DNA of 40,183 nucleotides from Candidatus Methanoperedens sp. (lineage in GTDB: Archaea; Halobacteriota; Methanosarcinia; Methanosarcinales; Methanoperedenaceae), in NCBI GenBank assembly GCA_023249105.1, contig JAHFDG010000035.1:1-40183 (forward strand). Direction: 5' to 3'. The notes beneath the pieces are model-generated. The model saw only the letters and a program-made list of their open reading frames with translations. It did no database searches and was not told the DNA's origin. Position 1 is the first letter of the stretch; the number at the start of each line of letters is the position of its first letter. A program made the translations under genes and the position numbers. Positions 1 to 40,183 of this stretch are shown piece by piece.

Positions 1-44
1 ACATCGCGTTCTTCTTTGGAAAGTGTTACAATATATTTCTTCAT
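1..44 (-). mobile_element. N-terminus of a probable IS630-family transposase, cut by the window edge
   Basis: Reading the minus strand from the ATG at 44, the frame gives MKKYIVTLSKEERDV and then runs off the left edge. This is the typical N-terminal start of the helix-turn-helix part of IS630/Tc1-type transposases, which usually goes on to bind the element ends. A clear ribosome binding site (GAGG, in TCTGAGAGGATGG) lies just upstream of the ATG. Only 15 residues are visible, so the assignment rests on a short motif and it is not possible to say whether the element is intact. A decayed region with toxin-antitoxin genes next door fits an IS insertion zone. Confidence 0.5.
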
Positions 45-116
45 AATCCATCCTCTCAGATATATTATGAAAGGCATATAATATATACTTTACGACTTTA
101 CAGTATTGACTGGACA

Positions 117-503
117 CTAGCAGGTAACTGCAATTCCTTGAGTGCCAGATGGAAGATTAATGCTATTTGTTGTTATTGCTTCCAAACATTTATCTGATAA
201 TTGGTTTCTTTTGAGTATTACCAATTTCATGCTTACTTTTATATTTTCTTTGTTGATTTCTATAGTTGCATCAAAATGTTTAAGATTAATAAGGTCTGAT
301 TTTGAAATATGGAATTTTTCAGATACGTCTAACATCTCAAGGTTTATTAAATTATTATCTTCACTAAAATCTAGAATTATGCCATTGAATTCAAGAGATG
401 ACCTATACTTTTCGCCTTCTTTATAAAATAAAATACTATCATTTAATAAGTCGTAATCATAGGCTTTCACTTTCAAATGCTTATTCGCTTCCAATTCACT
501 CAT
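117..503 (-). CDS. DUF2283-like protein, probable antitoxin partner of the upstream gene
   Basis: A 128-residue soluble protein from the ATG at 503 (a GTG at 512 is the alternative start). Residues of the form YDYDLLNDSILFYK near the N-terminus, then GIILDFSEDNNLINLEMLDVS, resemble the beta-strand pattern of DUF2283, in which a 'D-x-D-x-L-Y' strand is followed by 'G-I-x-L-D-x-D' and 'I-x-x-L-D-A-S'. Here the pattern is loose and the C-terminal half is unrecognised. The start codon overlaps the stop of the upstream gene (ATGAGTGA), which implies translational coupling. DUF4258/DUF2283 neighbours are a known toxin-antitoxin-like arrangement, so an antitoxin role is inferred from context, not seen. 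Base composition is visibly AT-rich compared with the housekeeping genes further on. Confidence 0.45.
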   Translation of the reverse strand: MSELEANKHLKVKAYDYDLLNDSILFYKEGEKYRSSLEFNGIILDFSEDNNLINLEMLDVSEKFHISKSDLINLKHFDATIEINKENIKVSMKLVILKRNQLSDKCLEAITTNSINLPSGTQGIAVTC

Positions 504-792
504 TATCTTCACGTATCCTCTTACTAGAATTCTCTATGATTGAAGTCACCAAATTAAATGTTATTGGATTAAGAGTTCTAATACTTATAATTACTGTTAA
601 ATCATAATCATCGTCTAATTTATATATAATTTTGAATTTTGTTTCATTTTGCTTTGAAATACCAACTGGCTTATCAGTTAGAATTATTGAAATTATACTG
701 GTTACATCAGGAAACATCTTCGTTTTACGCTGACGAACTCTTAACTCAAAATGCTGTGACGAATATAGGTCACTTGCACTAATTTCTGACAA
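496..792 (-). CDS. DUF4258-like small protein, probable toxin of a two-gene module
   Basis: A 98-residue basic protein. The segment HFELRVRQRKTKMFPD followed by strands ending in a hydrophobic TVIISIRTLNPITF pattern resembles DUF4258/BrnT-like small ribonuclease folds ('H..R..R....DV...I' then beta strands). The match is by eye and weak. The only usual start codon is TTG at 792; the frame stays open upstream to a TAG at 832-834 without ATG or GTG, so the true start is uncertain or the 5' end is damaged. A TATA-like box (ACTTTAAATA, minus strand 861-870) is placed suitably for transcription. It is coupled to the downstream DUF2283-like gene by overlap, which suggests a toxin followed by its antitoxin. 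Confidence 0.4.
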   Translation of the reverse strand: MSEISASDLYSSQHFELRVRQRKTKMFPDVTSIISIILTDKPVGISKQNETKFKIIYKLDDDYDLTVIISIRTLNPITFNLVTSIIENSSKRIREDNE

Positions 793-860
793 ACACTTGA
801 GAATATAATCTATATCCAGAATATCATCCTGCTATTCAATGACTTTTTAAGTGCTTAAAC

Positions 861-870
861 TATTTAAAGT
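861..870 (-). promoter_or_regulatory. Archaeal TATA box upstream of the 792 gene
   Basis: The minus strand reads ACTTTAAATA, a good match to the archaeal TATA consensus (TTTAWATA). Transcription would start about 25 bases downstream, near 838, leaving a leader of roughly 45 bases before the TTG at 792. No other promoter candidate lies between here and the gene. Confidence 0.4.
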
Positions 871-1300
871 TCGTCAGATAAAAGCATAATTTATTATATA
901 GATATTATATAATTACAGTCATGGCGCATCTCAGAAACCCGCACAACCAAAAGTGCACACTATCCTCCATGTGTTTATGGAAAACCAGGAAAGGCCACGA
1001 GAAACTGACACGGATTATTTGGATATAGAAAAAAAAGGAAAATGCCCCCCGAAAAAAGGGAAGGGGGAGGTTTAAGATTTAACTTGATACAAATGCTATT
1101 TCTAATTTAGCCAAAACCTGACCGCTGAGGATATCGATCAATCGTGACTGTGATATCGCATTTTTCTGGCGCGCAGGTCTCAGTCCATTATGCGCCCAAT
1201 CAGCGCGCGCTTATAGGCGTCTTGAATCTGGAAAAGCAAGATGAATATGAAAATGCAGCGCGGATGCAGCTTCAGGGGAATGCCCTGTCTTTCGTGACTT
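871..1300. other. Gene-poor stretch with a terminator-like hairpin and eroded reading frames
   Basis: No convincing intact gene lies here. On the minus strand, a frame ending at 1079 reads ...QKNAISQSRLIDILSG... and continues upstream in a second frame ending at 1180 (...QDAYKRALIGRIMD). The two together look like a frameshifted remnant, but no family is recognised. On the plus strand a 35-codon ATG frame at 920-1027 has no detectable homology features. The hairpin at 1030-1070 is listed separately. The stretch lies between a toxin-antitoxin-like pair and a small membrane protein gene and is best read as decayed DNA. Confidence 0.4.
1030..1070 (-). terminator. Intrinsic-type terminator, first of three similar ones
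   Basis: On the minus strand a C-rich arm and a G-rich arm (CCCCC and GGGGG around an internal loop) are followed by GCATTTTCCTTTTTTTT. The tail after the stem is nearly identical to those of the hairpins at 1425-1456 and 3922-3953, which suggests related origin. Confidence 0.5.
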
Positions 1301-1420
1301 CTATGCCACGCCTGTGATGCCGATGCGCCTCCACAGGACGAGGTATTTGCAGGCGAAGAAGGCGCCGATGGATGCGAGAATGAGTGCGATGCTTATTCCT
1401 GTCAGGGTTAAATCAGCCAT
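1301..1420 (-). CDS. Small single-span membrane protein of 39 residues
   Basis: The frame starts with ATG at 1420 and ends with TAG at 1301-1303. The product begins MADLTLTGISIALILASIG and continues through a hydrophobic stretch to a basic end with VLWRRIG. About 20 uncharged residues (roughly 8-30) form one membrane span, and the arginines after it suggest the C-terminus is cytoplasmic. No family is recognised. The gene sits between two terminator-like hairpins, immediately after the one at 1425-1456 on the same strand. There is no clear ribosome binding site, so it may be leaderless or not expressed. The regular amphipathic layout of a span followed by positive charges supports a real peptide, but chance cannot be excluded at this length. 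Confidence 0.35.
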   Translation of the reverse strand: MADLTLTGISIALILASIGAFFACKYLVLWRRIGITGVA

Positions 1421-1424
1421 TTAA

Positions 1425-1456
1425 TAAAAAAGGAAAATGCCCCTGGAAATGGGGGG
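1425..1456 (-). terminator. Intrinsic-type terminator with a pilin-like 3' flank
   Basis: The minus strand reads CCCCATTTCCAGGGG followed by CATTTTCCTTTTTT, a short stable stem with a T-rich tail. It closely matches the hairpin behind the pilin gene at 3922-3953. The bases just upstream on the minus strand (GTAACAGTTTCATAAATT) also match the last codons of that pilin (GTAACAGTTACATAAATT), so this is probably the surviving 3' end of a second pilin gene. Confidence 0.6.
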
Positions 1457-1492
1457 ATTTGGAATTTATGAAACTGTTACTTTTCTGGAACC

Positions 1493-1810
1493 TCAGGCTT
1501 TGGCTTTCTCGCTGGCTGCTATGTGTTCAGCCAACTGGATTTTGAGGGCAGACAGTTCTTCTTTCACATCAAGCCGATTCAGGATTGCCTTGATATCTCC
1601 CCTGAGTTCCGAATCGCTCATACGGGATTCTTCACGGAATGCCCTGAATTCGTCCTTAGAATCACTAAACCCCTTTTCCGTATCTTTTCTGAGAATTATT
1701 ATTTCTTTCTTTAGTTCTCTAATTTCTTCGGTATTCTCTCTAACCCGTTCCGTAATTGTAATCAGTTCTTTGAGTTTCTCGTAAATATCGCCGAGTCCAC
1801 TGAAATTCGG
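1493..1810 (-). pseudogene. Coiled-coil protein gene lacking a start codon
   Basis: The minus-strand frame between a TAA at 1811-1813 and a TGA at 1493-1495 codes for about 105 residues without any ATG, GTG or TTG near its 5' end; the first methionine is more than halfway through. The product starts PNFSGLGDIYEKLKELITI and is then almost entirely charged heptads (for example TEEIRELKKEIIILRKD and EELSALKIQLAEHI), so it should form a long coiled coil. The regular heptads argue that the frame was coding. The missing start points to truncation or a frameshift near 1810. The gene runs into the pilin-like 3' remnant and terminator at 1425-1470. Function is unknown; coiled-coil proteins of this kind often act as structural or signalling adaptors, but nothing here shows that. 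Confidence 0.5.
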
Positions 1811-1913
1811 TTAAAACCACTTAAAACTTTGCCGACGCTTCTTCTCCCGATAGCGGCGCCGATGCAACATACAACTTGTGCTTTTGCCTTCCCGCAGGCG
1901 GCAACGAATATGG

Positions 1914-1957
1914 ACAGGATTTACAGGATGAACTGGATTTTATCCTGTAAATCCTGT
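1914..1957. repeat. Perfect 16-bp inverted repeat, a potential hairpin
   Basis: ACAGGATTTACAGGAT is followed after a 12-base loop by its exact reverse complement ATCCTGTAAATCCTGT. The arms also contain an internal direct repeat of ACAGGAT. Similar 'acaggat...atcctgt' palindromes occur as dispersed intergenic elements in many environmental archaea and bacteria. It lies between a broken gene and the 3' end of the next gene, where it could act as a bidirectional transcription stop or be a small non-autonomous mobile element. Confidence 0.8.
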
Positions 1958-2035
1958 TATCCCGTCCGAAAAACCTGAAGAATATGCAAATGACTGTTGA
2001 AAACTGAAATCCAAGAATTCAGGCTTTTTTAATTA

Positions 2036-3859
2036 TTAGTACCTGTAAAATTGTATGTAATAATCCAGCACTTTTCTCAAGGAATCCGTAACAGGCACAA
2101 TCATCGTCCTGTCACCTTCCAAAAATCCTGCTGTTTTTGCTTTCGTAATGGTGAACAGAACCCATAAAAATGCAACAGATAATGAAAATGCAACAGCCGC
2201 AATCATGCTTTTAGGCGCGCGCCCAGAGCTGCATGATAAAATGCAGGAAATGAGAATGAAAACAATACCCATTGCCCCAACGTATTTCATGATTAGAAGG
2301 ATATCCATGGGAACTCCTGCCCAGTGCACCAGATTATTCAAAACTATGACCGATATACCGAGCATCAAAACAATCCCGGCTGAATATTCAACCAATCGTG
2401 CCATATCCTGCCTGATAAGCCGCTCTACTGGCACGAGGGCAAAATATAACAGGCTTATCTGTAGTGTGGCAAAATACCGCATGTCGTATGATGGCAGGAT
2501 ATCCTGCGCCGAATCCCCGATGAATTTAAAATAAATGAGGGTCAGGATGATAGAATAAAACAGGAATAATATTTTGATTGCAGAATCCGGTTCATGCAAA
2601 CGCCCGACTGGTTTTCTCTTAAATACAAATATGATAATACCCGCAATGGACAATGCCAGAAAGGGGCTGTATTCGAAAATCGCTGCTGTATTTGTGGATA
2701 ATCTTTCGTTGAAATGGAAAAATACGGCATAGGTTTTCCCGAAAAAACTTGATGAGCCGAAAACCGATGCAAAAGTATTGAGGTAAGGCAGCAAATTCTT
2801 GTTGCTCTGGCTGATATTTGATATCTCAAGAGCAGGAACAAGCGCATCGCCCTTGCTGGATGAGCCGAATTGCGCTGCATACTGGGGCGGGAAAAGCGGA
2901 TTCCCGTAAATCATATAATTGTTTATGAAATAAGGAACGAGAAAAATTAATAATATAACAGATATTTTTATGAAACTCGAAAGCCGTTTTGTTCTTGTAA
3001 TTAGGAAAATGTCCACAAAGACAAGCGAAATGACAAGCGGGACTGCGCTGTCAAGTCTCACCCAGACATTTAGTGCGGCTGCGAAATAGGCTGTGTAGCG
3101 GTATAAGGGATTGCCGTTTTGGGAATACGAGTAAAAGGAATAAAACGCAGCGGATACGAGAAATACGACGGCTGAGTGGTCTTTTCCGCTTACTCCCCAG
3201 AAGGTTATCGAAGTGCAGAAAAGGATAAAAGCGCCTGCAAAGAACCCGAATTCTTTGCTGTCAAATAACCCTTTGAACAAATGGTAGATTATAAGGATTG
3301 ACGCTGCGGTGAACATTATGTTCAGGAATTGGAGAGACATTAACTCCCACCATACGCCGAAATCGACAGGGCGCATTATTGATATCGCGGCATTGGCGGC
3401 GAGCATGGGAATAGAAAGGAGACCGATGCTAGCCCCAAGTTTCTCCCGTTTGAGTTCCTTGCCTATGAGAAGGCATAATAAGTACCAGCAGGCAGACCAT
3501 ATTATTGAGAAAAAGAGCCTGATTCCAAAAAAATAATTTATCAAAAACAATACCGCTGCCGGAGGCAGGGCGAACACAGATAAGAAATGAGTGTACGGCG
3601 CTATCATCCCGCCGTCTATGGTATAGTAATATCTCTGGTTAAGCTCGATTTTCTGCTCCTTGATATACAAAGAACCATGAACGAAATTCGTGAGCTGGTT
3701 TGCTGATTTTTCCTCATCGTTCAGGTAAACACCCATCTGCCATGATGATAACAGGATGAACAGTGATAGCACGAACAGGATGCGGGAATAATTATCTGGA
3801 AAAATGGCAGTTGCTTTTGTTTTTATGGAATCTATGGACTGAAGCAGAATTTTTTCCAT
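2036..3859 (-). CDS. Multi-span membrane protein, probable GT-C-type glycosyltransferase
   Basis: A protein of about 607 residues with at least ten strongly hydrophobic spans spread along its length, for example ILFVLSLFILLSSW near the N-terminus and LFYSIILTLIYF in the second half. An acidic motif (YLNDEEKS) directly after the first span and a long extracytoplasmic loop match the layout of GT-C enzymes (GT39/ArnT-like), which transfer sugars from lipid-linked donors at the outer face of the membrane; this is a family-level inference. The ATG at 3859 was chosen. A TTG at 3901 would add 14 residues and has a weak AGGATC site in front. The gene follows the pilin operon on the same strand behind a terminator, and a role in glycosylating surface proteins such as pilins is possible but unproven. 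Confidence 0.5.
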   Translation of the reverse strand: MEKILLQSIDSIKTKATAIFPDNYSRILFVLSLFILLSSWQMGVYLNDEEKSANQLTNFVHGSLYIKEQKIELNQRYYYTIDGGMIAPYTHFLSVFALPPAAVLFLINYFFGIRLFFSIIWSACWYLLCLLIGKELKREKLGASIGLLSIPMLAANAAISIMRPVDFGVWWELMSLQFLNIMFTAASILIIYHLFKGLFDSKEFGFFAGAFILFCTSITFWGVSGKDHSAVVFLVSAAFYSFYSYSQNGNPLYRYTAYFAAALNVWVRLDSAVPLVISLVFVDIFLITRTKRLSSFIKISVILLIFLVPYFINNYMIYGNPLFPPQYAAQFGSSSKGDALVPALEISNISQSNKNLLPYLNTFASVFGSSSFFGKTYAVFFHFNERLSTNTAAIFEYSPFLALSIAGIIIFVFKRKPVGRLHEPDSAIKILFLFYSIILTLIYFKFIGDSAQDILPSYDMRYFATLQISLLYFALVPVERLIRQDMARLVEYSAGIVLMLGISVIVLNNLVHWAGVPMDILLIMKYVGAMGIVFILISCILSCSSGRAPKSMIAAVAFSLSVAFLWVLFTITKAKTAGFLEGDRTMIVPVTDSLRKVLDYYIQFYRY

Positions 3860-3921
3860 GCGCGTATTGATTGTTTTTGTTGATATAGAACACTTTTGCA
3901 AATGATCCTATGCTTGGAATT

Positions 3922-3953
3922 AAAAAAGGAAAAATGCCCCCGGAAATGGGGGA
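3922..3953 (-). terminator. Intrinsic-type terminator of the pilin gene
   Basis: Directly behind the pilin stop codon the minus strand forms CCCCCATTTCCGGGGG and then CATTTTTCCTTTTTT. The stem has five to six G-C pairs with a short AT loop and a pyrimidine-rich tail. The same structure is repeated at 1425-1456 and partly at 1030-1070. Confidence 0.7.
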
Positions 3954-3961
3954 TTTGAAAT

Positions 3962-4426
3962 TTATGTAACTGTTACTCTGGTATTTGCGATAAGTGCACC
4001 TGATGGTACATCCAGAATTTGTACCTGCAGAATGCTATTCGCAGCAGGTGCCCCTGGTATCGCACCATCCCAAGAATTCCCCCAATTGTTTATAATGTAA
4101 TTTCCTGCTGTCAGAGTACCGGCGTTGGTAAACCCAGATCCAGCAGTGCCATTCATTCGAATTGCTGTTACAATTGCAGCATCATTAGCAGCATTTTTTA
4201 TAGTTAATTTCAAATCATTTAATATTAATGGGTCTCCTCCATCATGAGTGATTTTTAAACTTGCTGTTGTAGCCGTAATCTTCAACTGTGCTTGCGGCGC
4301 CTTTGTTGGTGGTCCCATTCCGAACACGAATGCAGCAATTACTGCTGCCAATATTACGGTAATCGCCACCATCAGTATAACACCGATAACAGGCGATACT
4401 GCCTCATCGTTCTTTCCAAATTTCAT
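3962..4426 (-). CDS. Archaeal type IV pilin (Pilin_N / former DUF1628 family)
   Basis: A 154-residue prepilin. The N-terminus has the class III signal: a short charged leader (MKFGKNDE), then AVSPVIGVILMVAITVILAA, a roughly 25-residue hydrophobic helix that forms the pilin core and anchors the subunit before assembly. Cleavage by an EppA/PibD-type peptidase is expected near the charged-to-hydrophobic junction. The remaining 110 residues are a beta-rich, Thr/Ala/Asn-rich globular head ending in VTVT, with no cysteines. The start is fixed by a strong GAGGAGG site. It overlaps the stop of the DUF5371 gene and is followed by its own terminator. Such pilins serve adhesion, aggregation or electron-conducting filaments; which of these applies cannot be told from sequence. 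Confidence 0.85.
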   Translation of the reverse strand: MKFGKNDEAVSPVIGVILMVAITVILAAVIAAFVFGMGPPTKAPQAQLKITATTASLKITHDGGDPLILNDLKLTIKNAANDAAIVTAIRMNGTAGSGFTNAGTLTAGNYIINNWGNSWDGAIPGAPAANSILQVQILDVPSGALIANTRVTVT

Positions 4427-4641
4427 ATATTTTCCTCCTCGGATTGTTCTTTAGATCTCTTTTTAACTGCTTTTTCAAGCTTTTTGGTCCACATATTCTC
4501 TACCTGCGTATATTCACAATCGAGGTAATGCTGGACCGCTTTGGCGAGAGCGTCTTTGGTGCTGGATTCGCCGGTCTTGACCTTCAAGGCTTCGATATCC
4601 TCCACCATAAGAACGGTCTGTACATGCATTATTTTCGCCAT
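4423..4641 (-). CDS. DUF5371 family small protein, co-transcribed with the pilin
   Basis: A 72-residue protein starting MAKIMHVQTVL. The segment VEDIEALKVKTGESSTKDAL followed by a short helix ending HYLDCEY is typical of DUF5371, known from Methanosarcinales and of unknown function; the fold resembles ribbon-helix-helix DNA-binding proteins (a short strand then two helices), which is an inference. The C-terminus is highly charged and basic (KKLEKAVKKRSKEQSEE). A good ribosome binding site (CGAGGAGACATAA) precedes the ATG. The gene overlaps the pilin start, so both are probably made from one transcript, and a regulatory role over the pilin operon is plausible. Confidence 0.6.
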   Translation of the reverse strand: MAKIMHVQTVLMVEDIEALKVKTGESSTKDALAKAVQHYLDCEYTQVENMWTKKLEKAVKKRSKEQSEEENI

Positions 4642-4724
4642 TTATGTCTCCTCGTGGATAAGGCAGCACCGCGCATATTGTGCGTAGCAACCTTCCCAGT
4701 ATATATCTCATTATAATTATAAGG

Positions 4725-4732
4725 TATTTAAA
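4725..4732 (-). promoter_or_regulatory. TATA box of the DUF5371-pilin operon
   Basis: The minus strand reads GTTTAAATACC, with TTTAAATA matching the archaeal TATA consensus. Initiation about 25 bases downstream (near 4700) would give a leader of about 60 bases to the ATG at 4641. Confidence 0.4.
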
Positions 4733-4868
4733 CGTTGCGGATGATAATGATGAGAATTCAAGACTTTTTTCAGTAAACCCTCTTCATAACGAATCAAACC
4801 ATGCTTCCCACCTACATCTATATATTATCATTAGGTTATATATTTTGTGCCCGATGGATTGGATAAAT

Positions 4869-4908
4869 CACCGCAAAGACGCGAAGAACGCAAAGTACGC
4901 AAAGAAGT
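4869..4908 (+). repeat. CACCGCAAAG-type dispersed repeat, single arm
   Basis: The sequence runs CACCGCAAAGACGCGAAG followed by AACGCAAAGTACGCAAAGAAG. It is a forward arm built from variants of 'acgcaaag' without its inverted partner nearby. It belongs to the same family as the elements at 10247, 12745, 12911, 23318 and 37500. Confidence 0.75.
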
Positions 4909-5152
4909 AAAAACCGTACCAACACGTAATGTAACGGTCTCATATTTTACAAATATTTAAGTGTGCAACAGATAATCTATACTAAAGTGATAAAATGCCT
5001 GAAATGAAAATTGCCCACAAAAACGTGTGCTTCTTGACCTGATATCTGACTTTGAGGATTTTATCAAGTAACAGAGGATTTCCAATAATTTATGAAGGCA
5101 ATCAATGGTCTTTATATTACTAAAGATAAAATAATAGATAAGGTGAAAAAGT

Positions 5153-5401
5153 ATGAAAGCTGAAAAATTGCTTGAACGCATCACTCTTGACCCCAATGTT
5201 ATGACCGGGAAACCTGTAATCAGGGGGACAAGACTTACGGTGCAGTTTATCCTGGGGTTATTAGCGCATGGCGCTTCTGTCGAGGAAATCCTTGAAGAAT
5301 ACAAAGGATTGACAAAGGAAGACATAAAAGCATGTTTGCTATTCGCAACAGAATCCCTTGCAGATACCACATTTATGCCTTTGACTGCAGAGGCTTGTTA
5401 G
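5153..5401 (+). CDS. DUF433 family protein, antitoxin of a VapBC-like pair
   Basis: An 82-residue protein matching DUF433 along its whole length: RITLDPNVMTGKPVIRGTRL is the hallmark stretch ('I..dP.v..GkPvirGTRi'), followed by helices with GASVEEILEEYKGLT and a C-terminal ACLLFATESLAD. DUF433 proteins have a helix-turn-helix-like fold and are found as the upstream partner of DUF5615 PIN-like nucleases, where they act as antitoxin and probably repress their own operon. The start is supported by an AAGGTGA site eight bases ahead. The stop codon directly abuts the start of the next gene, giving a tight two-gene operon. A second, diverged pair is at 25768-26408. Confidence 0.8.
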   Translation: MKAEKLLERITLDPNVMTGKPVIRGTRLTVQFILGLLAHGASVEEILEEYKGLTKEDIKACLLFATESLADTTFMPLTAEAC

Positions 5402-5755
5402 ATGCGGTTCCTTGTGGATGAATGCACAGGGCCTGCGGTTGCACAGTGGTTGCGCCGACAAAATCATGATGTGATTTCGGTTTACGATGAAATCAGGGGG
5501 GCGGATGATACAGAGGTTATCCAGAAAGCCTGCGAGCAAAATCGGATACTGATCACGAATGACAAAGACTTTGGTGAGCTTGTTTTTCGAGAGAAAAAGC
5601 CACATAAAGGTGTGATACTTTTGCGTCTTGAAGATGAGCAAGCTTCAAACAAAATAGCTGTACTACAGCGCTTGCTTGAAAAATATGAAAAATCCTTTTC
5701 TGGAAATTTTATTGTTGTGACAGAAACTACTGTCAGAATAGCGGGAAAGACATGA
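5402..5755 (+). CDS. DUF5615 PIN-like protein, toxin partner of the DUF433 gene
   Basis: A 117-residue protein with the DUF5615 (Mut7-C/PIN-like) layout. MRFLVDECTGPAV at the N-terminus carries the first acidic residue of a PIN-type metal site, and ILITNDKDFGELVF carries the conserved 'TxDxDF' motif with two more aspartates. A C-terminal strand (GNFIVVTETTVRI) completes the fold. Such proteins are predicted ribonucleases that cut RNA when not held by the DUF433 antitoxin. The gene begins immediately after the antitoxin stop. All the acidic residues expected for activity appear to be present, so it may be functional. Confidence 0.8.
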   Translation: MRFLVDECTGPAVAQWLRRQNHDVISVYDEIRGADDTEVIQKACEQNRILITNDKDFGELVFREKKPHKGVILLRLEDEQASNKIAVLQRLLEKYEKSFSGNFIVVTETTVRIAGKT

Positions 5756-5795
5756 ATCAAGAACATCAATTTTTATGATTGGGGGATAGAGATGT

Positions 5796-6014
5796 GTGTT
5801 TATACTTTCCTATACATTGAAAAAAAAAGAAAAATTAGATGTGTTAAAAGATGATTTGTTGATTTATAGCGACCCTGGATTTATGGAAAGCATTAAAAAG
5901 GGCATCGATGATGCTAAAAGCGGAAAAACCGTTAAATGCGAAGACAGGACAGACAGAAAAAACTCTTCGAGTCGTTATAATCTAAAGAATGTATTAAAGC
6001 GAATTTACTGTTGA
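5796..6014 (+). CDS. Degenerate antitoxin-like protein upstream of a dead RelE-type toxin
   Basis: A 72-residue frame beginning at GTG 5796 (no ATG in frame). The segment IYSDPGFMESIKKGIDDAKS followed by GKTVKCEDR resembles the C-terminal part of RelB/PHD-type antitoxins, where 'dp.f.esi..g..d...Gk.v..ed' precedes the end of the protein. The final residues (SSRYNLKNVLKRIYC) run past the expected stop into the toxin region, which suggests a frameshift. Since the toxin next door is broken, this gene is probably decaying too. Confidence 0.4.
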   Translation: MFILSYTLKKKEKLDVLKDDLLIYSDPGFMESIKKGIDDAKSGKTVKCEDRTDRKNSSSRYNLKNVLKRIYC

Positions 6015-6099
6015 GTTTCTCAAAATACTAAAGAAACTAAAAAGTAAAGATAAAGCACTTTTTGAGAGATTGGATATCTCGTTTAAGCATCATGATTAG
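5989..6099 (+). pseudogene. RelE-type toxin remnant with a stop at codon 3
   Basis: From the ATG at 5989 the frame reads M-Y-stop and then SEFTVEFLKILKKLKSKDKA and LFERLD. This is the conserved N-terminus of RelE/ParE-superfamily toxins ('y.veF.k.lkKLkkkdk..fErl'). An in-frame TAA at 5995-5997 blocks translation, and the frame ends at TAG 6097-6099 after about 35 codons, against a usual length of 85-95. The catalytic C-terminal half is missing. Together with the antitoxin-like gene upstream, it is a dead toxin-antitoxin locus. Confidence 0.6.
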
Positions 6100-6221
6100 C
6101 TGCCATGAATGAGGATTTTGAAAAATGGGATGGACTATATCGACTGGAAAGCATGGAGAATCCCTGACCCCATGAAAAGCAAAATCTTATTAGGAATCCG
6201 TACCTTCAAGCAGGCATAACA

Positions 6222-6295
6222 GGGCTCGTGGTCTAGTCGGTTATGACGTCGCTCTCACACAGCGGAGGTCCTGAGTTCGAATCTCAGCGGGCCCA
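6222..6295 (+). tRNA. tRNA-Val (anticodon CAC)
   Basis: A full cloverleaf: acceptor GGGCTCG pairs with CGGGCCC (one G-U), the anticodon loop is CTCACAC giving anticodon CAC, and the T arm is CTGAG-TTCGAAT-CTCAG. Discriminator base A at 6295; CCA is not encoded, as usual in archaea. No intron is needed to fold it. It lies between the dead toxin locus and a methyltransferase gene. Confidence 0.92.
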
Positions 6296-6488
6296 TTTAT
6301 AATCAACAACTAACTCGTACGAACCGGTACGAACTCACGCCGCCGGAATTCGTATTAGTTCGTTGCTAATGTCAATTTTGTTGTGTTTTGTCATGGTCAT
6401 CTATCAACAAAATTCATAGCCGCCTCTGCGGTGAGACGCAATATGTTAGTACTATTTAAGCCAGAAGAAGCTATTATTTCAATCCTCC

Positions 6489-7145
6489 ATGTCCGGCTTA
6501 AAATGTTCTCTCTGCAACAGCGAATTGGTTCCCCCGCTCAAACTCCTAAACTCGCACAAAGCGCAGAAAAACCGCTGTTTCGTACAATGCCCTGTATGCG
6601 ACCTGATTTTCGTGCCAGAAAAATTCCATCTTTTACCGCATGATGAAGCCGCGCGTTACAGGCTTCATGATAACACGCTTCTGAATAAAGGATATGTCGC
6701 GATGTTTTTAGAGAAAATAAAAGTTATACACCAGTATTGTCCCGGCATCCATTCAGTCCTGGATTACGGCTGCGGTCCCGAACCAGTGCTGGCGCAGTTG
6801 ATGAAAAGAGAGGGATTTGATTGCGATGTTTTTGACCCGTATTTCTTTCCTGGATTTCCTGAAATATCGTATGACCTTGTAATATCTACAGAAGTTTTTG
6901 AACATTTCAGGGATGTAAAAAATGAGTTGTATAAAGTCCGGTCACTTGTAGCACCGGGAGGCTTTCTTGCAGTCATGACCTCGTTCCATGATGCAGCAGC
7001 GAATTTTAGCGACTGGTGGTATCCGGGCGACCCCACCCACGTCTGTTTTTTTGGGATGCGAACGTTTGAGTGGATATCAAAACAGTTTGGATTTAAGATA
7101 ATCTATACAGATAGAAAAAAGTTCATCATCCTGAAGGCTGAGTAG
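6489..7145 (+). CDS. Class I SAM-dependent methyltransferase with an N-terminal zinc ribbon
   Basis: A 218-residue protein. The first 40 residues contain two CxxC pairs (KCSLCNSE and QCPVCDLIF) that form a treble-clef or zinc-ribbon knuckle. Then comes a Rossmann methyltransferase: motif I VLDYGCGPEPVLAQL at about residues 89-103, the acidic CDVFDPYF loop, motif IV SYDLVISTEVFEHF, and LVAPGGFLAVMTS as the post-motif strand. This Methyltransf_23 architecture occurs in bacterial and archaeal enzymes near sugar or secondary metabolite genes; the substrate cannot be told. There is no strong ribosome binding site before the ATG, which lies after a tRNA and a repeat-like intergenic piece. The gene stands alone on its transcript. 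Confidence 0.75.
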   Translation: MSGLKCSLCNSELVPPLKLLNSHKAQKNRCFVQCPVCDLIFVPEKFHLLPHDEAARYRLHDNTLLNKGYVAMFLEKIKVIHQYCPGIHSVLDYGCGPEPVLAQLMKREGFDCDVFDPYFFPGFPEISYDLVISTEVFEHFRDVKNELYKVRSLVAPGGFLAVMTSFHDAAANFSDWWYPGDPTHVCFFGMRTFEWISKQFGFKIIYTDRKKFIILKAE

Positions 7146-7205
7146 CACTGAAATTTCATAAGGCAAATTATTAATATCCATAAGTCAACATCTTGATGAG
7201 GAGTT

Positions 7206-7514
7206 ATGGAAGAACAAAAGAAATCATTTATGCAAGAATTCATGGACTTCTTGAACAAGTACGGGGTAATTGGCCTTGCCGTGGCATTCGTCATGGGCGC
7301 TGCGGTTACGAAACTCGTAACAGCGCTTGTAACCGACCTGATTATGCCCATTATCGGGGCATTGGTTCCGGGCGGTGATTGGAGGTCTGCTACCTTAAAC
7401 GTGGGAAATATCAAGTTCATGATAGGAGATTTTGCGGGAGTACTGATTGATTTCATTATAATTGCAGTTGTTATATTCATGATTGTGAAGGCAATCGTCA
7501 AAGAAAAGAAGTAA
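7206..7514 (+). CDS. mscL: Large-conductance mechanosensitive channel MscL
   Basis: A 102-residue protein. The amphipathic N-terminal helix (FMQEFMDFLNKYGVIGLAVA) leads into the pore-lining first span, which has the closely packed small residues GLAVAFVMGAAVTKLV and the conserved 'N/T-K-L-V-T' end. After a shortened periplasmic loop, the second span is DFIIIAVVIFMIVKAI, followed by a basic KEKK tail. MscL forms a homopentameric pore that opens at high membrane tension to release solutes on osmotic downshock. The start is set by GAGGAG six bases upstream. At 102 residues it is shorter than the bacterial 130-150 and lacks most of the C-terminal helical bundle. Confidence 0.9.
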   Translation: MEEQKKSFMQEFMDFLNKYGVIGLAVAFVMGAAVTKLVTALVTDLIMPIIGALVPGGDWRSATLNVGNIKFMIGDFAGVLIDFIIIAVVIFMIVKAIVKEKK

Positions 7515-7526
7515 TCTAATATCATA

Positions 7527-7550
7527 GGATTTTAAAAATCCTTTATTTTG
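7527..7550. terminator. Bidirectional terminator between mscL and the DUF1015 gene
   Basis: AGGATTTTAAAAATCCT is an AT-rich hairpin followed by TTATTTT on the plus strand and by A/T-rich sequence on the other side. It sits exactly between two convergent stop codons, so it can serve both genes. Confidence 0.6.
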
Positions 7551-7551
7551 A

Positions 7552-8847
7552 TTATTCAATCTTCCTCATCACAATCCCTTCAGCCACCTTCGGCAGGAAA
7601 AGCGTGGATTTCTGGGGAAAATTCCTGCGCTCCACGAATGCTTTTCTTTCCACATCTCCTATCGAAAGGGGATTTAAGATAAAAGCCACATTGAATTCCC
7701 CGCTATCCACTTTAGCCACAGCCTCGGACGGACTTGCGCTAAACGACACGTCCTCCTCTGGTTTTCCCCTGATTATTGGATTAATCAGCCAGTCATGAAG
7801 AACAATCAGGTCAAGCCCCACAACCTCCTTGCGCTGTTTTGAAAGTTCCCGCACCGCTTTTTCATCGGCTCTTATAATGCTGAATTTTTTCCCGTCATAC
7901 ATGCCGAGTTTAACATCATACTCGCCGGCGCGCTGCCTGAGAACCGAATAGAATTCCTCGCTGTTCCTTTCGCCCTGCCATTCTATTGAAAAGTTCGCAT
8001 GAATCCTGCGTTCAAGTTCCGAAGCATCAAAATTGCGCACCGCCCTGTGCCATGGCAATAACAAAAGAGCCCTGTCCCCGCCTTCCATCAGCATCATCAT
8101 TGTATATCCAATGCCGTCCTTTTCCCGCATAAGGCTGGATGCTGCGTACCTGTGGTGCCCGTCAAGAATGAGAAGCCTGCGCCCTCCCATCATGGTTTTG
8201 ATTCTCTGCATGAGGCTTTCGTCAGTAACCTCCCAGAGAAGATGCCGGCTCCCGTTAATAACCACATCCACAACCGGCGGCTTTTCGGGGTCAAGCGCGA
8301 GTTCAGGACGCTTAAATCCCAGGTATTCTTCAAGAAGGTTATTCAATTCATGGTCAGGCATACTGTATTCCGCTGCAATCGGAGAGAAGTTCATCATGCT
8401 GGCTTTCATGAGCCTGTAGCGCTCTTTTGAATTTATTTCAAAAATATTCTCATGCCCGACAATGTTTCCTTTCCCGGGCTCTTCCACCTTGACAAGACTC
8501 ACAAGCCCGAAAACAAAATATTTTTGCCTCCTGTCCTTTTCAGGAAGCAGCGCAAGAATCTCAGGTGAAAGGGTGAACATTATGCCGTAGATATAAAATG
8601 CAGGTTTTTCCCTCTCAACAAGTATTCCCAAACTTCTGAAACGTCCGAGTTCCCTTGCAGCATGAACAATAAATTCATCCCTGTCCTTGTCTTTTCTTCT
8701 CGTAGTAACATGGATAATGTTGTTTCTCTCCTGTGCAAATCTCTCATAATTTGCCGCGTCTATTGTGTCATAGACAGGGCAGACAAGCTTATCCACTGCC
8801 AGTTCAGGATTAAGTACCGTGGCTTTAAAAGGTTTTATATCTACCAT
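7552..8847 (-). CDS. DUF1015 family protein (ParB-like superfamily)
   Basis: A 431-residue protein that matches DUF1015 throughout: VCPVYDTIDAANYERFAQ early on (the family's 'PpYDv' region) and the signature LILDGHHRYAASSL at about 226-239. DUF1015 proteins are related to ParB/sulfiredoxin folds, and the DGHHRY motif resembles the nucleotide-binding site of the archaeal free serine kinase SerK; a small-molecule kinase role is therefore possible but only inferred. The length is normal for archaeal members. No operon partner is present; it converges on mscL with a shared terminator, and the next gene upstream on this strand (dacZ) is separated by 75 bases. The ATG at 8847 has no strong ribosome binding site. 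Confidence 0.75.
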   Translation of the reverse strand: MVDIKPFKATVLNPELAVDKLVCPVYDTIDAANYERFAQERNNIIHVTTRRKDKDRDEFIVHAARELGRFRSLGILVEREKPAFYIYGIMFTLSPEILALLPEKDRRQKYFVFGLVSLVKVEEPGKGNIVGHENIFEINSKERYRLMKASMMNFSPIAAEYSMPDHELNNLLEEYLGFKRPELALDPEKPPVVDVVINGSRHLLWEVTDESLMQRIKTMMGGRRLLILDGHHRYAASSLMREKDGIGYTMMMLMEGGDRALLLLPWHRAVRNFDASELERRIHANFSIEWQGERNSEEFYSVLRQRAGEYDVKLGMYDGKKFSIIRADEKAVRELSKQRKEVVGLDLIVLHDWLINPIIRGKPEEDVSFSASPSEAVAKVDSGEFNVAFILNPLSIGDVERKAFVERRNFPQKSTLFLPKVAEGIVMRKIE

Positions 8848-8922
8848 ATTTGAGCCTGAATTTTGGTTCTCAAAGGATAATATCGCACATGAATGTTTCG
8901 AATGCAGGACTATTTGACATCT

Positions 8923-9681
8923 CTAAGGTTTTAACGTCGCGGCCATCTTTCCGTCCCTGAATATCCTGATAACCCCGCCGCTCTGGGAAACCACAATCCC
9001 TATTGATTTGGTTGCAGAAGTTATGGCAGCTACCGAAGAGTGCCGCGTCCCAAGTCCTCTTGGTATTTTTACAAGCCCCGTATCCATCGTGATATACCGC
9101 CCCGCAGCTTCAACCGCCCCATCGCCGCAAATCACAAAAACCCCATCTAGCTGAGCAAACTCCTTAATATTATCCCGTATTTCCGGGTCGGTTATGTTCC
9201 GTTCTTCTTTTTTATATCCCTGGAACGGATTCAGTATGAGCTGTTTTGATTTAGCCATGACATTCGCGGCATCGCCCATGATGAATGCCGTTCCGATTGC
9301 CCGCCCCTCCCTTCCTTCACTTCTGATTTCCATGGCAATTTTTATTACAGCTTCAAATACCTGCTCGCTTACCCCTGTTCCGTTGAGCAATCCTGATATA
9401 TCGAATGCAGGCGTTTCCTTTTTCTTTGGTTGGAGCTGGCTTTCCGTGCCGCTTGCACCATATTCATTTTCAAGCTGCAGGGCTTTGAGCTTGTAATCAT
9501 TCGCGAGGTACCTGAGGCGATTGATTTCATACGAGTCGGTGCTTATCTCTGAAGCCTCCCTGAATTTTTTTTCAGCTTTTTTATAAAGCTCTATCGCCAG
9601 GCTATAATCCCCCGCTTCCTGCGCACCCTCTGCTCTCTTGACTAGATTTTTTCCTTCATTGGAGAGCATGGTTGTCCACAA
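8923..9681 (-). CDS. dacZ: Diadenylate cyclase (DacZ/DisA_N) with an N-terminal MIT-like domain
   Basis: A protein of about 252 residues. Residues 8-75 form a three-helix MIT-like domain (GKNLVKRAEGAQEAGDYSLA, then ALQLE). Residues 105-250 are a DisA_N domain with both catalytic motifs: the DGA stretch VICGDGAVEAAGRYI and the RHS stretch PRGLGTRHSSVAAIT. The enzyme joins two ATP into cyclic di-AMP, the signal that controls osmolyte and potassium transport in archaea. The TTG at 9681 has an AGGTGAT site six bases ahead; an ATG at 9669 is a shorter alternative and a TTG at 9687 would be too close to the site. The MIT-like part, known from ESCRT/Vps4 partners, could localise the cyclase; this is an inference. 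It shares a strand and neighbourhood with the DUF1015 gene but a 75-base gap separates them. Confidence 0.85.
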   Translation of the reverse strand: MWTTMLSNEGKNLVKRAEGAQEAGDYSLAIELYKKAEKKFREASEISTDSYEINRLRYLANDYKLKALQLENEYGASGTESQLQPKKKETPAFDISGLLNGTGVSEQVFEAVIKIAMEIRSEGREGRAIGTAFIMGDAANVMAKSKQLILNPFQGYKKEERNITDPEIRDNIKEFAQLDGVFVICGDGAVEAAGRYITMDTGLVKIPRGLGTRHSSVAAITSATKSIGIVVSQSGGVIRIFRDGKMAATLKP

Positions 9682-9769
9682 ATTCAATCACCTGGAGATT
9701 ATAATTCCTGATGTTAAGCTGTCTAATAATATAAGGCTAAAGGTGTTATAAAGAAATAAAGAATTATGA

Positions 9770-9841
9770 TGGACCGGTCGGGAATTGAACCCGAGGCCTC
9801 TCCCATGCCAAGGGAGCGATCTACCCCTGAGCTACCGGCCC
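9770..9841 (-). tRNA. tRNA-Ala (anticodon GGC)
   Basis: On the minus strand GGGCCGG pairs with CCGGTCC (one G-U), the D arm is GTAGCTCAGGGGTAGATC, the anticodon stem CTCCC/GGGAG encloses TTGGCAT with anticodon GGC, and the T arm is CTCGGGTTCAATTCCCGA. The discriminator base is A. CCA is not encoded. Confidence 0.93.
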
Positions 9842-9969
9842 TGAAAGGGTGAGTTGCATAGTGCTTGGAGTTAGATAAAGGTATCGATTATTAACTCGTT
9901 TGGGATTTCCAGTTTTGCATTTGTTAAAGATAAGATTTAAATCAAATGGCGTAATATGGGCGCTAGTTC

Positions 9970-10043
9970 GGGCCCGTAGCTTAGCCAGGTGGAGCGCTCG
10001 GCTGATAACCGAGAGGTCTTGCGTTCAAATCGCAACGGGCCCA
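9970..10043 (+). tRNA. tRNA-Ile (anticodon GAT)
   Basis: GGGCCCG pairs with CGGGCCC; the anticodon stem CTCGG/CCGAG encloses CTGATAA, giving anticodon GAT; the T arm is TTGCG-TTCAAAT-CGCAA. Discriminator base A at 10043. Its 3' half is repeated in degenerate form at 11421-11455, so this gene probably served as an integration site. Confidence 0.93.
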
Positions 10044-10441
10044 TCTGTTCTTTTAGTTTTTATTAAAAACAAACCGCAGATGAAGGCAGATTTCTTAAAC
10101 TCGTGGATACGAAAAATTAGGCTATGTTGTTTTCCGGTAGCCCCCAAAGAGAGGTGAGGCGGGTTTGTTCTCTTGGCATACTTAATGTACTTATTTTAAC
10201 AGTTCGGCGCACGATAGAAAACATAGCAGCAGGTGTGACGCGAACACACCGCAAAGGACGCAGAGGACGCAAAGACAACCCATCCATTAGGAAGCATATT
10301 GCAAGAAAAATGAGCTTAGGAGGAGTACAAGACTGCTATATAGATACCTTTTTGCGGTAGAACATCTCAATCGGTTTTGGCAAAACATTATACTGAATAT
10401 AGTTCTGAAACTCGAATACTATTCATTAAATGTACAGTTAT
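10044..10441. other. Intergenic region at the tRNA-Ile end of a putative decayed element
   Basis: No gene is supported. The stretch contains one arm of the CACCGCAAAG repeat at 10247-10276 and, about 85 bases on, TTTTTGCGGTAG at 10349-10360, which could be the eroded opposite arm. A weak ribosome-binding-like AGGAGG at 10319-10324 is not followed by a convincing frame. The two genes that follow are on the other strand and end here without a clear terminator. Confidence 0.4.
10247..10276 (+). repeat. CACCGCAAAG-type dispersed repeat, forward arm
   Basis: CACCGCAAAGGACGCAGAGG followed by ACGCAAAGAC. It is a forward arm of the family; a possible inverted end (TTTTTGCGGTAG) lies at 10349-10360. 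Confidence 0.7.
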
Positions 10442-10924
10442 CTATTCCAAGGTATCTAAACAAATATAATCTTCCCCATTTATTAGTTTTAAATTTTTAA
10501 TAATCTCTTCCTCTGCATCTTTAATATCTTCATCAGTTAACGCAAATAGTTTTTTCCATTCTTCAAGTTTTTTCTTTCCTTCTTCAATTTTCTGTGTTTT
10601 AAGAGGTGGATTCGCATATTCTAACAGGATTGATTGAACTACATAAAATCTCGCTGTATCTTTCATTCTACCTTCGTGTGGCCCAATTATCTTCTCCCCT
10701 CGTTCATTATATCCCCATTTTAAGCATGAAGCAAGTAATCTAGTTCCATAATCCGACAGAGGTTCATACTTATGTTCTTCTATGAACACTATTCTATGAC
10801 CATACTCAAATCCATAAGCCATTTCTTTAGAATTAGTTGAGGTAGAGGAAGCATATTTGCCATATGTCTCTTGTTTTTCTTTTTTATGCTTCAATTTATC
10901 AAACAGACTCATTTTATCATCCAT
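10442..10924 (-). CDS. Hypothetical soluble protein in a tRNA-flanked segment
   Basis: A 160-residue, highly charged protein of no family I recognise. It starts MDDKMSLFDKLKHKKEKQET, a basic helix, continues with a region rich in aromatic residues (GFEYGHRIVFIEEHKYEPL), and ends in a long helical stretch (KIEEGKKKLEEWKKLFALTD). No catalytic motif, membrane span or cysteine pair stands out. It lies 25 bases downstream of the membrane protein gene at 10950-11315 on the same strand, so the two are probably co-transcribed. Both are AT-rich and lie between tRNA-Ile and its degenerate 3' copy, suggesting arrival with an integrated element. Confidence 0.5.
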   Translation of the reverse strand: MDDKMSLFDKLKHKKEKQETYGKYASSTSTNSKEMAYGFEYGHRIVFIEEHKYEPLSDYGTRLLASCLKWGYNERGEKIIGPHEGRMKDTARFYVVQSILLEYANPPLKTQKIEEGKKKLEEWKKLFALTDEDIKDAEEEIIKNLKLINGEDYICLDTLE

Positions 10925-10949
10925 TTATTCATAACCAGTTTTTGCTTTT

Positions 10950-11315
10950 TCAGGAGTCTTCGGAAGCAATTACTTCCGCATTAGTTTTTTTAATTTTATT
11001 AATCCTTCTTATTTTAATCAAATCGTAGTAAACAATAGTCCAATTTTTATATTCGAAAGTTATAATAACCAAACCTATAGAAAATATAACTAGAAACAAC
11101 CCACGACCAAATTCATCTTTTATAAAATTTAATAAAACAGCAAGCAAGGCGATTGCATAGGTGAAAATAGGCAGATGCGACATTGACTCATGTTTTGCAA
11201 TCTCGATTGCATCTGAAAGAGTTTCTTCATCAACGCAAAGTTCTTGTAATTTTTCAAATCTTCTTGCTTCATTTTTTATCTTTTTTATTTTATCGATTTC
11301 TGCTTCAAGTCTCAT
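10950..11315 (-). CDS. Hypothetical protein with coiled N-terminus and two membrane spans
   Basis: A 121-residue protein starting MRLEAEIDKIKKIKNEARRF, a charged helical region, then two spans close together (LPIFTYAIALLAVLLNFI and GLFLVIFSIGLVIITF) joined by a short DEFGR loop, with a basic cytoplasmic tail (KIRRINKIKK). This layout, a cytosolic helix followed by a two-span hairpin, is common in small effector or sensor proteins of mobile elements and defence islands, but no family is recognised. The gene is first in a two-gene AT-rich unit with 10442-10924. The ATG at 11315 has no clear ribosome binding site, and the initiation region at 11320-11375 contains AT-rich sequence fit for a promoter. 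Confidence 0.5.
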   Translation of the reverse strand: MRLEAEIDKIKKIKNEARRFEKLQELCVDEETLSDAIEIAKHESMSHLPIFTYAIALLAVLLNFIKDEFGRGLFLVIFSIGLVIITFEYKNWTIVYYDLIKIRRINKIKKTNAEVIASEDS

Positions 11316-11420
11316 TATTTACGTATCTTAGTTACACGCCATAAATATTTAATCCACGCCGATCGATAAATAGTGTATTATATAGGATGCCAAAGAACGG
11401 CAGTAAAGAAATCCGTGGTG

Positions 11421-11455
11421 TCGAGGGTCTTGTGTTCAAATCGCAACATGCCCAT
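11421..11455 (+). repeat. Degenerate copy of the tRNA-Ile 3' end, probable attachment site remnant
   Basis: TCGAGGGTCTTGTG followed by TTCAAATCGCAACATGCCCAT aligns with the tRNA-Ile 3' half at 10009-10044 with one missing base and four substitutions. The T-loop core GTTCAAATCGCAAC is identical. The acceptor pairing is lost (CGGGCCC has become CATGCCC) and no 5' half is present, so it is not a tRNA gene. It marks the far boundary of a 1.4 kb AT-rich segment and lies just beyond the stop of argG. Confidence 0.7.
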
Positions 11456-11463
11456 TTTTTTGT

Positions 11464-12636
11464 TCAACACAACTTCCTGTACATCCGCGCCTGGAACCCG
11501 TGGTACTTACAGACCCCCTCCGCGTCCTTCTGGTCAATGGTCTTGCTGTCAAACGATGACAGGTCGGCGGAATACAGCGCGAACTGCGAATCCCTCGCTA
11601 CTACTTTTGCGCTTCCTTTATAGAGCCTGACCTTCACGTTTCCGGTCACTCTTTCCTGCGTCTTGTCGATAAAAACGTTCAAATCCGAATACAGCGGCTC
11701 ATCCACAAGACCCTTGTATGCAAGTTCGCTCCACGTTTCATCGACAACCGACTTGAAACGCAGCTCGTCCCTCGTGAGCACGAGTTTTTCAAGGTCTTTA
11801 TGCGCCGTCAGCAGTATCGTGGCTGCAGGATGCTCGTAATTCTCCCTTGCCTTCAATCCAAGCACCCTGTCCTCTATCATATCAGTGCGCCCAACTCCAT
11901 GAGAGCCGCCGATTTTGTTTAGCTTCTGTATCAATGTTACACCATCAAGCGTCTTGCCGTTTAACGATACAGGCACGCCGCATTCAAACCCGATATCGAT
12001 AATCTCGGCATCCGGCGCTTTTTCAGGCGAAACTGTCCACTCAAATATCTCTTCAGGCGGGATAAAATCAGGCTCTTCAAGACGCCCGCCCTCGATGCTG
12101 CGGCTCCAGATATTCTCATCCACGCTCCACGGTTTTGATTTCGTGGCTGCCACAGGTATCCCATGTTCCTTTGCGTATTCCATCTCCCATTCGCGCGTGA
12201 GATTCATATCCCTCATCGGCGCTATGACCTCAAGGTCAGTGCTCCGAAACACCGCCTCGAATCTCAACTGGTCGTTGCCCTTTCCCGTGCATCCATGCGC
12301 AAGCGCGTGAGCCTTCTCTTTTTTCGCTATTTCCACGACCTTCTTCGCGATGAGAGGACGGGCTATCGATGTGCCCAGGACATAACCCTCATAGCTGCCG
12401 TTTGCCTTGATAAGAGGAAAAATATAATCTCTGACGAATTCTTCTTTCGCGTCTATGGTGTAATGTTTCTGGCTTATTTTTTTGGCTTTTTTCTCGGCCT
12501 GCTCGATTTCCTTTGCCGGCTGCCCGACATCGACTGTAATTGTTATTGCATAATCGCAACCGTAATGTTCTTTTAACAGGGGTATGCACACGGATGTGTC
12601 GAGCCCGCCTGAATACGCAAGTGCTACTTTTTTCAT
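11464..12636 (-). CDS. argG: Argininosuccinate synthase
   Basis: A 390-residue enzyme that condenses citrulline and aspartate with ATP in arginine synthesis. The N-type ATP pyrophosphatase P-loop [10 protein letters not shown] is at residues 6-15. Further family motifs are [14 protein letters not shown] (ATP and citrulline site), [27 protein letters not shown] and [15 protein letters not shown]. The ATG at 12636 is chosen because the family starts '[14 protein letters not shown]'; the longer frame to 12747 adds a non-conserved leader that runs into the repeat at 12745. The gene stands alone here, while argB is 21 kb away on the same strand, so arginine genes are dispersed. The length matches the usual 390-410. 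Confidence 0.95.
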
Positions 12637-12744
12637 GGTGCGGTTTAATGGTGCGGAAAGATTAAAAGTTTTTGTCTTATAGTGAAGTTCTAAAATACCC
12701 TGATTTTGCACTTGAAAAAAATAAGAATTCACTCCAGAATAATT

Positions 12745-12814
12745 CACCGCAGAGGACGCAAAGAGCGCAAAGAGCGCAATATTTGCTTTGCGACCTTCGC
12801 GCTCTTTGCGGTGA
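12745..12814. repeat. CACCGCAAAG-type palindromic element, complete
   Basis: A forward arm CACCGCAGAGGACGCAAAG plus a repeated AGCGCAAAGAGCGCAA leads through an AT spacer (TATTTG) to the reverse arm CTTTGCGACCTTCGCG and CTCTTTGCGGTGA. The two arms can pair over about 30 bases. Confidence 0.8.
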
Positions 12815-12910
12815 TTGCCAACTGATGCGTTGTATTAAATGTGGAAATTTAAGAGCTACTCTATAGCTTTTGATTGGTTAAGAAATTCAATTTATGGTAT
12901 ATCATAATCT

Positions 12911-12974
12911 CTTCGCGTTCTTAGCGCCTTTGCGGTGCGGTCTTATTCACCGCAGAGACGCAAAGGCCGCAAAA
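12911..12974. repeat. CACCGCAAAG-type element with outward-facing arms
   Basis: A reverse arm CTTCGCGTTCTTAGCGCC followed by TTTGCGGTGCGG comes first, then TCTTATT, then a forward arm CACCGCAGAGACGCAAAGGC. The order of arms is opposite to the other complete copies, as if the junction between two elements had been kept. Confidence 0.75.
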
Positions 12975-13020
12975 TAGGCATAGAAAACTTATTTTATATC
13001 ACCCGCCAACATGATATTTC

Positions 13021-14289
13021 ATGGCAGACCTGATAATCAGAGGCGGTCGCGTGCTCACCTTGGACGGCGCGATTATCGATAACGGGGTGGTGGTTGTAGA
13101 TAACGGTTTAATAACTTTTGTCGGTAAAAACACCAATGAAAAAGCCGATAAAGTGATTGATGCAAAAGGCTGTGCCGTCATGCCCGGTCTTGTCAATGCC
13201 CATACGCATCTTCCCATGACCCTTTTCCGCGGATTTGCAGATAACCTTCACTACGATGAATGGACAAAAAAAATCCAGTCGGCTGAGATGAAACTTACTC
13301 CTTCTGACGTGAGGGCTGGCGCGTATCTTGGCGTGCTTGAGATGATAAAAACAGGAACTACCGCTTTTGCCGATATGTATATCCACATGGATGAAGTGGC
13401 GAATGTTGTTGAAGAAACCGGTATGAGAGCCTCCCTTGGTTACGGCATGATTGAAGGGCTGAATGAAGATTCTGATACAAAGCTGAAAAACAGGGCGGAA
13501 TTTTCGCGGAAATGGAACCACACAGCAAACGGCAGGATTACAACCATGTACGCGCCGCATTCGGCAGCTTCATGTTCAAAGGAATTCCTTGAAAGAGTAA
13601 AGGAACTTGCGGCGAGGGATAATTCAAGAATTCATATCCATGTGCTCGAAACAGAAGACGAACTCAAGCTCATGAAAAAGCGTTACGGGATGTGTTCCAT
13701 TAATCTTCTAAACAGCATCGGATTCCTCGGACAGGATGTTCTTGCCGCGCACTGCGTCTGGCTATCGGATGACGATATTGGTATCCTGAAAAATAAAAAG
13801 GTCAATGTTGTCCACTGTCCTTCAAGCAACATGGCTCTTGGCGTCGGGATTGCACCCGTTCCGAAAATGCTTGGAAAAGGCATTAACGTGGCGCTCGGAA
13901 CCGATGGCGCAGCTTCAGGCGAAAGTCTTGATATGTGGAAAGAGATACGGGCGGCATCGCTGCTTCACAAGCTTAAAGAGACGCAAGTGTTACCCGCATC
14001 AAAAGTGCTTGAAATGGCGACCATAAATGGCGCGCGGGCGCTGGGGATAAATGCCGGGGTGCTTAAAGTGGGGTGCCTTGCGGATATTATTATAGTTGAT
14101 TTGAGAAAGCCGCAATTCACTTCTCCTAATCTTGTTTCAGCGCTTGTGAATGGGGCTTCGGGATGCGATGTAAAAACCACTATCGTAGACGGGAAAATAC
14201 TTATGGAAGATCGCAGGGTAAAACTGGATGAGGATAAAATTATCGAAAATGCAATTGATACAATATTAAAAATCGAATCGAATAATTAA
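13021..14289 (+). CDS. dadD: Amidohydrolase: 5'-deoxyadenosine / S-adenosylhomocysteine / methylthioadenosine deaminase family
   Basis: A 422-residue metal-dependent deaminase of the MtaD/DadD group. The metal-binding motif NAHTHLPMTLFRGFADN places His61 and His63; RIHIHVLETEDE and LAAHCVWLSDDD supply the next histidines, and LGTDGAASGESLDMW carries the catalytic aspartate. In methanogens the enzyme deaminates 5'-deoxyadenosine, SAH and related by-products of radical-SAM and methyl transfer chemistry, which allows purine and methionine salvage. The symbol is by family; the exact substrate range is not visible. The gene has no clear ribosome binding site and begins a few bases after a palindromic repeat. 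Enolase follows after 43 bases on the same strand. Confidence 0.85.
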   Translation: MADLIIRGGRVLTLDGAIIDNGVVVVDNGLITFVGKNTNEKADKVIDAKGCAVMPGLVNAHTHLPMTLFRGFADNLHYDEWTKKIQSAEMKLTPSDVRAGAYLGVLEMIKTGTTAFADMYIHMDEVANVVEETGMRASLGYGMIEGLNEDSDTKLKNRAEFSRKWNHTANGRITTMYAPHSAASCSKEFLERVKELAARDNSRIHIHVLETEDELKLMKKRYGMCSINLLNSIGFLGQDVLAAHCVWLSDDDIGILKNKKVNVVHCPSSNMALGVGIAPVPKMLGKGINVALGTDGAASGESLDMWKEIRAASLLHKLKETQVLPASKVLEMATINGARALGINAGVLKVGCLADIIIVDLRKPQFTSPNLVSALVNGASGCDVKTTIVDGKILMEDRRVKLDEDKIIENAIDTILKIESNN

Positions 14290-14332
14290 AATTAAGTACA
14301 ACCGCAACCATTCAGTCAAGAAAGGTGAGACA

Positions 14333-15580
14333 TTGTTTACAATCGAGAACATTCATGCAAGAGAAATACTTGATTCGCGCGGAAACCCCACAGTAGAAGT
14401 CGATGTTACCACGGAAATCGGCTTTGGGCGCGCAAGCGTCCCTTCAGGCGCATCCACTGGGACAAACGAAGCGATTGAGTTAAGGGATAATGACAACAGG
14501 TACCACGGAAAAGGCGTTATTATCGCGGTGAACAATGTCAATACCGAAATAAAAGAAGCACTCATTGGCATGGACGTTCGCGACCAGCGCGATATTGACA
14601 GGATAATGCTGGAGCTTGACGGCACGGAAAATAAATCAAGACTTGGCGCCAATGCAATCCTGGGCGTCTCGCTGACAGTTGCCCACGCAGCCGCGGATTC
14701 ACTCGGTTTATCCCTTTACCGTTACCTTGGGGGCACAAATGCATTCACGCTTCCGGTTCCCACCATGAACATAATAAACGGGGGAAAACATGCTGGCAAC
14801 GAGCTTGCGATACAGGAATTCATGATACAGCCGGTAGGCGCGCGGACATACCCGGAGGCGCTGCGTATGGGTTCTGAGACATATCAAATGCTTGGCACAA
14901 TACTTTCGAAAAAATACGGCAAATCCTCGGTCAACGTGGGATATGAAGGCGGTTATGCCCCCCCGCTTACAAACACAAAAGATGCGCTCGATGCAGTCGC
15001 CAATGCCATTGAAGAGTCGGGGTACGAGAAAAAAATTACTATCGGACTTGATGCCGCAGCGTCAGAATTCTATAAAGAGGGCATATATACTATCGATGGA
15101 CAGACATTCTCTCCTGATGACCTGGTGGATTTTTATTCTGAGCTTGTGAAAACATATCCAATTCGCTCTATCGAAGACCCGTTCCATGAAGAAGCGTTCG
15201 ATGATTTTGCTGTTTTAACAGGAAAATTAAAAGACACGATAATCGTGGGCGACGACCTTTTCGTGACAAATGTGAAGCGCCTTGAGCAGGGAATTAAAAT
15301 GAATGCCGGGAATGCACTGCTGCTGAAGGTCAACCAGATAGGTACGCTGTCTGAGGCTCTTGATGCTGCAAGGCTTGCTCAGAAGAATAAGTTCAAAGTG
15401 GTCGTGAGCCACAGGTCTGCCGAAACGGAGGATACTACGATTGCGGATATTTCGGTAGCTATCGGCGCTGAATTGATTAAGACAGGAGCGCCTGCAAGAA
15501 GCGAGAGGAACGCGAAGTATAACCAGCTGCTGCGGATTGAGGAAGAGCTGGGGAAGGCTGCAAAGTATATGCAGCTTTAA
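14333..15580 (+). CDS. eno: Enolase (phosphopyruvate hydratase)
   Basis: A 415-residue glycolytic/gluconeogenic enzyme that interconverts 2-phosphoglycerate and phosphoenolpyruvate. The N-terminal domain has AREILDSRGNPTVEVDV and the mobile loop SVPSGASTGTNEAIELRD. The barrel carries the metal ligands in IGLDAAASEF, SIEDPFHEEAFDDF and VGDDLFVTN, the catalytic lysine in the signature LLLKVNQIGTLSEA, and VVSHRSAETEDT. It starts with TTG at 14333, which is supported by a strong AAGGTGAG site five to six bases ahead and by the conserved N-terminus. It follows the deaminase gene and ends in a hairpin terminator at 15582-15612. Confidence 0.96.
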   Translation: MFTIENIHAREILDSRGNPTVEVDVTTEIGFGRASVPSGASTGTNEAIELRDNDNRYHGKGVIIAVNNVNTEIKEALIGMDVRDQRDIDRIMLELDGTENKSRLGANAILGVSLTVAHAAADSLGLSLYRYLGGTNAFTLPVPTMNIINGGKHAGNELAIQEFMIQPVGARTYPEALRMGSETYQMLGTILSKKYGKSSVNVGYEGGYAPPLTNTKDALDAVANAIEESGYEKKITIGLDAAASEFYKEGIYTIDGQTFSPDDLVDFYSELVKTYPIRSIEDPFHEEAFDDFAVLTGKLKDTIIVGDDLFVTNVKRLEQGIKMNAGNALLLKVNQIGTLSEALDAARLAQKNKFKVVVSHRSAETEDTTIADISVAIGAELIKTGAPARSERNAKYNQLLRIEEELGKAAKYMQL

Positions 15581-15581
15581 G

Positions 15582-15612
15582 TTTTCACAACTTTTGTGAA
15601 AATCTTTTATTT
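15582..15612 (+). terminator. Terminator of the enolase gene
   Basis: TTTTCACAACTTTTGTGAAAA is a stem-loop followed by TCTTTTATTTT. It begins two bases after the stop codon. Confidence 0.7.
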
Positions 15613-15739
15613 TGCCTTGATTAAGGATACCAGGGTAGCCTGTATATTGAGTTATCCATAGATACTCGTCTAATAAAAATCTCAAAAATCCTCGACAACC
15701 ATCGAAACATATATAAACTAACCTGACGAAGGTAAATCT

Positions 15740-17020
15740 ATGCTCGAACAATCCATCCGCTCATGGAATCCCTGGTGGGCGCAAAAGATGCCCCCGTCCC
15801 TCACTGGTATAAGAAGGGATATCACGCAGGACATCATTAAAAGCCTCAACACACCCCATATAAAGGACATAATAGGGGTTAGGCGGTGCGGTAAAACCAC
15901 AATTCTCTATCAGGTGGCAGATCATCTGGTATCACAGGGCTTGCAGTCAAAGGATATCGTTTTCCTGAACTTCGACGACCCCTCGATAAACGCTGCCTCA
16001 TTTGAGGAGTTGCAGAAAGAGATTTTCAAAATAAACCCTGAAATATCCCACATATTCCTTGATGAAATACAGCAAAAAACAGGATGGGAACGATGGGTAA
16101 GAACGCTCTACGACACAAAAAAATTCGAGAGGATATTTATTTCAGGCTCCTCGGCAAGCCTGTTATCGCAGGACATGGGAAGAGTCCTCACCGGTAGGCA
16201 TATCACCTTCAATGCGACCCCTTTTTCCTTCAGGGAATACCTCAAAAAGAGAGAATGGGGGGGTTTTAGCCCTGAATCCCTCTCTTATAACAAAGACAAA
16301 CTCCTCCATTACTTGAGTGCATATCTTGAAACGGGAGGCTTTCCTGAAACAATCGGTCTGGATGAATTCGGTCGCAAACAGGTGCTAATCTCACTTTACA
16401 ACGATATACTTGCCAGGGACATTTCTTCCAGATTTGATGCTTCTTTTGAGATTACAGACAGGATATGCAGGTTCATGCTGACAAACCCCGGGGCTACGTA
16501 CTCAAGCAACAGTGTGGCGCGCGCCACAGGTACAGCCGTGGAGACGGCGGAGAAATATATCAATTATTTGAAGGAGTCACTTCTTGTACATGACCTTCCG
16601 ATTTTCTCATTCAAATTGAAGACCCAGTTCAAACAAAATAAAAAGACGTATCCGGTGGATACAGGTATTCGAAATGCCGTTTGTTTGCGGTTTTCACAGG
16701 ATACGGGTAAGCTCGCCGAGACGGTAGTGTTTTTGGAGCTCAAGCGGCGAAATGCTGAAGTTTACTACTGGAAAAGCCAGGATGGTTATGAAGTTGATTT
16801 TTTAGTTAAAAAAGGACAAAAGATTGCCGGTCTTATCCAGGTTGCATGGGATGTAAGAAACGAGGACACGCAAAAGCGTGAGGAACGTGCGCTTGATTAT
16901 GCGATGGAGGAACTGGATGTGAATACAGGAATAATTTTAACAGAGGATTACGAGAAAACTCGTGAAGAAAACGGGAAAACAATAAAATACATGCCGATGT
17001 GGAAGTGGCTGCTGGTATGA
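15740..17020 (+). CDS. AAA_14/DUF4143 ATP-binding protein
   Basis: A 426-residue protein. The N-terminal ATPase (AAA_14) has a Walker A loop IIGVRRCGKTTILYQ at about residues 45-59 and Walker B SHIFLDEIQ, followed by the arginine-containing FISGSSASLLS sensor. The C-terminal DUF4143 domain contains the winged-helix and nuclease-like core (LAETVVFLELKRRNAEVYYW and GYEVDFLVKKG), similar to PD-(D/E)XK folds. Hundreds of paralogues occur in archaea, often near mobile genes; their cellular role is not established. The ATG at 15740 is used. The gene is flanked by terminator-like sequence on both sides and stands alone, so it is probably a mobile single-gene unit. Confidence 0.8.
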   Translation: MLEQSIRSWNPWWAQKMPPSLTGIRRDITQDIIKSLNTPHIKDIIGVRRCGKTTILYQVADHLVSQGLQSKDIVFLNFDDPSINAASFEELQKEIFKINPEISHIFLDEIQQKTGWERWVRTLYDTKKFERIFISGSSASLLSQDMGRVLTGRHITFNATPFSFREYLKKREWGGFSPESLSYNKDKLLHYLSAYLETGGFPETIGLDEFGRKQVLISLYNDILARDISSRFDASFEITDRICRFMLTNPGATYSSNSVARATGTAVETAEKYINYLKESLLVHDLPIFSFKLKTQFKQNKKTYPVDTGIRNAVCLRFSQDTGKLAETVVFLELKRRNAEVYYWKSQDGYEVDFLVKKGQKIAGLIQVAWDVRNEDTQKREERALDYAMEELDVNTGIILTEDYEKTREENGKTIKYMPMWKWLLV

Positions 17021-17145
17021 TGTTTTCACAATTATAGTTTTTTTTCAATTTTTTCAAAACTACCTGATTTTTTTACACATCTTCCTGCATTAAAATCAAA
17101 CAATTTATTATCCATGAAATACTTTTAAAGAGCAAGGAGGAGTTA

Positions 17146-17547
17146 GTGTTGATAGATTATTCCAGAGAAACAAAATTAAGTGTAAAGCTAGCAGTAGAAA
17201 AGCTTACAAAAGACCTGGTAGATAACAAATGGGGTGTGCTGACCGTAATCGACGTGAAAAAGATTCTTGCTGAGAAACTCAAGATTGAATATACCGATTA
17301 TGTCATCCTTGACGTCTGCAATCCCGGTCTTGCCCACAGGGGCCTTTCCATAAACAAGCAGGCTGGCCTCATTTTACCGTGCAAGATTGTGGTATATGAT
17401 GATAATGGGAAAACAAAGATTTCACTGTACAAACCCACAGTAGCATTAAGCACTGCATCATCCATGACGGGATATGACAAATTGAGTAAACTGGCTATTG
17501 AGGCTGAAGACGGTTTAAACAAAATCATTGATATGCAGGAGGAGTAA
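17146..17547 (+). CDS. DUF302 family protein, first gene of the redox operon
   Basis: A 133-residue protein starting at GTG 17146, which has an excellent AAGGAGG site seven bases ahead. The DUF302 core is visible as 'KLAVEKLTKDLVDNKWGVLT' then the strands YVILDVCNPGLAHRGLS and LPCKIVVYDDNGKTKISLYKP. DUF302 proteins form a small alpha-beta dimer; one cysteine (CNPGLAHR) lies where members bind a ligand. They recur next to rubrerythrin and oxygen-stress genes, and some are associated with redox signalling, but the biochemical role is unknown. The rubrerythrin-like gene starts two bases after the stop, so the two are co-translated. Confidence 0.75.
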   Translation: MLIDYSRETKLSVKLAVEKLTKDLVDNKWGVLTVIDVKKILAEKLKIEYTDYVILDVCNPGLAHRGLSINKQAGLILPCKIVVYDDNGKTKISLYKPTVALSTASSMTGYDKLSKLAIEAEDGLNKIIDMQEE

Positions 17548-17549
17548 AT

Positions 17550-17939
17550 ATGCAGACCGTAGAAATAATGGAAAAAACCTTCGATTCCGAATCCAACGAT
17601 ATCGCCTTATACCTTGCAATGTCACGCAAAGCAGAATATGAAGGGCACCCTGAGATAGCATCGTATCTCCTGAATGTGGCTATGGATGAAGCGCGACATG
17701 CTGCTGAGTTTGCAACTCTCCTGGGCAAGGTCAAGGATACAAGGACAAATCTTGTTAACATGCTCGCAAGCGAGGTGAAAGCGGAAAAGGACAAAGGGAA
17801 AGCCGCAAAAATCGCATTTGCCGAAGGTCATGATGAAGCGTTCCAGTTTTTTGAAAAGTCGATGCATGATGAACGCAGGCATAAGGAAGGAATAAAAAAA
17901 GTTCTTTCAAAATTGGGAAAAGGATTAAATCAACAATAA
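17550..17939 (+). CDS. Rubrerythrin-like di-iron protein without a rubredoxin domain
   Basis: A 129-residue four-helix protein. The first half-site has ESNDIALYLAMSRKAEYEG and MDEARHAAEF; the second has FAEGHDEAFQFF and MHDERRHKEG. The paired 'E...ExxRH' motifs are the ligands of the non-haem di-iron centre that reduces hydrogen peroxide in strict anaerobes. The C-terminal rubredoxin domain of classical rubrerythrin is missing, so an external electron donor is needed; the rubredoxin module of the disulfide reductase gene at 23442 in the same cluster is a candidate. A GGAGG site overlaps the end of the DUF302 gene. Peroxidase activity is inferred from family, not shown. Confidence 0.8.
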   Translation: MQTVEIMEKTFDSESNDIALYLAMSRKAEYEGHPEIASYLLNVAMDEARHAAEFATLLGKVKDTRTNLVNMLASEVKAEKDKGKAAKIAFAEGHDEAFQFFEKSMHDERRHKEGIKKVLSKLGKGLNQQ

Positions 17940-17963
17940 ACAATGATAATATGGGAGAAAAAT

Positions 17964-18368
17964 ATGGAACCTGATAAAATAATTAAAAGTATAGATAATA
18001 AAATGGGTTTTACACCTGAAATCATGAACATGATGGGTGAAATGAATCCCGAATTGTTTGAACACTATAAGAAATGTGATGACGGCATCCAGGAGGATGG
18101 CGCCCTATCTGCAAAGGTAAAAGTATTGATGTCGCTTGCGGTCATGGCAGCCCAGAGATGCGAGCCCTGCTGTGAATCCCAGATGAGAAGCGCCCTTAAC
18201 CATGGCGCAACAAAAGAAGAGATAATGGAGACTATGAATGTGGTTTTCATTACGTCGGGCGCGCCGGGTGTAGCAGCATGCAAGAGAGCCCTGAAACTGA
18301 TGGAGGGTAAGGAAGGCCATGAACATGGCAGCGGTCATGGCTGCATGGGCGGAAGAAGAAGGCAATAA
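17964..18368 (+). CDS. Carboxymuconolactone decarboxylase / AhpD-like protein
   Basis: A 134-residue protein from the ATG at 17964, chosen because GGGAG lies six bases ahead; an ATG at 17943 is possible. The CMD core is [20 protein letters not shown] followed by [20 protein letters not shown]. The CEPC motif and the histidine 10-11 residues later match the peroxidase-type AhpD active site (CxxC...H), here used for thiol-disulfide exchange. The tail is rich in glycine and histidine ([16 protein letters not shown]) and could bind metal. It lies third in the oxidative stress part of the operon and could reduce peroxides with electrons from a redoxin; that is an inference from neighbours. Confidence 0.75.
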
Positions 18369-18378
18369 ACCATAAGGA

Positions 18379-18388
18379 TTTAAATATA
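18379..18388 (+). promoter_or_regulatory. Internal TATA box ahead of the ferritin-like gene
   Basis: TTTAAATATA with an A-rich BRE-like flank (CATAAGGA) lies 51-60 bases before the ATG at 18439. Initiation about 25 bases further on would fall within the palindrome at 18396-18413. It allows genes from 18439 onwards to be transcribed separately from the three upstream genes. Confidence 0.55.
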
Positions 18389-18395
18389 TTCATGT

Positions 18396-18413
18396 TCATT
18401 GATTTATCAATGA
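18396..18413. promoter_or_regulatory. Palindromic operator candidate TCATTGAT-TT-ATCAATGA
   Basis: A perfect 8-bp inverted repeat with a two-base spacer lies between the TATA box and the ribosome binding site of the ferritin-like gene, over the expected transcription start. Position and symmetry fit a dimeric repressor site. No match elsewhere in the window was noticed. Confidence 0.55.
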
Positions 18414-18438
18414 TATTAAAGTTTAAGGGAGGATAAAT

Positions 18439-18858
18439 ATGAGCCAGAAAATAATAGATGCATTGAACAAGGACAGGGAGGGCGAATTGAGCGCCATCAT
18501 ACAGTATATGAAACATCATTATGAGGGGGAAGGGATGGAAAGCCCGGCAATTCTTGAGATATTCAAATCAACTGCAAAGGATGAGATGGGGCATGCAGAG
18601 AAGCTGGGCGAGAGGATAGTTTACCTTGGTGGAATCCCCACAAAGAAGCCGGAACCTATCGTTGAGGGCGGGAATTTGAAAAAGATGGTACAGGATGACC
18701 TGGCAAAGGAGAACGCTGCAATCAAACAGTATAAAGAGCATATCAAACTCGCGATTAAGGAGAATGACCCGACCACGAGGCTCATGCTCGAAGAAATCCT
18801 CTCGGACGAAGAAGGACATGCAGATACGTGGGAGACCACACTCGGGATAAAGAAATAA
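18439..18858 (+). CDS. Ferritin-like / bacterioferritin-type di-iron protein
   Basis: A 139-residue four-helix protein. LNKDREGELSAIIQYMKHHY and STAKDEMGHAEKLGERI form the first half of a di-iron site, KENAAIKQYKEHIKLA and LSDEEGHADTWE the second. The glutamate and 'ExxH' ligands are all present. Members of this family store or detoxify iron or reduce peroxide. A strong AAGGGAGG site precedes the ATG, and a promoter with a palindromic operator lies just upstream, so this gene may respond to iron or oxidants independently of the first three genes. The stop is five bases before the mcrC start. Confidence 0.8.
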   Translation: MSQKIIDALNKDREGELSAIIQYMKHHYEGEGMESPAILEIFKSTAKDEMGHAEKLGERIVYLGGIPTKKPEPIVEGGNLKKMVQDDLAKENAAIKQYKEHIKLAIKENDPTTRLMLEEILSDEEGHADTWETTLGIKK

Positions 18859-18863
18859 AAATC

Positions 18864-19547
18864 ATGTTTGGAAGAGAAACGCAACTTGTAGACTGCAGGG
18901 AAGCAATGGGCCTGGGGCGGGGCGGCGGTCTTGCCCAGCGCGGAACACTTTCTGAAGCCGCAAGACCCGATGTCGTCGCGATTGCCATGACACCGGGCCG
19001 CCGGCATATCACAAAGCCAGTATGTGAGATAACGCAGGGGCTTCGGCGGGAAAGCATACAGGTTAGCGTACTTGTTCTTGAGGCAGGCGCCGGCATTCCA
19101 ATGGATGAGGTCGGAGCTTCCACTATCTCTAAAGGATATGGGGCAAATTTCGGGTTGACAGCAAAAGAGATTGAACAGATAGCAAGGCACAAAGTCGTGC
19201 TAATTAATATGGGCAATGTTAATTCTCATATACTCTCAAAGACAAAGAAAATCCTCAAGTATGTCAACATACCTGCCGTTATAGCCTGTGAATACCCCAT
19301 CGATTTTGAGGATTTCGCAAAAGTGGGTATCAAGACAAAATTCGTAAGACCCAAAAATCCTGAAACAGAAGGCACTGTGGTTGCGATCGTCAGCGGTATA
19401 ACGAGGGGCGAGACCTGTTCAAGGATAAAATTGAATGAACTGGCAAAGGAAATCAGGCAAATACTGGGTGCGAAAATAGAAGCTACCCACGCGGTCAGAA
19501 GCGATTTATTAATAAAAGAAGGACTGATGGCTAGTGAAGGAGAGTGA
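18864..19547 (+). CDS. mcrC: McrC family protein (methyl-coenzyme M reductase activation component)
   Basis: A 227-residue protein that matches McrC (COG4056) along its whole length. Landmarks are VDCREAMGLGRGGGLAQRGT near the N-terminus, AMTPGRRHITKPVCEITQGL, VLVLEAGAGIP, IACEYPIDFEDFAKVGIKTK and VSGITRGETCSRIKLNEL. In methanogens McrC is encoded in the mcrBDCGA operon and belongs to the ATP-dependent complex that reduces the nickel cofactor F430 of MCR to its active state. Here no mcr structural gene is nearby; the gene sits between a ferritin-like gene and two DUF2180 genes, next to ferredoxin-linked enzymes. ATG 18864 is used, since the family starts 'M..r.tq.vDCRE'; a start at 18828 would overlap the previous gene. 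Two cysteines and the GGGLAQRG loop are conserved. Confidence 0.9.
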   Translation: MFGRETQLVDCREAMGLGRGGGLAQRGTLSEAARPDVVAIAMTPGRRHITKPVCEITQGLRRESIQVSVLVLEAGAGIPMDEVGASTISKGYGANFGLTAKEIEQIARHKVVLINMGNVNSHILSKTKKILKYVNIPAVIACEYPIDFEDFAKVGIKTKFVRPKNPETEGTVVAIVSGITRGETCSRIKLNELAKEIRQILGAKIEATHAVRSDLLIKEGLMASEGE

Positions 19548-19553
19548 ATTGGT

Positions 19554-19766
19554 ATGAAATGTTACGTTTGCGCCAAAATGGGAAAAGATACGGATGCTGT
19601 AGCAGCATGTATCGTATGCGGTATGGGTGTTTGCATGGAACATGCAATCTATGAGGAAACGCCTGTGTGGAAAGGTGACTATCCAGTAAGGCTTGAAAAA
19701 GATATCGAGAACATGAAACGAATACTGTGTCCGCCCTGTCATGAAGCTCTTAAAGAGAACTGGTGA
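19554..19766 (+). CDS. DUF2180 zinc protein, first of a tandem pair
   Basis: A 70-residue protein with conserved metal ligands: MKCYVCAKMG, ACIVCGMGVCMEHA and ILCPPCHEAL give four CxxC-type pairs plus a histidine, enough for two zinc sites. It matches DUF2180, a family almost confined to methanogens and relatives and of unknown function. A GGAG site overlaps the end of mcrC. The next gene encodes a paralogue with the same cysteine spacing, so the pair arose by tandem duplication. Confidence 0.8.
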   Translation: MKCYVCAKMGKDTDAVAACIVCGMGVCMEHAIYEETPVWKGDYPVRLEKDIENMKRILCPPCHEALKENW

Positions 19767-19771
19767 TCGTT

Positions 19772-19993
19772 ATGTTGAAATGTTATGAATGCGCCCAAAA
19801 CGGGACAGTTGAAGAATCCGTATCTATCTGCATAATGTGCGGCAAAGGGCTTTGTATGGAACATGCAAAGAGGATTGACCTTCCAATATGGGAAGGAGGA
19901 TATCCGGCCCCTGTCAAAATCCTGAAGAAAGGTTTACCTAGATTTGTATGCAGGGACTGCGGCAATATTCTGGTGCCGGGAGCCTGTGAATAA
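19772..19993 (+). CDS. DUF2180 zinc protein, second of a tandem pair
   Basis: A 73-residue paralogue of the preceding gene: [28 protein letters not shown] and [10 protein letters not shown] carry the same metal ligands in the same spacing, and [10 protein letters not shown] corresponds to WKGDYPVRLE. The ATG at 19772 is preferred because it aligns with the start of the first copy; a GTG at 19763 overlaps the stop of the previous gene. The two copies have diverged to roughly half identity, so both have been kept for some time and may form a heteromer. It precedes the oxidoreductase genes by 11 bases. Confidence 0.8.
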
Positions 19994-20004
19994 AAGAGCA
20001 TGGC

Positions 20005-20904
20005 ATGTTTGAGGTCAGATTTCATGGGAGGGGCGGGCAGGGTGCGGTCATGGCTGCCCAGACTCTTGCAGAAGCTGCGGTAATTGAGGGAAACTATGCC
20101 GTCGCCTTCCCGTTTTTTGGCGCTGAAAGACGTGGAGCCCCTGTTCTTGCCTTCACAAGGATAGATTCTAAGAAAATATACAGCAAGACACAGATTTATT
20201 CACCCGACTGCGTGGTTGTACTTGACGATTCGCTTCTCGATACAATCGATGTGGTAGCAGGGTTAAAACCCGGGGGTTCGGTTGTCATAAATTCCAGGGA
20301 TAAGCCAGAAGATATAGACCTGGGAATTAGCGTCAAGACAGCGGTTGTAGATGCTACCTCGGTAGCGCTTGAAATCCTGAAAGCCCCGATAACAAATACG
20401 GCTATCCTCGGCGCGTTTGCCAGAGCCACCGGGATTATTAAGCTTGAATCCCTGGAAGAAGCTATCAAGAGAAGGTTTGGCGAGAAACTCGGTGAAAAAA
20501 TAGCCGAGAGGAATTCCCTTGCCGCAAGGACAGCTTACGGAAAGACCGTTATCGGGACAAGTAAAGGGATAAAGAAACTTGAACCCAAAAAACAGTGGCT
20601 TCCGACGTATCAGGAGCTTCCGGCAGGCGGCTCTCTCATTGAGGGGAAAACGGATGCGGGTCTTATCGGTCCCGGGAGTTTTATCGAGAACAAGGTGTCG
20701 GGCTGGGCGACATTCCGCCCGCTGCGGGACAGGGAAAAATGCACCATGTGTCTTTTGTGCTGGTTTTACTGCCCCGAAGGCACCATCGTGCGTATCTCGG
20801 ACAGGGGCGACCTCATGACCAATTATGATTATTGCAAGGGCTGTGGTGTATGCGCCAACGAATGCCCTGTTGATGCAATAAAAATGGTGAGGGCGAGGGT
20901 GTAA
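20005..20904 (+). CDS. 2-oxoacid:ferredoxin oxidoreductase, fused gamma and delta subunits
   Basis: A 299-residue fusion. Residues 1-185 are the gamma (PorC) subunit with [20 protein letters not shown] and [16 protein letters not shown]. After a linker, residues 240-295 form a delta (PorD) ferredoxin domain with two [4Fe-4S] motifs: Cys246-249-252-256 ([12 protein letters not shown]) and Cys277-280-283-287 ([12 protein letters not shown]). The subunit passes electrons from the TPP site in the beta subunit to soluble ferredoxin. In many archaea gamma and delta are separate genes; the fusion is also known. The alpha and beta genes follow at once. The true substrate (pyruvate, 2-oxoisovalerate or aryl-2-oxoacid) is not fixed by sequence alone. 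Confidence 0.88.
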
Positions 20905-20907
20905 AGC

Positions 20908-22080
20908 ATGAAAAAAGTAATAACAGGCGACCATGCAGTTGCCCTGGGAGCAAAGCTCTGCCGTGTGGACGTGGTGCCGGCATACCCGATTACGCCGCAA
21001 ACGCTTATTATTGAGCATATTGCTGATTTTGTCAATGACGGGGAAATGGATGCAAAGTTCCTGACAATGGAGTCGGAGCATAGCGTGATGAGCGCGGCAG
21101 CCGCAGCGTCAGCAGCAGGCGCAAGGGTATTCACAGCGACATCTTCGCAAGGGTTAGCTTTCATGTACGAGATGCTCTATGCCACAGCGCCCCTGCGTCT
21201 TCCAATAGTAATGGTGAATGCCAATCGAACGCTCGGAGGTCCTCCGGGTATCTGGTGCGAGCATAATGATTCCATGGGGGTACGGGATTCAGGCTGGCTA
21301 CAGGTATATGTGGAAGACAATCAGGAAGCTCTTGACATGGTAATCCAATCATTCAGGATTGCAGAGGATAAACGCGTACTCCTTCCCGTAATGCCGTGTC
21401 TTGACGGTTTCGTGCTTACGCATACGGTCGAACCCGTGGATGTCCCGCAGCAGGAGGATGTTGATTCCTTCCTTCCAGCTTTTGCACCCGATATTATGCT
21501 TGATCCCGCAAGGCCGGCAATGATGGGGATTTTCATGCCAGCCGAGTACATAATGGAATTGCGCCGCCAGACTATGGGCGCTGTGGAATCGGCAAAAAAA
21601 GTTATCAGGGAAATAAACGATGAGTTTGCCAGGGTTTTCGGAAGAAATTATGGGGGTATGATTGATACTTACATGATGGAGGATGCAGAAGTGGCACTGG
21701 TCACAATGGGCACTGTAACAAGCACTTCGCGTGAAGTGGTGGAAGAACTTAGAAAAGCGGGGAAAAAAGTCGGGCTTGTGAAATTGAGATTCTTCAGGCC
21801 GTTCCCGTCCGAGGATTTAAGGAAAGCTTTGTCCGGTGTGAGCGCAGTCGGGGTTTTTGACCGCTCGATATCTTATCACGGCGGAGGGCCGGCATTTAAC
21901 GAGATTCAATCAGCGCTTTACGGTATGACCGTACCGGTCATCAATCATCTTGCAGGTATCGGGGGACGGGACGTGACAAGAGAGCAGATAATAAAAATGT
22001 TTGAGATAACGATTAAGGCGGGAAATGGTGAAAAAGTGAATCCGATAAACTGGCATAATACGCGTGGTGAGACAGTATGA
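20908..22080 (+). CDS. 2-oxoacid:ferredoxin oxidoreductase, alpha subunit
   Basis: A 390-residue PorA-type subunit. The pyrimidine-binding domain has TGDHAVALGAKLCRVDVVPA followed by YPITPQTLIIEHIADF, then MESEHSVMSAAAAASAAGAR, the conserved glutamate region, and ATSSQGLAFMYEMLY. The transketolase C-terminal-like domain II has VALVTMGTVTSTSREVVEEL and VKLRFFRPFPSEDLRKAL. It binds thiamine pyrophosphate and the CoA substrate together with the beta subunit. The stop codon overlaps the beta start by four bases. The length and domain order are those of archaeal pyruvate and isovalerate oxidoreductases. Confidence 0.9.
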   Translation: MKKVITGDHAVALGAKLCRVDVVPAYPITPQTLIIEHIADFVNDGEMDAKFLTMESEHSVMSAAAAASAAGARVFTATSSQGLAFMYEMLYATAPLRLPIVMVNANRTLGGPPGIWCEHNDSMGVRDSGWLQVYVEDNQEALDMVIQSFRIAEDKRVLLPVMPCLDGFVLTHTVEPVDVPQQEDVDSFLPAFAPDIMLDPARPAMMGIFMPAEYIMELRRQTMGAVESAKKVIREINDEFARVFGRNYGGMIDTYMMEDAEVALVTMGTVTSTSREVVEELRKAGKKVGLVKLRFFRPFPSEDLRKALSGVSAVGVFDRSISYHGGGPAFNEIQSALYGMTVPVINHLAGIGGRDVTREQIIKMFEITIKAGNGEKVNPINWHNTRGETV

Positions 22081-23039
22081 TTACCATAAAAGAATTGCCT
22101 GATGAAAACCTGTTCACGGCAGGGCATACCGCATGTCCCGGCTGCGGCGTGGCGATGTCTATCAGAAATGCCATAAGGGTATTGGGAAAGGATACTTCCG
22201 TTTATGTTCCTGCCAGCTGCGCTGTGGTTTTCGGAACCACATTCCCGTATGGAGCATGGAAAGTGCCTTTCTTCCATACCGCATTTGAAAATACTGGCGC
22301 CTGCCTGACAGGTATGCAGGCTGCTTTTGAGAAAAAAGGAAAAAAGGTCACATCGGTGGGGTTTGCAGGCGATGGCGGGACGTATGATATCGGTTTGCAG
22401 AGCATGTCGGGAGCAGCGGAGCGCAATGACGATGTCATTTATATTTGTCTTGATAATGAGGCGTATATGAACACAGGCATTCAGCGAAGCGGAGGAACGC
22501 CTTTCGGTGCATGGACCACGACCACGCCCGTCGGCGCTAAAGTCCAGGGGAACAGGCGATTTAAGAAAAACCTCGGGGAAATCGTGGCAGCCCATGAGAT
22601 ACCGTATTATGCCACCCTGTCCATCGGACATCCTCTTGATTTCATAAGGAAAGTTGAGAAGGCAAAAAATATCAAGGGATTCCGTTTTCTCCACATGTTC
22701 ACGCCGTGCATCCCGGGCTGGAAAATGGACCCGGCAAAAACCGTTGAAGTTACAAAGCGCGCGGTTGAAAGCGGGATGTGGACTTTGTACGAAGTCGAGA
22801 ACGGAGAGAAAAAAATCACATTCAAGCCCGGGAAAATGAAATCAGTCCGGGATTATTTGATGATGCAGGGGCGGTTCCGCCATATGAGCGATGAAGATAT
22901 TAAGAAGCTCCAGATGTGGGTGTGCAAAAAATGGAACCTGCATTATAAGGAAAAGGGAGCACCAGAGGTATGTGAAATTGCGCCGCCTGAAGAACATCAT
23001 GCTGTAACAGAGGAACACAGGGAGATGCACGGGCCATGA
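22077..23039 (+). CDS. 2-oxoacid:ferredoxin oxidoreductase, beta subunit
   Basis: A 320-residue PorB-type subunit. The TPP-binding motif is GDGGTYDIGLQSMSGAAERN with the matching NEAYMNTGIQRSGGTPFGAW. Four cysteines at 20, 23, 48 and 211 (ACPGCGVAM, ASCAVVFG, TPCIPGW) have the spacing that ligates the internal [4Fe-4S] cluster. Together with alpha and gamma-delta it oxidises a 2-oxoacid and CoA to acyl-CoA, CO2 and reduced ferredoxin. The gene overlaps alpha at its start and the redoxin gene at its end, so the four are translationally coupled. The C-terminal tail is rich in His and Glu (EEHHAVTEEHREMHG), an unusual extension. Confidence 0.9.
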   Translation: MITIKELPDENLFTAGHTACPGCGVAMSIRNAIRVLGKDTSVYVPASCAVVFGTTFPYGAWKVPFFHTAFENTGACLTGMQAAFEKKGKKVTSVGFAGDGGTYDIGLQSMSGAAERNDDVIYICLDNEAYMNTGIQRSGGTPFGAWTTTTPVGAKVQGNRRFKKNLGEIVAAHEIPYYATLSIGHPLDFIRKVEKAKNIKGFRFLHMFTPCIPGWKMDPAKTVEVTKRAVESGMWTLYEVENGEKKITFKPGKMKSVRDYLMMQGRFRHMSDEDIKKLQMWVCKKWNLHYKEKGAPEVCEIAPPEEHHAVTEEHREMHGP

Positions 23040-23290
23040 CGAAAATAAAACCCAGATTATATACTCTTAGCACATGCGTGCACTGCAAAGCAACGAAGCG
23101 GTTTTTAAAGGAGAACGGGATTGAATTTGATTATGTGGATGTGGATAAATTGGATGGCAGGGAAAAGGATGAGGTTTGCAATGAAGTGATAAAACTGAGC
23201 GGAAGCTTGCGGTTCCCGACCATTGTAGTTGGCAAAAAAGTGATTGTGGGGTTCTATGAGGATAAGTTGAGAGAGGCTCTTGGGTTATGA
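23036..23290 (+). CDS. Glutaredoxin-like redoxin
   Basis: An 84-residue thioredoxin-fold protein with the active site CVHC at Cys14 and Cys17 (TLSTCVHCKATKRFL), a central strand IEFDYVDVDKLDG and the cis-proline region LRFPTIVVGKKVIVGF. This resembles NrdH/glutaredoxin-like proteins of methanogens, which supply electrons to ribonucleotide reductase and other enzymes. The gene overlaps the PorB stop by four bases (ATGA). Downstream, beyond a palindromic repeat, lies a ferredoxin:disulfide reductase that is the natural reductant of such redoxins. The active-site pair is complete, so it should be functional. Confidence 0.85.
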   Translation: MTKIKPRLYTLSTCVHCKATKRFLKENGIEFDYVDVDKLDGREKDEVCNEVIKLSGSLRFPTIVVGKKVIVGFYEDKLREALGL

Positions 23291-23317
23291 GACGAATTGA
23301 TGAGAGCGCAAATCAAT

Positions 23318-23434
23318 CACCGCAAAGGACGCCAAGAACGCTTAAGCCCGAGTTGCGCCTCGGGAGGGCGCACACACATATGCCCGATAGGGCCTACGTG
23401 GATTTCTTTGCGAACTTTGCGCTCTTTGCGGTGA
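23318..23434. repeat. CACCGCAAAG-type palindromic element with an extra hairpin in the centre
   Basis: The forward arm CACCGCAAAGGACGCCAAGA and reverse arm CTTTGCGCTCTTTGCGGTGA flank a 70-base centre that itself contains CCCGAGTTGCGCCTCGGG, another hairpin. The last bases of the element (GGTGAGG) act as the ribosome binding site of the next gene. Confidence 0.8.
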
Positions 23435-23441
23435 GGTAGTT

Positions 23442-23939
23442 ATGAGAACAGTTGCTGAGATGTTCACCGAGATGAAGAAAATTGCAGATGAGGAAGGCTA
23501 CCAGTTCAACCCAAACAAAGATGAACTTAATGATATCCTTCAGGGAATATGGGATAACGAGCATCGCTATGGTTATCCGTCATGCCCCTGCCGTATCGCA
23601 GGCGGCGCGCTGGCGGACGACATGGATATCATCTGCCCGTGCAACTACCGGGACGCCGATATCGAAGAGTTCGGATGCTGCCTGTGTACGCTGTATGTGA
23701 ATGATGAATGGATTTCTGGAAGGAAGCCGCATGAACCGATACCGGAGCGGCGTCCAAAGGAGTATTATGAGAAGGGTTGTCCGGCTATGATGGAACAGAA
23801 AGGTGCAGGAGGAAAAGAAATGGCTGAAGTTTACAGGTGTACTGTTTGCGGTTATCTCTGCGCAAGGGATGAGCCGCCTGACCTTTGCCCGATTTGCAGG
23901 GCGAAGAAGGAACGGTTTGAGAAGTTTGAGATGAAGTAA
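23442..23939 (+). CDS. Ferredoxin:disulfide (thioredoxin) reductase catalytic subunit fused to rubredoxin
   Basis: A 165-residue fusion. Residues 1-100 are the FTR catalytic fold with its CPC (48-50), CPC (65-67) and CLC (80-82) motifs that hold the [4Fe-4S] cluster and the redox-active disulfide. Residues 127-165 are a small rubredoxin with [10 protein letters not shown] and LCPICRAK (Cys133/136/149/152). Methanosarcina ferredoxin:disulfide reductases carry this same fusion and reduce redoxins with ferredoxin electrons. The start uses GGTGAGG, the end of the preceding repeat, as ribosome binding site. Before Met127 (base 23820) an AGGAGG seven bases ahead would allow internal initiation of the rubredoxin alone. 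The last 153 bases are duplicated at 26431-26583. Confidence 0.88.
   Translation: MRTVAEMFTEMKKIADEEGYQFNPNKDELNDILQGIWDNEHRYGYPSCPCRIAGGALADDMDIICPCNYRDADIEEFGCCLCTLYVNDEWISGRKPHEPIPERRPKEYYEKGCPAMMEQKGAGGKEMAEVYRCTVCGYLCARDEPPDLCPICRAKKERFEKFEMK
23787..23939 (+). repeat. Direct repeat, proximal copy (3' end of the disulfide reductase gene)
   Basis: The last 51 codons of the reductase gene, from Met116 to the stop. Compared with 26431-26583 there are seven base differences in 153 and no gaps. The two copies bracket a 2.5 kb segment with five accessory genes. Confidence 0.9.
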
Positions 23940-24023
23940 ATAGCTGACATAAAATCTGAGTAGCATGTTTATTGCATGCATAATATATACTTTAAAAATA
24001 AGTAAAAATTAGCAGGAGGAAAT

Positions 24024-24530
24024 ATGAAACTTAGCACGCTGCTTAGAACTAAAGGAAAAGACTATTTCTACATTATGCATCTCAGCTACGGCGGTGGTGA
24101 TAAAGAGCGTCTCTGGAACTATGCAAAGAAAAATAATCTTATTGGCATTAGTCACCGGGAGATTATTGATTATGACTGGAAAGTGGATTCCGAATTGGCG
24201 AAGAATCGTATTTCTGGAATATGGGTCAGGCAGTTTAATATGTTCTGCAATGAGATGAAAAATGATGATATTGTAGTTATACTCGATGGTTGGCATTACA
24301 TTTTAGGAATTATAGAGAGCCTTGGAGATTATGAATATACACCAAAACTCTCAAGGCACTATGATGGTGATTTTTTTGGTTATACCAGAAAAGTTCTTAA
24401 ATGGACAAAGTCGTTTGATTACGAAAAACGCCTTTCAATCCAGAAGCCACTGTATGGTTTCAACAATACTTTAAGTGAGGTAAGACGCGATATAAAGTGG
24501 TGGACAAACTTATCAACTGTAGATTTTTAA
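24024..24530 (+). CDS. EVE/PUA-like protein, putative modified-base or RNA reader
   Basis: A 168-residue protein. Its pattern (YFYIMHLSYGGGDKERLWNY, NNLIGISHREIIDYDW, a 'NDDIVVILDGWHYILGIIES' strand pair, then GDYEYTPK and TRKVLKWTKSF) recalls EVE-like domains, whose members have a 'G-x-G...W' start, 'GD.vv....ivGIgei' strands and an 'R.VkW' end. EVE domains bind modified bases and occur in restriction and defence systems. The match is by eye; no catalytic domain follows, so it could act with a partner or be an antitoxin or sensor. AGGAGG seven bases before the ATG supports the start. It is the first gene in the segment between the two rubredoxin copies. Confidence 0.45.
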   Translation: MKLSTLLRTKGKDYFYIMHLSYGGGDKERLWNYAKKNNLIGISHREIIDYDWKVDSELAKNRISGIWVRQFNMFCNEMKNDDIVVILDGWHYILGIIESLGDYEYTPKLSRHYDGDFFGYTRKVLKWTKSFDYEKRLSIQKPLYGFNNTLSEVRRDIKWWTNLSTVDF

Positions 24531-24585
24531 TCTATCAGTTGAGACATAGATATCTCGCTAAAACCATGAACTAACGCTCAATAAC

Positions 24586-24876
24586 ATGAATAAAATTAAA
24601 ATCCTCAAAATCCTTGCAGACCTGAAAGGAGACATAAGACAGAAATATAAAGCACAGGTAAAAGGGATTTTCGGTTCCTATGCAAGAGAAGAACAAAAAG
24701 AGACCAGCGATATCGATATACTTGTGGATTTTGAGGAAGAAGCAGACCTCTTTGATTTTACAGGACTTGCATTATTCCTTGAGGAAAAACTGAACCTTCA
24801 TGCAGATATTGTCCCTGAGAAATCGTTACGAAAAGAAATCCCAAGGCTTGTCTTAAAAGAGGTAATCCGTGTATGA
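24586..24876 (+). CDS. Minimal nucleotidyltransferase (MNT/MntA-like)
   Basis: A 96-residue protein with the polymerase-beta nucleotidyltransferase signature FGSYAREEQKETSDIDILVD, which contains GS and the DxD metal pair, and a third acidic strand LHADIVPEKSL. MntA proteins inactivate HEPN toxins by adding AMP to them and usually overlap a hepT gene. Here the stop overlaps an ATG (gtATGAGG) that begins an 11-codon frame (MRENNEHETKI), which may be what is left of hepT. The antitoxin would then be an orphan. A usable start at 24586 has no strong ribosome binding site. Confidence 0.75.
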   Translation: MNKIKILKILADLKGDIRQKYKAQVKGIFGSYAREEQKETSDIDILVDFEEEADLFDFTGLALFLEEKLNLHADIVPEKSLRKEIPRLVLKEVIRV

Positions 24877-24885
24877 GGGAAAATA

Positions 24886-25587
24886 ATGAGCACGAGACAA
24901 AAATTTAAAGTCCAAAAAACAAACGGAATCTGTGCTTTTTGCGGAGCAAGCTTCAGCAAAGCAGCGATGAAAAAGCACCTGGAATCATGCATACAAAAAC
25001 ACCCTCTCAGGAAACGGTCAGGCTATCCGGTACCTGTAGAAACTAAATTATTCACCGTTCTTGTCGAAGGAAGCTTCTTTCACGAATACTGGATGTACTT
25101 GGAAGTGCCAGCAAATTCAATGCTTAAGAAACTTGACAATTTTCTAAGAGATACATGGGTTGAGTGTTGCGGACACCTGAGCCAGTTCACAATAGATGAT
25201 AAAAGGTACGTTTCAGAACTTGATGAATACTTTAAAGATCTAAACGATAAGAGCATGAATTACATTCTGGAGAAGATTCTCAGCGTAGGAGAGAAATTCA
25301 GCTATGAATACGACTTCGGCAGCACTACATATCTCAATTTGAAATTAATATCGGTGCGAGAAGTTGAAGATTCGGACAGCTCAATTTCACTTCTGGCAAG
25401 GAACGAACAACCTCAGGTAACATGCAGCTCGTGCGGAAAAATCGCCACACACCTATGCAGACAATGCGGCTGTACAGGCGAAGGATGGGTTTGCGACGAT
25501 TGTGCCCACATGCATGAGTGCGGCGAAGAGATGCTCCTGCATGTAGTCAATTCCCCGAGGGTCGGGGTGTGCGGATACACTGGATAG
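24886..25587 (+). CDS. pRiA4b ORF-3-like (IS1096 passenger type) protein with zinc fingers
   Basis: A 233-residue protein. An N-terminal C2H2-like finger (CAFCGASFSKAAMKKHLESC) is followed by the pRiA4b_ORF3 domain (LRDTWVECCGHLSQFTID, EKFSYEYDFGSTTYLNLKL), a barrel with the family 'Y.YDfGs.w' motif. The C-terminus has a cysteine- and histidine-rich finger cluster (CSSCGKIATHLCRQCG, WVCDDCAHMHECGEE). The family is carried by transposons and plasmids and its function is unknown. The start has a GAGGGA site seven bases ahead. It lies within the segment bracketed by the rubredoxin repeat. Confidence 0.7.
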   Translation: MSTRQKFKVQKTNGICAFCGASFSKAAMKKHLESCIQKHPLRKRSGYPVPVETKLFTVLVEGSFFHEYWMYLEVPANSMLKKLDNFLRDTWVECCGHLSQFTIDDKRYVSELDEYFKDLNDKSMNYILEKILSVGEKFSYEYDFGSTTYLNLKLISVREVEDSDSSISLLARNEQPQVTCSSCGKIATHLCRQCGCTGEGWVCDDCAHMHECGEEMLLHVVNSPRVGVCGYTG

Positions 25588-25767
25588 GATTGAGACGCAG
25601 AAGAAGTACTGCCCCTGCTCTTCCATAAACCAAACCCACGAACCTGCGCCTGCGGGCGATGCCGAAGTTCATAATTCCTTATTGCGAGCGTATTTAAATA
25701 GGTAGATGGTATTATAATTACACAAGCTCTAAAATCAATGCCAACCTCCAAAAGAAAAGGTGACTTC

Positions 25768-26022
25768 ATGAAACAAAAATACTTAGGACGATACATTGTA
25801 TCCGACCCGGCTATCTGCCATGGCGAACCAACCTTCAGGGGAACACGAATCTTAGTTAAGGACGTGCTGGAACAGGTAGAAAGCGGAATCGTATGGGAGG
25901 CAATTATCGAGGAGTGGCGCGGGGCGCTGAGCAAAGAAGCGATTGCGGAAGCTATACGACTGGCCCGTGAAGCTCTGGCTGCCCATGCGCCTGAACTGGC
26001 GACGGAGCCTGCCTGTGCATGA
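25768..26022 (+). CDS. DUF433 family protein, antitoxin of the second VapBC-like pair
   Basis: An 84-residue DUF433 protein: YIVSDPAICHGEPTFRGTRI is the hallmark segment, followed by LVKDVLEQVESGIVWEAIIE and a C-terminal helix AIAEAIRLAREALAAH. The ATG at 25768 is chosen over 25738 because an AGGTGA site lies six bases ahead. Its stop overlaps the start of the DUF5615-like gene (ATGA). It is much diverged from the copy at 5153-5401, so the two pairs were probably acquired separately. Confidence 0.75.
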   Translation: MKQKYLGRYIVSDPAICHGEPTFRGTRILVKDVLEQVESGIVWEAIIEEWRGALSKEAIAEAIRLAREALAAHAPELATEPACA

Positions 26023-26408
26023 ACATTCTGGATGAGAATATACCAGAAAGCCAGCGTCAGCTTCTTCGTGGCTGGCGCATCCAGGTTCGTCAAATTGGCC
26101 ATGAAATCGCGAACAAGGGGGTAAAAGACGAGGCTATAGTATCGCTCCTGCATCAGTTTCGTTCTGTGACGTTTTTCACCCGTGATCTTGGTTTCTATGA
26201 TAACAAGCTATGCCATGCAAACTACTGTTTGGTCTGTCTGGCAGTAGGTCAATATGAGGTGGCAAGTTTTATCCGTCGTTTTTTCCAACATCCTGCCTTC
26301 AATACACACACTAAACGAATGGGTAAAGTTATTCGGGTGACTCACCTTGGAATGCGAATTTGGCAACTTCATGGTGAGGAAGAAGATATGATGATGTGGT
26401 ATAAATAA
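26019..26408 (+). CDS. DUF5615/PIN-like protein, toxin of the second pair
   Basis: A 129-residue protein with a PIN-like core: [16 protein letters not shown] holds the first acidic residues, [20 protein letters not shown] the second, and [15 protein letters not shown] the 'TxDxxF' strand in a variant form. It is longer at the C-terminus than the first copy. The RNA-cleaving role is inferred from the family and from its coupling to a DUF433 gene. Some acidic residues seen in the first copy (TNDKDF) are altered (TRDLGF), so activity is less certain. Confidence 0.65.
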
Positions 26409-26430
26409 GAGAAAGTTATGTTATCCGTCA

Positions 26431-26583
26431 ATGATGGAACAGAAAGGTGCAGGAGGAAAAGAAATGTCTGAAGTTTACAGGTGTACGGTTTGCGGTTATC
26501 TCTGTGCAAGGGATGAGCCGCCCGACCTTTGCCCGATTTGCAGGGCGAAGAAGGAAAGGTTCGAGAAGTTTGAGATGAAGTGA
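26431..26583 (+). repeat. Direct repeat, distal copy with rubredoxin module
   Basis: The segment matches 23787-23939 at 146 of 153 bases, with no gaps and including the AGGAGG ribosome binding site. Weak similarity may go on past the stop (TTATTGCATG at 26617 and 23970). It contains the free-standing rubredoxin gene. Confidence 0.9.
26464..26583 (+). CDS. Free-standing rubredoxin of 39 residues
   Basis: The product runs from [20 protein letters not shown] to FEKFEMK and is a complete small rubredoxin-like knuckle protein with four cysteines (CTVC and CPIC). AGGAGG lies seven bases before the ATG. Among six coding differences from the fused copy at 23820-23939, five are synonymous and one changes Ala2 to Ser, so the sequence appears to be under selection. 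In strict anaerobes rubredoxins pass electrons to rubrerythrin and similar peroxidases, and the rubrerythrin-like protein at 17550 lacks such a domain. The frame is in phase with an upstream ATG at 26431, but the internal start has the better ribosome binding site. Confidence 0.75.
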
Positions 26584-26841
26584 GGATGCGAAGAAGAAGA
26601 TTGGGTTTATGATGGCTATTATTGCATGTGTAAATAATATGAAATCATCAGGAAAACGCTAGATGCAGGCCTCGTACATAAGTACGGGGTATACCGTGAC
26701 TATTCGCGATAGAACCCTCATGCTCTTGAAAGGCTATGGGAAGAACAAATACTCAGAACATGAAAATTTTAGCGCACCATAGGAAATATGGAATTCCTGG
26801 ATTCCTGATGTATCCAAATCCCAAAATTTTTAAGTTCGAAA

Positions 26842-27645
26842 ATGATTATTAGGTTGATGATTGATGCCATTAAATATAGAGATGGTTTAAATTTTAACAA
26901 TACGATAGAAATGATATCGATGGAAATTGAGAATGAGTCGTTTGATTATTTCTTGATTCCATTGCGTGGAGGGTATGTATTTTTTGATTTTCTTAATAAA
27001 AACTTTCAGAAAAAAAATGTTCGTTTGCCGTGGAAGAATCACTATTTCATATACTCCTCTGGAAATAATAGATGGCGCTTTGCGATAGAATTTCTTAGAG
27101 TAGTTCATAATGAAATAGGCATTCAGGCAGACCCCTTCATTGAGAAAATTTATTCATTTCATCAAAAGAAATATGAAAGAAATCTTTTGCGTTTTAATGA
27201 TTATTCAATTAAAGAAGAATTCAAATATGAAATCTCAAAAAGGGTCTCTAAGCATAACAAGCTTGCGGTTGAATTGAAAAAAATTCTTAGTACAAAGGCT
27301 GGCGGAAAAGATTTTTTAAAAATCCTAGTAATAGATGAGGTCAAGAGTGGACACTGTTTGGATTCTACAATCGGGACAGTATATCCAATCATTAAAAGTT
27401 GCAGTGGTCTCTATACTAAGGTTTTTGGTGTATGCGTCAATAATGGAAATGAATTAAAAAGATCGATTCTGCAATCATTAAACAATATGAATGTTGACTT
27501 GATTTTCATTGATGATGGATGGTGGCTAGATAATGGTCAACTACTCAATTTTACTCTTGAAGATGTCAATAATCCAACACTAGAATATATTGAAAAATCA
27601 CACTTAATTAGCCAATTGAATCCAAAAATAGCTTTAAAAACCTAA
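26842..27645 (+). CDS. Phosphoribosyltransferase-like protein of unknown role
   Basis: A 267-residue, AT-rich gene. KILVIDEVKSGHCLDSTIGT at about residues 160-179 has the shape of the PRPP-binding loop of type I phosphoribosyltransferases ('vlvvDdv.tGgTl'), and FDYFLIPLRGGYVFFDFLN near the N-terminus resembles their 'i.pRGG..fa..l' strand. The remainder is unrecognised and lacks a strong hydrophobic or catalytic feature. Such divergent PRTases occur in nucleotide salvage and in antiviral or toxin systems. It lies just past the distal rubredoxin copy and might belong to the same acquired region. No strong ribosome binding site precedes the ATG. Confidence 0.45.
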   Translation: MIIRLMIDAIKYRDGLNFNNTIEMISMEIENESFDYFLIPLRGGYVFFDFLNKNFQKKNVRLPWKNHYFIYSSGNNRWRFAIEFLRVVHNEIGIQADPFIEKIYSFHQKKYERNLLRFNDYSIKEEFKYEISKRVSKHNKLAVELKKILSTKAGGKDFLKILVIDEVKSGHCLDSTIGTVYPIIKSCSGLYTKVFGVCVNNGNELKRSILQSLNNMNVDLIFIDDGWWLDNGQLLNFTLEDVNNPTLEYIEKSHLISQLNPKIALKT

Positions 27646-27725
27646 TAATTCGGTGCGCCGAAAAAGATGAGAAAAACTCATGCAGCGTCTCGAATTCTGA
27701 ACCATCGAGCATCCAAGTGATGCCC

Positions 27726-27749
27726 TGGACTTTAGCGAAGCGGAGTCCA
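27726..27749. repeat. Short hairpin with GCGAAGC loop between genes
   Basis: TGGACTTTAGCGAAGCGGAGTCCA can fold with TGGACT/AGTCCA as the outer stem and a GC-GAA-GC inner loop, a very stable DNA mini-hairpin. It may be a small dispersed repeat or a transcription stop. Confidence 0.5.
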
Positions 27750-27836
27750 AGGTCGTGACTGCAACAATGTGTGTATTTCTTAAATCCCAATCACAGCTCT
27801 TAAGTATCACCAGATTCATTTTCATAATGGGGAGAT

Positions 27837-28676
27837 ATGAGCTTCTTAATCAGGTTCGCACGCCAGTGGATTGCAGGAGAGACCTTAGATGACGCCATTT
27901 CACGCACCCGAAAAGCAAATAATTCCGGGATAGGCGGTATCATCAATTTCCTCGGGGAACATGTCAGGAACAAAGACGAAGCAAAAAAGAATATAGAAGA
28001 AAACCAGAGAATCCTGGAAGCCATCGGAGACTCAAAGCTCAATGCATCCCTATCCATAAAACTCACACAACTGGGGCTTGAGATTGAAAAACACTTTTGT
28101 TTATCAAATGTGGAACAGATTGTAAGCAGCGCGGCTTCAAAAAATATCTTTGTTTGGATTGACATGGAGAACTCGCCATACACAGAAGAGACCATTTACA
28201 TTTACCTTGAAGTTTTCAAAAAATATAAAAATGTTGGGGTGGCTATCCAGTCCAACCTGAAAATAAGCGAAAGCGACATCAAGAGAATAGCAGCCGCCGG
28301 GGGTATCATCCGCCTGGTGAAAGGCGCTTACAGTGAAAAAACGGATATTGCATACACAAGCCGGAAAGATATAACAATCAATTACTCAAAACTCATGGGA
28401 TACCTTTTCTTTAAGAGCCCATTCTTTGCAATCGCAACACATGACGACCTTTTGATAAACGAGGCGCTTATTGCTAACGAGGCTCATCGAAAAAAGATTG
28501 AATTCCAGATGCTTTTGGGGGTAAGGGAAGAGCTAAAAAAAGAGCTTGTGCAGAAAGGTCTCACTGTTGTCGATTATATCCCTTATGGAAAGAACTGGTT
28601 CCCATATTCTTTACGGCGGATACGGGAAAGGAAACGAAATATTCTTCTGGTTTTCAGGTCGATTTTTGATTTTTAA
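27837..28676 (+). CDS. Proline dehydrogenase family protein
   Basis: A 279-residue protein of the PRODH/PutA barrel family. LNASLSIKLTQLGLEIEK is the family's 'vsiKltqlgl' region, followed by FVWIDMENSPYTEETIYIYL, VGVAIQSNLKISESDIKRI, IIRLVKGAYSEKTDIAY and, at the C-terminus, VDYIPYGKNWFPYSLRRIRE, whose arginines bind the proline carboxylate. The enzyme oxidises proline to pyrroline-5-carboxylate with FAD. The length and motif order are normal. A GGGGAG site sits two bases from the ATG, somewhat close. The electron acceptor and pathway partner are not encoded nearby. Confidence 0.85.
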   Translation: MSFLIRFARQWIAGETLDDAISRTRKANNSGIGGIINFLGEHVRNKDEAKKNIEENQRILEAIGDSKLNASLSIKLTQLGLEIEKHFCLSNVEQIVSSAASKNIFVWIDMENSPYTEETIYIYLEVFKKYKNVGVAIQSNLKISESDIKRIAAAGGIIRLVKGAYSEKTDIAYTSRKDITINYSKLMGYLFFKSPFFAIATHDDLLINEALIANEAHRKKIEFQMLLGVREELKKELVQKGLTVVDYIPYGKNWFPYSLRRIRERKRNILLVFRSIFDF

Positions 28677-29548
28677 GCTTCCATCTTATTAAATACCCAT
28701 GGGGCAAGGAAAGTCGAAGAAACACCAAGTGCAGGGTACTTTAAAAAAATAAAATTCTGGTCTATTAATAGCAATTTGCTTGAAATCAGATAAATAATTC
28801 CAACAATAACTATTCCAACAACAGCTCTCCTAATCCTCTGCGTATTATTTTCTGCATCATGAAGTTTCACATATTCCTCTTCAAGAAGGTAGCCAACGCC
28901 GATACTTCCCATTACCAGTCCTATCTCAAGCTGTTCAGTTAAAAGACTGTGCTGCATGTATCCTATTGCAACCAGTATCACGGGCAGCGCCATTGCAGCA
29001 AAATATTTCAAACTGCTATTCAGTTTTTCTAATTTATTGATTACGCCAGGTTCTGCTTTAAAAAAAATAAAAGCCACCGAGATGCCAAAGATAACTCCTC
29101 CAACCACATCGCCGAGATAATGCACCCCCAGATATATGCGTGATAATGAAACGGACAGGATAGCTATAGCGCCTGCAAGTATAAGCCGATTATTTTTAAT
29201 GCTTAATCCCAGATATCCCCAGAATCCTGATGAAACCTGCGCATGGCCGCTTGGGAACCCGAATCCATTTTCCTCTATTTTATGAAGATATTCAGGCGGT
29301 CTTGGCATGCCAAATAGGTTTTTTAAGAAAATTGCAGCAAATGCTGAAAAAAGAATAACATACATTGCCCTTATACCCGTTTTCTTGCTAAAACACCAGA
29401 AAATGAGCGATGCTAAAAAGATATACGCAGGTTCGCTGCCCGCAGTTGTAATGGCTTTGAATATCTTATCAAGAAAAGGTGTTCCAATACTCTGAAAGCA
29501 TATGTTTATGTTTTCGTCAAAAAAGAATTGGAAAGGTTCTAACATCAT
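28673..29548 (-). CDS. PAP2 family membrane phosphatase
   Basis: A protein of about 291 residues with at least six membrane spans. It has all three signatures of the PAP2/vanadium haloperoxidase superfamily: KNLFGMPRPPEY, GFPSGHAQVSSGFW and SRIYLGVHYLGDV, which place the catalytic histidines and the phosphate-binding arginines at the outer membrane face. In archaea such enzymes dephosphorylate prenyl or lipid phosphates, for example undecaprenyl/dolichyl carriers. The ATG at 29548 starts the hydrophobic domain properly; a TTG at 29599 is less likely. The stop overlaps that of the convergent proline dehydrogenase gene by four bases. Confidence 0.85.
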   Translation of the reverse strand: MMLEPFQFFFDENINICFQSIGTPFLDKIFKAITTAGSEPAYIFLASLIFWCFSKKTGIRAMYVILFSAFAAIFLKNLFGMPRPPEYLHKIEENGFGFPSGHAQVSSGFWGYLGLSIKNNRLILAGAIAILSVSLSRIYLGVHYLGDVVGGVIFGISVAFIFFKAEPGVINKLEKLNSSLKYFAAMALPVILVAIGYMQHSLLTEQLEIGLVMGSIGVGYLLEEEYVKLHDAENNTQRIRRAVVGIVIVGIIYLISSKLLLIDQNFIFLKYPALGVSSTFLAPWVFNKMEA

Positions 29549-29603
29549 GTCAGAAACCGAAAATAGGTGGATGCCAGAGGGCAATCCATCTAATATCAAA
29601 AAT

Positions 29604-29780
29604 CTATGCTTTGACCAGAGCTTTTGGTGAGCGTGCTATCTTCTTGCGCTTTGCGCCTGCTGATGTATATCGCTGCATCGGGCCGGGGCGCTTGTATGCG
29701 AGTTCGGATTCAGGGACCATTATGATATTCCCTTTTCTGCCTTTAACTCTGCCCCATTTTGTTGTACCTGTTTTTCCCAT
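29604..29780 (-). CDS. DUF5350 family small basic protein
   Basis: A 58-residue basic protein starting MGKTGTTKWGRVKGRKG and continuing SELAYKRPGPMQRYTSAGA. The high content of Lys, Arg and Gly with few acidic residues suggests RNA or ribosome binding. It matches DUF5350 from Methanosarcinales and related archaea, of unknown function. The ATG at 29780 is used, since the conserved part starts there; a GGAGG site lies about 12 bases upstream. A longer frame to 29819 is possible. It is on the same strand as the PAP2 gene and ends 55 bases before it. Confidence 0.7.
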   Translation of the reverse strand: MGKTGTTKWGRVKGRKGNIIMVPESELAYKRPGPMQRYTSAGAKRKKIARSPKALVKA

Positions 29781-29832
29781 GTAATCTATATCCTCCAAAG
29801 TATTTGTTTGACTCCACAATAATTCCGTTTAT

Positions 29833-31002
29833 TCATATACCTTTCCCCTTTTCAATTCTCTTCTTTATCATATACATCTGAACTTTCTTTGATTTTGCCT
29901 GGTGCAGAACCCGCTCAAGACCAGCCCGTTCAAGCGGCTCGATCTTGATATATCCCCTGTCCGCTGCGTCCTGGAAAAGCTCAAGCCCAAGCCCCGTACG
30001 CGCAAGTACTGTCGTGTAACCCTCTTTTGAACCGACACCGCCGAAAGAAAGGTCTGATTTTTCTGCTGTTAAATCCGTACAGACAGTGCATGAGCCGCTT
30101 CGAAGCGTGTCTATGTCATTCAGAGGGAAGATATGGTCTGAATCTGTTTTCACCATAAATTTTCCTTTTCGAATCTTCATTTCTGTTACTTTAGAAAGCG
30201 GAATATTTTGTGATTCAAGGAAGGATTTGAGTCCATCATAATAAAAAGTGTCCATGCAGAACAGGCCCAGTTTCAGTATATTCGCCCTCATGAACATATG
30301 CAATAGTCCATAGGGGGAATTTTGCATCTTATAAACAGCATCTATGTTGCAGGACGGGCCAACGAAACCAATGGAGCGCGAGCCTCTTTTTATGGCGCTC
30401 ATCAGCGATTCCATGGTCAGTGAATGAACGTATATCGAACCTGCGGAGCGCAGTATATCATCCCGTGTCTGCGCCACAATGGGTACGGGTTTCCATGGCT
30501 CTTCATCGCTTTTCACGGTCACCACGGCGCTGTCCATCAAGCCTTCTTCCAGTGCATACAACAGCATTGAAGTGACCACGCCACCGTCCTGCCCTTTCAC
30601 CTCAGGAAGCAAAGTCCTTGCAGTAAAGACATCGCGCACGCTCCCTATAAGGCTTGATTCCGTGGTTATGGTGCGCGGGCACTGGTTGTAGCACACGCCG
30701 CACGCGGTGCAGGGCCCTTTGAGAGTCGGCTTGCCGTTTACCACAGCCAGCGCTTCGCAGCTTGCCACGCAGGCGCCACAGAGGGTGCAGATACCGGGTT
30801 CGATGATTTCGCGCCTGAGTTTGCCGAATGATATCCTTTCTTTGTCCTTCAGGGAGCGCCGGACGCGGATTACGCTTTTGTCAAGCTCGTCGAATTTCTT
30901 TTTGCATTCCTCGGAGCAGAAGTAGTATTCTTTGTTTTTGTAGATGGATTTGAATGGTGTTGTTTCGTCAACGGTTTTTTTGCAGATAGGGTCGATTGGC
31001 AT
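29833..31002 (-). CDS. YHS-type domain fused to an FrhB/F420-type iron-sulfur oxidoreductase
   Basis: A 389-residue fusion. Residues 1-45 form a metal-binding YHS/TRASH-like domain (MPIDPICKKTVDETTPFKSI, EYYFCSEECKKKF). Residues 70-115 hold two [4Fe-4S] ferredoxin motifs (CTLCGACVASCEALAV and CTACGVCYNQCP). The rest is the coenzyme F420 hydrogenase/dehydrogenase beta subunit domain (FrhB_N and FrhB_C: GQDGGVVTSMLLYALEEGLM, VGPSCNIDAVYKMQ, RSGSCTVCTDLTAEKSDLSF with further cysteines). FrhB proteins bind FAD and pass electrons between F420 and iron-sulfur clusters. The partner protein is not encoded here, so its substrate is unknown. The YHS-like domain could deliver metal or sense it. Confidence 0.85.
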   Translation of the reverse strand: MPIDPICKKTVDETTPFKSIYKNKEYYFCSEECKKKFDELDKSVIRVRRSLKDKERISFGKLRREIIEPGICTLCGACVASCEALAVVNGKPTLKGPCTACGVCYNQCPRTITTESSLIGSVRDVFTARTLLPEVKGQDGGVVTSMLLYALEEGLMDSAVVTVKSDEEPWKPVPIVAQTRDDILRSAGSIYVHSLTMESLMSAIKRGSRSIGFVGPSCNIDAVYKMQNSPYGLLHMFMRANILKLGLFCMDTFYYDGLKSFLESQNIPLSKVTEMKIRKGKFMVKTDSDHIFPLNDIDTLRSGSCTVCTDLTAEKSDLSFGGVGSKEGYTTVLARTGLGLELFQDAADRGYIKIEPLERAGLERVLHQAKSKKVQMYMIKKRIEKGKGI

Positions 31003-31082
31003 TATATGGTAATTTTATTCGAGAGGTTAAAATGGTTTCCGTATTCAGTCATCTGAAAGTTATATAGGGAAAGATGTAAAAC

Positions 31083-31256
31083 ATGATTACAATGAAAAAA
31101 TATACACCCGAAGAGAGGGAAAAAGCGATAAAAGAAATAGAAGATGCCTCAATCAAAACCGAAGAGTGGGAAGGGCCGCATGAAACAAAGATTATTTCTT
31201 TTAGATATGTCGATGATGTTCCAGATAGAAAAAAGAAATGGCTGTTTCTGGATTAG
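31083..31256 (+). CDS. Small hypothetical protein of 57 residues
   Basis: The frame from ATG 31083 to TAG 31254-31256 codes for MITMKKYTPEEREKAIKEIE, an acidic-basic helix, then a segment with HETKIISFRYVDD, and ends KKKWLFLD. The start could also be the ATG at 31092. There are no cysteines or membrane spans. No family is recognised. Coding is supported by a normal codon pattern and the helix-then-strand layout. It lies alone between divergent and convergent neighbours, with GGGAAAGATG upstream as a weak ribosome binding site. Confidence 0.5.
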   Translation: MITMKKYTPEEREKAIKEIEDASIKTEEWEGPHETKIISFRYVDDVPDRKKKWLFLD

Positions 31257-31271
31257 TTTGTAAAATAAAAT

Positions 31272-31808
31272 CTATTTTTCATGCAACTTGAAGTTGCGAA
31301 CTTTGAAGGCATAGGCTTTTCGGCTAAGCTTTGCTTTTCTTTTGAGTAGGGTCCGATATTGATTACTCTCATTTTTAGTTTTTAAAGTATAAGTTAGGGC
31401 AACAATTCCAAATATACCACCACCTATAATCATAAACAATAAAGTGATTATCGTAATTATTTTTGAATATATATCGTTAGTGGATAAAATATTATTTGCA
31501 GCAATAGTAACTAAGCCTCCATAAATTCCTGCAATATAGCTTACCATGAATAGATTCCATACATTGTCTTCAACTTTTTTCTTAATCTTGTACTCAACTT
31601 GTTTTTTCAGGAATCTTACATAGAAAATTATAAACCCAATAAAAGGCAGCGATAACAATCCAATAGAGATTAAGAGATAACCTATTAAAATTATTTGTGA
31701 ATTTTCCTTGGAAGTGCCCCATTGTATAATAAAATAACCTGCACCAATAAGTAAAGCTGGAATAAACAACAAAATTTCTGGGTATTTAGAAATTTTATCG
31801 AGTCTCAT
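31272..31808 (-). CDS. Hypothetical four-span membrane protein
   Basis: A 178-residue AT-rich gene. Four strongly hydrophobic segments are visible (LLFIPALLIGAGYFIIQW, IILIGYLLISIGLLSLPFIG, FMVSYIAGIYGGLVTIAAN, IITIITLLFMIIGGGIFGIV), with a charged cytoplasmic loop between spans two and three (KKQVEYKIKKKVED) and a very basic C-terminus (RTLLKRKAKLSRKAYAFKVR). No family is recognised. The first residues (MRLDKISKY) recall the start of the membrane protein at 10950-11315, but nothing further aligns. It sits alone between a small ORF on the other strand and the rli gene. Confidence 0.6.
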   Translation of the reverse strand: MRLDKISKYPEILLFIPALLIGAGYFIIQWGTSKENSQIILIGYLLISIGLLSLPFIGFIIFYVRFLKKQVEYKIKKKVEDNVWNLFMVSYIAGIYGGLVTIAANNILSTNDIYSKIITIITLLFMIIGGGIFGIVALTYTLKTKNESNQYRTLLKRKAKLSRKAYAFKVRNFKLHEK

Positions 31809-31872
31809 ATTGTGTTACGTTATTTTGAAAACTAATAAACTTTTAGACAAATTACATTATTCTGTAGAGTGC

Positions 31873-33642
31873 TCAACTTCCCTCCACGCTGTAATAATAC
31901 TCCCCCTCAGCCTTCTGCGTCCTGTCAAGCTGCGAGCCAAGCTTATTCACTCTCGGTCTCTTGGTCTCCTCGTCTCGCCTGAATGTAATGCCGATGCCTT
32001 TGAGGAACCTGTTCATGCCCTGTCGCATGTCAAAAGGCCCGTGAACCTCCCCCTTCTTCATCGGCTCGCCCTCAAAAACAAGAAGCCTGTCGCTCAGCAT
32101 ATCTATCATGTAAATATCATGGTCAACCACCATTGCGGTTACCTTATTGTTCTCGGCAAAGCGCCTGATGACCTTCGTTGCCAATACCCTCTGCTCAACA
32201 TCAAGATGCGCCGATGGTTCATCCAGGAGATAAAGGTCAGCCGTTCGCGATAAACACGCAGCTATCGCAACCCTCTGCAGCTCCCCGCCGCTTAAATCGT
32301 CAAGCTTCTGTTTCATGAGCCGCTCAAGCTGAAGCGGTCGTAATATCTCGGTCTGGTAATAGCTTGTATCGACCTCCTTGCTTAAAGAGCGAAGATAATC
32401 AGAGACAAGAACCGGCTCCTCGGCTTTGATATACTGGGGTTTGTAAGACACCTTGATATCCATATCTATCTCCCCGCTCGTCGGTTCTATCTCCCCTGCC
32501 AGTATCTTTACGAAAGTGGATTTGCCAATCCCGTTCGGGCCTACAATCCCGGTGACTTCGCCCTTTCTTATCTCGCCGCCCTGTGCCTTGAGTTCAAATC
32601 CCCCTTCATATTTTTTAGAGAACTGTTCAAACTTCAAAAGGGAAGGTGCATTCTTCAATGCCTGAGGTGCATGAATATCAAACTTTATGGCTTCTGTGCG
32701 GATTCGGACATTCTCCTCGCGCAGGAAACCTTTCAGGTATTCGTTAATGCCTATCCTGACACCTTTCGGATGGGTAATGACACCAAAACCTCCGGGAGTA
32801 CCGTATGCGACATGAACGACATCCGCAAGCAAATCCAGTATAGCAAGGTCGTGTTCTACAACCATTACGGCTTTATTCTCAGCAAGTTCTCTGATAATCT
32901 GGGCTGCTTTTATCCTCTGGTAAATATCAAGATAAGGACTTATCTCGTCAATGAAGTAGAAATCCGCATCCCTTGCAACACATGCCGCCAGCGCCACTCT
33001 CTGGAGTTCTCCCCCGCTTAATTCTTCGATTTTGCGGTCAGTGATATCGGCAATATCGAGCCTTGATACAAGTTCCTTAAGTACCCCCCTTTCATCCGTT
33101 TTTGATAAAAGCTGCGACACTTTCCCTTTGAATTTCCTGGGAATCATGTCCACATACTGCGGCTTTTGCGAGGTCTTTACCTTTCCTTTCGATACGCCTT
33201 CAAGGTAATCGGCAAGCGCCGTCCCGGCATAATATTCCAGTATCTCTTCCCACCCTATCCTGCCACGCCCCAGGTTAGGCTTCAAAGTCCCTGAAAGTAT
33301 GTTTATAGCTGTGCTTTTTCCTATCCCGTTCGGGCCGAGGATACCTGTCACTTTCCCGACCATTGGAACAGGAAGACCGTATAAGGCAAAGCCGTTCTTA
33401 CCATACCTGTGCGTTGCCTCTTCAAGTTTCTCCGGCAGGCTGATAATTATTATTGAACCGAACGGGCAGCGGTTGACGCAGATTCCGCATCCCACGCATA
33501 ATTCTTCCGAGATGACCGGTTTTCCATCTTCCCCTATTACTATAGTCTCATCGCCAGTCCTCACCCTCGGACAGAACTTTATGCATTGAAGCCCGCACAT
33601 TTTGGGCTGGCACCTGTCACGGTCTAAAACAGCAAGTCGCAT
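31873..33642 (-). CDS. rli: ABCE1 / Rli ribosome-recycling ATPase
   Basis: A 589-residue protein with the full ABCE1 layout. An N-terminal iron-sulfur domain carries DRDRCQPKMCGLQCIKFCPR and LCVGCGICVNRCPFGSI (two [4Fe-4S] clusters). The first ATPase has Walker A ILGPNGIGKST (101-111), signature LSGGELQRVALAA and Walker B YFIDEIS. The second has VGPNGIGKST, LSGGELQRVAIAA and YLLDEPSAHLD. It splits the ribosome after termination together with aRF1/Pelota. It is the third gene of a three-gene operon with argB and emc6-like genes, ten bases behind the latter. The length and all motifs are normal. Confidence 0.96.
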   Translation of the reverse strand: MRLAVLDRDRCQPKMCGLQCIKFCPRVRTGDETIVIGEDGKPVISEELCVGCGICVNRCPFGSIIIISLPEKLEEATHRYGKNGFALYGLPVPMVGKVTGILGPNGIGKSTAINILSGTLKPNLGRGRIGWEEILEYYAGTALADYLEGVSKGKVKTSQKPQYVDMIPRKFKGKVSQLLSKTDERGVLKELVSRLDIADITDRKIEELSGGELQRVALAACVARDADFYFIDEISPYLDIYQRIKAAQIIRELAENKAVMVVEHDLAILDLLADVVHVAYGTPGGFGVITHPKGVRIGINEYLKGFLREENVRIRTEAIKFDIHAPQALKNAPSLLKFEQFSKKYEGGFELKAQGGEIRKGEVTGIVGPNGIGKSTFVKILAGEIEPTSGEIDMDIKVSYKPQYIKAEEPVLVSDYLRSLSKEVDTSYYQTEILRPLQLERLMKQKLDDLSGGELQRVAIAACLSRTADLYLLDEPSAHLDVEQRVLATKVIRRFAENNKVTAMVVDHDIYMIDMLSDRLLVFEGEPMKKGEVHGPFDMRQGMNRFLKGIGITFRRDEETKRPRVNKLGSQLDRTQKAEGEYYYSVEGS

Positions 33643-33652
33643 TAAACACCCT

Positions 33653-34003
33653 TCATTGATTCAACAGGAGTATCCAGATAACCCAGAAGTAAATTATTAC
33701 CAGGAATTCCACATACATCCAGTCTTTTGTTTCAAATTCCTTTACCTTGACCCCGATTAAAGGATAAAGCCCTTTCTGGATGTAATATGAGAGGAGAATA
33801 ATCAACAGGATGACCGAAAACCAGGAAACGTCTTTCGCATCACCGAATTTTTCAAAAAACAATATGGCAAAAGCTGCGCTTATAAATGCCGGAAATACGG
33901 TTTTTTTGATTCCTTCAATGAATTTCTGCTTCCGCTCTTGCGAGGTTGTGCTTTTCACAACCGGTTTTTCGATTTTCGTTTCTTTTTCGGTCACCACTAT
34001 CAC
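33653..34003 (-). CDS. EMC6-like membrane protein
   Basis: A 116-residue protein with a charged cytoplasmic head (MIVVTEKETKIEKPV) and three membrane spans (VFPAFISAAFAILFF, WFSVILLIILLSYYIQKG, VEFLVIIYFWVIWILLL). The segment SYYIQKGLYPLIGVKV followed by EFETKDWMYVEF matches archaeal EMC6-like proteins, relatives of the eukaryotic ER membrane complex subunit that helps insert membrane proteins. The assignment is by pattern and not certain. It overlaps the stop of argB by four bases and is followed after ten bases by rli, so all three are on one transcript, coupling a putative insertase factor to a ribosome recycling factor. Confidence 0.6.
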   Translation of the reverse strand: MIVVTEKETKIEKPVVKSTTSQERKQKFIEGIKKTVFPAFISAAFAILFFEKFGDAKDVSWFSVILLIILLSYYIQKGLYPLIGVKVKEFETKDWMYVEFLVIIYFWVIWILLLNQ

Positions 34004-34884
34004 TTTTTCCTGTATATCATCGTCCCGATACCTTCATGGGTGAACAGTTCAAGCAGCAGCGAATGCGGAGAGCTGCCATCGATAATATGAACCTGCTCAA
34101 CTCCTCCGCGAAGCGCAGCAGCGCTTGATTTAACCTTCGGTATCATCCCGCCGCTTATGATGTTATCTGCAATAAGCCTATCAATCTCATCGAAAGCTAT
34201 CTTGGAAATGCGTGTTTGTTTGTCTTTCGGGTCACGCAAGATTCCGGGCACATCCGTAAGGGATATCAGCTTTTTTGCTCCAAGGGCAGATGCGATATCT
34301 CCAGCCACCGTATCTGCATTTACGTTAAGGTCATTCCCCTTTTCATCCGTTGCTATTGGCGAAATGACGGGGATGTATCCCTTGCCTGCAAGAATCATGA
34401 CTATTTCAGGATTGATAACCTCTGTCTCACCAACCCAGCCAAGGTCGATCTCTTTCTCGACCCCGCCGACTGTAACGCGCTGCGGAGCAAGTTTTTTGGC
34501 CACAATTAGCCTGCCATCGCTTCCTGAAAGACCAATACCTTTGCCGCCGTGTTTGCTTATCAGTGAAACTATCTTGCTGTTGACATTTCCAACGAGCACC
34601 ATTCGTGCAATCTCAAGAGTTTCGTCATCAGTAACCCGCAAACCCGCCACAAATTCCGGTTTTTTCCCCATGCGTTCCATCTTTTCTGTTATCTCCGGCC
34701 CTCCGCCGTGCACTATCACCGGATGGATGCCCACAAATTTTAAGAGGACAACATCCTGCACTATCAACTCCATAATTTCGGGGTCGACAATGGCATGACC
34801 CCCCATCTTGATTACCATCATAGAGTCATAAAACTCACGGATATATGGCAATGCTTCGATCAGGATATTCTCGCGCTTCTGCAT
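34000..34884 (-). CDS. argB: Acetylglutamate kinase
   Basis: A 294-residue amino acid kinase of arginine biosynthesis; it phosphorylates N-acetylglutamate. The glycine-rich nucleotide site is VIKMGGHAIVDPEIM, substrate binding is in VIVHGGGPEITEKMERMG and FVAGLRVTDDETLEIARMV, and the conserved NVNSKIVSLISKHGGKGIGL is followed by NLNVNADTVAGDIASALGAK and the TDVPGIL stretch. The length is normal. It is the first gene of an operon with the emc6-like and rli genes. There is no strong ribosome binding site before the ATG, so the transcript may be leaderless. argG is encoded far away at 11464-12636. Confidence 0.95.
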   Translation of the reverse strand: MQKRENILIEALPYIREFYDSMMVIKMGGHAIVDPEIMELIVQDVVLLKFVGIHPVIVHGGGPEITEKMERMGKKPEFVAGLRVTDDETLEIARMVLVGNVNSKIVSLISKHGGKGIGLSGSDGRLIVAKKLAPQRVTVGGVEKEIDLGWVGETEVINPEIVMILAGKGYIPVISPIATDEKGNDLNVNADTVAGDIASALGAKKLISLTDVPGILRDPKDKQTRISKIAFDEIDRLIADNIISGGMIPKVKSSAAALRGGVEQVHIIDGSSPHSLLLELFTHEGIGTMIYRKK

Positions 34885-34968
34885 AGGGGGGTAAAATGGG
34901 GAGATGGATATTAAAACTTATTCTTGATTTAACAGCGGTACTCTAAAAATGAATGATTTGCCAAAATG

Positions 34969-35829
34969 CTAAACTATGGCATTCAACAAATCCTTATCAC
35001 GCAAAAGACCTAAAAGTCTTCTTGTGCTATTTATTACAGGCAACTGGTCTATCCTGTTACGCCTCATTTTCCTTGCACAATCACTGACAGTCGAGCTTAA
35101 TGAGGCAGTTTCCGGCTCCCCTGTGAGTTTTATTATGTCCTTTACAGGTGAAGTTGGCAGCTGGATTTTAGAAACGCTATAATATAAGCTCATCGTATCG
35201 CGCATTGATTCCCATGTCCATGCATCGTCGTCCGACCCCGCTGACATATCTGTCATCTCGGTTTTGTCCTCAATTATGCTTGCGCTGATGAGGTCCTTAT
35301 CAGAAGCCACGCCAATCAAAGTTAGATTCGCATCCAGTATAGGAACCGCTTTTACATCGGCAAGTTCCATGATAGCGCCAACTATTGAAAGAGGGGTTTC
35401 GCTCCAGACAGAAACCACATGATTTCCGGCATATTTACTGATAGGGGTGCTGATGTTCAGCCTCCCAATAGCGCCGATTATATCCGCTATGGTTATAATA
35501 CCTGAAAGATTATGGTCATCGACCACAGGCAATCGCCTGATATTATTTTCTATAATAATACGGGCCGCTTCCACTATTGAATTATCAGGCCCTATTGTAA
35601 TGGGGTTCCGGGTCATCAATATTGCAATTTGTTCTTCTTCGGGATGCTTTAATAAATCAGTCCTTGTCACTATCCCGGCCAGTTCACCACTTTTTACAAC
35701 GGGAACGCCGGAAATATGCTTTGTTTTTAATATCTCAAGAACTTCGTCCCTGGAACCTGGTAATTCAACTCTCGCAACATCCCTTACCATCACATCTTCA
35801 ACCGTAATGCTTTCCGGAGTATCAGCCAT
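34969..35829 (-). CDS. Protein with four CBS domains
   Basis: A 286-residue protein made of four CBS motifs in two Bateman pairs: VEDVMVRDVARVELPGSRDE and SGVPVVKSGELAGIVTRTDL; MTRNPITIGPDNSIVEAARI and RRLPVVDDHNLSGIITIADI; SIVGAIMELADVKAVPILD; PVKDIIKLTGEPETASLSST and DQLPVINSTRRLLGLLRDKD. CBS pairs bind adenine nucleotides or SAM and regulate partner proteins. No enzymatic domain is fused. The ATG at 35829 is used because GGAG lies eight bases ahead; 35850 would add seven residues. The universal stress gene ends 28 bases upstream, so the two form an adenine-nucleotide-sensing pair. Confidence 0.85.
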   Translation of the reverse strand: MADTPESITVEDVMVRDVARVELPGSRDEVLEILKTKHISGVPVVKSGELAGIVTRTDLLKHPEEEQIAILMTRNPITIGPDNSIVEAARIIIENNIRRLPVVDDHNLSGIITIADIIGAIGRLNISTPISKYAGNHVVSVWSETPLSIVGAIMELADVKAVPILDANLTLIGVASDKDLISASIIEDKTEMTDMSAGSDDDAWTWESMRDTMSLYYSVSKIQLPTSPVKDIIKLTGEPETASLSSTVSDCARKMRRNRIDQLPVINSTRRLLGLLRDKDLLNAIV

Positions 35830-35856
35830 TATTTTTCTCCTTTTTTTCATTTTTTC

Positions 35857-36303
35857 TTATTTTTTCCCGCGGACTACAAGCACAGGTATTTTTGAGTTCC
35901 TTACCACTTTTTCAGCAACACTGCCCAGGAGGAATCTGTCAAGCCCGCTTTTTCCCAAGGTCCCCATAACGATAATTGACATTGAGTTCTTCTCAGCGAA
36001 TTTAATAATTTCATCAGCCGGATGCCCTTCAATGGTATTTTTGTCCACTTCTATACCCTCAGCATCTGCTTTATCTGCCACGTATTTTGTGGCCTCGTCC
36101 CCTTCCTGCCTTAATAGTTCATACATGCTTTCCCATGCTGCATCCATTGGAATCGAGGCAAATGCTGCAGTATCGACAACATAAATAGCATGTAATTTCG
36201 CACCTGTATTCTTTGCCAGGTCTATCCCGTAATCAACTGCGTTTTTTGTATATTCCGAACCGTCTGTTGCAATCAATATTTTTTTATACAATTTACTTGC
36301 CAT
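35857..36303 (-). CDS. Universal stress protein (UspA family)
   Basis: A 148-residue Usp-fold protein: KILIATDGSEYTKNAVDYGI at the N-terminus, LHAIYVVDTAAFASIP, a 'GHPADEIIKFAEKNSMSIIV' helix, and the ATP-binding signature MGTLGKSGLDRFLLGS that matches G-x2-G-x9-G-S. It therefore belongs to the nucleotide-binding Usp subgroup. A strong GAAGGAGGG site precedes the ATG. The CBS gene follows on the same strand. Such genes are induced by starvation or redox stress in many organisms, but here only the family is seen. Confidence 0.88.
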   Translation of the reverse strand: MASKLYKKILIATDGSEYTKNAVDYGIDLAKNTGAKLHAIYVVDTAAFASIPMDAAWESMYELLRQEGDEATKYVADKADAEGIEVDKNTIEGHPADEIIKFAEKNSMSIIVMGTLGKSGLDRFLLGSVAEKVVRNSKIPVLVVRGKK

Positions 36304-36322
36304 AAATTCCCTCCTTCTAATT

Positions 36323-37384
36323 TCAGATTAAACCAATAATGTCATCCGGTCTAGCCCGCCTTACTAAACTGCTCACTGGGTTCTTTACACCTTGCATATT
36401 ATTTGATTCTTTTGTTAATACCATCAATTTAGCCCTCTTCCCTTTTTTTATGGAGCCAAATTCCTTATCTAATCCGAGTATTTTTGCACCATTTAGTGTG
36501 CACAGTTTAAATACTTGTCTGTCATCAAAAATATTTATCTTGGCAAGAAACTCCATCTCAGAGAACATATTTACAGAATTAAGCATGACATTATCAGTGC
36601 CTGCCGCAACAAGTATACCCTCATCAATCATTTTTTTAATTGGCGGGAGCCCCGACCCTGTAATGAGATTTGAACGGAGGCAGGCAACAACCGGAATATC
36701 AGCATCTGAAACCGCCTTAATGTCCTTATCCTCCGCATGAGTCATATGGATAAGGAAATCAGGTTCAAGCTCCAGGGCAGGAGAAATATCGGATGACTCT
36801 CTTTCACCTGTGTGTATTGCAAATTTTTTTCCCTTTTTTCTTGTTTGACTGGCAATATCTTTAATAAAACCAATTTCAAGGTCATTGGTGCTGCTCAATC
36901 CGGTTCCATCGCAGGAATCAAGATAATCCGTGTCATTTGCAAGCGGTCTTCCAAAAATCTTCGCTTCTATTTTGCCAGTCCCCGTATTTAAATACGGCGT
37001 CTTTAAAGCATCCCTGAGTGTCCTGATGCCATTTACCCCCCCTTCTCGAAAATCAGCAAAAGCGCATGTGCCCGTTTTTATCATATCTTCAATACTTGCT
37101 TTCATTGAACAGACGAGGTCGTCATGCGATGTCTCTCTTAAAATCCTGTGTTTTAATCCGCAAGGTGGCTGCACAAGCTCGGCTAAAGGCATCCGGGGTG
37201 GGTCTTTTATGACAGAGTCCCCTATATGCGTGTGCGCGTTCACAAAACATGGGGCGATTATTGTATCGGTGGAAACATTGCATTCTTCGATGTTTTTTAT
37301 TATGCCGTTTTCTATAGTGATATAACCATCAACAGGCTCAAACTCATCGCCATTAATTATTGTCCCCTTGAGAGTTTGTTCCAT
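36323..37384 (-). CDS. Amidohydrolase family protein, cytosine-deaminase-like
   Basis: A 353-residue metal-dependent hydrolase. The metal site is built from NAHTHIGDSVI (His51, His53), FAIHTGERESSD, FLIHMTHAEDKD and AAGTDNVMLN. An ADFREGGVNGIRTLRDAL segment near 110 matches archaeal amidohydrolases annotated as cytosine or imidazolonepropionase-like deaminases. It is distinct from the deaminase at 13021: the sequences share only metal-site motifs. Substrate is unknown. The gene ends 19 bases upstream of the UspA start and is on the same strand, so read-through is possible. The ATG at 37384 has no obvious ribosome binding site. Confidence 0.75.
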   Translation of the reverse strand: MEQTLKGTIINGDEFEPVDGYITIENGIIKNIEECNVSTDTIIAPCFVNAHTHIGDSVIKDPPRMPLAELVQPPCGLKHRILRETSHDDLVCSMKASIEDMIKTGTCAFADFREGGVNGIRTLRDALKTPYLNTGTGKIEAKIFGRPLANDTDYLDSCDGTGLSSTNDLEIGFIKDIASQTRKKGKKFAIHTGERESSDISPALELEPDFLIHMTHAEDKDIKAVSDADIPVVACLRSNLITGSGLPPIKKMIDEGILVAAGTDNVMLNSVNMFSEMEFLAKINIFDDRQVFKLCTLNGAKILGLDKEFGSIKKGKRAKLMVLTKESNNMQGVKNPVSSLVRRARPDDIIGLI

Positions 37385-37499
37385 GTGGTAAAATTGATTC
37401 TTATGATATTTGCATTTTTCGTATGATACTTCGATTGTGTTAACTCAAAGAGTAATGTTCAAAAAGAGTTTGTAGTAATTAGTGAGTTGATTAGATAAT

Positions 37500-37570
37500 A
37501 ACCGCAAAGAGCGCGAAGAACGCAAAGCGGAGAACAATATCTTTGCGAACTTTACGCCTTTGCGGTGCGG
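37500..37570. repeat. CACCGCAAAG-type palindromic element
   Basis: The forward arm ACCGCAAAGAGCGCGAAGAA and CGCAAAGC leads through an AT-rich centre (GGAGAACAATAT) to CTTTGCGAACTTTACGCC and TTTGCGGTGCGG. It lies between the divergent ends of two minus-strand genes. Confidence 0.8.
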
Positions 37571-37580
37571 CTCTGGAAAT

Positions 37581-38855
37581 TTAATCGCGCCTCTTTCGGA
37601 TTAGAACCATTATCAACAGTACAACTACTGGAAATTCAAATCCCGGAGTTTTCTTTGTTGCTGTCGGAGTAACGGTCGGACTCAACGTTGGTGTTGGCAT
37701 AACTGTGGTTTCCTTTACTGTCGGTGTCGCTGTAGGGGTTACCTGTGTAGCCTGAACAGCTGCTCCCGAATAGGCATAGACCACTCCACCATGAGTCACG
37801 GCATACAGCATATTCCCGGATATAACGGGTGAGGTTATGTAATCCTTGTCGGTCTGCCCTGTTGAGTTCCTATAGAGAAGTTTTCCTGTATTCGCATCAA
37901 GACCATATAAGAAATTATTCCTTGAACCGAAATAAACAACATCATTTGAAATAGCTGGCGAGGAATCCACATAACCTGCCGTCTGGGTCTTCCATTTAAG
38001 GGCACCTGTCTTTGCATCTATCGCATAAAGGTTGGAATCTCTTGAACCTGCAAAAATCGTCCCATCCTTATAAGATGGTGAAGACTGGACATTGCTCCCG
38101 GTTGAATATTTCCATTTCAAAGTGCCTTTGGCTGTTGCCAGGGCAAAGATATTCCCGTCATTTGAGCCCACAAATACAGTGCCGTCCGCAATAAGCGGTG
38201 AGGATATGATATCGCTTGTACCTGTGTCATAACGCCATTTTTCGTTTCTGGTAACAGGATCAATGGCGATTATTACTCCACCATTGGTCCCGAAGACGAT
38301 TATTCCATCCCCCATGGCCGGCGATGATTCGATTACTTTCCCGGTAAGTATCTGCCACGATGGTTCACCATTCCGGACATCAAAAGCATAAAATGAGCCG
38401 TCTTTTGAACCTTCATAAGCCAGGTTGTTTACCACGATTGGAGAAGATGTATACCCATTTGTCGCGTTTTTATATATCCACTTCATTGTGCCATCTTTGA
38501 TATCCATGGCATAGAATCGCCTGTCATCCGCCCCGATATACAATACCCCATCCGCAACAGTAGGAGCAGATTTTACAAAACCGTTAGTCTGGTTTCTCCA
38601 GAGTTCTCTTCCTGTTTTGGCATCTATGGCATGAATTCCGTAATTTGAGCCCACGTACAGGACATCATTAACTATTATAGGGGACGAATCCGAATCAAAC
38701 CCGAGATTGAAAGACCATTCAACTTTGAGCGGGGGGTTCACCGCGTCTGTTGTAAAGCCCGAATGCGACAGGTCTTTTTTAAACATGCTCCAGTCGGATG
38801 CAAGTGCAGGCGTTATCAGCATCGATACCAGCAATAAAAACATATACTTTCTCAT
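37581..38855 (-). CDS. PQQ-type beta-propeller surface protein with PGF-CTERM anchor
   Basis: A 424-residue exported protein. A signal peptide (MRKYMFLLLVSMLITPALA) is followed by about seven repeats of the PQQ-like beta-propeller type, each with a 'sSP.v.ngvvYvGs.dg.lyAlda.tG...W' pattern, for example SSPIIVNDVLYVGSNYGIHA and APTVADGVLYIGADDRRFYA. Residues 370-400 are a Thr/Pro-rich stalk (PTPTLSPTVTPTAT), then KTPGFEFPVVVLLIMVLIRK RRD, the archaeal PGF-CTERM sorting signal cut by an archaeosortase and joined to lipid. It is therefore an outward-facing, membrane-tethered protein. Whether it binds a cofactor or acts as a scaffold is unknown. GAGGAGG lies eight bases before the ATG. Confidence 0.85.
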   Translation of the reverse strand: MRKYMFLLLVSMLITPALASDWSMFKKDLSHSGFTTDAVNPPLKVEWSFNLGFDSDSSPIIVNDVLYVGSNYGIHAIDAKTGRELWRNQTNGFVKSAPTVADGVLYIGADDRRFYAMDIKDGTMKWIYKNATNGYTSSPIVVNNLAYEGSKDGSFYAFDVRNGEPSWQILTGKVIESSPAMGDGIIVFGTNGGVIIAIDPVTRNEKWRYDTGTSDIISSPLIADGTVFVGSNDGNIFALATAKGTLKWKYSTGSNVQSSPSYKDGTIFAGSRDSNLYAIDAKTGALKWKTQTAGYVDSSPAISNDVVYFGSRNNFLYGLDANTGKLLYRNSTGQTDKDYITSPVISGNMLYAVTHGGVVYAYSGAAVQATQVTPTATPTVKETTVMPTPTLSPTVTPTATKKTPGFEFPVVVLLIMVLIRKRRD

Positions 38856-38906
38856 ATCTACTATCCTCCTCGGTTGTAACGGCTCCTCTTAACTTTTAAC
38901 TCCTGA

Positions 38907-39923
38907 TTATAATTGTTTCAGTTTATGGCGCGCCAGTGTATGCGAAGGGTCTAATTCAAGGACTTTACTGAAGCACCCGGTCGCTTCATCTTCCTTTCCG
39001 AGTTCCTTGAGTGACAATCCCTTCTCGTACCAGGCTTTAGTGTTCTCCGGGTTAATCTCGATTGATTTATCAAAAGCTCTTATTGCTTCATTTTTCCTGT
39101 CAAGTTCTTTTAGAATAATACCCTTTTCAAGCCACAACGTTGAATTCCCTGGACTCACACCAATTGCTTTTTCATAGGCTGTAAGTGCAGTTTCATATGC
39201 TTTTATGGCATCATAACGCCTGTCAAGCGCGGCTAAATCAGCACCTTTAAGTCCCCAGACCTTTCCTTTTCCAAACCATGCGTTCCAGTTTGAGGGATCA
39301 ATCTTCAGCGCCTTTTCAAGCATATTGAAACTTTCAGCATATTGCCGTCGCGTGCCTATAATCAATCCTTTGCGGGCAAGCGCTCCTGCATGGTTTGCTT
39401 CAAGCTCCAATACTTTCTCGTACGCTGCGAGTGCATCCGCATCCTTTCCCAACTCGGAGAGGATTAATCCTTTCTCAAACCACAGTTTGGAGTTTTTTGG
39501 ATCCAATTCAAGGAGCTTTTCATATATTTTCAAGGCTTCCGAATCTCTTTTCAATTCCCTCAGTATCATTACTTTTTCAGATAGCAATTTAGTATTACCT
39601 GGTTCGGATTCCAGCACTTTATCATAAGCTTCAAGCGCTTCATTCATTTTCCCAAGATTTACAAGAATAAAACCCAATTCATGCCATGCTTTTTTATTAT
39701 TGGGGTCAAGTTCCAGGATAATCTTGTATGCATCATACGCAGGATTATATTGCTCAAGCGTAAGGTGTATCGATGCTTTATCATACCATGCTTTCAGGTT
39801 CTTTGGATCGGCCTCCAGGATATTCCCGTACGCTTCCAGGGCACGATCATACTTGCCGGAACTTTTGAATTCTTCCGCCTCTTGCATCAAATCCTTTTTT
39901 TTGAAAAACCCGCTCAGTTTCAT
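38907..39923 (-). CDS. TPR repeat protein
   Basis: A 338-residue protein with eight to nine tandem tetratricopeptide repeats, each like 'W..kg..l..lgk..eAl.ayekvLeldP.n', for example AYGNILEADPKNLKAWYDKA, EALEAYDKVLESEPGNTKLL and KSIEINPENTKAWYEKGLSL. The short start (MKLSGFFKKKDLMQEAEEFK) is a lead-in helix with no signal peptide. TPR arrays form a curved scaffold for protein-protein contacts. A GAGGT site lies six bases before the ATG. It is on the same strand as the propeller gene that follows it, with 51 bases between; a shared transcript is possible but no functional link is visible. Confidence 0.85.
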   Translation of the reverse strand: MKLSGFFKKKDLMQEAEEFKSSGKYDRALEAYGNILEADPKNLKAWYDKASIHLTLEQYNPAYDAYKIILELDPNNKKAWHELGFILVNLGKMNEALEAYDKVLESEPGNTKLLSEKVMILRELKRDSEALKIYEKLLELDPKNSKLWFEKGLILSELGKDADALAAYEKVLELEANHAGALARKGLIIGTRRQYAESFNMLEKALKIDPSNWNAWFGKGKVWGLKGADLAALDRRYDAIKAYETALTAYEKAIGVSPGNSTLWLEKGIILKELDRKNEAIRAFDKSIEINPENTKAWYEKGLSLKELGKEDEATGCFSKVLELDPSHTLARHKLKQL

Positions 39924-40148
39924 TTATGTTACCTCAATCTCGAATCAATAAATCCATTGATTTTCTTTTTTTAAAGTGTTTTTTACAGTATAAATCTTTC
40001 TATAGCTGCATTGTGAAAATGAGACCAAAAGTCAAATAATTTTTAAAATCTGAATTGCATTTAACCAACAAGAATATATAGACGTTCAAACATTACGAAA
40101 TCAGCATTAACACTAATCATTAATTGCCGCAGGTTTTGGAGGACTTCA

Positions 40149-40183
40149 ATGCTGAAAGTAAATAATCTGGTTAAAGACTATGT
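40149..40183 (+). CDS. Start of a probable ABC transporter ATP-binding protein, cut by the window edge
   Basis: Only the first 12 codons are visible: MLKVNNLVKDYV. This 'M-L-x-V-x-N-L-x-K-x-Y' opening is characteristic of ABC transporter ATPase subunits, but the Walker motifs lie outside the window. TTGGAGGACTTCA provides a good ribosome binding site five to nine bases ahead. About 225 bases of AT-rich sequence separate it from the divergent TPR gene, and AATATATAG at 40073-40081 is a possible TATA box. Confidence 0.5.
   Translation, partial: MLKVNNLVKDY

Follow-up and report, generated by a model that had tools for sequence, protein, structure and literature searches.

The locus analyzed here raises the question of why the gene for McrC, a subunit of the MCR activation complex, lies away from the mcr operon among genes for iron, oxidant and ferredoxin chemistry, and whether those neighbors might help to bring MCR back to activity. 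The window, that is, the whole 40,183-nucleotide stretch of DNA that was analyzed, is contig C122 of a 3.28-Mb Ca. Methanoperedens genome that is 99.7% complete; relatives compared include M. nitroreducens ANME-2d and BLZ2 (Candidatus Methanoperedens). An earlier note had placed mcrC outside the mcr operon, behind a ferritin-like gene and ahead of two DUF2180 genes and a "ferredoxin-reducing oxidoreductase". Position and neighbors are borne out: mcrB-D-G-A is on C128 and mcrC on C122, and the ferritin is a 139-aa mini-bacterioferritin. The oxidoreductase is present as well, and is actually a pyruvate/2-oxoacid:ferredoxin oxidoreductase (PorCD-PorA-PorB), followed by a glutaredoxin and a ferredoxin:thioredoxin reductase (FTR)-rubredoxin protein, FDR. 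Features of the cluster are as follows.

17146..17547, + strand: DUF302 protein (PF03625; present in 14 of 30 loci)
17550..17939, + strand: rubrerythrin-like ferritin-fold protein (PF02915; present in 20 of 30 loci)
17943..18368, + strand: carboxymuconolactone decarboxylase/AhpD-like protein, CMD (PF02627; ahead of mbfr/mcrC in almost every locus)
18379..18390, + strand: TATA-like element TTTAAATATATT of the putative mbfr-mcrC promoter, from the sequence of the CMD-mbfr gap
18397..18412, no strand: inverted repeat CATTGATTTATCAATG, CATTGAT-TT-ATCAATG, 16 bp, candidate operator in the CMD-mbfr gap
18439..18858, + strand: mbfr, mini-bacterioferritin, 139 aa (257 bits to 9qq4, a Methanoperedens mini-bacterioferritin)
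18864..19547, + strand: mcrC, MCR activation complex subunit McrC, 227 aa (TIGR03264 match, ligands, PDB 8s7v_I)
19554..19766, + strand: DUF2180a, 70-aa Cys/His-rich protein (PF09947, 113 bits; invariant Cys/His pattern)
19772..19993, + strand: DUF2180b (PF09947, 94.6 bits)
20005..20904, + strand: porCD, fused gamma and delta subunits of 2-oxoacid:ferredoxin oxidoreductase with two [4Fe-4S] motifs (POR, PorC_KorC, PorD_KorD)
20908..22080, + strand: porA, alpha subunit (PDB 9bt4, 354 bits; YPITPQT motif)
22077..23039, + strand: porB, beta subunit (4-bp overlap with porA; GDGG...DNEAYMN TPP-type motif; homologous to canonical PorB)
23036..23290, + strand: grx, glutaredoxin with CVHC (PF00462; 4-bp overlap with porB)
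23442..23939, + strand: fdr, FTR catalytic domain plus rubredoxin-like domain (PF02943, PF21349)

The mcrC reading frame is complete, from an ATG at 18864 to a stop codon ending at 19547, and its product passes the curated threshold of the McrC equivalog TIGR03264 (291.9 bits against a cut-off of 213.5). The nearest solved structure is 8s7v, McrC of the Methanococcus maripaludis activation complex (230 bits). Two iron-sulfur clusters on M. maripaludis McrC are held by C12, H49, C55 and H118 (PMC12176620); the corresponding window residues C11, H48, C54 and H122 are invariant in an alignment of 24 McrC proteins, and a degenerate mcrC copy is ruled out by these four intact ligands. PF04609 matches the window McrC weakly (27.2 bits), the top match of the genome being Mmp7. 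Across the whole genome this profile finds two matches, the window mcrC and Mmp7 on contig C34, and no second, canonical mcrC; the gene is single-copy in all 24 genus genomes searched. A C-terminal tail, THAVRSDLLIxEGL (window 19467-19547), is kept across McrC of the genus and is missing from the aligned ANME-2 and Methanosarcinaceae proteins; it is a possible lineage-specific docking element.

The mcr operon on C128 consists of mcrB-D-G-A with a 55-bp mcrD-mcrG gap and without mcrC, and mcrB-D-G-A without mcrC was found at five more Methanoperedens mcr loci. In M. nitroreducens, where the displaced gene has already been published (mcrBDGA, ANME2D_00875; PMC9081873), 207 kb separate mcrC from mcrA on a single 546-kb contig. 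The other activation genes form a separate operon on C34 (mmp7-mmp17-mmp15-mmp5-mmp6-mmp3-atwA), and Mmp7, Mmp17, Mmp3 and A2 genes are not found in the redox operon. No mcrC was found on viral or Borg-like contigs. At one contig start (L035:1-1800; contig C55, genome G001), the last 67 mcrA codons and a transposase-like remnant lie upstream of CMD-mbfr-mcrC; mcr may adjoin the redox operon in that species, or this may be an assembly join.

Across 30 Methanoperedenaceae loci, some of which lack individual genes or are cut by contig ends, the cluster order is (DUF302)-(rubrerythrin-like)-CMD-[promoter gap]-mbfr-mcrC-DUF2180a-DUF2180b-porCD-porA-porB-grx-fdr, and mcrC is inside the cluster at every one of the 30. 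Spacing from mbfr to fdr is mostly 1-12 bp gaps or 4-bp overlaps; in the window mbfr ends 5 bp upstream of mcrC, and the grx-fdr gap is 151 bp, so a separate promoter for fdr is possible in the window. The cluster cannot be put down to general synteny, because the genes immediately outside it in the window are common to just 0-2 of 19-20 loci. In two early-branching loci, L181 and L183, mbfr is missing and mcrC is the first gene after the promoter gap; since it heads the operon there, mcrC is a core member. Both DUF2180 genes are missing in one genome. In M. nitroreducens and isolate BE2012 the por genes are missing from the operon while mcrC-DUF2180-grx-fdr is retained, and the rest of the M. 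nitroreducens genome yielded no Por of the operon type; Por is therefore dispensable and cannot be an obligate donor.

Outside the family, the Methanoperedens-type linkage was found at none of 54 non-Methanoperedens mcrC loci, nor in the relatives of families f2-f5, and among the lineages checked only the Methanoperedenaceae have it. The checked loci of ANME-2 and Methanosarcinaceae, like families f2, f3 and f5, have mcrC within mcrBDCGA. Methanothrix mcrC is off-operon beside a phosphoglycerate mutase-like gene and without functional neighbors; in a family taken to be ethane oxidizers it is off-operon without the Methanoperedens operon neighbors. Family f4 carries an off-operon mcrC without functional neighbors, encoding a McrC of about 262 aa (L059:9442-10227, L062, L065, L069), and the L059 protein was confirmed to carry a fused C-terminal DUF2098 domain. 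Methanoperedens has a DUF2098 gene too, immediately ahead of mcrB (L034:6843-7151). In family f10 the off-operon mcrC adjoins the A2 (AtwA) gene (L283:7301-9687), so a displaced mcrC can travel with activation partners. We infer the lineage names of f4, f5 and f10, and take the family with mcrC beside A2 to be Syntropharchaeia. A mcrC-por linkage in family f7 was ruled out, the two being 150 kb apart on the same contig.

Overall, we conclude that the window mcrC is the sole mcrC of its genome and probably functional, and that it has left the mcr operon for a putative redox-recovery operon found only in the Methanoperedenaceae among the lineages checked. Its regulation may be dedicated. In the gap between CMD and mbfr, the candidate operator recurs at the same place with at least 13 of 14 positions matched in 18 of 28 promoters (against 0.0001 for random 110-mers), a tally of related loci and so not an independent count. 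The repeat is not universal, being absent from L181, L183 and several other loci. The exact 15-base repeat pattern occurs in the 3.28-Mb genome only at the mbfr-mcrC promoter, which suggests dedicated regulation of the operon.

The Por encoded by the operon is a full enzyme (alpha, beta and fused gamma-delta, with TPP and [4Fe-4S] motifs; span 20005-23039) and a second one for this genome, which has its canonical, unfused Por on contig C95; nearly all genus genomes likewise encode a canonical Por elsewhere. In a PorA tree limited to one archaeal phylum, the operon PorA forms its own clade apart from canonical PorA (support 94/93), by which a recent duplication of the canonical Por is ruled out within that sampling. 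Among the genus genomes searched, this extra clade occurs only at the operon position. That the operon enzyme is extra to the canonical biosynthetic Por, and falls in a different clade, speaks for a dedicated role. PorA carries YPITPQT, the motif of pyruvate enzymes, its closest PDB entry is a PFOR, and it scores 499.6 bits against the PorA_Arch equivalog, below the cut-off of 550. The motif argues against an enzyme of the oxalate oxidoreductase type (YPITPQT versus YPIRPYT).

Among the other members, the mini-bacterioferritin has all of its ferroxidase (diiron) residues (E16, E49, H52, E91, E124 and H127), and in the BLZ2 locus (L163) the gene for the crystallized 9qq4 protein lies directly upstream of mcrC. 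The 9qq4 protein is a 12-mer that binds coproheme (PMC13168243), and the window protein is highly similar to it in sequence; the text of that paper was found to mention neither mcrC nor an operon. FDR has both domains, FTR catalytic and rubredoxin, with their Cys motifs (PDB 4tpu, 160 bits; 7pwe, 111 bits). The related chain 7pwe has a CGFC-bearing part N-terminal to its FTR domain, as would fit a joint action of grx and fdr. The AlphaFold model of DUF2180a has a pLDDT of 88; a search against PDB folds returned no match with E <= 0.001, and no work on DUF2180 was found among the papers searched. In some Methanoperedens and ANME-2 genomes a third DUF2180 copy is flanked on one side by a gene for a ~498-aa protein and on the other by an aquaporin-like gene (L149:9014-9214, L150, L151, L140).

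Taken together, a sole mcrC in a conserved iron-storage and electron-supply operon suggests a coupling between MCR start-up and recovery after damage by oxidants. Oxidant or iron stress would induce the operon from the mbfr promoter; the mini-bacterioferritin and the upstream rubrerythrin and CMD products would handle iron and peroxide; and the extra Por could oxidize pyruvate to yield reduced ferredoxin without need for MCR, a share of these electrons passing through FDR and glutaredoxin to thiols. McrC, co-produced, would act with the Mmp7/17/3-A2 machinery encoded elsewhere in reducing inactive Ni(II)-F430 in MCR again, and re-activation would thus be possible when MCR cannot itself deliver reductant. 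Por-derived ferredoxin might feed the McrC complex directly, or the operon might merely share a stress signal. Ferredoxin has been proposed as a physiological donor for MCR activation, and the purified activation complex needs Ti(III) citrate, with DTT ineffective and auxiliary proteins suspected (PMC12176620). Against recovery, we count the lack of por in the operon of M. nitroreducens and BE2012 and of DUF2180 in one genome, the separate operon for Mmp7, Mmp17, Mmp3 and A2, the missing linkage outside the Methanoperedenaceae, and a salt-stress transcript study in which mcrC is not mentioned (PMC11337218). A literature search on Methanoperedens oxygen stress with rubrerythrin found nothing. 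We give a little less than an even chance to an operon that couples MCR re-activation to oxidant and iron handling, with an MCR-independent supply of ferredoxin and thiols. We consider quite unlikely the stronger version, a dedicated, singly regulated restart operon whose Por came by horizontal transfer and provides McrC with ferredoxin electrons independently of MCR, FDR/glutaredoxin and the DUF2180 proteins serving as adaptors.

The earlier note had asked about a second mcrC, and none is present, the conserved residues of this one being intact. The linkage that it had proposed to look for, with DUF2180, por and fdr, is conserved in the Methanoperedenaceae and absent from the other ANME and Methanosarcinales lineages checked. 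Its suggestion of an electron supply for activation or repair is partly supported: the intact sole mcrC and the conserved linkage speak for it, and an obligate Por donor falls with M. nitroreducens and BE2012.

The main rival of the recovery reading is that a displaced mcrC came under a strong housekeeping iron/redox promoter and was kept there simply because it is adequately expressed, without mechanistic link to Por or FDR. We regard this as rather unlikely. In its favor, the off-operon genes of Methanothrix and family f4 have no functional neighbors, two of the five ferritin-like proteins of the mini-bacterioferritin archaeon are highly expressed (PMC13168243), and the operon can lose Por while mcrC remains. 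Such a capture does not readily account for an order and near-zero spacing kept in 30 loci despite rearranged surroundings, for the place of mcrC at or near the head of the operon, or for an extra Por clade that occurs only at this position in the genus genomes searched.

A role in iron-sulfur supply, in which mbfr iron and a Grx/FDR thiol or Fe-S carrier would serve the nitrogenase-like [8Fe-9S-C] clusters of McrC rather than bring electrons to F430, appears improbable. Of the three such clusters in the M. maripaludis complex, which has about 27 Fe, two are bound by McrC (PMC12176620); mbfr immediately precedes mcrC in most loci, and Grx has a dithiol CVHC motif. Against this reading, the early-branching L181 and L183 have no mbfr in the operon, por would be unexplained, and the cluster showed neither a NifB nor a scaffold gene. 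The weak PF04609 score could hint at a divergent McrC/Mmp7 paralogue or a chimeric contig. This artifact is refuted by the TIGR03264 score far above cut-off and the invariant ligands, and by recurrence of the arrangement in independently assembled genomes, including the 546-kb M. nitroreducens contig.

The off-operon mcrC of M. nitroreducens and the ferritin crystal structure were already known, while no published report of the mbfr-mcrC-DUF2180-por-grx-fdr operon was found in the literature. Which physiological donor supplies the electrons for MCR activation is unsettled, and the operon names candidates in Por, FDR, Grx and DUF2180a/b; a restart operon, if real, would answer where a methanotroph obtains electrons for MCR re-activation in vivo. 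The cluster further points to a possible way for a nitrate-linked methanotroph, when it meets oxidants, to bring its oxygen-sensitive key enzyme back into action, and gives context to four uncharacterized proteins (DUF2180a/b, CMD and DUF302).

Compared with the methanogen mcrBDCGA operon, all five genes are present in the Methanoperedens genome, but mcrC is gone from the slot between mcrD and mcrG. The M. maripaludis activation complex has a McrC of the same family with the same four ligands, and homologues of its Mmp7, Mmp17, Mmp3 and A2 are encoded on C34; Methanoperedens McrC differs from its M. maripaludis counterpart in being encoded inside a redox operon and in its genus-conserved C-terminal tail. 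That tail is missing from the other Methanosarcinales compared, and McrC of family f4 has a different, longer one. The window mini-bacterioferritin equals Mper-mBfr (PDB 9qq4; PMC13168243) in length and in ferroxidase residues. FDR is similar to the Methanosarcina acetivorans enzyme 4tpu. In Methanosarcinaceae, a DUF2180 pair and CMD lie beside a multihaem cytochrome, FMN reductase, FNR-like protein, rubrerythrin and flavoprotein, in what we take to be the MA3739-type cluster. The DUF2180 pair, the CMD gene and the redox setting are shared with the Methanoperedens operon, whereas mcrC, por, grx and fdr are absent; the DUF2180-CMD module thus has a redox context also without mcrC.
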